A stretch of 43,503 nt of DNA, taken from contig JAMPEW010000026.1 of NCBI GenBank assembly GCA_023664775.1, positions 1-43,503 of the forward strand, read 5' to 3'. Position numbers and translations under genes: made by a program. This document shows positions 1 to 43,503 of the stretch, piece after piece (within the stretch, counting starts at the first letter, position 1; each line of letters opens with the position of its first letter). This DNA is from Clostridium sp. Its GTDB lineage: Bacteria; Bacillota; Clostridia; Lachnospirales; Lachnospiraceae. The notes under the pieces were generated by a model. The model searched no databases. It saw only the letters and a program-made list of their open reading frames with translations, and had not been told where the DNA came from.

Positions 1-153
1 CATAAGTTAGACCAAAAATCTAACGAGTGGAGGTCAGTTTTCTATGCTTTAAAACGGTAATGACAAATCGGATAAATAAATTTGCATTTGTTCAGTGTAT
101 GCTTTCTTAAAAAGGGTAATTTAAAATAATAATTGCATATTGTAAAAAATGCC
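1..153. other. Left edge, no gene seen
   Basis: AT-rich stretch before the first leader cassette. A small inverted repeat, GTTAGA/TCTAAC with a 7-nt loop, lies at 6-24. I see no convincing coding frame or ribosome site. Confidence 0.4.
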
Positions 154-182
154 TTGCACTATATACGCTTTTGTGCTATTAT
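154..182 (+). promoter_or_regulatory. Sigma-A promoter of Rpn leader copy 1
   Basis: TTGCAC (154-159), 17-bp spacer, TATTAT (177-182). The same element with the same 17-bp spacing occurs at the matching place in leader copies 2 and 3, which is the main support. It predicts a start near 189 and an untranslated leader of about 470 nt before the ATG at 659. Confidence 0.6.
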
Positions 183-354
183 TTTTCTAAAGCATAAGTC
201 TTTCAATTCTGTTTTGGGGTTTAAATCCCATTCAAAAAATCAGAAAAATTCGGAACTTCGATGCTTTGAGTTCATTACATTACAATTTAAGCAGAGGGGT
301 TGTCCGTATTTGAGAAGGACGCTGTATGCAGATGTTTTACTGGGGATTTTATTG

Positions 355-616
355 TAGTATGAGCAAATTTAGGCATGAGTAGGATTTTGGTGTGAATGAA
401 TTTGTTGCACAGGCAGAAATTTGGCACAAGTGAAATTTCGTATAAATGGAATTTCGATACAAATAAAATTCTGGTATAAGTGAAATTGCAGTATGATGAA
501 ATTCCAATACAAACGGAAATTTGCTGTAAGTAGTATTAATGCAAGCAAAATTACAGTATGGGTGAATTTTCAATATAAGTGGAATTTTACTACAAAAATA
601 ATCCAGCAAGACAGAT
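355..616 (+). repeat. Degenerate 16-18-nt repeat array, leader copy 1
   Basis: About 15 head-to-tail units with a loose consensus of GAAATT, three or four variable bases, then TACAAGTG or similar; examples are GAAATTTCGTATAAATG and GGAATTTTACTACAA. The units are direct, not inverted, and have no unique spacers between them. The last units (AGTATTAATGCAAGC, AAAATTACAGTATGGG) keep the same order in copies 2 and 3, while earlier ones differ. Confidence 0.65.
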
Positions 617-619
617 TTG

Positions 620-656
620 GGTAACCTCCTGCGGCGTTTAGTTAAAGGAGGAAACC
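620..656 (+). promoter_or_regulatory. Hairpin masking the ribosome site, copy 1
   Basis: GGTAACCTCCT (620-630) faces AGGAGGAAACC (646-656). CCTCCT pairs with the AGGAGG Shine-Dalgarno over 6 bp. After a 2x2 A/A internal loop, GGT pairs with ACC. The loop is 15 nt. The ATG follows at 659. Both arms are unchanged in copies 2 and 3; the few differences fall in the loop. Translation would need this hairpin opened. Confidence 0.65.
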
Positions 657-658
657 AT

Positions 659-1819
659 ATGAAAAACAATGAAAAATTGGAACATGGAACAAAACAAGGG
701 CAAAAACATAATACAAAACAAAGCCTGAAACATAACACGAAGCCAAGACAGAAGCATGACGTGGAACAGAAAACACATACACAGGAACAAGGCACGAAGC
801 AAAAACAAGACATGAAGAAAAGTTTGCCTGCACAGGAAAAAAGCACAAAACAAAAGCTGCTTACATGGGAGCAGTGGCAGGAGCTTACAGGCGTACAGGC
901 TGTGATATGGGAATACAGAGATACGGTGTTCCGTATGCTCCTCAGGGATAAGAGAAAGCTACTTGCACTTTACAATGGCGTAAACGGAACAAATTACGAT
1001 AACCCTGACGACTTGGAGATTGTCACGCTTGAAAATGCCATTTACATGAGCTGTAAAAATGACGTTGCATGCGTCATAGATTTTACCCTTGACATGTACG
1101 AACAGCAGTCAACGGTAAACCCAAACATGCCATTTCGCTATCTGCGGTATGTTTCAAGGGTATTTGAAAAGCTTACGATACATGATAATATTTATTCAAG
1201 GAAATTAATTAAGCTTCCGACACCTAAGTTTATCGTATTTTATAATGGAAGCGAGCCACAGCCTGAATATAGGGAATACAGGCTGTCAGACGCATATATA
1301 ACAAAGACGGCAAAGGTAAGCCTTGAGCTTATTGTGACGCAGCTTAATATCAATGAGGGGTACAACAGCGAGTTGATGGAAAAGTGTCCTGACCTTTGGG
1401 AGTATATGCAGTATGTTTCAAAAATCAGGGAATATAATAAGGATATGCCCCTTGAGGAAGCAGTGCCAAAGGCTGTTGATGAATGTATCAATGAGGGAAT
1501 ATTAAGGGAATTTCTTTTGCAAAACAAGGCGGAGGTAGTGAGTATGAGCATATTTGAATATGATGCGGAATTACATATGAAGATGGAGCGTGAGGAAGCA
1601 TTTGAGGATGGACGTGCAGAGGGAATAGAACAAGGAATGGAACAAGGCATAAAACAAGGTATGGAGCAGGGAATAGAGCAAGGAATAGAGCAAGGAAATA
1701 AACAGTCCGCGTTAAGAATGATGAAAATAGGAAAGCTGTCACTGGAGGAAATCGCAATGTGTTCTAATCTTACGTTGGAGCAGGTGCTTGAATTGGAAAA
1801 GGAGCCACAGCCGGTATGA
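659..1819 (+). CDS. Rpn-family PD-(D/E)XK nuclease/transposase-like protein
   Basis: A 386-residue protein of the Rpn (recombination-promoting nuclease, YhgA-like) group. I see the family core: a conserved N-D (residues 134-135), then D141 and E148-x-Q150 followed by ST and NPNMPFR, as usual for the degenerate PD-(D/E)XK site. The C-terminus has the typical GKLSLEEIA segment. Residues 5-58 are a Lys/Gln/His-rich low-complexity stretch with recurring KHNTKQ-like blocks, unusual for the family. Near residues 320-347 there is a run of EQGI/EQGM tetrapeptides from a 12-bp tandem repeat. The ATG at 659 is chosen because AAAGGAGG ends 7 nt before it; an in-frame TTG at 617 lacks a ribosome site. 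Family members cut DNA and promote RecA-independent recombination in E. coli; the role here is not known. Confidence 0.8.
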   Translation: MKNNEKLEHGTKQGQKHNTKQSLKHNTKPRQKHDVEQKTHTQEQGTKQKQDMKKSLPAQEKSTKQKLLTWEQWQELTGVQAVIWEYRDTVFRMLLRDKRKLLALYNGVNGTNYDNPDDLEIVTLENAIYMSCKNDVACVIDFTLDMYEQQSTVNPNMPFRYLRYVSRVFEKLTIHDNIYSRKLIKLPTPKFIVFYNGSEPQPEYREYRLSDAYITKTAKVSLELIVTQLNINEGYNSELMEKCPDLWEYMQYVSKIREYNKDMPLEEAVPKAVDECINEGILREFLLQNKAEVVSMSIFEYDAELHMKMEREEAFEDGRAEGIEQGMEQGIKQGMEQGIEQGIEQGNKQSALRMMKIGKLSLEEIAMCSNLTLEQVLELEKEPQPV

Positions 1820-1914
1820 GTATATCGGAAATATGTAAAGCGGCAGAACCCTATGCCCCTGAGTACAATGAGGAGCTTGTATATGAAGCTTATAAAGAGC
1901 AGTATATGGTGTAG
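1816..1914 (+). pseudogene. C-terminal remnant of a second Rpn-type gene
   Basis: A 32-codon frame opening with an ATG that overlaps the stop of the preceding gene (ATGA). Its product closely matches the last 32 residues of the gene at 4180-5109: both contain EYNEELVYEAYKEQYM or a one-residue variant, and both start with S-x-I-C-x-AAE. It reads as the leftover end of a gene of that type whose body was replaced by the Rpn gene in front. It could still be translated by coupling, but no function is implied. Confidence 0.75.
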
Positions 1915-1952
1915 TCTGTAATTATTATTTGAAAAGGATGAGGAATAAAACT

Positions 1953-2687
1953 ATGACATATCCAAAAACGATTGATGAGCTTAGAATGTGGGCGGAGGAT
2001 AACAACCTGCCTCTTGATGATATGCGTACTTATATTGGGACGGATTACAGGGGAGCAAAGGCATATGGAATTTATAAAGAGGAGGAAACGGGTAAGTTTA
2101 TTGTTTATAAGAATAAGGCAGACGGTACACGGTCAGTAAGATATGAGGGTTACGATCAGGCATATGCGGTAAATGAGCTTTACATGAAAATGCAGGAGCG
2201 CATAGAACAACAAAATCGAGGAAACAATTATCCAAGCTATGCACCTGAGCAAGATAATTATAGCCGCCGAAAAAGGGGAGGCAGTCGCTTTTTGGGTTGC
2301 TTTGCAACTTTTACAGCATTTTTTATCATTATGGTTTTGGTGGTGACTGCATTTGTAATTGTGAGGGATAACAGGAGACCAAGCTCAGGATATTACCTTT
2401 ATAATGATACATATTATTATTATCAGGATGATGACTTTTATTATTATGATGATTATAATGATGCATGGTACTATACGGATTATGTTGATCGTGAATTGAC
2501 GGACAATTATTCGGATTATTATGAGTCAGGCATATATTATGATTCGTATGATATAATGAATTTTCAGGATTCAGGTTATTATGATTGGGATGATGATAAT
2601 GATTATGATGATTGGGATGACGACTGGGACGACGATTGGGACGATGACTGGGATGACAGCTATGATGACTGGGATTCAGACTGGTAA
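1953..2687 (+). CDS. Membrane protein with Asp/Tyr/Trp-rich tail
   Basis: Unrecognised protein of 244 residues. The N-terminal 90 residues form a soluble, charged domain beginning with a YPKTIDELRMWAEDN helix-like segment. A basic RRKRGG stretch precedes one membrane span at about 113-137, suggesting the N-terminus stays inside. The outer part (about 145-244) is extremely rich in Tyr and Asp and ends in DDWDDDW repeats from a 12-bp-like tandem in the DNA (about 2590-2685). The ATG at 1953 is preferred because AGGATGAGG lies about 9 nt upstream. The tail could bind cations or cell-wall material, but that is a guess from composition. Confidence 0.6.
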   Translation: MTYPKTIDELRMWAEDNNLPLDDMRTYIGTDYRGAKAYGIYKEEETGKFIVYKNKADGTRSVRYEGYDQAYAVNELYMKMQERIEQQNRGNNYPSYAPEQDNYSRRKRGGSRFLGCFATFTAFFIIMVLVVTAFVIVRDNRRPSSGYYLYNDTYYYYQDDDFYYYDDYNDAWYYTDYVDRELTDNYSDYYESGIYYDSYDIMNFQDSGYYDWDDDNDYDDWDDDWDDDWDDDWDDSYDDWDSDW

Positions 2688-2724
2688 GGAAACAGCAATA
2701 CTGCATAGATGAAAGGCTGCCGAT

Positions 2725-3021
2725 ATGAAGAAAAATAACTGGATTTTGACAACAATTACGGAAGGGCATTTATCATGTGAAAATTTAAAGCTTGAGAGTG
2801 CAGAGATTCGTAATATAGAAGCAATTTTAGAAAAGAAATTTGGAAATCAATTGAAAAGGCATGGTATTATTGTGTCGTATGATTGCTGGTCAGGCATATT
2901 TATCATGCCGTTTTATAAGGATGCAGAATGTTATGCAGCCGCAGACAGTCTGATAAAACAGATTTACGATTATTTGTGTGAGTTGGAAAATGGGGCAGTA
3001 AAAAACGATTGCACCAAATGA
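2725..3021 (+). CDS. Hypothetical protein, 98 residues
   Basis: Small soluble protein with no family I can name. It has no membrane segment, is moderately acidic, and carries an SYDCWSGIFIMP core flanked by predicted helices (EIRNIEAILEKKFG and DSLIKQIYDYLCELE). It follows the membrane protein by 37 bp on the same strand. The ribosome site is weak (an AAAGG about 10 nt upstream), so expression probably depends on the upstream transcript. Confidence 0.5.
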   Translation: MKKNNWILTTITEGHLSCENLKLESAEIRNIEAILEKKFGNQLKRHGIIVSYDCWSGIFIMPFYKDAECYAAADSLIKQIYDYLCELENGAVKNDCTK

Positions 3022-3074
3022 GGGATTATCCCAAGGAAATATGAAAGTAGAAGCAATTATCTCCGTTACTTGCG

Positions 3075-3509
3075 TTATATCCATTGGATAAATGCTGTCT
3101 TGTCTTGACTGTTGTAGCCTGCCTTTTGGTAAAAATTCAATGTGCTTTCTTTCTTAGAGCCTGTAAGCAGCATTATTTTATAGCAATTTTCCCTTAGGGC
3201 AATCTCTTTAGCGAAATTAAGGCATTGTGTTGCCAGTCCTTTTTTTCTGTATGCTTCATCGGTTATTACATTTTCGACAAAAGCGTATGGCTGTTGGTTG
3301 TGGGTCAGATTGGGAATGATGACGCAGACGCAGGAAGATACTATTTTTCCATCTTCTTCAGCAACAATTACATGATGATTTTTATCCTGAAGAATATTGT
3401 CCCAAATCCGTAAAAGCGCATCTGTTTTTTTCGGCATAGGGTTATCGTGCAATTGCATGTACAATTTCAATAAACCGTCTAAATCGGTTTTCGCTATTTC
3501 TCTAATCAT
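3075..3509 (-). CDS. GNAT family N-acetyltransferase
   Basis: A 144-residue single-domain acetyltransferase of the GCN5-related superfamily. The acetyl-CoA binding signature is visible as VENVITDEAYRKKGLATQ (about residues 78-95), with the basic R-K-K-G-L-A pyrophosphate loop. The C-terminal LNFYQKAGY segment is also typical. It starts at ATG 3509 behind GAGGT, and reads against the flanking genes. The acceptor substrate cannot be told from sequence. Confidence 0.85.
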   Translation of the reverse strand: MIREIAKTDLDGLLKLYMQLHDNPMPKKTDALLRIWDNILQDKNHHVIVAEEDGKIVSSCVCVIIPNLTHNQQPYAFVENVITDEAYRKKGLATQCLNFAKEIALRENCYKIMLLTGSKKESTLNFYQKAGYNSQDKTAFIQWI

Positions 3510-3701
3510 ATAGACCTCGTTTCTTTCAATGCTTATCGTAGTTAGTTACAGATATTTGTTATAGTATCATATCGTCAATCTATGTGCAATGTTTTAAGTA
3601 ATATTTCATTTTATGAGAAAGCTCTCGAACTAAATGTCAGGGAAAATTTTGATGTTTCATGTTTTGATTTCATATTTTTATATTTTGTTTATAGAAATAT
3701 A
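3510..3701. other. Gap between GNAT and leader copy 2
   Basis: AT-rich intergenic DNA. It should carry the leftward GNAT promoter close to 3540-3560, but I cannot pick a convincing pair of boxes. No gene seen. Confidence 0.35.
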
Positions 3702-3730
3702 TTGCATTATATACAACTTTATGCTATCAT
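3702..3730 (+). promoter_or_regulatory. Sigma-A promoter of Rpn leader copy 2
   Basis: TTGCAT (3702-3707), 17-bp spacer, TATCAT (3725-3730), at the same position relative to the 72-nt core as in copies 1 and 3. Confidence 0.6.
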
Positions 3731-3894
3731 CTTATTAAAGCATAAGTCTTTCTATTCTGTTTTTGGGTTTTAAATCCCGTTCAAATAATCAGAAAAATTC
3801 GGAACTTCGATGCTTTGAGTTCATTACATTACAATTTAAGCAGAGGGGTTGTCCGTATTTTGGAAGGATGCTGTATGCAGGTGTTTTGCTGTGG

Positions 3895-4137
3895 TACAAG
3901 CAAATTTCGGTATGGGTTGGATTTCAGTGAGAATGAATTTGTTGTACAAGCAGAAATTTGGCACAAATGAAATTTCGTATAAATGGAATTTTAGTACAAG
4001 ATAAATTCAAGTACGAATGAAATTCCAATACAAACGGAATTTTACTGTAAGTAGTATTAATGCAAGCAAAATTACAGTATGGGCGAATTTTTAATACAAA
4101 CGGAATTTTACTACAAGAATAATCCGGCAAGAAAGAT
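3895..4137 (+). repeat. Degenerate 16-18-nt repeat array, leader copy 2
   Basis: About 14 direct units of the same loose pattern as in copy 1, such as GGAATTTTAGTACAAG and GAATTTTACTACAAGAA. Some units present in copy 1 are replaced or missing, and the array is about 20 bp shorter, pointing to unit gain and loss. Confidence 0.65.
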
Positions 4138-4140
4138 TTG

Positions 4141-4177
4141 GGTAACCTCCTGCGGTATTTAGTTAAAGGAGGAAACC
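4141..4177 (+). promoter_or_regulatory. Hairpin masking the ribosome site, copy 2
   Basis: GGTAACCTCCT (4141-4151) pairs with AGGAGGAAACC (4167-4177) as in copy 1. The start TTG lies 7 nt beyond AGGAGG, the same spacing as copy 1's ATG. Confidence 0.65.
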
Positions 4178-4179
4178 GA

Positions 4180-5109
4180 TTGGGAAAAGACATCGCATAT
4201 CAAAACAAAGACATTATAAGTAAGGTCTTTGCTGAAAACCTGAAAGAAAAATCATTTAAGGCATACGGACTTGACATACCTAAAATCGTTCAGGTTCTGC
4301 CGACAAACCTGCCTGAGATAACGGCAAACGAGCTTCGGATTGACAATCTGTTTTTGTTAGAGGACGGAACAGTTGCCATTGTTGATTACGAAAGCGAGTA
4401 CAAGAAAGAAAACAAGATAAAGTACATATCTTATATTACAAGGGTTTTGGAACGGTACAGGCGGGAAGGAATCTACAATGTGCAAATCAGAATGATTGTC
4501 ATATATACGGCAGACGTGAGCAGGGGACAAACCGAGGAAATATATGATACAGGGGCATTCAGCCTGCACATTGAGGAAGCTTTTTTATCGGAGCTTGACT
4601 CGGAGGAAATAAGGAAGCGGCTTACAGAAAAAATACAGAACAACGAGACGCTTACGGATGAGGAATTAATGGAATTTATCATTCTTCCGTTGACATATAA
4701 AACGATGGAGGAAAAGAGGAAAGCCATTAATGCTTCGATAGAATTGGCAAAACAGGTAACTGATGTAGAAAAAATGGTATTTCTGCTTTCAGGAACCCTT
4801 GTTTTTACCGACAAGGTAATAGACAAAAAAACCAGCAATTATGTGAGGGAGTGGATAAACATGACACAGGTAGGAAGATTATTTGAGGAAGAAAAACAGC
4901 AGGCAGTAAAGGTGGCATTGGTTAAAAATCTTATTGCACAGGTTAGTTGTAAATTGAGAAAATCGAAGGAAGTGGCCGTTATTTCAGATGAGCTAGAGGA
5001 GGATATAGAGGTTATATCAAAAATATGTGAAGCCGCTGAGGCATATGCCCCTGATTACAATGAGGAGCTTGTATATGAAGCCTATAAGGAGCAGTACATG
5101 ACAGTTTAA
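4180..5109 (+). CDS. PD-(D/E)XK-like protein of a second Rpn-type subfamily
   Basis: A 309-residue soluble protein. The nuclease-like core is ANELRIDNLFLLEDG then VAIVDYESEYK, giving D55 and E71-x-E73, the pattern expected of a PD-(D/E)XK fold. It lacks the GKxxLEEIA tail of the genes at 659 and 33355 and is only distantly related to them, yet sits behind the same leader. The start is the TTG at 4180, 7 nt after AAAGGAGG; the in-frame TTG at 4138 has no ribosome site. Its last 32 residues recur as the remnant at 1816-1914. It may be an active nuclease, a transposon-derived recombination factor, or neither; only the fold assignment is supported. Confidence 0.65.
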   Translation: MGKDIAYQNKDIISKVFAENLKEKSFKAYGLDIPKIVQVLPTNLPEITANELRIDNLFLLEDGTVAIVDYESEYKKENKIKYISYITRVLERYRREGIYNVQIRMIVIYTADVSRGQTEEIYDTGAFSLHIEEAFLSELDSEEIRKRLTEKIQNNETLTDEELMEFIILPLTYKTMEEKRKAINASIELAKQVTDVEKMVFLLSGTLVFTDKVIDKKTSNYVREWINMTQVGRLFEEEKQQAVKVALVKNLIAQVSCKLRKSKEVAVISDELEEDIEVISKICEAAEAYAPDYNEELVYEAYKEQYMTV

Positions 5110-5182
5110 GCTGTTGTATTTTCAATGGCAAAATGTGGAACTGCATTATAGTAAAAACGATTGCTTCAGACAAAATGGCACT

Positions 5183-5224
5183 AAAAATTGCCGTCTAATA
5201 TATTGTAATTGTTAGACGGCAATT
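5183..5224 (-). terminator. Terminator of efp
   Basis: A perfect 13-bp stem (5186-5198 with 5212-5224, core AATTGCCGTCTAA) and 13-nt loop. Read leftward it is followed by a short T-run (plus-strand AAAAA at 5183-5187). It lies about 80 nt past the efp stop. In the other direction no T-run follows. Confidence 0.7.
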
Positions 5225-5301
5225 GAAGCATATCCGCATCTGACAGATAAAAATAAAGTTGCATTAACATGCGGGCTTAAGGTAAACCCCATGACGATTT
5301 C

Positions 5302-5859
5302 TTATGCTCTTGAAAGGTATTCGCCTGTTCTGGTATCAATCTTGATTGTATCACCCTGATTGACAAAGAGCGGTACATTTAATGTAGCTCCTGTTTCAAC
5401 CGTACAAGGCTTTGTAGCGCCGGTAGCAGTGTCACCCTTTACGCCTGGCTCACACTCAGTAATGAGAAGCTCAACAAACAAAGGTGGTTCAACTGCAAAT
5501 ACGTTTCCGTTATGGGAGTTGATTTTACACATTTCGTTTTCCTTAACGAATTTAAGGGAATCTCCAATTACATCTGCATTTAATGCTATTTGGTCGTAGG
5601 TTTCCACATCCATGAAATGGAAAAGCTCACCGTCAGAATATAAGTACTGCATGTCCTTTCTGTCAATATGTGCCTTAGGACATTTTTCAGTAGGACGGAA
5701 GGTTTTTTCAACCACGCCGCCGTTCTTTATATTTTTAAGCTTTGTTCTTACGAAAGCGGCACCCTTGCCAGGCTTTACGTGCTGAAATTCAATAATCTGA
5801 TATACGTTACCGTCAAGCTCAATAGTAACGCCGTTTCTAAAATCTCCTGCTGATATCAT
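5302..5859 (-). CDS. efp: Translation elongation factor P
   Basis: EF-P enters the ribosome E site and relieves stalling at polyproline stretches. The 185-residue length is standard. The three beta-barrel domains are recognisable: the N-terminal KOW-like part with the tip loop KPGKGAAF (Lys32 at the position that is modified in many bacteria), the middle domain, and a C-terminal OB domain ending [15 protein letters not shown]. The start ATG at 5859 follows AAGGAGG. It is divergent from the spoIIIA operon. Its 5' leader contains a two-tier hairpin like the one before galE. Confidence 0.97.
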
Positions 5860-5879
5860 AATTTTCCTCCTTAAATTTG

Positions 5880-5924
5880 AACATCACCACATTGGAATTT
5901 TGGCTTTGCCAAAGCGATAACGTC
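5880..5924 (-). promoter_or_regulatory. Structured leader of efp, two-tier hairpin
   Basis: Read on the minus strand, GACGTTATCGC (5924-5914) pairs with GTGGTGATGTT (5890-5880) over 11 bp using several G-U pairs. Stacked inside it is TTTGGC-AAA-GCCAAA. An 8-nt bulge (ATTCCAAT) sits on the 3' side. Directly afterwards come GTTCAAA-like bases and AAGGAGG. The galE leader at 29150-29193 has the same shape with different bases. Confidence 0.55.
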
Positions 5925-5947
5925 ACAATTAAATCACATATGGACTT

Positions 5948-5976
5948 ATTTTATTATAATCTGTATGATTTTTCAA
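5948..5976 (-). promoter_or_regulatory. Promoter of efp
   Basis: On the minus strand TTGAAA (5976-5971), 17-bp spacer, TAAAAT (5953-5948). This places the transcript start near 5941 and the two-tier hairpin fully inside the leader. Confidence 0.5.
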
Positions 5977-5987
5977 CTATTTTTTCC

Positions 5988-6026
5988 AACTAACATTTAT
6001 GAACTGACATTTATGAACTAACATTT
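5988..6026. repeat. Three 14-bp tandem repeats
   Basis: Units AACTAACATTTATG, AACTGACATTTATG and a partial AACTAACATTT, between efp and spoIIIAA. Function unknown; they lie upstream of both promoters. Confidence 0.6.
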
Positions 6027-6073
6027 ACAATAGTTTCGCAAGCGTCTGAATTTTATAATATAAAATAAGATTC

Positions 6074-6100
6074 ATATTTTTATATTACAGGCATATAAAT
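6074..6100 (+). promoter_or_regulatory. Possible sigma-E promoter of spoIIIA operon
   Basis: ATATT at 6074-6078 and CATATAAAT at 6092-6100 resemble the sigma-E pattern (ATA near -35, CATAxxxT near -10), about 20 bp before the spoIIIAA start. In Bacillus subtilis spoIIIA is a mother-cell sigma-E operon; applying that here is inference. Confidence 0.4.
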
Positions 6101-6119
6101 ACTATTAAGGGGTGAGACT

Positions 6120-7079
6120 TTGAAGAATACTATATGCAGATTATTGTCGCAAAATATCAAAGGTCTGCTCGAACAGTCAAATATAAATTACGAAAAGCTC
6201 GTTGAATTGAGGCTTCGCATAAATGAGCCTTTGATTCTTATGTTTTCGCATGGAGAATATTTTGTGTGTGAATACGGTGGTATGACGCAGGACCAAAAGC
6301 GGGCGTACAGGGTCACAGGCGCAGACATAAGAGCAACGATTGATTACGTGTCCGATTATTCGCTATATGCTTATGAGGATGAAGTAAGACAGGGATTTAT
6401 TACCGTTCGGGGAGGTCACAGAGTAGGCTTGGCAGGTCAGGTCGTATTGGATAATGGGAGAGTTAAGAACGTGAAACATATTTCGTTTATAAACATAAGG
6501 GCATCCCATCAGATAAAGGGATGTGCAGAACATGTACTGCCGTATTTAATCAGGGATGGCAGGGTATTACATACGCTAATCATATCGCCTCCGGGACAGG
6601 GGAAAACAACATTACTCAGAGATATTGTAAGATGCATTTCGGACGGAACTAGCTGCTTGCGGGGCATGAATGTAGGTGTTGTTGACGAGCGTTCGGAAAT
6701 AGGTGCGTGTTATATGGGCGTCCCCCAAAATGACGTGGGACTTCGGACGGATATTTTAGACGGCTGCCCGAAGGCTGAGGGCATGCTTATGATGCTCAGG
6801 TCCATGAATCCCAAGGTAATAGCCGTTGATGAAATAGGGAGCAGGGAGGATATAGATGCAATATCCTATGTTATAAATTGTGGATGTGCAATTTTGGCTA
6901 CAATTCACGGTGATTCTGTGGACGATATAAGAACAAGGCCTGCCCTTAGGAAGCTGATAGAAGAAAGGGTGTTTGACAGGTATATAGTTTTGGGTGGCAA
7001 AAACACGGGAACAATCGAGAACATATTTGATGAAAGGGGCAATGAATTATACATACATTCGCTTTGTATTGCAAATTAG
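6120..7079 (+). CDS. spoIIIAA: Stage III sporulation protein AA, ATPase
   Basis: ATPase of the mother-cell SpoIIIA-SpoIIQ channel that sustains the forespore after engulfment; related to type II/IV secretion ATPases. The 319-residue length fits. The Walker A loop is PPGQGKTT (residues 157-164), and Walker B is the KVIAVDEIGSRED segment. The start is a TTG at 6120 behind AAGGGGTGA. It is first of eight co-directional spoIIIA genes and overlaps spoIIIAB. Confidence 0.95.
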   Translation: MKNTICRLLSQNIKGLLEQSNINYEKLVELRLRINEPLILMFSHGEYFVCEYGGMTQDQKRAYRVTGADIRATIDYVSDYSLYAYEDEVRQGFITVRGGHRVGLAGQVVLDNGRVKNVKHISFINIRASHQIKGCAEHVLPYLIRDGRVLHTLIISPPGQGKTTLLRDIVRCISDGTSCLRGMNVGVVDERSEIGACYMGVPQNDVGLRTDILDGCPKAEGMLMMLRSMNPKVIAVDEIGSREDIDAISYVINCGCAILATIHGDSVDDIRTRPALRKLIEERVFDRYIVLGGKNTGTIENIFDERGNELYIHSLCIAN

Positions 7080-7597
7080 CAGGATGCATATTTATTGCCG
7101 CAGGCGGGCTTATGCTGGGACTTAAATTTGCGCTTGACATGAAAAAACGGACGGCGCAGCTTAGGGAGCTTCAAAGAATTGTAAGCTATCTTGAGGGGGA
7201 AATAACATATAGACATGCCGTATTAAGCGAGGCATGTCTTTTGGTGGCAGCAAAATGTGGACAACCTTTCAAAAAATGGCTTGAGGATTTGGGAAATGTG
7301 CTTGCCCTTGAGGACGATGAGAGAAAGCCGGAATCCTTTTACGAAAGCTGGTGTACTTCCCTTGCCTTTCTCAGGGAAAATACAAAGCTTAAGACAGGAG
7401 ATATGGCAGTTTTAAACTCTCTTGGACAGGCATTTGGGTATCTTGATATACAGACGCAGCAGATGACCTTGGAGCTTGAAAAGGAAAATCTTTCTAAAAT
7501 AATAAAATATGCGGATGAGGGGCTTGTAAGCCATATGAGAATATCGGTTGTATTTGGCGTGCTGGGTGGACTGATGATTGTTATAATGCTTGTATAG
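7064..7597 (+). CDS. spoIIIAB: Stage III sporulation protein AB
   Basis: Member of the SpoIIIA complex, resembling the secretion-system GspF membrane platform. It has an N-terminal membrane span (LAGCIFIAAGGLMLGLKFA), a long helical region with the LRELQRIVSYLEGEITY motif typical of the family, and a C-terminal span (VVFGVLGGLMIVIMLV). No ATG is available between the upstream in-frame stop and the conserved start region, so TTG 7064 is taken, overlapping spoIIIAA by 16 bp. An ATT at 7046 after AAGGGG is an unlikely alternative. Confidence 0.9.
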   Translation: MYCKLAGCIFIAAGGLMLGLKFALDMKKRTAQLRELQRIVSYLEGEITYRHAVLSEACLLVAAKCGQPFKKWLEDLGNVLALEDDERKPESFYESWCTSLAFLRENTKLKTGDMAVLNSLGQAFGYLDIQTQQMTLELEKENLSKIIKYADEGLVSHMRISVVFGVLGGLMIVIMLV

Positions 7598-7609
7598 GTT
7601 GGAGGGTAT

Positions 7610-7804
7610 ATGACTATTGAAATTATTTTTAAGATAGGTGCAGTAGGCATTATAGTTTCATTGCTCAATCAGGTTTTGAAACACTCAGGCAGAGACGACC
7701 AGGCTTATCTTGTCAGTCTTGCCGGTCTTATTATAGTCCTGTCGTGGATTATACCGTATGTTTATGAGCTGTTTGCAAATATTAACAAGCTGTTTGATTT
7801 TTAA
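7610..7804 (+). CDS. spoIIIAC: Stage III sporulation protein AC
   Basis: A 64-residue protein with two membrane spans, as expected for SpoIIIAC (IIFKIGAVGIIVSLLNQVLK and AYLVSLAGLIIVLSWIIPYV). The KHSGRDDQAY linker is a family hallmark. It follows spoIIIAB by 12 bp with GGAGGG before the ATG. Confidence 0.95.
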   Translation: MTIEIIFKIGAVGIIVSLLNQVLKHSGRDDQAYLVSLAGLIIVLSWIIPYVYELFANINKLFDF

Positions 7805-7816
7805 AGGGTGATATAT

Positions 7817-8197
7817 ATGACGCTTGGAGCCATTATGGCATTTGTTATCATTGCAGTTATACTTTCATTAAGTCTGAAATCGAGAAATCCGGAAATGAGC
7901 AGCATGATTTCTCTTGCCGTGTGTATCGTTATCATTTCTCTCAGCGTGGTAAGAATCGGAACAATCATTGACACGTTAAAGCAGCTTGCCGCATACATAA
8001 AAATAGAATATACATATGTGATTATTTTGCTTAAGCTTGTGGGGATTGCCTATATATGTGAATTTGCCGCCGGCATAAGCAAGGATGCAGGCTACAGTGC
8101 AGTTTCCTCACAGATAGAGCTTTTAGGAAAGCTTACAATGCTTATGGTGGCACTTCCTGTGCTTATGCAGGTAATAGAAACTATATTGGAATTGTAA
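7817..8197 (+). CDS. spoIIIAD: Stage III sporulation protein AD
   Basis: A 126-residue, several-span membrane protein of the SpoIIIA complex, homologous in part to SpoIIIAC. The family segment IGIAYICEFAAGISKDAGY-like is present (VGIAYICEFAAGISKDAGY). ATG 7817 is preferred over the in-frame GTG at 7808 because AAAGGG (7803-7808) lies 8 nt upstream of it. Its stop overlaps the spoIIIAE start by one base. Confidence 0.95.
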   Translation: MTLGAIMAFVIIAVILSLSLKSRNPEMSSMISLAVCIVIISLSVVRIGTIIDTLKQLAAYIKIEYTYVIILLKLVGIAYICEFAAGISKDAGYSAVSSQIELLGKLTMLMVALPVLMQVIETILEL

Positions 8198-9591
8198 TGA
8201 GGTGGATTATGTTTGGCTTGCAAAATATTGTTAGGGTTATTTTTTTTACCACCTGCGTTGCAGTTTTATTTGATTATACTAGCTGTACAAGCTATGCAGA
8301 AAAAAAACTATGCAGGGAAGCAGATGATAATTTCAGCGCAGATGAAGATAAAAATAGTGTAAATGCAAGCAATACAGATAAAAATGATGCAAATGTGAGC
8401 AATATAGATGGAAGCAGGATATACGCAGAAAGCGTATGTGAAATAGATACAGATGAAAGCAATGAGAACAAGAATAAAACAAATGAAAGCAATACATATG
8501 TAAATAATGAAAATGAAAGCAACACGGAATTTGTTATTACTGACGATTTGTATATGGATATATACAACGAGATTGGACTTAATGAGGTGCAGCATGGCAT
8601 TAACCGTCTGGGAATGGAGGATATAAGCTTCAACGCCATATTTTCGGGCATCAAAAATAATGATTTTAACTATGTAAAACAGAGTGTATGGAAAATAATA
8701 AAAAAAATAACCGTTGAGGACATACTTGTAAATAAGCAGCTCATTATTCAGCTTATTATTATCGTTTTGATTGGCTCGGTTTTTGTGAAGCTTTCAGGCA
8801 GCTTTAACGGAAGCTTTGTAAGTGAGCAGGGCTTTTATGTTACATATTTAATTATAACGTCGATTTTACTTTCGTCATTTCTTATCAGTCTTGATATGGT
8901 AGATGATGCCATAGACAATATAATTTCTTTTGTAAAAATTGTAATTCCGGTTTATGCCCTGTCCATGAATTTTGTGGGCAATCCGGTTTCATCTGCGGGA
9001 ATGTACGAGCTTATCATGGTCGGCATATGGCTTGTACAGATTGTCATCTCAGGCGTTGTGCTTCCGATGATTAAATTTTATGTGATTGTTTCCCTTGTAA
9101 ATAATCTGAATAAGGAGGACAGTCTTTCAAAGCTCTGCACACTTGTCCGGAATATTGTGATATGGATGCTGAAAACAATCGTTGTTTTTGTTGTGGGACT
9201 CAGCATTATAAAAAGCCTTCTTGAGCCTCAGCTTGATGCACTTGGAAAAAATACGATAAATAAAATTGTGTCTGCAATTCCGGGCGGAGGAATGGGAGCT
9301 TTAATCACAGGTACGTTTTTAAAGGCGGGGGTTGTGATAAAAAACAGTATCGGAATTGCAGGCATTATCATACTCGGAATGATAGCCCTTGCCCCTGTGC
9401 TTAAAACATTTATCATTATGATGCTGATAAGGGTAACATCGGCAATGCTGCAGCCAATCGGTGAAAAACGGTATGTAAATGGAATAGAGACACTTGCTTC
9501 CGGCATGTCGCTTTTGCTTAAGGCGATAGGAAGCTCGGTGGCGCTTTTTATGCTTGTTGTGGCAATTATGGCATATGCAAGCAGTGGATAG
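8197..9591 (+). CDS. spoIIIAE: Stage III sporulation protein AE
   Basis: Large polytopic membrane protein of the SpoIIIA complex. It has a cleavable-looking signal segment at about residues 10-28 and, from about 185 onward, the conserved multi-span SpoIIIAE core including FVGNPVSSAGMYELIMVGIW and AIPGGGMGALITGTFLKAG. At 464 residues it is longer than the roughly 400 typical of Bacillus; the extra length is an Asn/Ser/Asp/Lys-rich stretch at about 40-110 with SNxDKN-like blocks that looks disordered and extracytoplasmic. It overlaps spoIIIAD by one base; an ATG four codons later is an alternative start. Confidence 0.95.
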   Translation: MRWIMFGLQNIVRVIFFTTCVAVLFDYTSCTSYAEKKLCREADDNFSADEDKNSVNASNTDKNDANVSNIDGSRIYAESVCEIDTDESNENKNKTNESNTYVNNENESNTEFVITDDLYMDIYNEIGLNEVQHGINRLGMEDISFNAIFSGIKNNDFNYVKQSVWKIIKKITVEDILVNKQLIIQLIIIVLIGSVFVKLSGSFNGSFVSEQGFYVTYLIITSILLSSFLISLDMVDDAIDNIISFVKIVIPVYALSMNFVGNPVSSAGMYELIMVGIWLVQIVISGVVLPMIKFYVIVSLVNNLNKEDSLSKLCTLVRNIVIWMLKTIVVFVVGLSIIKSLLEPQLDALGKNTINKIVSAIPGGGMGALITGTFLKAGVVIKNSIGIAGIIILGMIALAPVLKTFIIMMLIRVTSAMLQPIGEKRYVNGIETLASGMSLLLKAIGSSVALFMLVVAIMAYASSG

Positions 9592-9602
9592 GAGGGGATG
9601 GC

Positions 9603-10076
9603 ATGTTATATGGGTGGATGAAAAGCCTTGTTCTTTATCTTATTATGTCGGGGCTTGTGCTTAACATGGCACCGTCAGGAAATTATAGAAAATATATCTC
9701 TTTTTTTGCGGGGCTTCTTATCGTAATCATTATGGTACGGCCGTTGTCATTTCTCCTGAAATTTAATACGGAGGATTTGGAGCGCCTTGCATACGGCATG
9801 GAAAGCTATATGCAGGATAAAAGCATTTTCAAGGACAGGGATAATATGTATGATTATTATGATATGGGAGTGAAAACGACAATTATTACGTTGCTTGAAA
9901 ATATGGGGTACGACATAGAAGATGCAGCCGTGATAACGGATCAGGATAAAAAACCTGTAAGCGTAACGCTTTACATAAAAGGCAGTCTGAATGATACCGA
10001 AGTGAATATAATAAAAAATTATATATTTGAAGTCTATTATGTGGATGTTGATAGTATAAATATAGTAAGACGGTGA
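9603..10076 (+). CDS. spoIIIAF: Stage III sporulation protein AF
   Basis: A 157-residue protein with two N-terminal membrane spans (LVLYLIMSGLVLNMAP and YISFFAGLLIVIIMVRPL) and a soluble C-terminal domain, the layout of SpoIIIAF. The APSGNYRKYI segment is characteristic. GGAGGGG precedes the ATG by about 5 nt; it lies 11 bp behind spoIIIAE. Confidence 0.93.
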   Translation: MLYGWMKSLVLYLIMSGLVLNMAPSGNYRKYISFFAGLLIVIIMVRPLSFLLKFNTEDLERLAYGMESYMQDKSIFKDRDNMYDYYDMGVKTTIITLLENMGYDIEDAAVITDQDKKPVSVTLYIKGSLNDTEVNIIKNYIFEVYYVDVDSINIVRR

Positions 10077-10080
10077 TGTA

Positions 10081-10494
10081 ATGGGGATTGATTTAAAAAA
10101 AATAAAGGATTTAAAAACAGATAAGATAATAACCATAATACTTGTAGGCGTTTTGCTGCTTGTCGTATGCATGCCCGTAAAGGATAAGTCGGACGATGGG
10201 GAGTCAGATGCTGCCCGGGACAGCTATCAGTCATATGCCGAATACTATGAGCAGAGGCTGGACAGTATTTTGGAAAACTCATATGGGGAGGGAACTATGG
10301 AGGTTATGGTACATATATCTGAGGACACAGGGTCTGTGGATATGTATGGACAGACTGACAAAAGGGTAGTGATAGACGGTATTCTTATAGTTGCCAATGT
10401 TGACGGGCAGCAGGCAGTGTCTGACATTACCTACGCTGTTTCGGCTCTTTTTGATTTGCCTGCCCATAAGGTGGCGGTAATAATTAAAAAATAG
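10081..10494 (+). CDS. spoIIIAG: Stage III sporulation protein AG
   Basis: Ring-forming protein of the forespore feeding apparatus. There is one membrane span (IITIILVGVLLLVVCMPV, about 17-34), a linker, and a ring-building fold with YEQRLDSILENSYGEGTMEVMV and GILIVANVDG. The 137 residues make this a short version of the family. It starts four bases past spoIIIAF. Confidence 0.92.
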   Translation: MGIDLKKIKDLKTDKIITIILVGVLLLVVCMPVKDKSDDGESDAARDSYQSYAEYYEQRLDSILENSYGEGTMEVMVHISEDTGSVDMYGQTDKRVVIDGILIVANVDGQQAVSDITYAVSALFDLPAHKVAVIIKK

Positions 10495-10505
10495 TAGGAG
10501 GGTAT

Positions 10506-11129
10506 ATGAAAAAATCAATAAAGAAAAATCAGATAATTATTGCGGCATTAACAGTGCTGCTTGGCGTTGCAGGTTATATTAACTTTTCAGGCAATTCGCT
10601 TGATCTTGCCAACAGTGACAAGGATGATGACAAAACGCAGTCAGCGTTTGCGGAAACGGATGTAGACGAGGCTGTCGGTGAAATCACTACATATGACATG
10701 GAGGCGGAGGAAAACATAGAGCTTAACTCTGAGCAGGATGAAATAGGGGAGGCTGTGCTTACATCTGCTGACACTGCCACAAACAGCCTTATTAATTCAA
10801 AGCTGAACAGGGAACAGGTGCGTTCCAAGGCGAAGGAATATTATCTTGACATAATAAATAACGACGGCATGGATGAAGCTGCTGTTGCCTCTGCAACGGA
10901 TGCATATGTGAAGCTGACTGAGGATATGGAGAAGGAGTCGGAGGCAGAAATATTGCTTGACGTAAACGGATATAAAAATGCCATTGTATCCATTTCAAAT
11001 GACAACGTGGACGTAATCGTCTGTGCAGAAACACTGACCGACACTGACCGGGCACGTATTGAGGATACGGTTGTGAGAAAGACGGGATGCAGCGTTGACC
11101 AGATTATTATTACAACTGTTTCCCAATAA
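10506..11129 (+). CDS. spoIIIAH: Stage III sporulation protein AH
   Basis: Last gene of the operon. SpoIIIAH spans the mother-cell membrane and binds SpoIIQ from the forespore, forming a YscJ/FliF-like ring. Seen here: one membrane span (IIIAALTVLLGVAGYINF, about 9-26), an acidic linker, and the C-terminal fold ending GCSVDQIIITTVSQ. It has 207 residues and AGGAGGG before the ATG. It is followed by a 97-bp gap with a new promoter. Confidence 0.93.
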   Translation: MKKSIKKNQIIIAALTVLLGVAGYINFSGNSLDLANSDKDDDKTQSAFAETDVDEAVGEITTYDMEAEENIELNSEQDEIGEAVLTSADTATNSLINSKLNREQVRSKAKEYYLDIINNDGMDEAAVASATDAYVKLTEDMEKESEAEILLDVNGYKNAIVSISNDNVDVIVCAETLTDTDRARIEDTVVRKTGCSVDQIIITTVSQ

Positions 11130-11175
11130 GAAAATGAATCCGTTTTTTGTCTGGTCTAATAAATAATGCTATATG

Positions 11176-11204
11176 TTGCAAATTTTACAAATATTGGGTA
11201 TAAT
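11176..11204 (+). promoter_or_regulatory. Sigma-A promoter of the asp23-recN operon
   Basis: TTGCAA (11176-11181), 17-bp spacer, perfect TATAAT (11199-11204). The next gene begins about 37 bp later, and the following ten genes are tightly spaced with no terminator until 20049. Confidence 0.8.
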
Positions 11205-11240
11205 TACTTCATCTAAATTTATGGAATGGAGGCATGCTTT

Positions 11241-11618
11241 GTGGGTGAAATAAAGGATGGAGTAATAGAAGAAGCAGAAAATAAAATTGGAAAGGTCAGT
11301 ATTGCTGATGATGTGGTTGCATCCATAGCGGGTATAGCGGCTATAGAGGTAAAGGGAGTGTCAAAGCTGACAGGCAATATTTCCAAGGAGCTTGTTGCGA
11401 AGCTTGGAAAGAAAAATCTTGCAAAGGGAGTTAAGGTTGACATTGTCGAGGGAACGGTTGATGTAGACCTTTCACTTGAGCTTGAGTATGGCAACAGCAT
11501 AAAAACCGTATCTGAAAATGTGCAGATTAAGGTAAAACAGGCGATAGAAAGCATGACAGGACTTACGGTTGGCTCCGTAAATGTAGTTGTGTCGGGGATT
11601 AAGCTGGAGAAAGAATAA
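11241..11618 (+). CDS. Asp23/Gls24 family envelope stress protein
   Basis: Small Asp23/Gls24 (DUF322) protein of 125 residues; relatives attach to the membrane or act in envelope stress. The SIADDVVASIAGIAAIEVKGV and VNVVVSGIKL segments define the family. GTG 11241 is chosen because TGGAGG (11227-11232) lies 8 nt upstream; an in-frame ATG at 11226 overlaps that ribosome site. In Firmicutes such a gene regularly sits directly before nusB, as here. Confidence 0.9.
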   Translation: MGEIKDGVIEEAENKIGKVSIADDVVASIAGIAAIEVKGVSKLTGNISKELVAKLGKKNLAKGVKVDIVEGTVDVDLSLELEYGNSIKTVSENVQIKVKQAIESMTGLTVGSVNVVVSGIKLEKE

Positions 11619-11619
11619 A

Positions 11620-12018
11620 ATGACTAGGAGAAAACAGAGAGAGAACATTTTTCGTATACTATTTAAGCTTGAATTTAATTCTGTGGATGAGATGGAGGAG
11701 CAGATTGGTTATTCCATAGACGGACTTGACGGGCTTGGCGATGAGGACAGGGACTATATTGTAGCTAAGACAAGGAAAATTATAGACTGTGTCGGCGAGC
11801 TTGACAAGACAATATCAGAGGTTTCATCCAGGTGGAATATTGAGCGGATTGGAAAAGCCGAGCTTGCAATTTTAAGGCTTGCCGTATACGAGATGAAGTA
11901 CGACGAGGATGTGCCTTTTAGGGTGGCAATAAATGAAGCGGTTGAGCTTGCAAAGATATATTGCAATGATGATGCAAAAAGCTTTGTAAATGCATTGCTT
12001 GCAAAGGTGGATGAATAG
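11620..12018 (+). CDS. nusB: Transcription antitermination protein NusB
   Basis: RNA-binding all-helical factor that acts with NusE (S10) at boxA in rRNA antitermination. At 132 residues it is standard. Recognisable are the N-terminal RRKQRENIFRILFKLEF helix and the C-terminal AINEAVELAKIY plus KSFVNALLAKV signatures. It overlaps no gene at the front (1-bp gap) and ends just before xseA. Confidence 0.95.
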   Translation: MTRRKQRENIFRILFKLEFNSVDEMEEQIGYSIDGLDGLGDEDRDYIVAKTRKIIDCVGELDKTISEVSSRWNIERIGKAELAILRLAVYEMKYDEDVPFRVAINEAVELAKIYCNDDAKSFVNALLAKVDE

Positions 12019-12019
12019 C

Positions 12020-13216
12020 TTGAAGATTTTTAGCGTCAGTCAGGTAAATAATTACATCAAAAATATAATAACCCAGGACTATATGCTTAAGAGCATCACC
12101 ATAAAGGGTGAGGTTTCAAACTGTAAGTATCATAGCCTGGGGCACATTTATTTTTCACTAAAAGATGAGTCAGGTTCACTTCCTGCTGTTATGTTTAAAG
12201 GAAATGCTGCAAATGGACTATCCTTCAAGCTTGCTGAAGGACAGTCCGTTATTGTGTCAGGAAGTATAAGCGTGTATGAGCGTGACGGTAAGTACCAGCT
12301 TTATGCAAACAAAATTACATTGGACGGCGTAGGGAAGCTCTACGAGGAATTTGAACGGTTGAAATACAGACTGAATGACGAAGGACTTTTTGACCCTGAT
12401 TTAAAAAAGCCAATTCCAAAATATCCAAAAAGAATTGGTGTTGTTACGGCTAAAACGGGCGCGGCAATCCAGGACATCAAAAATGTTGCAAGAAGGAGAA
12501 ATCCTTATGTCCAGCTGATTCTTTACCCTGCAAGGGTCCAGGGAGAAGGTGCGGCAGACACTATCGTTGCAGGAATAAAAACGCTTGATGACATGGGCGT
12601 TGACACGATTATTGTAGGACGTGGCGGCGGCTCCATAGAGGATTTATGGGCGTTTAATGAGGAAAAGGTCGTAAGGGCGATATACGAGGCTAAAACTCCC
12701 ATTATTTCAGGTACGGGACATGAAGTTGACATAACGCTTACGGATTATGCGGCGGATCTGCGTGCACCCACGCCCTCGGCGGCATGTGAGCTTGCAGTGC
12801 CTGACGTTATCAGTACGCTTAATGGTTTAAGCAGTCTTTGGGACAGCCTAAATGCACATATGTCAAATAAGCTTCATGTGGCATCGCTTAAGCTGGAGGG
12901 GCTTACGTCAAGGCTTGAAATGTTAAGCCCGGTCGCAAAGCTGAAGCAGAAAAACCAGTATTTGTCAGAGCTGTATGATAGGCTGGCGGGCGCTATGCAA
13001 AAAAAGCTTGATGACAGGAAGCATATGCTTGCCATATATACAGAGCGGCTGAATGGACTTTCCCCTACGGCAAAGCTTGTGGGAGGCTTTGGTTATGTTG
13101 AGGCAGAGGGTAAGCCTGTCCTTAGTGCAGGGGGTGTGAGCAAAGGACAGGATATAACGCTTACACTGCATGACGGAGTGATTTCTGCAAGGGTTACAAA
13201 GGTTAATCCGCTTTAA
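12020..13216 (+). CDS. xseA: Exodeoxyribonuclease VII large subunit
   Basis: Large, catalytic subunit of exonuclease VII, which degrades single-stranded DNA with XseB. The N-terminal OB fold is seen (VSQVNNYIKNIITQD, VSNCKYHSLGHIYFSLKD), then the catalytic domain with VVTAKTGAAIQDI and the signature GRGGGSIEDLWAFN, then a coiled-coil C-terminus. TTG 12020 is preferred: AAAGGTGG ends 9 nt before it, whereas the in-frame ATG at 12011 directly abuts that ribosome site. The protein is 398 residues. Confidence 0.95.
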   Translation: MKIFSVSQVNNYIKNIITQDYMLKSITIKGEVSNCKYHSLGHIYFSLKDESGSLPAVMFKGNAANGLSFKLAEGQSVIVSGSISVYERDGKYQLYANKITLDGVGKLYEEFERLKYRLNDEGLFDPDLKKPIPKYPKRIGVVTAKTGAAIQDIKNVARRRNPYVQLILYPARVQGEGAADTIVAGIKTLDDMGVDTIIVGRGGGSIEDLWAFNEEKVVRAIYEAKTPIISGTGHEVDITLTDYAADLRAPTPSAACELAVPDVISTLNGLSSLWDSLNAHMSNKLHVASLKLEGLTSRLEMLSPVAKLKQKNQYLSELYDRLAGAMQKKLDDRKHMLAIYTERLNGLSPTAKLVGGFGYVEAEGKPVLSAGGVSKGQDITLTLHDGVISARVTKVNPL

Positions 13217-13241
13217 AAATTATGGTTAAGGAGTATATGTT

Positions 13242-13430
13242 ATGGATGATAAGTTTGTCATTGAGGACGCCTTTGAGCGTCTTTCCGAGATAAATAAAAG
13301 CCTTGAGGCTGAGGGGACAAGTCTTGACGAAGCCCTCAAGCTGTATGGAGAGGGTGTTAAGCTTGTGAATGCCTGCAAGGAAAATCTTGAGGGTGTTGAG
13401 AAGGAGATACAGATTTTAAATGAAGTATGA
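13242..13430 (+). CDS. xseB: Exodeoxyribonuclease VII small subunit
   Basis: A 62-residue helical protein that binds the XseA coiled coil. The FEDAFERL-like opening (IEDAFERLSEINKSLE) and SLDEALKLYGEGVKLV are family hallmarks. AAGGAG lies 8 nt before the ATG. Its end overlaps ispA by 11 bp, so the two are probably coupled in translation. Confidence 0.95.
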   Translation: MDDKFVIEDAFERLSEINKSLEAEGTSLDEALKLYGEGVKLVNACKENLEGVEKEIQILNEV

Positions 13431-14304
13431 CGCTAAGGATATAGAAAAAATAATATTCAAATATATTCCGACTGCAAAGGGGTATCAGGCAAAGGTCATG
13501 GAAGCCATGGATTATGCAGTAAATGCAGGAGGAAAAAGGCTAAGACCCATGATGATGCAGATGTGCCACGATATGTATGACGACAGGGATGACGAGGCAC
13601 TGCATGTTTTCATGGCGGCGATAGAGATGATACACACGTATTCCCTGATACATGATGACCTCCCTGCGCTTGACAATGATGCCTTAAGGCGGGGAAAACC
13701 TACTGTGCATGTCAAGTTTGGCGAGGATATTGCCATACTTGCAGGGGATGGGCTCTTAAATTATGCTTATGAAACAGCGGCGAAAGCATTTACAATAAGA
13801 CCTGCTGACAGTGCAGTTGAGCAGGCATATATTTATCTTGCATCAAAGCCCGGAATATACGGAATGATAGGCGGGCAGACCCTTGATGTAATAAAATCCG
13901 GCAAACAATTGAGTGATGACGAGCTTGAATATATTTATATCAATAAAACCTCTGCACTCATTGAATGTGCCATGATGACTGGGGCTGTTTTGGGCGGCGC
14001 CGGTAAGGAGGAGATACTCCTTTTGGAACAGGCGGCGAGAAATATCGGAATTGCCTTTCAGGTTCAGGACGACATTCTTGATATTGTCGGAGATGAGGCA
14101 TTGCTTGGAAAGCCTGTAAACAGTGATGAAAAAAACGAAAAGACTACATATGTAACGCTCCACGGAATGGAAAAATCAACGGCATATGCTGCCGAATTGT
14201 CGGAAAATGCCGTAAAGCAAATAGACAGTCTTTCCGTAAAAAATGAGGATGTAAAGAGGGAGCTTATCAGGCTTGTGAAAAGCTTGATAGACAGAGATAA
14301 ATAA
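13420..14304 (+). CDS. ispA: Farnesyl diphosphate synthase
   Basis: Trans-prenyltransferase that condenses isopentenyl diphosphate with dimethylallyl/geranyl diphosphate to C15. The first aspartate-rich motif is DDLPALD (residues 79-85), the second is QVQDDILD near 220, and the GGKRLRP substrate loop is at 37-43. At 294 residues it fits the short-chain class; exact chain length is inferred. The neighbour dxs makes the precursor pathway's first product, so the pair serves isoprenoid supply. Confidence 0.93.
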   Translation: MKYDAKDIEKIIFKYIPTAKGYQAKVMEAMDYAVNAGGKRLRPMMMQMCHDMYDDRDDEALHVFMAAIEMIHTYSLIHDDLPALDNDALRRGKPTVHVKFGEDIAILAGDGLLNYAYETAAKAFTIRPADSAVEQAYIYLASKPGIYGMIGGQTLDVIKSGKQLSDDELEYIYINKTSALIECAMMTGAVLGGAGKEEILLLEQAARNIGIAFQVQDDILDIVGDEALLGKPVNSDEKNEKTTYVTLHGMEKSTAYAAELSENAVKQIDSLSVKNEDVKRELIRLVKSLIDRDK

Positions 14305-14306
14305 AA

Positions 14307-16193
14307 ATGGAATTGTTAAGTAAAATCAACCATGAAAATGACATAAAGAACATAAACAGAGAGGATTACGATAGGCTTGCATATGAGATTAGGCAGTTCC
14401 TTATTGACAGGGTCAGCAAAAACGGCGGACATCTTGCATCTAATCTTGGCTGTGTTGAGCTTACCATGGCGCTTCATCTTGCCATGAATTTTCCTGAGGA
14501 TAAGCTTGTTTTTGATGTGGGGCATCAGTCCTATACCCACAAAATTTTAACGGGAAGAAAAAAGGAGTTTGACAAGCTCAGGAAATACGGTGGAATGAGT
14601 GGATTTCCTAAAACAAGGGAGAGTGATTGCGATGCGTTTAACACAGGACACAGCTCCACAAGCATATCGGCGGCTATGGGCTTTGCAGTTGCACGTGATC
14701 TTAAGGGAGGAAATGAAAAGGTTGCTGCCGTTATAGGCGATGGCTCCCTCACCGGAGGTATGGCATATGAGGCAATGAACTGTTTGGCGCAGACAAAGAC
14801 AGGCTGTGTTATCGTTTTAAATGACAATGAAATGTCCATAGATAAGAATGTGGGCGGAATGTCGAAATATTTAAACAATATTCGTGTGGGTGCAGCCTAC
14901 AATGATTTTAAGGTTGGAGTTGAGAACAGCCTTTTGTCCACAGAGACGGGTGAGTGGGCGGCAAAAAAAATAAAGCGTACCAAGGACGCCATAAAACACC
15001 TGCTTGTTCCGGGCAGCTTTTTTGAGGAGCTTGGAATAACCTACGTGGGACCCATAGACGGACACGATATAAATGCAATGGTTTCCACCTTTAAAAAGGC
15101 ATTCAGGTTAAATAAGCCGATTATCATACATGTTATAACGAAAAAGGGAAAGGGCTACCGTTATGCGGAAAGGCATCCTGACTATTTTCATGGAATATCT
15201 GCATTTGATAAGGAAACAGGAAGGGTGCTTGAGAAAAAACAGTGCAAGACCTATACTGACATTTTTGCAAACCACATGGTTGAACTTGGGGAACTGCATG
15301 AAAACCTAGTGGCAGTTACCGCGGCAATGTCAATCGGGACTGGGCTTCATAAATTTCAGGAAAAATATCCTGACAGAATGTTTGATGTTGGAATTGCAGA
15401 GCAGCATGCAGTTACATTTGCGGCAGGGCTTGCTTCGGCTGGAATGATTCCTGTTGCCGCCATATATTCATCTTTTTTACAGAGAGCCTACGACCAGATA
15501 TTGCATGACGTGTGCCTGCAGGGGCTGCATGTTATTTTTGCCATAGACCGTTCCGGCATCGTAGGGCAGGACGGGGAAACCCATCAGGGAATATATGATA
15601 TTTCTTTTTTGTCGCATATGCCGAATATGGTTGTTATGGCGCCAAAAAACAGATATGAGCTTACCCAAATGATGAACTTTGCATATGAGCATGACGGACC
15701 TGTTGCAATAAAGTATGCAAGAGGCACCGCATATAAGGGACTGTCTGAATTTTCAGAGCCGATAGTATTTGGAAAAAGTGAGATAATAAAAAGGGGAACG
15801 GATATAGCAATTCTTGCATGCGGCAATATGAATGAGGAGGCCGCCAAGGTTGTTGATATGCTTGAGAAGGACGGTCTTGCGCCTACATTTATCAATGCAA
15901 GGTTTATTTCCCATGTGGATACAGAGCTTTTAACTGACATATGCCAAAATCACCATATACTTGTGACGATGGAGGAAAACATTATCAGGGGCGGATATGG
16001 CGAGATGGTTGACAATGAAATCATAAAAAATAAGATATGCCTGCAGGAAAATTTTGTTCATATAAATTGTGGAATTAATCAGGCTTTTGTTGAACAGGGA
16101 ACAATAAGCGAGCTTAGAAATAAGCTTAATATAGATGCTGTGTCGGTATATGGCAGGATTAAGGAGTGTCTTGACGAATGCAGGAAAAGATAA
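14307..16193 (+). CDS. dxs: 1-deoxy-D-xylulose-5-phosphate synthase
   Basis: First enzyme of the MEP isoprenoid pathway; joins pyruvate and glyceraldehyde 3-phosphate with thiamine diphosphate. At 628 residues it is full length. Visible are the ASNLGCVELTMALH start region, GHQSYTHKILTGR, the thiamine diphosphate motif GDGSLTGGMAYEAMN, the catalytic-Glu segment IAEQHAVTFAAGLA, and a complete transketolase C-terminal domain. It begins 2 bp past ispA and its end overlaps tlyA by 16 bp. Confidence 0.97.
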   Translation: MELLSKINHENDIKNINREDYDRLAYEIRQFLIDRVSKNGGHLASNLGCVELTMALHLAMNFPEDKLVFDVGHQSYTHKILTGRKKEFDKLRKYGGMSGFPKTRESDCDAFNTGHSSTSISAAMGFAVARDLKGGNEKVAAVIGDGSLTGGMAYEAMNCLAQTKTGCVIVLNDNEMSIDKNVGGMSKYLNNIRVGAAYNDFKVGVENSLLSTETGEWAAKKIKRTKDAIKHLLVPGSFFEELGITYVGPIDGHDINAMVSTFKKAFRLNKPIIIHVITKKGKGYRYAERHPDYFHGISAFDKETGRVLEKKQCKTYTDIFANHMVELGELHENLVAVTAAMSIGTGLHKFQEKYPDRMFDVGIAEQHAVTFAAGLASAGMIPVAAIYSSFLQRAYDQILHDVCLQGLHVIFAIDRSGIVGQDGETHQGIYDISFLSHMPNMVVMAPKNRYELTQMMNFAYEHDGPVAIKYARGTAYKGLSEFSEPIVFGKSEIIKRGTDIAILACGNMNEEAAKVVDMLEKDGLAPTFINARFISHVDTELLTDICQNHHILVTMEENIIRGGYGEMVDNEIIKNKICLQENFVHINCGINQAFVEQGTISELRNKLNIDAVSVYGRIKECLDECRKR

Positions 16194-17008
16194 AAAGAGA
16201 AAGACTTGACGTGCTGCTTGTGGAAAAGGGCATTGCGCCATCGAGGGAAAAGGCAAAGGCGGTAATTATGTCGGGAATCGTATATGTTGACGGCAGCAGG
16301 GAGGACAAGGCAGGCGCCGCATTTCCTGTAAATGCTAATATTGAGGTAAGGGGAACTACACTGAAATATGTGAGCAGAGGCGGTCTTAAGCTTGAAAAAG
16401 CCATGCAGGAATTTAACATAAGCCTTAAGGAGCAGGTATGCATGGACGTTGGTGCGTCCACGGGAGGCTTTACGGACTGTATGCTGCAAAATGGGGCGGC
16501 ACGTGTTTACGCAATTGATGTGGGACATGGCCAGCTTGACTGGGGGCTTAGAAACGACGGCAGGGTCGTATGCATGGAAAAAACAAACATAAGATATGTT
16601 ACCCCTGAGGATATAGGAGAGCCTGTGGATTTTTCCTCAATTGACGTTTCCTTTATATCGCTGAAAAAGGTTCTGCTTCCCGTAAAAAATATACTTGGAA
16701 ATCAGGGTAAAATTGTTTGCCTGATAAAGCCGCAGTTTGAGGCGGGACGTGAAAAGGTTGGAAAAAAGGGCGTTGTCAGGGATAAGGAGGTTCATAAGGA
16801 GGTTATAGAAACGGTAACGGATTATGCGAAAACCATAGACCTATACCCGCTTATGCTTGATTTTTCTCCCGTAAAGGGACCTGAGGGAAATATTGAATAT
16901 CTTTTATATCTTTCAAAAAATAAAGATGCTTTAGATTTATCAGCAAAATATGGACATATTGATATAGGCAGGGTAGTTGAAAGCTCCCATGATGCTTTAG
17001 ATACATAA
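16178..17008 (+). CDS. tlyA: TlyA-type rRNA 2'-O-methyltransferase
   Basis: Predicted rRNA cytidine-2'-O-methyltransferase of the TlyA/hemolysin A family. An S4 RNA-binding domain (RLDVLLVEKGIAPSREKAKA) comes first, followed by an FtsJ-like Rossmann fold with the SAM loop MDVGASTGGFTDCML and the IKPQFEAGREKVGKKGVV segment. It has 276 residues. Its place between dxs and nadK is the standard clostridial order. Whether it also has a hemolysin role is not supported here. Confidence 0.93.
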   Translation: MQEKIKRERLDVLLVEKGIAPSREKAKAVIMSGIVYVDGSREDKAGAAFPVNANIEVRGTTLKYVSRGGLKLEKAMQEFNISLKEQVCMDVGASTGGFTDCMLQNGAARVYAIDVGHGQLDWGLRNDGRVVCMEKTNIRYVTPEDIGEPVDFSSIDVSFISLKKVLLPVKNILGNQGKIVCLIKPQFEAGREKVGKKGVVRDKEVHKEVIETVTDYAKTIDLYPLMLDFSPVKGPEGNIEYLLYLSKNKDALDLSAKYGHIDIGRVVESSHDALDT

Positions 17009-17063
17009 TAGCAATGATTAAAATTTTGTGTTTCAATGCACAATACCGTAAAGGATAAAATTT

Positions 17064-17891
17064 ATGAATAAATTTATAATATTTACAAATACGGACAAGG
17101 ACGAGGGACTTATCCTTTCAAAAAAAATAACGGACTATTTAAGCAGCAAGGGTGCAGCGTCCTCCCTCGTTTGTGACGCCGTTCTTGATAATGGTGCTAT
17201 GGACGAGCTTGTAAAGGGAGCAGATGCCGCAATTGTTTTAGGCGGAGATGGTACAATGCTTAGAGCCACCTGGGGTATCGGCATTTATGACATACCTCTT
17301 ATAGGAATAAATCTTGGAACACTTGGCTTTTTGACAGAGGTTGAGGAGACAGGCGTATTTGATGCGCTGGATATGCTGTTAGAAGACAGGTACATAATTG
17401 AAAACCGTATGATGATTGAAGGAACTGTTGGTAATAAAACCTTCCACTCGCTAAATGATATTGTAATTACGAGAGCAGGTTTTTCACGCGTGATTGGACT
17501 CAATGTATATGTAAACGGACAGCTTCTTGACACCTATGAGGCGGATGGTGTTATTGTTTCCACGCCGACAGGGTCAACGGGCTACAATCTGTCCGCAGGA
17601 GGACCTATCGTAAGTCCAAGGGCAAGAGTGATTGTCGTAACGCCGATTTCGCCTCATTCCCTTACCTCAAAAAGTGTTGTGTTTGACAGCACGGATAAGA
17701 TAAAAATTGAGATTGCGAAAAAGAGAAAAACGCAAGATACGGAGGCGATCGTATCCTTTGATGGTGGAAACAGCATAGACCTTGGGGCTGGTGACGTTGT
17801 ATCGGCATGTATTTCCTTACGGACCGTCCGGCTTATCAAGGTGCATGATGTGAATTTCTACAGTGTGCTTCGGGACAAAATAGGAGGTTGA
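17064..17891 (+). CDS. nadK: NAD kinase
   Basis: Phosphorylates NAD to NADP. The catalytic GGDGT motif is at residues 60-64, and the conserved TPTGSTGYNLSAGGPIV and ITPISPHSLTSK-like (VTPISPHSLTSK) blocks are present. It has 275 residues. The 55-bp gap after tlyA is the widest in this part of the operon, but no terminator or clear promoter is in it. Confidence 0.96.
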   Translation: MNKFIIFTNTDKDEGLILSKKITDYLSSKGAASSLVCDAVLDNGAMDELVKGADAAIVLGGDGTMLRATWGIGIYDIPLIGINLGTLGFLTEVEETGVFDALDMLLEDRYIIENRMMIEGTVGNKTFHSLNDIVITRAGFSRVIGLNVYVNGQLLDTYEADGVIVSTPTGSTGYNLSAGGPIVSPRARVIVVTPISPHSLTSKSVVFDSTDKIKIEIAKKRKTQDTEAIVSFDGGNSIDLGAGDVVSACISLRTVRLIKVHDVNFYSVLRDKIGG

Positions 17892-17895
17892 TATT

Positions 17896-18342
17896 TTGAA
17901 GGAGCAAAGGCAGAGTGCAATTGTGAAAATAATAACGGAAAAAGAGATTGACACCCAGGAGCGCCTGCTTAAATGTTTAATTGACAGCGGCTTTGATACA
18001 ACGCAGGCAACGGTATCAAGGGATATAAGGGAGCTTAACATTACCAAGGTTTCATATGAGGGAAACAGGCATAAGTATGTGCTTGACAATAGCCGCCTTG
18101 AGCAGTCGGCAGCGAAATACAGGCACATGCTCGAAAATTATATAATATCAATTGACTGTGCAGGAAATCTTATTGTTATAAGAACCACGGCAGGAATGGC
18201 GATGGCTGTGGGAACGGCAATAGACAGCCTGCATGATGATGATATTATGGGCTGTATTGCAGGCGATGACACTTTGTTTATTGCAATCAAGGACCCTCAT
18301 AGAGCAGATGAGATAATTGGGAGTATAAAAAAATGTTATTAA
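17896..18342 (+). CDS. argR: Arginine repressor
   Basis: Arginine-dependent hexameric regulator of arginine biosynthesis and breakdown. N-terminal winged helix includes TQATVSRDIRELNITKV; the C-terminal arginine-binding domain has GCIAGDDTLFIAIK. It has 148 residues. The start is TTG 17896, 7 nt after AGGAGG. It overlaps recN by 10 bp; an argR-recN pair is widespread in Firmicutes. Confidence 0.95.
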   Translation: MKEQRQSAIVKIITEKEIDTQERLLKCLIDSGFDTTQATVSRDIRELNITKVSYEGNRHKYVLDNSRLEQSAAKYRHMLENYIISIDCAGNLIVIRTTAGMAMAVGTAIDSLHDDDIMGCIAGDDTLFIAIKDPHRADEIIGSIKKCY

Positions 18343-20021
18343 ATTTACACATAAAAAATATAGTTTTGATAGACGATATAGATATAAGCTTTGGCGATAA
18401 CCTTAACATTCTGACGGGTGAAACAGGAGCGGGAAAGTCAATTATAATCGGTTCACTCGGCATATGCATGGGAGGAAAATTCCAAAGGGAGCTTCTTCGG
18501 GACGAGGGAAAGGATGGCTTGGTTGAGCTTACATTTTCAATTGATAATCCCCATATCAGGGAGCTTTTGGAGGATATGGAAATTTATCCTGATGAGAACG
18601 ATGAGCTTATTATTTCAAGAAGGATAAACAGTGCAGGAAGAACAATAAACAGAATAAACGATGACACAATTACTGCCGCAAAATTAAAGGAAGCAGCGGC
18701 AGTGCTGATTGACCTTCATGCACAGCATGAGCAGCAGACGCTTTTAAAGCCAAATAAGCACATGGAAATTCTTGACAGATTTGGCGGGGCTGAAATTGCC
18801 GATGCCAAAAAATTAGTGGAAGCAGACTTTGAAAAATATAAATCCATTTTAAAAGAAATAGAAGAAAATTCAATGGATGAGGCTGAAAAAAATAAGCAGA
18901 TGGATTTTCTGAAATACCAAATTGATGAAATTTCTGCAGCAAAGCTTGTTGCAGGGGAGGATGACGAGCTTGAGCTTGCGTACAGGAAATCGGTTAATTT
19001 AAAGGAGATACTTGGCACTGCTGACGAGATATACAAAATAACGGGATATGAGGAGAGTGACTCCTTTGCAAATTCCATCGGAAGGGCGATTTTGCAGATG
19101 AAAAGGCTGGTTGAGCTTGACGGCGACCTTGCGCCTGCAAGTGAAATTTTAACTGATATTGATTCCATGCTGAATGATTTTAACAGGGAATTATCCGATT
19201 ATATGCAGAATATGGAATATAATGCCGAAAATTTTGCGGAGGTTGAGGAACGGCTTAATTTAATTAATTCCTTAAAGGCAAAGTATGGAAAAACCATACC
19301 GGATATCCTTTCTGCAATTGAAGCTTTCAAGGAGAAGTACGAAAAGCTTGTATCCTATGAGCAGTATATGGAAAAGCGAAACGGTGAGCTTGAAAAAGTA
19401 AAAAAGGACCTTGAGGAAAAATGCAAACGGCTTACGGATATAAGGAAAAGCACTGCAAAAAGGCTTTGCGGCATGATTAAGGAGGCTTTAAGCGAGCTTA
19501 ATTTTTCCTCGGTTGAATTTGACATGAGCTTTCATGTTTTGGATAAATTTACGGCAAACGGAGCTGACGAGGCGCATTTTATGATTTCTACCAATATTGG
19601 CGAGGCTGCAAGACCTCTTTATGAGGTAGCGTCAGGTGGAGAGCTTTCAAGAGTCATGCTTGCCCTGAAATCCTGTATTGCATATGAGGATGATACGCCT
19701 ACGCTCGTCTTTGATGAAATTGACGTGGGCATAAGTGGTAAAACTGCACAGAGCGTTGCAAAAAAGCTTTCCATTATTGGAAGGAAGCATCAGGTCATCT
19801 GTATTACCCATCTGCCACAGATTGCTTCCATGGCAGACTCGCATTACATAATTGAAAAAAGCGTGGAAAAAAATAAAACAACAACCAAAATAAGGAAGCT
19901 TGACAGCGAGGAGGAAATCCACGAAATTGCAAGGCTTTTGGGTGGTGACGAGGTGACGAAAACAGCTCTTGCAAACGCACAGGAAATGAAAGATTTGGCA
20001 GATAAAACAAAAATATACTGA
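18333..20021 (+). CDS. recN: DNA repair protein RecN
   Basis: SMC-like ATPase acting early in double-strand break repair. The Walker A loop is GETGAGKS (residues 29-36), long coiled coils fill the middle, and the C-terminal half has the ABC signature ASGGELSRVMLALK and Walker B TLVFDEIDVGISG. At 562 residues it is full length. It is the last gene before a strong terminator. Confidence 0.96.
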   Translation: MLLNLHIKNIVLIDDIDISFGDNLNILTGETGAGKSIIIGSLGICMGGKFQRELLRDEGKDGLVELTFSIDNPHIRELLEDMEIYPDENDELIISRRINSAGRTINRINDDTITAAKLKEAAAVLIDLHAQHEQQTLLKPNKHMEILDRFGGAEIADAKKLVEADFEKYKSILKEIEENSMDEAEKNKQMDFLKYQIDEISAAKLVAGEDDELELAYRKSVNLKEILGTADEIYKITGYEESDSFANSIGRAILQMKRLVELDGDLAPASEILTDIDSMLNDFNRELSDYMQNMEYNAENFAEVEERLNLINSLKAKYGKTIPDILSAIEAFKEKYEKLVSYEQYMEKRNGELEKVKKDLEEKCKRLTDIRKSTAKRLCGMIKEALSELNFSSVEFDMSFHVLDKFTANGADEAHFMISTNIGEAARPLYEVASGGELSRVMLALKSCIAYEDDTPTLVFDEIDVGISGKTAQSVAKKLSIIGRKHQVICITHLPQIASMADSHYIIEKSVEKNKTTTKIRKLDSEEEIHEIARLLGGDEVTKTALANAQEMKDLADKTKIY

Positions 20022-20048
20022 TTATATAAACCGAAAATATTTGATACT

Positions 20049-20082
20049 AAGAGTACATGTCAGCATGTACTCTTATTTTTTT
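20049..20082 (+). terminator. Terminator of the asp23-recN operon
   Basis: A perfect 11-bp stem (20049-20059 with 20064-20074, AAGAGTACATG), TCAG loop, then ATTTTTTT. It sits 28 bp after the recN stop. Confidence 0.9.
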
Positions 20083-20085
20083 ACT

Positions 20086-20190
20086 TTATAAGAAAGTTCT
20101 CCGAACTTCCTTATAAGGCAGGATTAAAAATCCTGCTAAGATTCGAACTACAGCGTCGAAGACGCTTTGTTCTTGGAATGGCTGATGTTC
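20086..20190 (+). promoter_or_regulatory. String of hairpins before spoIVB
   Basis: Three hairpins in a row: a 14-bp stem with one mismatch (20086-20099/20103-20116), GCAGGATT-AAA-AATCCTGC (20118-20136), and AGCGTC-GAA-GACGCT (20152-20166). The last can be enclosed by GAAC (20145-20148) and GTTC (20187-20190). The end, GATGTTCAAAAG then AAAGGAGGG, resembles the efp and galE leaders. The fold is less regular than theirs. Confidence 0.4.
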
Positions 20191-20212
20191 AAAAGAAAAG
20201 GAGGGATTTACA

Positions 20213-21400
20213 ATGAGTATTAAAGCGTACAGGCAGATGTTATGTGCCATGTTAGCCGTAGTATGCTGTTTAATATGTGTAACTGTCTTTCATGATATAA
20301 ATTCATTTACAAATAAATTGGTGGTAAGTGGTAATGGAGAGGTAACGGAAAAGCTTTATGCACATGAAACCGGTGTTGAGGCGGATTTGCTGCAGGAGGG
20401 GCAGACAGAGAAAACTGTTCTTGGACAGTCTGCCGAAAATGAAAATACAGCGGCAGCCTCAGAAAAGACGGAAACGGTCCATATGGTAATGCCATCAGGC
20501 AAACCAATCGGCATTTATGTAAAAACGGACGGCGTAATGGTTATCGGCACGGGTGAGGTAAAAACAAAAACAGGCGAAAGCTGCTGTCCATGCATGAACC
20601 TGATAGAAAGCGGAGATTACATTACTGCCATAAATGGAACGAAGGTAAATGACAAAGAAGAATTAATCAGTAATGTTGACAAATACGGAAGCAGTGAGGT
20701 TGTGATAAGCATAAAGAGAAAGGGACAAAGCATGGATGTAAGCGTAACGCCTGTGCTTTCCGTTAATGACAAATATATGCTTGGGCTTTGGGTAAAGGAT
20801 GACATTTCAGGTATTGGAACGCTTACTTATATTGATGAAAACGGATTTGGCGCTTTGGGACACAGTATCAATGACAATGATACGGGAGAGCTTTTAGAAG
20901 TAGGGGACGGCGCAATCTATAATACGCAGATTATAAATATTGTACGGACAGACGGGCAAAGCCCCGGAAGGCTGGAGGGGCTGATTGATTATTCATCAAA
21001 AAATGTAATCGGCAGGGTGAATAATAATACAACCTATGGCATAAAAGGTTATATGACTAAAAATGCGGGAGATTATATTTCCTCAGGTGAATGGATGCCC
21101 ATAGGAAGGAAATCCGAAACACATTTAGGCTCTGCTCTGCTGTTGTCTGCCGTATCGGGTGAACCGAAATATTATGATGTGGAAATTACAGGGATAGATA
21201 TAAGCGAGAGCAGTCAGAACAAGGGACTGGAAATAAAAATTAAGGATCCTGAGCTTTTAAACCTTACAAGTGGAATCGTGCAGGGCATGAGTGGAACGCC
21301 AATCATACAGGACGGGAAGCTTGTAGGAGCAGTAACGCATGTATTTTTGAGAGATCCCACACGAGGCTATGGAACATTTGTTGAAGACATGATAGAATAA
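20213..21400 (+). CDS. spoIVB: SpoIVB serine peptidase
   Basis: Forespore-made S55 peptidase that signals activation of mother-cell sigma-K processing in Bacillus. The protein has an N-terminal membrane anchor (about 8-28), a PDZ domain (about 95-180), and the peptidase domain with His217 (GALGHS), Asp345 and Ser360 (GMSGTP); the spacing matches the known triad. It has 395 residues. AAAGGAGGG precedes the ATG. Its position after recN is conserved in Firmicutes. An extra CCPC near residue 124 is unusual. Confidence 0.95.
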   Translation: MSIKAYRQMLCAMLAVVCCLICVTVFHDINSFTNKLVVSGNGEVTEKLYAHETGVEADLLQEGQTEKTVLGQSAENENTAAASEKTETVHMVMPSGKPIGIYVKTDGVMVIGTGEVKTKTGESCCPCMNLIESGDYITAINGTKVNDKEELISNVDKYGSSEVVISIKRKGQSMDVSVTPVLSVNDKYMLGLWVKDDISGIGTLTYIDENGFGALGHSINDNDTGELLEVGDGAIYNTQIINIVRTDGQSPGRLEGLIDYSSKNVIGRVNNNTTYGIKGYMTKNAGDYISSGEWMPIGRKSETHLGSALLLSAVSGEPKYYDVEITGIDISESSQNKGLEIKIKDPELLNLTSGIVQGMSGTPIIQDGKLVGAVTHVFLRDPTRGYGTFVEDMIE

Positions 21401-21496
21401 TATCACAGGGGAATTGCCGCACTAAGCATATTTATAGTATGATATACGACAGCCCTATAAGGCGGCTAAACAGTAAAATATAAAGGAGGCATCATC

Positions 21497-22471
21497 ATGT
21501 GTACAGCTATAACCTATACAACGAAAGACCATTATTTTGGACGTAACTTTGATTTGGAGTATTCCTATAATGAAACAGTCACAATCACACCAAGAAACTT
21601 TCCTTTTAAATTCCGAAGGATGCCTGAGATAAAACAGCATTATTCCATGATTGGAATGGCATATGTCGTAAAAGACTATCCCCTTTATTACGAGGCAACA
21701 AACGAAAAAGGACTGAGCATGGCATCCCTCAATTTCCCTGAATATGCACATTACAATAAGGTGCAGGAGGGGAAGGATAATATAACGACCTTTGAGTTTA
21801 TTCCATGGATTGTCTGCCAGTGTGAAACTGTGGATGAGGCAAAAAAGCTTCTTGAAAAAATAAATATTACGGATGAGCAGTTTGATGAAAGCCTGCCAAA
21901 TGGAACGCTGCACTGGATGATTGCCGACAAGGAAGCGTCCATAACCGTGGAATGTGAAAAGGACGGCTTAAAGATATATGATAATCCGATGGGTGTGCTT
22001 ACGAACAGCCCGTCCTTTAACATACAGCTTGTCAATTTAAGCAATTATCTTAGTGTCACGTCAGAGCAGATTGAAAACAGGTTTTCCGATAAAATTACCC
22101 TCACACAGTACAGCAGGGGCATGGGCGGTATCGGTCTGCCGGGTGATTTATCCTCGATGTCAAGATTTGTGAAGGCAACCTTTACCAAGCTAAATTCCAT
22201 ATGTGGAGACGGAGAAAATGAGAGCATAAGCCAATTTTTCCATATACTTGGTTCCGTTGACCAGCAAAACGGCTGTGTATGCATGGGAAACGGAAAGTAT
22301 GAGCGTACAATATATTCCTGTTGCTGCAATGTTGACTACGGCATCTATTACTACACAACCTATAACAACAGCATGATTACTGCCGTATCGATGTACAATG
22401 AAAATATCGACAGCAGGGAGCTTGTCTCATATCCGCTTATCTGCGAAACACAGATAAAGCATCAGAACTAG
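21497..22471 (+). CDS. Choloylglycine hydrolase (bile salt hydrolase-like)
   Basis: Linear-amide Ntn hydrolase. Cys2 would become the N-terminal nucleophile after Met removal. GRNFDLE supplies Arg16 and Asp19, LNFPE the next conserved Asn (79), LTNSPSFN the oxyanion-region Asn, and PGDLSSMSRFVKATF the conserved Arg. These match the bile salt hydrolase set rather than penicillin V acylases, and the 324-residue length fits. It would act in the cytoplasm, splitting taurine or glycine from bile salts; the substrate preference is inferred. AAAGGAGG precedes the ATG, and the gene ends at its own terminator. Confidence 0.87.
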   Translation: MCTAITYTTKDHYFGRNFDLEYSYNETVTITPRNFPFKFRRMPEIKQHYSMIGMAYVVKDYPLYYEATNEKGLSMASLNFPEYAHYNKVQEGKDNITTFEFIPWIVCQCETVDEAKKLLEKINITDEQFDESLPNGTLHWMIADKEASITVECEKDGLKIYDNPMGVLTNSPSFNIQLVNLSNYLSVTSEQIENRFSDKITLTQYSRGMGGIGLPGDLSSMSRFVKATFTKLNSICGDGENESISQFFHILGSVDQQNGCVCMGNGKYERTIYSCCCNVDYGIYYYTTYNNSMITAVSMYNENIDSRELVSYPLICETQIKHQN

Positions 22472-22528
22472 ATTTTAACGATGCATAAAATATAGATAAA
22501 AATAAAATTCAAAAACACTAATAAAAAA

Positions 22529-22569
22529 ATCATCTCCTTTACATAATAAGTAAAGCGGATGATTTTTTT
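22529..22569 (+). terminator. Terminator after the bile salt hydrolase gene
   Basis: ATCATC and TTTAC arms (22529-22542) pair with GTAAA and GATGAT (22550-22563) with one mismatch inside, followed by TTTTTTT. The A-run on the other side makes it possibly bidirectional. It lies only about 40 bp before the transporter start. Confidence 0.85.
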
Positions 22570-22605
22570 ACTTTATAGGAAATTAATAAAACAGGAGGGA
22601 AATCT

Positions 22606-24006
22606 ATGACAAAAAAGTTAAGCTGGGTTTCAAAAATCTGCTTCGGTATCGGAGCATTTGGAAAGGATGCAGTCTATGCTATTGTGGGTACATACCTGAT
22701 GATGTACCTGACAGATTACAGAAGCGTGGCGCCTGCATTTGTGGGAACGCTTTTTATGGTGGCGAGAATTTGGGATGCCTTTAATGACCCGTTTATGGGA
22801 ATGATTGTTGACAATACAAGAACGAGATGGGGAAAGTTTCGTCCTTGGATTTTAATTGGAACAATTTTAAACGCAGTTGTTCTTGCACTTTTGTTTTTGG
22901 ACAACGGACTTGAGGGGAAGGGCTATCTTGTATGGTGTTCTGTGTTTTATATCCTGTGGGGCATGACATATACAATTATGGATATACCATATTGGTCGCT
23001 TGTTCCGGCACTTACCGAGGATGAAAATGAGAGAAGTCAGATATCTGCCATACCACGTATATTTGCAAGCCTTGCATGGCTCGTAATCAACTCCTTCGGT
23101 CTTATTATGGTATCAAGGCTTGGCGGCGGGGACGATGTGAGGGGCTTTTCCATTTTAGCGTCAATCATCTCAATCGTATTTATTTTGGCGTCAATTGTAA
23201 CCTGTCTTACCTGTAAGGAGCAGGTGGTAACGCCGAGTGCGGAAAAGACAAGCATTAAGGGAATGATAAACGTGCTTTTCAAAAATGATCAGGTAAAAAT
23301 TATACTTGGAATCGCCCTTTTCTTCAATATTGCGTATCAGCTTTCAAACAGCTTTGCCCTTTATTATTTTAAATATGTGGCAGAACGCACCTATGCAGAG
23401 GAGGGAAATGGAGTGCTTTATCCTGTTTATGCGGGTGTGGCAGGCTTTGCGCAGATGGGTTCAATGGCTGTCCTTCCATTTCTGTCGCAAAAAATCGGCA
23501 AGAAAATATCCTTCTTTTTTGCAAGCTTTTGTCCTGTCATCGGCTTTGCCCTTCTATGGATCTTTGGCTATTTCATACCAAAGAACATTGTGGCTGTAGG
23601 AGTGTGCAGCGCAATCGTAAATATTGGAATTGGCTTTATGCTTGTATTTATAACGGTAATACTTTCTGAGGTTGTCGACTATGGCGAGTATAAGCTTGGA
23701 ACGAGAAATGAAAGCATATTATTTTCCATGCAGACCTTTGTGGTTAAATTTGCAGGCGCCTTCAGTGGATTTTTAAGCGGTGTGGGTCTTACCCTGATTG
23801 GCTATCAGGCAAATGTACAGCAGACCACAGGCGCTGAAAATGGTATGCGGGTAATCATGTTCCTCATTCCTGCAGTGCTTTCAGCATTATGCTACCTCAT
23901 ATATATCAAGGGATATAAGCTCACGCCTGATTTTTATAAGAAGGTAAGGGAGACAATAGATTTGAACAGAAGCATGTCTGACATTAACAGACAGAAGGAA
24001 TCATAA
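22606..24006 (+). CDS. GPH-family sugar:cation symporter
   Basis: Twelve-span transporter of the glycoside-pentoside-hexuronide family (MelB/LacY-of-Streptococcus type without the IIA tail). Landmarks are the FGKDAVYAIVGTYLMMYLTD first span, RIWDAFNDPFMG after span 2, and TRWGKFRPWILIG, all typical. It has 466 residues. AGGAGGG precedes the ATG. Being followed by a GH42 beta-galactosidase and galK-galT, it most likely imports a beta-galactoside such as lactose or galacto-oligosaccharide; this is inferred from context. Confidence 0.9.
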   Translation: MTKKLSWVSKICFGIGAFGKDAVYAIVGTYLMMYLTDYRSVAPAFVGTLFMVARIWDAFNDPFMGMIVDNTRTRWGKFRPWILIGTILNAVVLALLFLDNGLEGKGYLVWCSVFYILWGMTYTIMDIPYWSLVPALTEDENERSQISAIPRIFASLAWLVINSFGLIMVSRLGGGDDVRGFSILASIISIVFILASIVTCLTCKEQVVTPSAEKTSIKGMINVLFKNDQVKIILGIALFFNIAYQLSNSFALYYFKYVAERTYAEEGNGVLYPVYAGVAGFAQMGSMAVLPFLSQKIGKKISFFFASFCPVIGFALLWIFGYFIPKNIVAVGVCSAIVNIGIGFMLVFITVILSEVVDYGEYKLGTRNESILFSMQTFVVKFAGAFSGFLSGVGLTLIGYQANVQQTTGAENGMRVIMFLIPAVLSALCYLIYIKGYKLTPDFYKKVRETIDLNRSMSDINRQKES

Positions 24007-24083
24007 AAGGAAAGAGGTTGTCATGTTATGGATATAGGCAATCCACACCATATGAAAACGGATGAAAATAGGAGGATAAACAG

Positions 24084-26039
24084 ATGTTGTTAGGAGTAGA
24101 TTATTACCCGGAGCAGTGGGACATAGCCATGCTTGAGCAGGATTTAGATACGATTGTGGAGCTTGGCTGTAACGTAATTAGAATTGGGGAATTTTCATGG
24201 CATTTGATGGAGAAGGAAAAGGGATGTTATGATTTTTCGTTTTTTGATAACGTGATTGAAAAGGCAAAAAAGCGGGGCTTGAAGGTAATTATGGGAACGC
24301 CGACGGCAACCATACCTGCGTGGCTTGCAAAAAAACACCCAAGCATACTTTCAGAGTATGAGGGAGGAAAAAAGAGAACCTTTGGAGGAAGGCATGTTTA
24401 CTGTTTTTCCAGCCCTCATATGTATAAATATTCTGAGAAAATTGTGAGAGCGCTTGTGGAGCATTATAAGGAGGAAAAGGCGATTGCTGCATGGCAGATA
24501 GACAATGAGATTGGACATGAGGGAAGCGATGTCTGCTTTTGCGAGAATTGCAGGAAGCGTTTTCAGGAATTTTTGAAAGAAAAATTTGAAGATGATATAG
24601 ATAAATTAAATGAAACCTATGGCACAACCTTTTGGTCGCAGGAATACAATTCCTTTGAGGAGATACCTACGCCTATGGAGACAATAACGACCCACAATCC
24701 ATCCCTTCGCCTTGATTGGGAACGGTTCAGAAGCAGGCTGATTGTGGACTTTATAGATTTTCAGGCAAAGCTCATTAAGGAAATAGCACCTGATGCTGTG
24801 GTTATGCATGATTTTCCGGGCGGAGGACTTACAAAGCATGTGGATTATTCAAGGGTTGCTGCTTCCATTGATAAGACTGCCTATAATAATTATCCCGTAT
24901 GGGGAGGGCAAAAGGAGCCCCTTCCTCCACATGAAATCGCATTTGGACTTGATTATATAAGAGGACTCAAGGGAGAAAATTTTTGGATAACCGAAGCAAT
25001 TATGGGAGCGCAGGGACATGATGTTACCGGCTTTCTTCCAAGACCCAATCAGGCAAAAATGTGGTCCTACCAGGGCATGGCACATGGCTGTGACGGACTT
25101 ATGTATTTCAGATACCGTGGAGCAACAAAGGGTGCAGAGCAGTTTTGTTATGGGGTCATTGATGCGGATAACGTAAAGAGAAGAAGATTTTATGAGGTGC
25201 AGGATTTTTTTAACAACATCTCAGGCTATGAAGCTGAATTATCTGCTGAAATAAAAAATGATGTTGCGATTGTATATGATTATGACAGCCTTGCCTCCTT
25301 CCGTATACAAAGGCAGAGTCTGCTGCTTGACCCGCAGGCAGAAATGCAGAAGTTTTATAAGGCATTTTATGATGTAAATGTGGGGGTTGACATCATACCA
25401 TGGGACAGGGATTTTTCAGGCTATAAAATCGTCATTCTGCCACAGCTTATTATTACAAAGCCTGAAATGGAACAAAGACTCAAGGCATTTGTAAAAAATG
25501 GTGGTACGGCAGTTCTCACCTACAGATGTGCAATTAAGGATGTGGACAACAATGTTCCATTTGGAAAGACGATACCTGTAAATTATAATGAGCTTACGGG
25601 AATAACCGTGGAGGAAACAGAAAGTCTCCAGGAGTATGATGCATTTCCGGTTATCGGACACGGCGATTATAAGAAAATAAACGGATATGGTGGAATATTC
25701 AGGGATATGATTTTAGATGACGAGACGGCAGAAATGCTTTTTTCATACGGAGATTTGTTTTATATGGGATATGCAGCCGTTACGAGAAAAAGATATGAAA
25801 AGGGAAGCGTTTATTATATCGGCTGTGGTCTTGAGGAAAAAATTTTAAAGCTGCTTATGGAGACTGCCATGCGTGAAAATGATATACAGATGTATCCGGC
25901 TGAGGAAGGCGTCGAGGTTGTTAAACGCGGTAGCGAAAATCAGAAGATAAAAATGTATATTAATCATAATCAGTCAAAGATTACGGTTGACGGCATGGAG
26001 CTTGAAGCCTTTGAGTGTAAAATTGTAGAGGAAACATAA
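24084..26039 (+). CDS. GH42 beta-galactosidase
   Basis: Retaining beta-galactosidase of glycoside hydrolase family 42, cytoplasmic (no signal peptide). The acid/base is Glu142 in WQIDNEIGHEG; the nucleophile is likely Glu304 in FWITEAIMG. Cys107, Cys151, Cys153 and Cys156 form the four-cysteine zinc site of this family. A trimerisation domain (about 390-590) and small C-terminal beta domain follow. It has 651 residues. AGGAGG precedes the ATG. Confidence 0.93.
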   Translation: MLLGVDYYPEQWDIAMLEQDLDTIVELGCNVIRIGEFSWHLMEKEKGCYDFSFFDNVIEKAKKRGLKVIMGTPTATIPAWLAKKHPSILSEYEGGKKRTFGGRHVYCFSSPHMYKYSEKIVRALVEHYKEEKAIAAWQIDNEIGHEGSDVCFCENCRKRFQEFLKEKFEDDIDKLNETYGTTFWSQEYNSFEEIPTPMETITTHNPSLRLDWERFRSRLIVDFIDFQAKLIKEIAPDAVVMHDFPGGGLTKHVDYSRVAASIDKTAYNNYPVWGGQKEPLPPHEIAFGLDYIRGLKGENFWITEAIMGAQGHDVTGFLPRPNQAKMWSYQGMAHGCDGLMYFRYRGATKGAEQFCYGVIDADNVKRRRFYEVQDFFNNISGYEAELSAEIKNDVAIVYDYDSLASFRIQRQSLLLDPQAEMQKFYKAFYDVNVGVDIIPWDRDFSGYKIVILPQLIITKPEMEQRLKAFVKNGGTAVLTYRCAIKDVDNNVPFGKTIPVNYNELTGITVEETESLQEYDAFPVIGHGDYKKINGYGGIFRDMILDDETAEMLFSYGDLFYMGYAAVTRKRYEKGSVYYIGCGLEEKILKLLMETAMRENDIQMYPAEEGVEVVKRGSENQKIKMYINHNQSKITVDGMELEAFECKIVEET

Positions 26040-26075
26040 GTTTTTTATAAATTGGAATGATTTTTGGTATAGATA

Positions 26076-26084
26076 TGGTATAAT
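26076..26084 (+). promoter_or_regulatory. Possible extended -10 promoter before galK
   Basis: TGGTATAAT, an extended -10 with perfect TATAAT at 26079-26084, lies about 35 bp before galK. No good -35 is present at 17 bp. It may give galK-galT their own transcript in addition to read-through. Confidence 0.45.
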
Positions 26085-26118
26085 CAATTTATATATAATA
26101 TTCCAAGGGAGGCAGGAC

Positions 26119-27402
26119 ATGAACAATATTGATAAATTAAGGCATGATTTATTGAAGGGAGCCATGGATGACAGAATAAAATCCATTTATGTGGAGCCTG
26201 ACAGAGTAAAGTACAACCGTGAACGGTATGTAAGTGCCATTGACAGTTTTTCAAAGCTTTTCCCTGAGGAAAATGAAATTGAAATATACAGCGCACCGGG
26301 AAGAAGCGAGGTGTGTGGAAATCATACCGACCATCAAAATGGAGTTGTTCTTGCAACCTCAATTAACCTTGATGCCATAGCTATAGTATCAAAAACAGAG
26401 GACAATGCCGTAAGGCTTGTGTCAGGCGATTTTCCAATGGAGGTAATAGACGTTACCGATGTTGCAAAAAGGGAAAGCGAGAAGGACACTACAACTGCTC
26501 TCATAAGAGGCGTGCTTGCAGGCTTAAAGAGCATGGGCTATAAGCTGGGCGGTTTTAAGGCGTATGTTACAAGCGACGTGATTATGGGGGCTGGCATGTC
26601 CTCCTCTGCAGCCTTTGAAAGTCTGATTGGAACAATACTATCAGGACTATATAATGACATGACGGTTTCAGCCGTTGACATTGCAAAAATCGGACAGTAT
26701 GCAGAAAATGAATATTTTGGAAAACCTTGCGGGCTTATGGATCAGATGGCATGCAGCGTTGGCGGTATGGTATACATTGATTTTGCAAATACGACAAAGC
26801 CTGTAGTGGAGAAGGTTGAATGTAATTTTGAGGAGGCAGGGCTTAGTCTCTGTATCGTGGACACAAAGGGCTCACACGCTGACCTTACGCCTGACTATGC
26901 CGCCATACCTGAGGAAATGCGTCAGGTGGCAGAATATTTTGGAAAGGATTATCTTCGGGATGTGCCGGAGGAAAAATTTTATAAAAACATAGCCGTCCTT
27001 CGGGATAAGGTTTCAGACAGGGCAGTGCTTCGGGCAATCCATTTTTATACGGAAGAAAACCGTGTGGATAAAGCTGTCAGCATGCTTCGTGCTTCAGACT
27101 ATGCAGGCTTTTTGGATGTGCTGGAACAAAGTGGTAATTCTTCAGCAAAATATTTGCAGAACATATACAGCCCCAATGATTTGACTGCACAAAATGTAAC
27201 GATTGCCCTTGCTGTTTCGGAAAGCGTTTTGGGAGACAATGGAGCAAGCCGTGTCCATGGAGGCGGCTTTGCAGGCACGATGCAGGCGTTTGTCAAAAAC
27301 GATGCAGTGCCGGAATATAAAAAGGCAATGGAAAAAATATTTGGTGAGGGAAGCTGCCATGTACTTAAGGTAAGACCGTATGGTGGAATAAAGGTTGTGT
27401 AG
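26119..27402 (+). CDS. galK: Galactokinase
   Basis: Phosphorylates galactose at C1, first Leloir step. GHMP kinase fold: the sugar-binding start PGRSEVCGNHTDHQNG, the ATP motif VIMGAGMSSSAAFES, and the C-terminal RVHGGGFAGTMQAF are all present. It has 427 residues, slightly longer than usual. AGGGAGG precedes the ATG. Confidence 0.95.
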   Translation: MNNIDKLRHDLLKGAMDDRIKSIYVEPDRVKYNRERYVSAIDSFSKLFPEENEIEIYSAPGRSEVCGNHTDHQNGVVLATSINLDAIAIVSKTEDNAVRLVSGDFPMEVIDVTDVAKRESEKDTTTALIRGVLAGLKSMGYKLGGFKAYVTSDVIMGAGMSSSAAFESLIGTILSGLYNDMTVSAVDIAKIGQYAENEYFGKPCGLMDQMACSVGGMVYIDFANTTKPVVEKVECNFEEAGLSLCIVDTKGSHADLTPDYAAIPEEMRQVAEYFGKDYLRDVPEEKFYKNIAVLRDKVSDRAVLRAIHFYTEENRVDKAVSMLRASDYAGFLDVLEQSGNSSAKYLQNIYSPNDLTAQNVTIALAVSESVLGDNGASRVHGGGFAGTMQAFVKNDAVPEYKKAMEKIFGEGSCHVLKVRPYGGIKVV

Positions 27403-27416
27403 GAGGTTGAAACGGC

Positions 27417-29018
27417 ATGATAAATTCCTGTATAAAAAAATTAATAAAATACGGGCTTGAAAAAAAGCTTATTAAGCCGGAGGATGAAATATATACAACA
27501 AACATGCTCCTTATGGAGCTTGGGCTTGAGGCTTATGAGGAGCCTGAAGCAGTCGATGAAATAAACACGCCTGAGGATTTGGAAAATACATTAAAGGAAA
27601 TGCTTGACTATGCGCTTTCAAAGGGAATAATCAAGGAGGATTCCGTTGTCCTTAAGGATTTGTTTGACACAAGAATTATGAACACCCTGCTGGAAAAACC
27701 GAGCAGCATCATAAAGGAGTTTTGGGACAGATACAAAATATCGCCAAAGGACGCAACCGATTATTACTATGCGCTTTCCAAGGCGTCAGATTATATAAGG
27801 ACATACCGTATCAAAAGGGATATGAAATGGGTTGTAGATACGGAGTACGGGGACATGGACATAACAATAAACCTGTCGAAGCCTGAGAAAGACCCGAAGA
27901 TGATTGCGCTTGCAAAGACGGTTAAATCCACGTCATATCCGAAATGCCAGTTATGTATTGAAAATGAGGGCTATGCAGGAAGAATAGACCATCCTGCAAG
28001 GCAGAACCATAGAATTATACCCATTGAAATTAACGGATGCAGATGGGGCTTTCAGTATTCTCCGTATGTGTATTACAATGAACATTGCATTGTATTTAAT
28101 GGTGAGCACGTTCCGATGCGGGTTGATAGAAATACATTTGTAAAAATGTTTGATTTTATTGATTTGTTTCCACACTATTTTGTGGGTTCAAACGCAGACC
28201 TTCCAATTGTAGGTGGTTCCATACTTTCACACGATCATTTTCAGGGCGGCAATTATACCTTTGCAATGGAGAAAGCGCCTGTGGAAACTGCACTCTGCTT
28301 TGAGGGATTTTCTGATGTGGACGCAGGCATTGTGAAATGGCCGATGTCGGTCATACGGCTTAACGCTTCCGACAGGGAAAGGGTGATAGAGCTTGCAGAC
28401 AAAATATTAAAGTGCTGGAGAGCGTACACTGATGAGGCGGTATATATTTATGCCGAAACCGATGGGGAAATGCACAATACAATCACCCCGATTGCCCGCA
28501 TGAAAGCAGGAAGATACGAGCTTGACCTTGTTCTCAGAAATAACATAACCACTAAGGAGCATCCGCTTGGACTGTATCACCCTTGGGAGGAGTATCACAA
28601 CATCAAGAAGGAGAACATAGGGCTGATTGAGGTTATGGGTCTTGCAGTGCTTCCTTCAAGGCTCAAGGGAGAACTGGAAAAGCTTGCAGACGCCCTTTTT
28701 GAGGATCGTGATTTTAGTTCTGACCCCGACCTTGCAAAGCATGCCGCATGGGTTGATACATTTCGGGATAAATGTGATGCCATATGTGGAAAAGCCTGTA
28801 TTGATGGGGCAGGTTCAGGCGATGCATGTAAGGGTGCTGGTGATTTATGTGATAATTCCCGTGACGAAATTATTATGAAAGAGCAGCTTATGGAGGTCCT
28901 CAAGCTTGAAATAGGAAACGTATTTCAAAAGGTTTTGCTCTGTGCAGGCGTGTATAAGAGGGATGAGGTTGGACAACAGGCATTTATGCGTTTTATAGAT
29001 TATGTGAATAAGGCATAA
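27417..29018 (+). CDS. galT: UDP-glucose-hexose-1-phosphate uridylyltransferase, type 2
   Basis: Second Leloir step, exchanging UMP between UDP-glucose and galactose 1-phosphate. This is the Firmicutes-type (class II) GalT, unrelated in length to the E. coli form: 533 residues, with the conserved LPIVGGSILSHDHFQGG carrying the HxHxxG-like catalytic histidine region. A Gly/Ala/Cys-rich stretch (about 463-485) near the C-terminus looks like a lineage-specific insert. AGGAGG precedes the ATG, 14 bp after galK. Confidence 0.93.
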   Translation: MINSCIKKLIKYGLEKKLIKPEDEIYTTNMLLMELGLEAYEEPEAVDEINTPEDLENTLKEMLDYALSKGIIKEDSVVLKDLFDTRIMNTLLEKPSSIIKEFWDRYKISPKDATDYYYALSKASDYIRTYRIKRDMKWVVDTEYGDMDITINLSKPEKDPKMIALAKTVKSTSYPKCQLCIENEGYAGRIDHPARQNHRIIPIEINGCRWGFQYSPYVYYNEHCIVFNGEHVPMRVDRNTFVKMFDFIDLFPHYFVGSNADLPIVGGSILSHDHFQGGNYTFAMEKAPVETALCFEGFSDVDAGIVKWPMSVIRLNASDRERVIELADKILKCWRAYTDEAVYIYAETDGEMHNTITPIARMKAGRYELDLVLRNNITTKEHPLGLYHPWEEYHNIKKENIGLIEVMGLAVLPSRLKGELEKLADALFEDRDFSSDPDLAKHAAWVDTFRDKCDAICGKACIDGAGSGDACKGAGDLCDNSRDEIIMKEQLMEVLKLEIGNVFQKVLLCAGVYKRDEVGQQAFMRFIDYVNKA

Positions 29019-29119
29019 AGCTCCATGGAGATTGCCTTATCCATTTTCTGAAAGCAAATTCGGGTTTATTGGCACGTTCCTGACGGAATCTGCTAAGTAA
29101 TGGACTGATATTCAGGTTG

Positions 29120-29146
29120 TGTCAAGTTTTCTATGAAAACTTGACA
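29120..29146 (+). promoter_or_regulatory. 12-bp hairpin between galT and galE
   Basis: TGTCAAGTTTTC (29120-29131), TAT loop, GAAAACTTGACA (29135-29146), a perfect stem with no T-run. It directly precedes the structured galE leader and could act with it, or limit read-through from galT. Confidence 0.5.
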
Positions 29147-29149
29147 TGC

Positions 29150-29193
29150 AGCGTTGCCGCTTTTGCGAAGCAAAATTAGGATGCGGCGACGTT
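29150..29193 (+). promoter_or_regulatory. Structured leader of galE, two-tier hairpin
   Basis: AGCGTTGCCGC (29150-29160) pairs with GCGGCGACGTT (29183-29193) over 11 bp including two G-U pairs. TTTTGC-GAA-GCAAAA is stacked inside, and a 7-nt TTAGGAT bulge is on the 3' side. GTTCAAAGAAAGGAGG follows. The efp leader at 5880-5924 has the same plan: 11-bp outer stem, 6-bp inner stem, 3-nt loop, 3' bulge, then the ribosome site. Confidence 0.55.
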
Positions 29194-29214
29194 CAAAGAA
29201 AGGAGGATTCTAAT

Positions 29215-30234
29215 ATGAAAATACTTGTAACAGGTGGTGCAGGATATATAGGAAGCCACACATGTGTGGAGCTTCTGAATGAGGGATATGAGGTTGTAGT
29301 TGTTGATAACCTTTACAATGCAAGCAAAAAGGCGCTTGACAGGGTAAAGGAAATAACGGGAAAGGATTTAAGCTTTTATGAAAATGACATAAGAGATTAC
29401 GATGCCATGAGCAGTGTATTTGCAAAGGAAACCCCTGATGCAGTCATTCATTTTGCTGGTCTTAAAGCAGTGGGAGAGTCTGTGGCAAAGCCGCTTGAAT
29501 ACTACGAAAATAATATCGGTGGAACTATTCATTTGTGCAGGGCAATGCGGGAGAACGGCTGTAAAAATATTATTTTTTCTTCCTCGGCAACGGTTTACGG
29601 AGAGCCTGCATTTATTCCCATAACGGAGGAATGTCCGAAGGGAGTATGTACAAATCCTTACGGCTGGACGAAGCATATGCTTGAGCAAATCCTGACGGAT
29701 TTGAATACGGCAGACAGTGCGTGGAATGTAATACTGCTCAGATATTTTAACCCGATAGGCGCACATAAGAGTGGAATGATTGGCGAGGACCCTAAGGGTA
29801 TTCCGAACAATCTTCTTCCGTATGTCGCACAGGTGGCAATCGGAAAGCTGGAGCAGGTGGGCGTTTTCGGAAATGATTATGATACGCCTGACGGTACAGG
29901 CGTGCGGGATTATATTCATGTCGTTGACCTTGCGAGGGGGCATGTAAAGGCGATTGACAAGCTGAAAGAAAATCCCGGCGTAAAGGTTTATAATCTTGGA
30001 ACGGGAAAGGGCTACAGCGTGCTTGACGTGATAAAGGCATTTGGAAAGGCATGTGGAAAGGAAATTCCGTATGAGATAAAGCCAAGGCGTGCAGGGGATA
30101 TAGCATCCTGCTATGCAGACCCTTCTCTTGCCAAGACAGAGCTTGGCTGGGAGGCAGAGTATGGCATAGAGGAAATGTGCGAGGATTCATGGAGATGGCA
30201 GTCTGCGAACCCTGACGGATATGGGGAAAATTAA
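29215..30234 (+). CDS. galE: UDP-glucose 4-epimerase
   Basis: Interconverts UDP-galactose and UDP-glucose, closing the Leloir cycle. SDR Rossmann fold with the NAD loop GGAGYIGSH at residues 7-15; the active site has SSSATVYG then the YxxxK as YGWTK. It has 339 residues. ATG 29215 follows AAAGGAGG by 7 nt; an in-frame ATG at 29146 lies within the leader hairpins and is rejected. It is set off from galT by 196 bp of structured DNA. Confidence 0.95.
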
Positions 30235-30330
30235 TTTTTAGATAAAGGAAATTAAGGTCGATACCGTTGACGAAGTGGTAGTGAAAAAACGGTTTTCTTG
30301 TATGGGGTGTTAGAAAAATTAATAGCATGG

Positions 30331-30368
30331 TTTAATTATATCATTTTTGAAGAAATGATATAATTAAA
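30331..30368. repeat. Perfect 16-bp inverted repeat after galE
   Basis: TTTAATTATATCATTT (30331-30346), TTGAAG loop, and its exact complement (30353-30368). It has no T-run. It lies between galE and the convergent small toxin-like gene; it may end transcripts from either side or bind a protein. Confidence 0.6.
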
Positions 30369-30369
30369 C

Positions 30370-30398
30370 TTGACAATGATACAATTAAAACGTAAAAA
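30370..30398 (+). promoter_or_regulatory. Possible antisense-RNA promoter, locus 1
   Basis: TTGACA (30370-30375), 17-bp spacer, TAAAAA (30393-30398). A transcript from here would run against the 3' end of the small gene at 30460-30543. The -10 is weak, so this is tentative. Confidence 0.35.
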
Positions 30399-30451
30399 GA
30401 AAACGAGCAGACCGCTTGAACAATGATGTTGTACGGTAGTAAGCTTCGTTT
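30393..30451 (-). terminator. Terminator of the small toxin-like gene, locus 1
   Basis: Interrupted stem between AAACGAGC..ACCG (30401-30414) and CGGT..GCTTCGTTT (30434-30451). Read leftward it is followed by TTTTCTTTTTA. It starts 9 bp past the stop of the 27-residue gene. Confidence 0.55.
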
Positions 30452-30459
30452 GTGTCTTG

Positions 30460-30543
30460 TTATTCCTTACCAATCGAATAACCAAGACCGAATGAGGTTA
30501 AGCAGAGACTAAGCACTGCAATCAAGTCACCGATTGTTAGCAT
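30460..30543 (-). CDS. Small membrane toxin-like peptide (holin-like/type I toxin)
   Basis: A 27-residue frame with a strong ribosome site (AAAGGAGG, 9 nt before the ATG). The peptide starts MLTIGDLIAVLSL and is one hydrophobic helix ending GYSIGKE. Its DLI and Y-x-I-x-K positions line up with the 31-residue peptide at 39901-39996. The leader (30544-30650) can fold: CGGAGG (30595-30600) pairs with CCTCCG (30608-30613), and a CCTCC in it could instead cover the ribosome site, as in known type I toxin mRNAs. Toxicity is inferred from size, hydrophobicity and layout only. Confidence 0.55.
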   Translation of the reverse strand: MLTIGDLIAVLSLCLTSFGLGYSIGKE

Positions 30544-30695
30544 AAACAATATCCTCCTTTTATGTATTCCTCAAATAGAGGGTTTCTATGTAATCGGAGG
30601 TCACAGTCCTCCGTTAGAAGGACTAAGCGCCTGCCGTCAGAGGTAATATCAAATATATTATGCCAAACGTTTGTTCATAAAACAAGGAGTAAGTC
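30544..30695. other. Leader of the small gene and start of NUDIX-cysE region
   Basis: Contains the folded 5' leader of the leftward small gene and, on the plus strand, the ribosome site AAGGAG of the following fusion gene. ACAAACGTTTGT at about 30664-30675 is a short palindrome that may belong to the divergent control region. Confidence 0.4.
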
Positions 30696-32045
30696 GTGGT
30701 AGAAACAACACTTTGTTACATAGAGCATGAGGGCTGTTATCTTATGCTTTACCGTAACAAAAAGGACAAGGATTTTAATAAGGGAAAATGGATTGGAGTC
30801 GGAGGACATGTCGAACAGGGTGAGACGGTAACGGAATGTCTCCTGAGGGAGGTTCAGGAGGAAACAGGACTAACCTTAACCGAATACACTAAAAGAGGAG
30901 TCATTGATTTTTATTCCGATATGTGGGAAAATGAGGTTATGCATTTATATACTGCTACTGCCTTCAGTGGGGAGCTTGTCTGCGACTGTAATGAGGGAAC
31001 ATTAAAATGGATTCCGATGAATGAGGTTTTAGACCTTGCACTTTGGGAGGGAGATGTTATTTTCCTGAAGAAGCTTTTGGCAAATGAGCAGGATATAAGA
31101 CTTAAGCTCAGATATGAGGGCGATAAGCTTGTGGAGGTCGAGGATATTATGGGTATGGATATAAAAAAGAGAATTGTTGACATTGCAGAAAAGTTAAATG
31201 CGAATTACAGGGAGCAGGACATCTTTGAGATGGGAATTGGGGAGCATCTTCCAAAGCGGGCAGAGATAATAGAAATTTTAAACGAGATAAGAAGGGCTGT
31301 TTTTCCGGGATATTTTGGAACGGAAAATACCTCCTATGTATCACTTGAAAGCTTTGCAGGAAATCGGATTGCAGTTATCTATGAAAAACTGTTCAAACAG
31401 ATACGTATCGCTCTTTCCTATAAGAATGGGCGAACCGATGATGCGGCTATTAAAAGTGAGGCGGAGAACATCACAACTGCATTTCTTGACAGGCTGCCCC
31501 ATGTTCAAAATTTGATTTACAAGGATGTGGAAGCGGAGCTTTCAGGAGATCCTGCCGCAAACAGCAGGGAGGAAATCATATTTTCCTATCCGGGCATATT
31601 TGCAATATTTGTATATCGGATTGCCCATGAGCTTTATCTTCTCAAGGTTCCGTTTATTCCAAGAATAATGACGGAGCACGCTCATGGAAAGACTGGGATT
31701 GATATTAACCCGGGCGCTGAAATCGGCGAATATTTCTTCATTGACCATGGAACAGGAATTGTTATCGGTGAAACTACAAGGATAGGAAACAATGTAAAGC
31801 TTTATCAGGGCGTTACGCTGGGTGCTCTTTCCACGAGGGAAGGACAGTCGCTTTCAGGCATAAAGCGTCACCCTACGATAGAGGATAATGTTGTTATATA
31901 TGCCAATACCACGGTTCTCGGAGGAGAAACTGTTGTTGGGAAAAATTCGGTCGTTGCAGGTAACTCCTTTATCACAGAGTCGATACCGCCAAACACAAAG
32001 GTATCGGTACATATGCCTGAGCTAAAAATGAAAAGCAGGGAGTAG
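30696..32045 (+). CDS. Fusion: NUDIX hydrolase + serine O-acetyltransferase
   Basis: A 449-residue protein joining two complete enzymes in one frame. Residues 1-150 are a MutT-like NUDIX domain with a perfect box from Gly37 to Leu59 (GGHVEQGE, REVQEETGL), as in 8-oxo-dGTP or related nucleotide diphosphatases. Residues 152-449 are a full-length serine acetyltransferase: helical N-terminal domain, then left-handed beta-helix hexapeptides with the catalytic-His segment FFIDHGTGIVIGE and GVTLGALSTREGQ. That half makes O-acetylserine for cysteine synthesis. GTG 30696 follows AAGGAG. At the join, GGAGGT (31133-31138) precedes Met152 (ATG 31149), so a separate CysE could also be made. Confidence 0.88.
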   Translation: MVETTLCYIEHEGCYLMLYRNKKDKDFNKGKWIGVGGHVEQGETVTECLLREVQEETGLTLTEYTKRGVIDFYSDMWENEVMHLYTATAFSGELVCDCNEGTLKWIPMNEVLDLALWEGDVIFLKKLLANEQDIRLKLRYEGDKLVEVEDIMGMDIKKRIVDIAEKLNANYREQDIFEMGIGEHLPKRAEIIEILNEIRRAVFPGYFGTENTSYVSLESFAGNRIAVIYEKLFKQIRIALSYKNGRTDDAAIKSEAENITTAFLDRLPHVQNLIYKDVEAELSGDPAANSREEIIFSYPGIFAIFVYRIAHELYLLKVPFIPRIMTEHAHGKTGIDINPGAEIGEYFFIDHGTGIVIGETTRIGNNVKLYQGVTLGALSTREGQSLSGIKRHPTIEDNVVIYANTTVLGGETVVGKNSVVAGNSFITESIPPNTKVSVHMPELKMKSRE

Positions 32046-32050
32046 CGGTA

Positions 32051-32830
32051 TTATTTTATCCTTGAAAACACAAATATTGCAATACCAAGTAAAACAAGAA
32101 CCACGCCTGTTGCCCGGTTGAGGGTGGCAGGCGTTGCTTTATTTGCAAATTTTGCGGCTATCCTTGCCCATATAAGAGTAAATACAACGCAGAGGGCAAG
32201 CACTGTTAAGTCGGGCATGCCGCCTATGGCAAAATGGGAAATTGCGCCGGTAAGCGCAGTGAATGTCATAATAAATACGCTTGTTCCGACTGCTGTTTTT
32301 AATTCATAGCCAAGCACGCTTGTGAGAATAAGGAGCATCATCATTCCGCCACCTGCACCGACAAAGCCGCATATAAAGCCGATAATCATGCCGCAAAGTA
32401 TGGATTGAAGCATCCGCTTTTTTGCAGAGACAGACTGCATCTCAGCCTTTGTCGTCATAACAGGACGCACAATAAATTTAATTCCAAGCATAAATGTCAT
32501 TACAACGGAAAAGCTGCCCATTGTTCCTGAGGGAACATGGCTTGACACATAGCTTCCAACAACAGTAAATAAAAGCACGTTTGCCATCATGACAAGTCCA
32601 TTTCTTATGTCAAGGTTTTTGTTTTTTCCATAGGTGTATGCGGAAATGGCGCTGGCAAGCACATCAGATGAAAGGGCAATCCCCACTGCCATGTAAGGCT
32701 CCATGCCTAAAAATGTGATAAGCATAGGACTGATTACGGCAGCGGCACTCATGCCTGCAAAGCCTGTTCCAAGCCCTGCACCCATGCCTGCAAAAAAAGT
32801 AATTATAATTGTGAAAAATAAATCTGACAT
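32051..32830 (-). CDS. TauE/SafE (TSUP) family sulfite exporter-like protein
   Basis: Polytopic membrane protein of 259 residues with about eight spans and the two halves typical of the TSUP family: FAGMGAGLGTGFAGMSAA at the N-terminus and IGFICGFVGAGGGMMMLL in the second half. Relatives move sulfite, sulfonates or thiosulfate-type anions. It converges on the serine acetyltransferase fusion with a 5-bp gap, which may hint at sulfur metabolism, but the two are not co-transcribed. GAGGAG precedes the ATG. Confidence 0.88.
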   Translation of the reverse strand: MSDLFFTIIITFFAGMGAGLGTGFAGMSAAAVISPMLITFLGMEPYMAVGIALSSDVLASAISAYTYGKNKNLDIRNGLVMMANVLLFTVVGSYVSSHVPSGTMGSFSVVMTFMLGIKFIVRPVMTTKAEMQSVSAKKRMLQSILCGMIIGFICGFVGAGGGMMMLLILTSVLGYELKTAVGTSVFIMTFTALTGAISHFAIGGMPDLTVLALCVVFTLIWARIAAKFANKATPATLNRATGVVLVLLGIAIFVFSRIK

Positions 32831-33241
32831 GTTATAACTCCTCGTATTATAAAGTAGTAGTGTTTATAGTCCAGCTTCAAGGACAGTTTATGCTATACCA
32901 TTTGAGATACTGTGGATTGTTTTCATCCTTATAATAAAAGATATAATTAACAGTTTCAAAAAATAGGTTAATGCGTTATTATGGCATTTAGCAATATCTG
33001 TCACATAGTTTAATATTATACTAAAAAGGATGCTTGAAATCAATATTCATTGCTTTATATTTGAAAAATTATATTTGATAACATGACTCTAGTATAAAAT
33101 TCCAAAAATAAAAGGGAGCTTAACAGAGCGGCAGGATCATAATGCTTGTCTGTTATGGGCGTATTTTATATATCTCATATAAAAGTGTAATTGTTTATGG
33201 CATAAAAATTGCACAGACAGCAATTTTTACTGGAAAGTTCA
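32831..33241. other. AT-rich intergenic region
   Basis: More than 400 bp without a coding frame I can support. It should hold the leftward TSUP promoter. The only clear structure is the hairpin at 33204-33228. Confidence 0.4.
33204..33228. terminator. Possible bidirectional terminator hairpin
   Basis: AAAAATTGC (33204-33212), 7-nt loop, GCAATTTTT (33220-33228). It has A and T runs on both sides but lies far from any gene end, so its job is unclear. Confidence 0.4.
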
Positions 33242-33270
33242 TTGTAAATATAAATTTTTTTCTGTATAAT
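33242..33270 (+). promoter_or_regulatory. Sigma-A promoter of the third Rpn gene
   Basis: TTGTAA (33242-33247), 17-bp spacer, perfect TATAAT (33265-33270), about 85 bp before the gene. This Rpn gene does not use the repeated leader cassette. Confidence 0.75.
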
Positions 33271-33354
33271 TAAGGTGTGGCAGAAGTAAACTGTATTTAC
33301 TTTCTATCACTTTAGATAAAATATTAAATGGCCTTTAGAAAATAGGAGGATAAA

Positions 33355-34209
33355 ATGTCTCAAAGTATGCCAAAGCGTAAGATAAAAGACAGTGTATTTA
33401 CAAACCTTTTTCAGGATAAAAAATATCTACTCCGTCTGTATCAAACACTTCACCCAGAGGACAGTGATGTGACAGAGGACGATATAAAAGATGTTACCAT
33501 CAAGCATATATTGGTTGACGCAGATTATAATGACCTTGGATTTTCGGTTGGTGATAGACTTGTCATTCTAGTTGAAAGTCAGTCTACATGGACGGTAAAT
33601 ATCATTATTCGTGCATTGATGTATCTGATACAGACATACCACGATTTTTTCAAGCGTACCAAACAAAATCTGTATGGTTCAAAAAAAGTGGATATGCCGA
33701 AGCCTGAATTGTATGTGATTTTTACAGGTGAAAAGCCGGAGAATCCACCTGATACCATATCACTTAGGGAGGATTTTTTTGACGGAGAAAAAATAGCGGT
33801 AGATGCAGAGGTTAAGGTTCTGTATCAAGAGGATGAAAAAAACATAATCGGACAGTATATTATTTTCTGTAAGGTATATAATGAACAGAGGAAGAAATAC
33901 GGACAGACGGAGAAAGCGGTGACGGAAACAATCCGTATCTGTAAGGACAGAAACGTGTTGAAGGAATATCTTGAAGATAAGGAACAGGAGGTGGTAGATA
34001 TGATGATGACATTGTTTGATGATGAATATGTTTTAGAGGCATATGCAGAGGAACGTGAAGATAACAAAGAAAAAGAAACTGAACGAAGAACGGCAGAAAG
34101 AATGATAAGGAAAGGAAAAATGACATTAGAGGAGATTGCGGATTGTGTTCCATCATTGTCATTTGATGATTTAAAGAAAATTGAGGCAGAGGTTATACAG
34201 TTGGCATAG
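33355..34209 (+). CDS. Rpn-family PD-(D/E)XK nuclease/transposase-like protein
   Basis: A 284-residue relative of the gene at 659. It has DSVFTNLFQDKKYLLRLYQ at the front, YNDLGFSVGDRLVILVESQST holding Asn59-Asp60 and Glu74-x-Gln76, and the C-terminal GKMTLEEIADC. It lacks the Lys/Gln-rich front and EQG repeats of the first gene. AGGAGG precedes the ATG. It stands alone between its own promoter and terminator. Confidence 0.85.
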   Translation: MSQSMPKRKIKDSVFTNLFQDKKYLLRLYQTLHPEDSDVTEDDIKDVTIKHILVDADYNDLGFSVGDRLVILVESQSTWTVNIIIRALMYLIQTYHDFFKRTKQNLYGSKKVDMPKPELYVIFTGEKPENPPDTISLREDFFDGEKIAVDAEVKVLYQEDEKNIIGQYIIFCKVYNEQRKKYGQTEKAVTETIRICKDRNVLKEYLEDKEQEVVDMMMTLFDDEYVLEAYAEEREDNKEKETERRTAERMIRKGKMTLEEIADCVPSLSFDDLKKIEAEVIQLA

Positions 34210-34222
34210 TTATCAGATTATG

Positions 34223-34269
34223 GGCTGTCGCTTTAACGATTAGAAGTCGTAAAAATGATAGCCTTTTTT
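34223..34269 (+). terminator. Terminator of the third Rpn gene
   Basis: GGCTGTC (34223-34229) pairs with GATAGCC (34257-34263) with one G-U; inside, ACGA (34236-34239) pairs with TCGT (34247-34250). TTTTTT follows directly. It begins 14 bp past the stop. Confidence 0.75.
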
Positions 34270-34431
34270 CTTTGTTACAGCAAGCTTCGTTTTAGGAAAA
34301 AGAAAATTCGTAAAGCAAATAATATTTAAAAATTCACTTGTAAACAGACCTATTATATCTTAAAATATAACTGCACAGTTTTAAAAGTGTAAAGTGCAAA
34401 AGAAAACATTTGAAGGCATAGGAGATAGATT

Positions 34432-36066
34432 ATGGTTGTTACGGAGCTTTTGGAAAGAAACGCAAAATTATATGGTGATGAGGTTGCCCTTGTTGAGCTT
34501 AATCCTGAGGAGCAGGATAACAGAAGAATTACGTGGAAGGAATTTGAGCTTGTTGAGCCTGACAGATTTCAGCCGTACCGCCGTGAAATTACGTGGAGCG
34601 TGTTTAATGAAAAGGCAAATCGTTTTGCAAATATGCTGATTGGCAGAGGAATAAAGAAGGGCGATAAGGTTGCAATATTGTTGTATAACTGCTTGGAATG
34701 GCTGCCTATTTATTTTGGAGTATTAAAGACAGGGGCTATCGCCGTACCGTTCAATTTCAGATATGATGCGGAGGAAATTCTTTACTGCGCAGAGCTTGCT
34801 GAGGTGGACATGATTGTGTTTGGTCCTGCATTTATCGGACGTATTGAAAATAATGCGGAAAGGCTCTGCAAGGGAAGGCTTCTTATATATGTGGGAGATA
34901 ACTGTCCAAGCTTTGCGGAAAGCTACCATGAGCTTGTTGCCGACTGCTCAAGCCAGACACCTGACATTAAGCTTACGGAGGAGGATTACGGCGCAATTTA
35001 TTTTTCATCGGGAACAACGGGATTTCCAAAGGCTATTTTACATAAGCACCAAAGTCTGATACAGGCGGCTGAGATGGAGCAGAAGCACCATGCAACAGGA
35101 CGAAATGATAATTTCCTCTGTATACCGCCTTTATATCATACAGGCGCAAAGTTCCATTGGATGGGAAGCCTTGTGGCAGGAAGCAAGGCTGTACTTCTGA
35201 AAGGGACGAAGCCGGAGACGATTTTAGATGCAATATCCAAGGAGCAGTGTACGCTCGTGTGGCTTCTTGTGCCTTGGGCACAGGATATACTTGATGCCCT
35301 TGACAGAGGAGATATAAAGCTTTCGGATTACAAGCTTGACCAGTGGAGGCTTATGCATATCGGCGCACAGCCTGTTCCCCCTTCGCTTATCAAACGGTGG
35401 AAGGAGTATTTTCCACATCATGCTTACGACACCAACTATGGACTTTCGGAGTCTACAGGTCCGGGCTGTGTCCATCTCGGCATGGAAAACATACATAAGG
35501 TTGGCGCAATCGGTGTTCCGGGTTACCGTTGGGAATGTAAGATTGTTGATGAAAATGGAACTGTTGTAAAGCAGGGTGATGTTGGCGAGCTTTGTGTAAA
35601 GGGTCCCGGCGTCATGACCTGTTATTATCGCAACGAGGAGGCAACTGCCGAGACGATAAAGGATGGATGGCTTTATACAGGCGACATGGCAATGCAGGAC
35701 GAGGACGGCTTTTATTTCCTTGTTGACAGGAAAAAGGACGTTATTGTAAGCGGAGGCGAAAATATTTATCCGGTTCAGATAGAGGATTTCATAAGAAAAA
35801 ATGATAAGGTTAAGGATGTTGCAGTTATCGGGCTGCCTGACAGACGGCTTGGCGAAAAGACTGCGGCTGTCATAGAGGTTAAGGACGGTTTTGAATGTAC
35901 CACTGAGGAAATCGAGGAGTTTTGTCTTGGACTTCCAAGATACAAGCGTCCGAAGGAGATTATTTTCAGTGAAATTCCAAGAAATGCAACAGGCAAGATA
36001 GAAAAGCCGAAGCTCCGTAAGATTTATGGGGCTGACAGACTTGTGGCAAAGGAAAATATGGCATAG
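34432..36066 (+). CDS. AMP-forming acyl-CoA synthetase
   Basis: Adenylate-forming ligase of 544 residues that would join a carboxylic acid to CoA through an acyl-AMP. Motifs in order: the P-loop-like IYFSSGTTGFPKAILHKH, NYGLSESTG, the GWLYTGDMA and DRKKDVIVSGGENIYP hinge region, and the catalytic-Lys tail PRNATGKIEKPKLRK. Near the front, ITWKEF and ITWSVF about 26 residues apart look like a small internal duplication. The acid cannot be told; medium/long-chain fatty acids are usual, and bile acids are possible but unsupported. It is a single-gene unit ending at a terminator. Confidence 0.88.
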   Translation: MVVTELLERNAKLYGDEVALVELNPEEQDNRRITWKEFELVEPDRFQPYRREITWSVFNEKANRFANMLIGRGIKKGDKVAILLYNCLEWLPIYFGVLKTGAIAVPFNFRYDAEEILYCAELAEVDMIVFGPAFIGRIENNAERLCKGRLLIYVGDNCPSFAESYHELVADCSSQTPDIKLTEEDYGAIYFSSGTTGFPKAILHKHQSLIQAAEMEQKHHATGRNDNFLCIPPLYHTGAKFHWMGSLVAGSKAVLLKGTKPETILDAISKEQCTLVWLLVPWAQDILDALDRGDIKLSDYKLDQWRLMHIGAQPVPPSLIKRWKEYFPHHAYDTNYGLSESTGPGCVHLGMENIHKVGAIGVPGYRWECKIVDENGTVVKQGDVGELCVKGPGVMTCYYRNEEATAETIKDGWLYTGDMAMQDEDGFYFLVDRKKDVIVSGGENIYPVQIEDFIRKNDKVKDVAVIGLPDRRLGEKTAAVIEVKDGFECTTEEIEEFCLGLPRYKRPKEIIFSEIPRNATGKIEKPKLRKIYGADRLVAKENMA

Positions 36067-36085
36067 GATAATTTGTAATTTAAAA

Positions 36086-36150
36086 GGGGCTTGTCAGCGT
36101 AAGTTTAAGTGTGACTTAAATCCTTACTGCGACAGCCCCCCTATTTTTTT
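36086..36150. terminator. Bidirectional terminator
   Basis: Long stem beginning GGGGC (36086-36090) and closing GCCCC (36135-36139), with inner pairings such as TTTAAGT/ACTTAAA. On the plus strand a T-run at 36143-36150 follows; on the minus strand TTTT follows. It serves the acyl-CoA ligase and the convergent CPBP gene, whose stop codon touches the T-run. Confidence 0.85.
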
Positions 36151-36797
36151 TAAATGAAAAGCAATATTAGCACACCCGAAAGGTTAGCGAGAAAGTGTGA
36201 CAGTGTGGAGATTGGTATATTGTGGGTTCTCTTATATACAAGTCCGTAAAATATTGCATTGATAACGATGAACAGCATATCATACAAAATCACGATAACG
36301 CTTCCCGTAGTCATGTGGCAAATGGCAAAAAGCACAGACATAATCACTAAGCTAACCCCAAACGGTAATAGTTTTGAGAGCTGTGGCTGAAAAAAACCTC
36401 TCCAAGCGATTTCTTCACCCAATGCGGCAACGATTAGCTCCACAAGCAAGATTAAAAATTTATCAAATGCAAGAAAGTCAGTACGGTCTGAAATATGCTC
36501 CAAAAACTCAGGCAAAATATATTTTGCCAAGGTAAAACAAAGGATATCTGCTAACGTAGGTATGATAACCAGTAAAATTGTGATTTTATCCTTCAGCAGC
36601 TTTGGAACCGCTTTTAAACTCATAACATCCTTATCCTCCGGCTCCCTTGTAATGAAAAATACGATGATACCGATAAGGAGCGTAATGCTGGTAAGGGTTA
36701 AAGGCTCGCCGTTTACTTCCAGCTTTAAAAAAGCGGATAGTGAAAATGCAATCATAAGTAGTATTGAAATCAGTGATAATGTTTTAATTTTTTTCAT
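36150..36797 (-). CDS. CPBP family intramembrane metalloprotease
   Basis: Multi-span membrane protein of 215 residues (Abi/CAAX protease and bacteriocin-processing family). The glutamate motif is ALGEEIAWRGFFQPQL and the histidine motif is FAICHMTTG; both are needed for the membrane-embedded metal site. It is downstream of and overlaps the tetR gene by 14 bp, with AGGGAGG lying inside the end of tetR, so it is likely co-regulated with it. Substrate unknown; relatives give self-immunity to bacteriocins. Confidence 0.87.
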   Translation of the reverse strand: MKKIKTLSLISILLMIAFSLSAFLKLEVNGEPLTLTSITLLIGIIVFFITREPEDKDVMSLKAVPKLLKDKITILLVIIPTLADILCFTLAKYILPEFLEHISDRTDFLAFDKFLILLVELIVAALGEEIAWRGFFQPQLSKLLPFGVSLVIMSVLFAICHMTTGSVIVILYDMLFIVINAIFYGLVYKRTHNIPISTLSHFLANLSGVLILLFI

Positions 36798-37365
36798 GTT
36801 TACCTCCCTTTAAGGAACTGACAGTACTGTTAAATACATTTGTCAGTGCGTTGATTAATTGTGTTTCGTCATAAACCATTGAATTATTGGCAAATAAGCT
36901 TGCGTACCCGTGAACAAAAATAAACAGGGTAGAAAATAGTTCTTTTGTTTCCTCTGATGATACGTTTAATGTCTGCTGAAAAACGGAAAGAAGCGGTGCA
37001 AGTTCTTCCTGATTTAGCAGATCAGGCATGCTGTTTCCCGAAAATTCGTTGGTTTGAAACAAAAAGCGAAATAAATTCTTTTCCTTAATTGCAAATGTAA
37101 TATAATTCATTCCAATGGCAAGCATGGGATTTCCATAATCTTTTTCCATGTTCATGATATAATTGGAATGATAGTCATCCGCTTTTTTATACACAGCTTT
37201 CTTTATGTCTTCCACAGTTGCAAAATAATATAGCACAGGCTGGGTAGAACAGTTCAGGTGCTCGGAGATGTTTCGTGCGGTAATCCTGTCTGCACCCTCT
37301 TTTTGCAAAATGCTGAAAGCAGAATTTAGTATCATTTCTTTTGTTATTTTTGCTTTTGGCGGCAT
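36784..37365 (-). CDS. TetR family transcriptional regulator
   Basis: A 193-residue repressor-like protein. The N-terminal helix-turn-helix includes ILNSAFSILQKEGADRITAR and NISEHLNCSTQPVLYYF; the rest is the ligand-binding helical domain. ATG 37365 follows AAAGGAG; an in-frame start at 37407 would lie in the palindrome and is rejected. A 36-bp palindrome just upstream overlaps its predicted promoter, implying self-repression and control of the overlapping CPBP gene. Confidence 0.9.
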   Translation of the reverse strand: MPPKAKITKEMILNSAFSILQKEGADRITARNISEHLNCSTQPVLYYFATVEDIKKAVYKKADDYHSNYIMNMEKDYGNPMLAIGMNYITFAIKEKNLFRFLFQTNEFSGNSMPDLLNQEELAPLLSVFQQTLNVSSEETKELFSTLFIFVHGYASLFANNSMVYDETQLINALTNVFNSTVSSLKGGKHEKN

Positions 37366-37382
37366 TGTTTCTCCTTTCTGCG

Positions 37383-37418
37383 AAATATAATTTATGTTAT
37401 ATAACATAAATTATATTT
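37383..37418. promoter_or_regulatory. 36-bp perfect palindrome, likely TetR operator
   Basis: Self-complementary over 36 bp, centre between 37400 and 37401, with core ATGTTATATAACAT. On the minus strand TTGACA (within 37426-37434) and a 17-bp spacer put the -10 TATGTT inside it. No other copy is seen in the window. Confidence 0.75.
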
Positions 37419-37597
37419 TGATTTTTGTCAAGGGGAAAAGAGAGCGAAGATGCAGAGTAGCATCATTTTTAAATCTGATTGAAAACAAAAGTATAATATG
37501 TTAAATTTAAAATGTGGATAAACGAAAAATTTGAATAAAGCAAAAATTGTATGATTGCTTTGTAATGGCGTGATTCGGGAAGAAGTAGGTGAAGTAT

Positions 37598-37840
37598 ATG
37601 AAAAACAAAAAACAGGTTGTTTTATATATCGTATTGCTTCTGACAGGTTTGTTGATGATTATTTTGCAGGCATTTGTATTTGAAGCACCTGATGGCTTTT
37701 TGGGCTTTTTAGTATGTCTGGTCAGCGTCTGGTTGATACTCGGAAGTGTAATTAAATTATGTAAATTAAGTGGTTCGTTTCGTGATAGTACAATTGATAT
37801 GTTGCTCGATATTTTGGATAATATCCTTTGGTTTAAATAA
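37598..37840 (+). CDS. Small two-span membrane protein
   Basis: An 80-residue protein without a family I can name. Two hydrophobic spans are clear (VVLYIVLLLTGLLMIILQAF and GFLGFLVCLVSVWLILGSVI), with a charged C-terminus. ATG 37598 is preferred over the in-frame GTG at 37589, since AGGTG lies about 8 nt before it. It precedes a CPBP protein by 24 bp and is probably co-transcribed; it might be its partner or an immunity-like peptide, but that is a guess. Confidence 0.5.
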   Translation: MKNKKQVVLYIVLLLTGLLMIILQAFVFEAPDGFLGFLVCLVSVWLILGSVIKLCKLSGSFRDSTIDMLLDILDNILWFK

Positions 37841-37864
37841 ATATGGCAACGGTAAGGAGAATAC

Positions 37865-38551
37865 ATGAAAAACCGGATGAAAGACAATAAGTGGCATGTT
37901 TATATGTTTTTAGCGATGTCAGTGCTGTTTTGGGCGGTTGTATCTGATGCATGGGGTTACTCGGAACATTTTTTGACGAAGCTGCCAAATGATTGGAACA
38001 GGTACATTTATGGCTATATAAGCAGGCTGGTGTGGGGAATGCCATTTTTGCTTATTCTTTTAAAAAGAAAACAGGGACAGGTAATTCCGCTGAAACAGCT
38101 ATTTGGATTTCATGTTCATTGGAACTCTTTTTTGTTGGTATTTGCCATTAGTACGATATGTGTGTTGGTAAAAATGTTTTTCATGCACGGTGGCTTTTGG
38201 ATTAATCCAAGTATTATTTTTCCGCAAGTGCTTTGTCATTTTTTCATTGTTGGTTTTGTGGAGGAGCTTGTGTATCGTGGGTATGGGCTGAATGCGTTGT
38301 CCCAATATATGAATGAAAGGAAAGCAAACATGATATCGTGTTTATTTTTTGTAGCATTACATATACCTGCATATCTGATTCATTGGTATTGTGATGGTAT
38401 ATTTTCCCTGACGGCAATGTTGACACAAGTGGGAAGTGTTTTCATATGCGGATTACTGTTTGGCATTGTGTTTAAAAAAAGTAAATCTATATGGGCTTCG
38501 GTAATTCTTCATTTTTGGTATGATTTTGCCGTTGTTGTTTTTATCGGTTAG
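37865..38551 (+). CDS. CPBP family intramembrane metalloprotease
   Basis: Second CPBP/Abi protein in the window, 228 residues, about seven membrane spans. The motif pair is VGFVEELVYRGYGLNAL and FFVALHIPAYL, followed by a third block, ASVILHFWYDF, with the late conserved His. It starts at ATG 37865 behind GGAG. It is only distantly like the one at 36150-36797. Confidence 0.87.
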   Translation: MKNRMKDNKWHVYMFLAMSVLFWAVVSDAWGYSEHFLTKLPNDWNRYIYGYISRLVWGMPFLLILLKRKQGQVIPLKQLFGFHVHWNSFLLVFAISTICVLVKMFFMHGGFWINPSIIFPQVLCHFFIVGFVEELVYRGYGLNALSQYMNERKANMISCLFFVALHIPAYLIHWYCDGIFSLTAMLTQVGSVFICGLLFGIVFKKSKSIWASVILHFWYDFAVVVFIG

Positions 38552-38947
38552 GTTTAGGCTTGACTAACCATAAGATATGAAGTACAATTACAAAAAATTC
38601 TTAGGAGGATTTTGCATGTTAAGTGTGGTTGTGATGGAGAAAATTGCAAAATAAATATTGCAGGGATGATTTTTAGCTTACGTTAGGAGTCTGCCCGTTT
38701 GTTGACAACTAAGTTGTCAGCGTTTTCGCCTTTACATGCTTAATATTGTGGTATACTTCCATAGATAATTTTGCGTGGCATCTGTCATGCTGTTTTTATT
38801 TAATAGATTAATCATATCAAGATTAAAAGACCATAGTATCTGAATGAATGAGGGTAGTTGTGGTCTTTTTTGTTTTTGTAAATCACTGTTTTGGGTAAGG
38901 TGAAAATTTTATAGTCGATTGCAGAATAAATTTGAAGGAGAATAGAA
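38552..38947. other. Intergenic region with a mini-ORF and hairpins
   Basis: About 400 bp. It holds a 12-codon frame (38616-38654, product MLSVVVMEKIAK) with a very good AGGAGG 7 nt upstream; a GACAAC-TAA-GTTGTC hairpin near 38703-38717; a weak promoter-like TATACT at 38752-38757; and a hairpin ending at 38875 (AAAAGACCA 38825-38833 with TGGTCTTTT 38861-38869, then T-run). The last two could bound a small RNA of roughly 110 nt. None is proven. Confidence 0.35.
38825..38875 (+). terminator. Terminator-like hairpin before the methyltransferase
   Basis: A 9-bp stem with a 27-nt loop, then TTTTTTG and another T-run. It could end read-through from the CPBP gene or a small RNA. Confidence 0.55.
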
Positions 38948-39721
38948 ATGGAACATATTAAAAAATCAATGGGAAACAAAAGGCAAGCTACAATGAGAAG
39001 TGAACACTACAGAAACTATTTTAAGGTTCCCTTTATGATGGGACCAAACTGTTTAAGATTTTTGGATGAATTGCTGGAGGAATATCCATTGCAATTTACA
39101 TCTGATAATTTGGTTTTGGATTTGGGATGTGGAAGCGGCATAACCAGCCTGTTTATTGCAAAGGAAACAGGAGCAACAGTATATGCAAATGATTTATGGA
39201 TATCGGAAAAAGAAAACCGAAAGCATTTTACAGATTGGAACATGCAGGATAGGATAATTCCTGTATGTGAAGATGCTGCAAATTTGCAGTTTGATAAGGA
39301 AATGTTTGATGCAGTGATAAGCATTGATTCGTATCACTATTTTGCAGGAAAAGAGGGATTTTTTGTCGATAATATTTTGCCGTATGTAAAGCGTGGTGGC
39401 ATTGTATTGATTGCAATTCCCGGTATCAGACACGAATATGATGGACAAAGTAAGGAGCTGCTTACACCATGGTTAGGAGAAGATGCCTACATGTTTCAAA
39501 GTGCTGACTTCTGGAAACGGATGATTGGAGGTCATAAAGACATAGAAGCTGTCAGGACATGGGAGCTGTCATCCTTTGAATTGCCTTGGCAGGAATGGTT
39601 TGATACGAAGCACGAATTTGCATTGAATGATGAAAAATATTTTGAAAACTATATTAAGCCGTTCACAACCTTTGTTGGAATTATGGTTAGGAAAGCGAAA
39701 GCTGGCAATGCTTTTGAATAA
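38948..39721 (+). CDS. SAM-dependent methyltransferase
   Basis: Class I methyltransferase of 257 residues. The SAM-binding loop is LVLDLGCGSGITSLF (about 55-69), with the acidic post-II residue in VYANDLW and motif IV FDAVISIDSYHYF. It resembles the cyclopropane-fatty-acid/UbiE-like group, but the substrate is not clear. GAAGGAG precedes the ATG. It is a single gene. Confidence 0.85.
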   Translation: MEHIKKSMGNKRQATMRSEHYRNYFKVPFMMGPNCLRFLDELLEEYPLQFTSDNLVLDLGCGSGITSLFIAKETGATVYANDLWISEKENRKHFTDWNMQDRIIPVCEDAANLQFDKEMFDAVISIDSYHYFAGKEGFFVDNILPYVKRGGIVLIAIPGIRHEYDGQSKELLTPWLGEDAYMFQSADFWKRMIGGHKDIEAVRTWELSSFELPWQEWFDTKHEFALNDEKYFENYIKPFTTFVGIMVRKAKAGNAFE

Positions 39722-39778
39722 GGATGCAGGGATGTTAAAAAATGAGCGTGCCGGTTTGGTATTCTTGGAGAAAAATTA

Positions 39779-39807
39779 TTGAAAACCTATAATATCTATG
39801 TTATATT
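39779..39807 (+). promoter_or_regulatory. Promoter of the antisense RNA, locus 2
   Basis: TTGAAA (39779-39784), 17-bp spacer, TATATT (39802-39807). It predicts a start near 39814. Confidence 0.6.
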
Positions 39808-39813
39808 AAGCAT

Positions 39814-39912
39814 AGAAAAGAGGAAAGCCATAGAAGCGGCTACCCTCAAATAGTGATTAGCTACATTACGCAGCCGTCAACTAGTGCGAATAGTTGGCGG
39901 CTATTTTCTTTT
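39814..39912 (+). ncRNA. Probable antitoxin RNA of a type I system
   Basis: Predicted transcript of about 95-100 nt. It ends in a strong terminator: AGCCGTCAACTA (39872-39883) pairs with TAGTTGGCGGCT (39891-39902), then ATTTTCTTTT. The terminator lies exactly over the stop codon of the opposite small gene, so this RNA overlaps the 3' end of that mRNA, the layout of TxpA/RatA-like type I systems. The RNA itself is predicted from promoter and terminator alone. Confidence 0.55.
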
Positions 39913-39996
39913 GTCCTTGAAAATCTTATAACAAAGACTTACAAGAGCTACAATGAATATCCCAATTTGGATTAAATCCGCATATGTAATATACAT
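39901..39996 (-). CDS. Small membrane toxin-like peptide (type I toxin)
   Basis: A 31-residue peptide with one membrane helix between MYITYADLIQ and a basic end, FKDKRK. It has a strong AAGGAGGG ribosome site, 8 nt spacing. An ATG five bases upstream is out of frame. This resembles holin-like type I toxins of Firmicutes. The leftward promoter is TTGTTT (40118-40113), 17 bp, TATATT (40095-40090), giving an 85-nt leader where CGGAGGG-TAAG-CCCTCCG and CTCCG-TCA-CGGAG compete; both can affect the ribosome site. Its residue pattern matches the peptide at 30460-30543. Confidence 0.65.
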   Translation of the reverse strand: MYITYADLIQIGIFIVALVSLCYKIFKDKRK

Positions 39997-40089
39997 CGCA
40001 TCACCCTCCTTCCTCTTTTGAATTTCGGAGGGCTTACCCTCCGTGACGGAGAGCAGCCGCCTTTGGCTCTATGGTTTTCCCGTGCTGAT

Positions 40090-40118
40090 AATATATCATA
40101 CATTCCTATCGTAAACAA
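40090..40118 (-). promoter_or_regulatory. Promoter of the small toxin gene, locus 2
   Basis: On the minus strand TTGTTT (40118-40113), 17-bp spacer, TATATT (40095-40090). It predicts a transcript start near 40083. Confidence 0.5.
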
Positions 40119-40230
40119 GTAACTTGTCTGTTTTGCCATTTCATTATATATCATTGCAAACAAAAGAACAGTATGGTATAAAAACAACATAGAAGCAGTT
40201 AGGATAATAAGGGAATGGAGTGATTTATCA

Positions 40231-40389
40231 ATGCTATATTTAAGACCATATAAAAAAGAAGACGCAAAGACCATTCTTTCGTGGTGTGAGGATGAAACGG
40301 TATTTAGAAAATGGATTGGTGGGAACTGGAAAATTTGCGAGCTGGAGCTAAAGCGGGAGGATTACCTTTTGCACAAAGAAAAATATTAA
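40231..40389 (+). pseudogene. N-terminal fragment of a GNAT acetyltransferase
   Basis: A 52-codon frame starting MLYLRPYKKEDAKTILSWC, the usual opening of RimJ/RimL-like acetyltransferases, including ETVFRKWIGG. It stops after about a third of the domain, before the acetyl-CoA loop, and no continuation is found in the other frames. GGAATGGAG lies about 12 nt upstream. Confidence 0.6.
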
Positions 40390-40454
40390 TGAATGGGTAA
40401 TGGTAAATTTGTTTACGTCAAGCAATAATCAAGTTCAGCGAAAGGAGAACATGA

Positions 40455-40898
40455 ATGATACAGATAAGGGTAATGACAATTTTGGATTATGACGGAATTT
40501 ATGATTTGTGGCTTCAGACATCGGGAATGGGGCTGAATCTGACAGATGACAGCAGGGAGGGGATTGCGAAATATTTAAAGCGTAATCCTGCGTCGTGCTT
40601 TGTTGCAGAAGATGACGGCAAAATCATAGGTGTAATTCTTGCGGGACATGATGGCAGGAGGGGATATATTTACCATACCGCTGTGACGGCAAGCCATAGA
40701 GGGCAGGGCATAGCCAAAAGACTTGTAGACAATGCAATGGATGCGTTAGATAAAGAGGGCATACATAAGGTGGCTTTGGTTGCGTTTTCCCAAAATAAAT
40801 TGGGAAATGTATTTTGGGAAAACATGGGGTTTACGGTCAGGGATGACTTGATATACCGAAATAAAAATATACATGAGCTTCAGAGGATAGACAGTTAA
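40455..40898 (+). CDS. GNAT family N-acetyltransferase
   Basis: A 147-residue RimI-like acetyltransferase with the complete acetyl-CoA loop HTAVTASHRGQGIAKRLVD and the C-terminal NVFWENMGFTVRDDLIYRNK. AAAGGAG precedes the ATG. It follows the truncated GNAT but belongs to a different subfamily. The substrate is unknown. Confidence 0.88.
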   Translation: MIQIRVMTILDYDGIYDLWLQTSGMGLNLTDDSREGIAKYLKRNPASCFVAEDDGKIIGVILAGHDGRRGYIYHTAVTASHRGQGIAKRLVDNAMDALDKEGIHKVALVAFSQNKLGNVFWENMGFTVRDDLIYRNKNIHELQRIDS

Positions 40899-40923
40899 AA
40901 CCATATAAATTCCAAAGTTAAAC

Positions 40924-41017
40924 ACAATTTCGTTGTAAAAAATGTAGTGTACGACGAATTTTCGCTGTAAAAAATGTAATCGCATGACAAATTTTCGTTG
41001 TAATTTTTGTGAATATG
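40924..41017 (+). repeat. Three 30-33-bp direct repeats encoding FRCxxC
   Basis: Units at 40924-40953, 40954-40986 and 40987-41017. Units 2 and 3 are in frame with the next gene fragment and code for TNFRCKKC and TNFRCNFC, an 11-residue CxxC repeat. Unit 1 lacks about two bases, which breaks the frame. Confidence 0.6.
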
Positions 41018-41403
41018 AAGCGACAGGACTTAATCAGTGTACACTCTTAAACGGCAGCGGCTTATTTTCTGAATTTAAAGGTGCACTTACGGAGCAATAT
41101 GTTTGTCAACAGCTTAAAACCATAGATGATATGGGTATTTATTATTACACAAATGACAGGGGTTCCTGTGAAGTGGATTTTATTGTTGATAATGGCGTAA
41201 GCGTAGTGCCTGTGGAGGTTAAGGCAGAGGTCAATCTGAAGGCAAAAAGCCTTAAAATATATTATGAGAAATTTGCACCTGAAATTTCTGTCCGAACATC
41301 AATGACAGATTATAAAAAAGAGGCTTGGATTGTCAATTTGCCTCTGTATGCCGTGGAAAAAATTTGTGAGGAATATCCCGACCAAAATCTAATGAATGAT
41401 TAA
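40948..41403 (+). pseudogene. C-terminal fragment of a DUF4143 ATPase with CxxC repeats
   Basis: Matches the C-terminal half of Lachnospiraceae-type AAA ATPases with a DUF4143 (PD-(D/E)XK-like) domain: FSEFKGALTEQYVCQQL, YYYTNDRGSCEVDFIVDNG and VPVEVKAEVNLKAKSLK are all recognised, and end with LPLYAVEKI. The AAA part with the Walker motifs is absent; in its place are the CxxC repeats. The first Met is at 40984, with no ribosome site. It is probably a dead remnant, though the D and E-V-K residues of the nuclease-like site remain. Confidence 0.7.
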
Positions 41404-41496
41404 CATTTGACGATATTATAAATATAGGGTATGATAGGGATTGTAGATACTTACAATTCATTTATGAATTTTCGTACGAAACAAGGAGGTGTCGGT

Positions 41497-42123
41497 ATGA
41501 AAATTGGAGAGGCAAGACAAAATTACAATGTGTTGCTAAAATCCTACAATATGAAAAAGTGGGATATTCATCAACAGCAAATGGATTTGCAGGAGAAGAT
41601 GAAGAAGGAACCTGAAAATGACATGTACAAGGAGCAGTCTGTTATATTGCAGCTTTCCTATGATGCACTTGATGAAAAGCAGAGTGAATATCAGGAGTAC
41701 ATGGATAAGCTTTTGGCACAGGAAAATTCCATCATTGACAAGATTGCCGCAGAGCAGCAGGGCGAAGCCATGGAGGAATATGCCAAAAATATTGGCAAGA
41801 TTATGGAGGTTGCCCGCCGTATTATGAAGGGGCATAAGGTTCCTGCACAGGATGAGAAAAAGCTTATGGAATTTGATGATAAGCTATATCAGGCGGCTAA
41901 AAACATCGGCAGCATGGTAAAGCTTAGAAAGAAAAAGGAATATGATTCCCTTTGGGATGATGAGGAAAAGAAAGAGCAGGTAGATGCCTTTGAGGAGGCA
42001 GAAGGAACTGAGGCGTTTGCAAACGGACCGACAGAGATGTCTGTTGAAGATACGCTGGCATCTGTTGAGGGTGCAGCCTCCGTGGATGTGTCGGTTGATA
42101 TTTCAGTTGATGCCGCCATATAA
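41497..42123 (+). CDS. Conserved helical protein of unknown function
   Basis: A 208-residue protein without a named family. From Lys2 to about 160 it is almost all helix and probably coiled coil (YNMKKWDIHQQQMDLQEKMK, DEKQSEYQEYMDKL), with a central conserved-looking block EVARRIMKGHKVPAQDEKKL. The C-terminus is an acidic, low-complexity tail with SVDVSVDISVD repeats. ATG 41497 follows AAGGAGGT by 6 nt; an in-frame upstream ATG at 41431 lacks such a site. It has its own terminator. Confidence 0.65.
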   Translation: MKIGEARQNYNVLLKSYNMKKWDIHQQQMDLQEKMKKEPENDMYKEQSVILQLSYDALDEKQSEYQEYMDKLLAQENSIIDKIAAEQQGEAMEEYAKNIGKIMEVARRIMKGHKVPAQDEKKLMEFDDKLYQAAKNIGSMVKLRKKKEYDSLWDDEEKKEQVDAFEEAEGTEAFANGPTEMSVEDTLASVEGAASVDVSVDISVDAAI

Positions 42124-42128
42124 GTAAG

Positions 42129-42199
42129 ACCGTTTGAGGACGTTGGTACATGAATTAACATTTGGGAATGGTTGTACTGGTGTCTTCAAACGGTTTTTT
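42129..42199. terminator. Terminator between two convergent genes
   Basis: ACCGTTTGAGGAC (42129-42141) pairs with GTCTTCAAACGGT (42182-42194) with one wobble; the 40-nt loop carries a smaller GTACA/TGTAC hairpin. TTTTTT follows on the plus strand. It serves the helical protein gene. Confidence 0.8.
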
Positions 42200-42222
42200 A
42201 TTGTATTAAAGGGCATCAACGC

Positions 42223-42918
42223 TTACCGCATTATTTGTATTCTGTATGCCGTAGTCTGAGGTGGAATACTGAGTGTCATAAATGTGGCATGTTTTATCCT
42301 TACCCGCATTCCCGGCATAAGGGAGGAAATGCCTGCTGATCTGCCAAAAGGGGTCATGATAATGACATCGGGTGCGATATTGAACCTGATTATGGGTGAC
42401 ATGTTGGACTCTACAAGTACGGTTATAAACCGGCTTGCACGATTTACAGTTACGATCCTGCCTTCGGTTATATTGTAGGAAGAAGAGCTGTTTAGCAGTT
42501 GGATTGTATAAGCCGCAGCTTGAGGCGGAATACTTCTTGTCATGACAGTGGAAAATGAGGCATTTATATTCATGCCGCGGCACAGCCTGTCTGCGGCTAC
42601 GGTATTTCCCCACTGGTCAATAATCAAAGTATTATTATCTACGATTAAGGTCACACGATTTACATTATTCACACATCTTACACATTCATCATAAGAGATT
42701 GTAACAAAGCGGGTGCCACGCTCAGAGACTATATCGTCTATCACTGCATGAAATACATTGATTACAAAATTATTGCCGGCAAATGTGTCTGACAACTGAG
42801 ATATGGCGATGTCAGCAGGGGTGTCAGATAAACTTGGCATAGCAGTATCGGTTTCTATATTCGGGGCAGCCATATTGTTATTTGGATTTATTTGGTTCAG
42901 GGTATTTGTGCTGTTCAT
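42223..42918 (-). CDS. Hypothetical protein with two repeated beta domains
   Basis: Unrecognised, 231 residues. After an Asn/Ser-rich start (about 1-45) come two related blocks. Each is a beta-rich segment with a valine-rich VNRVTLIV or VNRASRFITVLV strand, a G-x-x-V/A loop, a GMNINASF or GMRVRIKH turn, and a shared SIPPQxxAYxIQ end at about 130 and 220. No signal peptide or membrane span is seen. The cysteine pair CVRC is near residue 79. AGGAG lies about 11 nt before the ATG. A spore-surface role would suit the composition but is only a guess. Confidence 0.6.
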   Translation of the reverse strand: MNSTNTLNQINPNNNMAAPNIETDTAMPSLSDTPADIAISQLSDTFAGNNFVINVFHAVIDDIVSERGTRFVTISYDECVRCVNNVNRVTLIVDNNTLIIDQWGNTVAADRLCRGMNINASFSTVMTRSIPPQAAAYTIQLLNSSSSYNITEGRIVTVNRASRFITVLVESNMSPIIRFNIAPDVIIMTPFGRSAGISSLMPGMRVRIKHATFMTLSIPPQTTAYRIQIMR

Positions 42919-43065
42919 AATATTTTGTTCTCCTAAATAAAATACTTCTTATATTATATGTGTTTATGGAAGCACAGTTACAATATGTCCGTTGGGAAAC
43001 GCACATTGTTTTTTGCATAGTTTTCCATAAAAATTTGAAAAAATTGATTTATATACAAAAATATA
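42919..43065. other. Gap before leader copy 3
   Basis: AT-rich, should hold the leftward promoter of the two-domain protein (a minus-strand TATAAT-like hexamer lies near 42950). No gene seen. Confidence 0.35.
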
Positions 43066-43094
43066 TTGAATTATATATGATCTTGTGTTATCAT
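43066..43094 (+). promoter_or_regulatory. Sigma-A promoter of Rpn leader copy 3
   Basis: TTGAAT (43066-43071), 17-bp spacer, TATCAT (43089-43094), at the same place as in copies 1 and 2. Confidence 0.6.
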
Positions 43095-43255
43095 TTCCCT
43101 AAAGCATAAATCTTTCAATTCTGTTTTGGGGCGCAAGTCTCGTTCAAAAATCAGAAAAATTCGGAACTTCGATGCTTTGAGTTCATTACATTACAATTTA
43201 AGCAGAGGGGTTGTCCGTATTTTGGAAGGATGCTGTATGCAGATGTTTTATTGGG

Positions 43256-43459
43256 ATTTTGTTGTGGTATGGATGACATTCCAATACAAACGGAATTTTG
43301 CTGTAAGTAGTATTAATGCAAGTAAAATTACAGTATGGACGACATTCCAATACAAACGGAATTTTGCTGTAAGTAGTATTAATGCAAGCAAAATTACAGT
43401 ATGGGCGAATTTTCAATATGAGTGGAATTTTACTACAAGAATAATTCGGCAAAACAGAT
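43256..43459 (+). repeat. Repeat array of leader copy 3, with a 66-bp duplication
   Basis: About 12 units of the same 16-18-nt pattern. Positions 43275-43340 and 43341-43406 are a direct tandem duplication of 66 bp (four units) differing at two bases or so. Copies 1 and 2 have this four-unit block once. The early units found in copies 1 and 2 are missing. Confidence 0.75.
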
Positions 43460-43462
43460 TTG

Positions 43463-43499
43463 GGTAACCTCCTGCGGTATTTAGTTAAAGGAGGAAACC
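43463..43499 (+). promoter_or_regulatory. Hairpin masking the ribosome site, copy 3
   Basis: GGTAACCTCCT (43463-43473) and AGGAGGAAACC (43489-43499), both arms the same as in copies 1 and 2. Confidence 0.65.
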
Positions 43500-43503
43500 G
43501 ATT

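Follow-up and report, generated by a model that had tools for sequence, protein, structure and literature searches.

Structured leader RNA ahead of Rpn-type nuclease genes in Lachnospiraceae, with a proposed choice between two folds

Why should genes for unlike nucleases begin behind the same stretch of non-coding DNA? The question is raised by the window, which here means the whole 43,503-nt contig (C18) of a 60-contig draft genome of Clostridium sp. An earlier note, made from the letters of the window, had placed three copies of a control cassette at 154-658, 3702-4179 and 43066-43503, and all three are present. Promoter-like hexamers with the reported 17-nt spacer precede each copy (154-182, 3702-3730 and 43066-43094), and the reported unit array and ribosome-site hairpin are found as well, the array being variable. 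A 72-nt core described as identical is indeed shared by the three copies, although the longest identical stretch is 74 nt. The count of three is right for the window but not for the genome, which holds 15 close copies (by DNA search) in addition to diverged ones. Our reading, to which we assign a probability of about 0.65, is that the repeated sequence encodes a structured 5' leader RNA, acting in cis, through which translation of Rpn-type nucleases is controlled by a choice between two folds.

The leader in the window

The features of the window are as follows, with the basis for each in brackets.

154..182, + strand: promoter of copy 1, TTGCAC-17 nt-TATTAT (sequence; element 1 starts 6 nt downstream)
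189..195, + strand: element 1 (AAAGCAU), predicted 5' end of the RNA, can pair with element 2 (pairing count)
208..244, + strand: hairpin P2, inside the 1:2 helix (compensating changes in pairs; limits from sequence)
238..311, + strand, also 3787-3860 and 43149-43222: 74-nt core identical in three copies (alignment)
256..267, + strand: element 2 (CUUCGAUGCUUU), partner of 1 or 3 (pairing tests)
291..299, + strand: element 3 (GCAGAGGGG), partner of 2 or 4 (pairing tests)
332..620, + strand: variable array of short units, copy 1 (sequence)
625..632, + strand: element 4 (CCUCCUGC), anti-Shine-Dalgarno strand, partner of 3 or 5 (pairing tests)
646..651, + strand: element 5, Shine-Dalgarno AGGAGG of the copy-1 gene (sequence, folding)
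659..1819, + strand: class A Rpn-type gene, 386 aa (TIGR01784, E 2.6e-4, below cut-off)
3702..3730, + strand: promoter of copy 2, TTGCAT-17 nt-TATCAT (sequence)
3737..3743, + strand: element 1, copy 2 (sequence, covariance model match)
3805..3816, + strand: element 2, copy 2 (exact occurrence search)
3840..3848, + strand: element 3, copy 2 (leader collection)
4146..4153, + strand: element 4, copy 2 (pairing analysis)
4167..4172, + strand: element 5 (Shine-Dalgarno), copy 2 (sequence)
4180..5109, + strand: class B gene, 309 aa, TTG start (family searches without match; C-terminal module in common with class A)
43066..43094, + strand: promoter of copy 3, TTGAAT-17 nt-TATCAT (sequence)
43101..43107, + strand: element 1, copy 3 (sequence, covariance model match)
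43167..43178, + strand: element 2, copy 3 (exact occurrence search)
43202..43210, + strand: element 3, copy 3 (sequence, by register of the 74-nt core)
43468..43475, + strand: element 4, copy 3 (sequence)
43489..43494, + strand: element 5 (Shine-Dalgarno), copy 3 (sequence)

Copy 3 reaches the contig end before its gene, the contig stopping 9 bases after element 5; in the sister genome G020 the matching site, recognised from 1455 bp of flank at 95.7%, has a class B gene behind the leader. Seven of the 15 close copies meet a contig end before or within their gene, as expected if the assembly broke in multicopy genes. A further gene at 33355, whose product is an Rpn relative (blastp E 1.7e-20 against a class A protein), has no detected leader before it, just as the earlier note had it. 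Eight or more Rpn-related genes of this genome share that condition: 33355, C35:19239, C37:8302, C22:134882, C19:14514, C10:51429, C3:25390 and C25:25679, besides fragments. The window also encodes, at 1929-2687, a 252-aa protein with a long Asp/Tyr/Trp-rich tail and no family match.

Distribution of leaders and the genes behind them

Related leaders precede Rpn-type genes in many bacteria of one family, Lachnospiraceae. DNA matches are found in 6 of 37 genomes sampled from the genus, and a covariance model (R1) finds matches in 14 of the 37, 81 matches altogether. The window's own genome has at least 23 leaders, 20 of them matched by R1 and three by a later model, R3 (on C58, C33 and C1). In a family sample of 299 genomes R1 matched the own genome only, a result that reflects the limit of the model, because R2 (built from the 81 matches) detects leaders in 28 of 397 genomes and 25 of 334 genera (E<=0.05), and R3 (built from 65 matches of greater diversity) in 55 of 397 genomes and 49 of 334 genera (E<=0.01), the own genome being included in both counts. 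Samples of more than 40 genomes were scored with stricter filters, and these genome counts are therefore lower bounds. Across a phylum sample of 398 genomes, few of them from the same family, R3 matched the own genome only. A pattern scan of the genome collection yields 48 stretches, from records named Lachnospiraceae bacterium, Clostridium sp. and Acetatifactor sp., from two named Bacteroides sp. and from one uncultured bacterium.

Spread of the leader by phages or plasmids was considered and rejected: 165 bases of copy 1 find no match in 50,697 phage and 72,556 plasmid records, and the exact leader pattern finds none in viral contigs, a search that diverged leaders could escape. The view that no described RNA family fits agrees with Rfam (release 15), which gives no match in the window above gathering cut-off; at E<=5, positions 100-680 give five matches only, all far below gathering scores. 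No such leader is described in the titles, abstracts and passages covered on Rpn genes and candidate structured RNAs; an earlier motif without a telling name may exist.

The genes downstream are mostly of Rpn type. Among the 104 R3 matches outside the own genome, 90 were examined, and in 77 of these the class HMMs locate an Rpn-type frame downstream, no more than 900 nt away and on the same strand (four loci, L227, L228, L229 and L226, the last being the place of L184, had themselves supplied proteins to those HMMs). A same-strand Rpn frame lies upstream in 2 of 90, a figure that is no matched control since 60 of the 90 had only 150 bases upstream. Of the 13 without an HMM match, two are cut by contig ends and six show a D...(D/E)-x-(K/Q) pattern by eye; five of the 90 leaders (L244, L304, L328, L331 and L337) precede genes that look unlike nucleases. 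The proteins behind L284, L325 and L343, and those behind L243, L283 and L308, make two further groups with PD-(D/E)XK-like residues recognised by eye, and the three that were scanned (L243, L284 and L325) have no Pfam or NCBIfam match above cut-off. The leader may point to unrecognised nuclease families.

A first collection of 84 distinct leaders gives the same picture. Sixty-six end in a recognisable Shine-Dalgarno site followed by a frame, and the 55 complete frames were sorted by script into class A (15), A-like (16), B (6), C (4), D (12) and E (1), plus one fragment, so that 54 of 55 belong to Rpn-type classes. Among the 18 leaders outside the 66 are some cut off by a contig end, some whose Rpn genes have internal deletions, one before a frame-shifted class E gene, a remnant that lacks an Rpn gene (L094) and four orthologous ones before a frame of 82-83 aa. 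The suggestion of a shared switch before unlike nuclease genes is borne out as far as the genes go (77 of 90; 54 of 55), and the core and covariance searches proposed with it, run on genomes of the family, find an Rpn-type gene next in most matches; the outcome that would have told against it, most matches lying away from such genes, did not occur. That the leader is a switch instead of a brake is something we infer, on grounds given below.

The frame of 82-83 aa is conserved in four genomes, with a full leader upstream (L165:1202-1447, on C11 of the own genome, and its orthologues L151, L161 and L172); belonging to no known family, it is the clearest non-nuclease user of the leader. In L193, L160, L202, L100 and L235 a deletion has fused the leader to the remaining C-terminal part of an Rpn gene, and internal losses in leader-linked Rpn genes seem frequent.

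Membership of the PD-(D/E)XK Rpn superfamily is found for the representatives of classes C, D and E, one or two per class: class D matches TIGR01784 and PF12784 above cut-off, class C matches PF12784 above and TIGR01784 below cut-off, and class E matches PF04754 above cut-off. In class A, TIGR01784 is found in 7 of 26 alignment members (best E 1.4e-10; below cut-off where bits are shown) and no Pfam nuclease model matched; family searches with class B gave no match. Structure predictions, which are not used as evidence here, have a mean pLDDT of 47 for class B and 63 for class A, and a search with the predicted class A fold gave no match at E<=0.001. The window's class A and class B genes share a C-terminal module. 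Just behind the stop of the first gene, at 1819-1913, lies a tail of a second-type C-terminal module that by eye resembles the end of the class B gene. This tail, together with the module common to classes A and B, suggests that C-terminal modules have been swapped between Rpn classes.

Five pairing elements and two candidate folds

A looser scan of the 126 leaders with enough upstream sequence finds a promoter-like pair in 97, against 15 of 126 shuffled sequences. The spacer is 17 nt in 90 of the 97, and in 82 of them the end of the -10 hexamer lies 5 or 6 nt ahead of element 1, from which the RNA should begin at or next to AAAGCAU. A stricter consensus scan of positions 120-700 does not flag the copy-1 promoter. 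A pairing of element 1 with the extended -10 region, in RNA that reads through, was also weighed; it was dropped when inspection by eye found the bases not kept in other clades.

Element 1 can pair with element 2 over all seven positions in 113 of 127 unique leaders and over six in 8; the remaining 6 have a shorter element 1. Variation here takes the form of wobble pairs or of one pair lost, with no two-sided change, and the case for the 1:2 helix accordingly rests on conservation and near-invariance. For elements 2 and 3 the paired fraction over the 127 unique leaders is 0.822, where 300 shuffles of partners give 0.702 (sd 0.011, maximum 0.745); the test takes in six outer positions, in a register picked for best pairing and hence somewhat favourable to the native value, and it counts only leaders with unique elements 2 and 3, after 5 of 174 records were dropped as unparsed. 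Covariation in P2 and the 2:3 core reaches 0.362, a score that none of 500 shuffles attains (0.172 when shuffled) and that slid pairs, at 0.064 or less, do not approach, in an alignment fitted to the model. In a subgroup of leaders that includes L171 and L177, an insertion of about 35 bases with a small hairpin separates P2 from element 2. A two-codon frame in the core (AUG CUU stop) was examined as a candidate and set aside: its stop is kept in the close copies, but diverged leaders read AUG CUU UAU.

Nearer the gene, folding in windows of 160 and 167 nt pairs the Shine-Dalgarno site with the preceding 45 nt at P>=0.9 in 58 of 70 leaders. The same is true of 1 of 99 control genes, taken from the window and named loci and required to have an ATG start, 200 codons or more and a clear Shine-Dalgarno site. 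The strand that covers the site in the leaders, element 4, can pair with element 3 as well. With element 4 chosen by complementarity to the Shine-Dalgarno site only, 3:4 pairing in 107 leaders is at -14.6 kcal/mol, compared to -11.6 kcal/mol with the partners of other leaders, the native partner being better in 94. Against shuffles, 3:4 lies at z<-1.5 in 92 of the 107 and 4:5 in 79, and in 98 at least four bases of element 4 serve both pairings. The pairings 2:3, 3:4 and 4:5 thus all beat shuffles. Part of the 3:4 match follows from the resemblance of element 3 to a Shine-Dalgarno site, and partners swapped within the genus give a weaker result (-11.75 against -10.67, native better in 37 of 42 combinations), in a test whose automatic choice of element 4 mis-assigned L190, L196, L151, L161, L172 and L092.

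Within single clades several elements have changed jointly. In L234, whose gene is interrupted, elements 2 to 5 form such a set as read from the sequence, element 2 being GAAAUUUC, element 3 GCAGAGAGAUUUC, element 4 GAAAUCUCCUGC and element 5 GGAGAUUUU. In L111, element 3 (GCAAAGAGG) pairs with element 4 (CCUUUUUGC), and in class D GGCAGCGAAG pairs with CUUCUCUGCC except for one mismatch. Among the close copies the distance from element 3 to the Shine-Dalgarno site runs from 64 to 363 nt as the array varies, and the flanking elements are kept.

By this comparison, transcription should start at element 1. Element 4 holds the Shine-Dalgarno site (element 5) in a predicted hairpin; it is complementary to element 3 also, and 3 to 2, with joint changes between clades, and element 2 is complementary to the 5' end, element 1. 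The scheme that we propose goes further. The OFF state, 2:3 plus 4:5, would be the default and the more stable, and the ON state, 1:2 plus 3:4, would leave the ribosome site free. During transcription 1:2 would form first and would last only if something stabilised it. The sensing part is likely the region enclosed by 1:2 (hairpin P2 and the conserved joining strands), which could be an aptamer, a protein site or a kinetic device; candidate signals are a small molecule, a protein, an RNA, or the state of transcription or infection.

Translational riboswitches have this architecture, with a 5' sensing domain, a shared strand and a sequestor of the Shine-Dalgarno site. The leader resembles them in its closing helix 1:2, whose 3' strand is shared with 2:3, in its anti-sequestor (3:4) and in its sequestor (4:5), and differs from them in that the genes are nucleases and in that there is no Rfam family. 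The layout of a 5' domain coupled by a shared strand to the Shine-Dalgarno site is present; folding bears out the coupling for 31 of the 70 leaders only, the number whose minimum-energy folds form 3:4 (at least 5 pairs) when 1:2 is forced. The Shine-Dalgarno site stays largely paired under that constraint, at 3.7 of 5 bases compared to 4.9 in the OFF fold. At equilibrium the OFF fold is favoured over the 1:2-forced one by a mean of 6.3 kcal/mol across the 70 leaders, and 1:2 gives the more stable fold in three (L182, L208 and L196). ON coupling is, then, not predicted by this equilibrium model in most leaders, and least in class D.

These energies are what a static translational brake would lead one to expect. 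On that account the 4:5 hairpin keeps a toxic nuclease low and blocks its leaky translation, nothing is sensed, and 1:2 and 3:4 go unused; the stability of the OFF fold, a Shine-Dalgarno site mostly paired even with 1:2 forced, and its concealment in most leaders all agree. Transposase and toxin genes often carry translational brakes, and in IS200 and IS10 transposase mRNAs a leader hairpin hides the ribosome site, here likewise hidden in a multicopy nuclease or transposase-like gene. A brake, however, needs neither element 1, nor P2, nor a conserved core, nor 3:4 complementarity that changes clade by clade, and the three leaders in which 1:2 is the more stable do not suit it; the leaders differ from those of IS200 and IS10 in their multi-element layout and in that most of their sites are common to sister genomes. 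We consider a pure brake unlikely, if worth keeping in view.

Folding of the growing chain brings in a second competitor. In five leaders chosen by hand, the 1:2 helix is finished by the time element 3 emerges; in four of them it then gives way to 2:3, and L208 keeps it. With 1:2 displaced in this way, switching on would need 1:2 to be stabilised, or its short life to be used. The latter would make the leader a metastable timer, in which 1:2 and 3:4 give a burst of translation during transcription and refolding shuts it off, or in which processing of the 5' end decides, with arrest of transcription or infection as the trigger. The mRNAs of hok/sok-type toxins are metastable, with alternative folds that involve the 5' end, and the leader would be like them as part of a toxin mRNA whose alternative folds involve the 5' end, where element 1 is predicted to lie. 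Against a timer, forcing 1:2 still leaves more than half of the leaders without a predicted 3:4. A difference from hok/sok is that, outside leaders, the own genome contains no exact complement to the 12-nt core element. Regulation by an antisense or trans RNA was rejected in the same search, which took exact matches only: all 21 occurrences of CTTCGATGCTTT in the genome lie in leaders (15 close copies, five diverged leaders and the one on C58). The timer seems to us about as unlikely as the brake.

It is very hard to credit that the leader RNA is instead a partner of the Rpn protein, as guide or antitoxin RNA and not (only) a regulator: it is multicopy, nuclease-linked and structured, and its unit array recalls RNA antitoxins, but many leaders have a short array or none, 66 of 84 run up to a recognisable ribosome site with a frame behind it, and the type III toxin-antitoxin layout of tandem repeats, terminator and toxin is not found, positions 120-700 of the window having no terminator before the copy-1 gene.

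Copies that look homogenised, a predicted internal start and what the leader may control

The identity of the core could in principle owe nothing to an RNA, arising from gene conversion between multicopy genes or from a platform for recombination that swaps Rpn genes. Comparison with G020 bears on this. By their upstream flanks 13 of the 15 close copies are assigned to a site shared with that genome, 11 of them on alignments of at least 491 bp; C34 and C59 were placed by hand, despite differences of 620 and 240 bp in the distance to the leader. C18a and C7 depend on short flank alignments, of 143 and 172 bp, each of which fits three G020 copies, and C7 is doubtful; C30 and C35 have no assigned site. 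In 9 of 13 copies the promoter has its nearest relative in the assigned orthologue and not among the paralogues. A paralogue is nearer than the orthologue for the core in 10 of 13, whereas the array shows this in 11 of 13 and the gene in 7 of the 8 measured, the gene of copy 2, for example, scoring 0.998 with a paralogue and 0.912 with its orthologue. Setting the best of 14 paralogues against one orthologue favours paralogues, for the promoter as much as for the other parts. The class of the gene is not the same at some aligned sites, as where C11 (a class B start, of which three codons are seen) faces class A in G20_C22a, and class A in C55a faces class B in G04_C43.

The pattern is, to judge from these alignments, one of gene conversion, with gene classes exchanged behind a common leader at sites that are mostly stable. 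The leader looks not to have been recently mobile, and most sites look homogenised by gene conversion; the idea that it is the mobile part of a gene family finds no support as far as recent movement goes. On mobility of the insertion-sequence kind, the observation is that 13 of 15 copies are assigned to sites shared with G020, 11 of them on long flank alignments. Where the earlier note offered selection, recent copying or gene conversion for the identical core, homogenisation is indicated by the closeness of array and gene to paralogues and selection by the persistence of the elements in other genera with compensating changes. Exchange between copies and the differing gene classes are thus in keeping with an identity devoid of RNA function, but elements that persist in 49 genera, with pairings that beat shuffles, make that explanation most improbable.

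The gene at 659-1819 has an in-frame internal ATG at 1544 with its own Shine-Dalgarno site, predicting a 91-aa C-terminal product. All 22 class A and A-like genes that have the motif carry a Shine-Dalgarno match at the internal Met, compared to 12 of 246 other internal Met codons; the count omits 9 of 31 genes that lack the strict motif, and outside these classes B to E are covered by the window gene only. The internal start that marks Rpn toxin-antitoxin genes is accordingly found here at the level of sequence. The internal GGAGGT also encodes a conserved E-V, and in our reading its conservation may partly reflect constraint on the protein.

According to a preprint on such systems (PMC10327210), Rpn proteins are widespread toxic nucleases with anti-phage activity; the full-length E. 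coli protein is toxic, a separately translated C-terminal product blocks the toxicity, and a plasmid-encoded Rpn gives protection from certain phages. The genes described here share with these gene-within-gene systems (RpnL/RpnS; PMC10327210, PMC5350276) the superfamily, the internal start for a C-terminal product and, in the first gene of the window, variable repeats near the C-terminus. They differ from RpnL/RpnS as there described in that the full-length start sits under a structured leader; the words "leader" and "UTR" are absent from the main text of both papers. The preprint leaves open the reasons for the differing levels of RpnL and RpnS (PMC10327210).

In class A and the related genes examined, the full-length toxin start would be gated by the leader and the internal start for the antitoxin-like product would be independent, with its own Shine-Dalgarno match, so that the switch would set the ratio of toxin to antitoxin. 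A broader picture, tentative and rather less probable than its alternatives taken together, is of a Lachnospiraceae-wide RNA sensor, present at dozens of loci and before several unlike families of Rpn-type nucleases, that would switch on a whole arsenal of toxins together for one signal, perhaps infection or an arrest of gene expression; it would release the start of the toxin, and the antitoxin start inside the gene would go on independently. A shared leader with explicit alternative pairings would allow a direct mutational test of how the full-length toxin is silenced and released. The leader also serves as a marker for Rpn-type genes that family models miss, and as a candidate RNA class whose signal could be sought.
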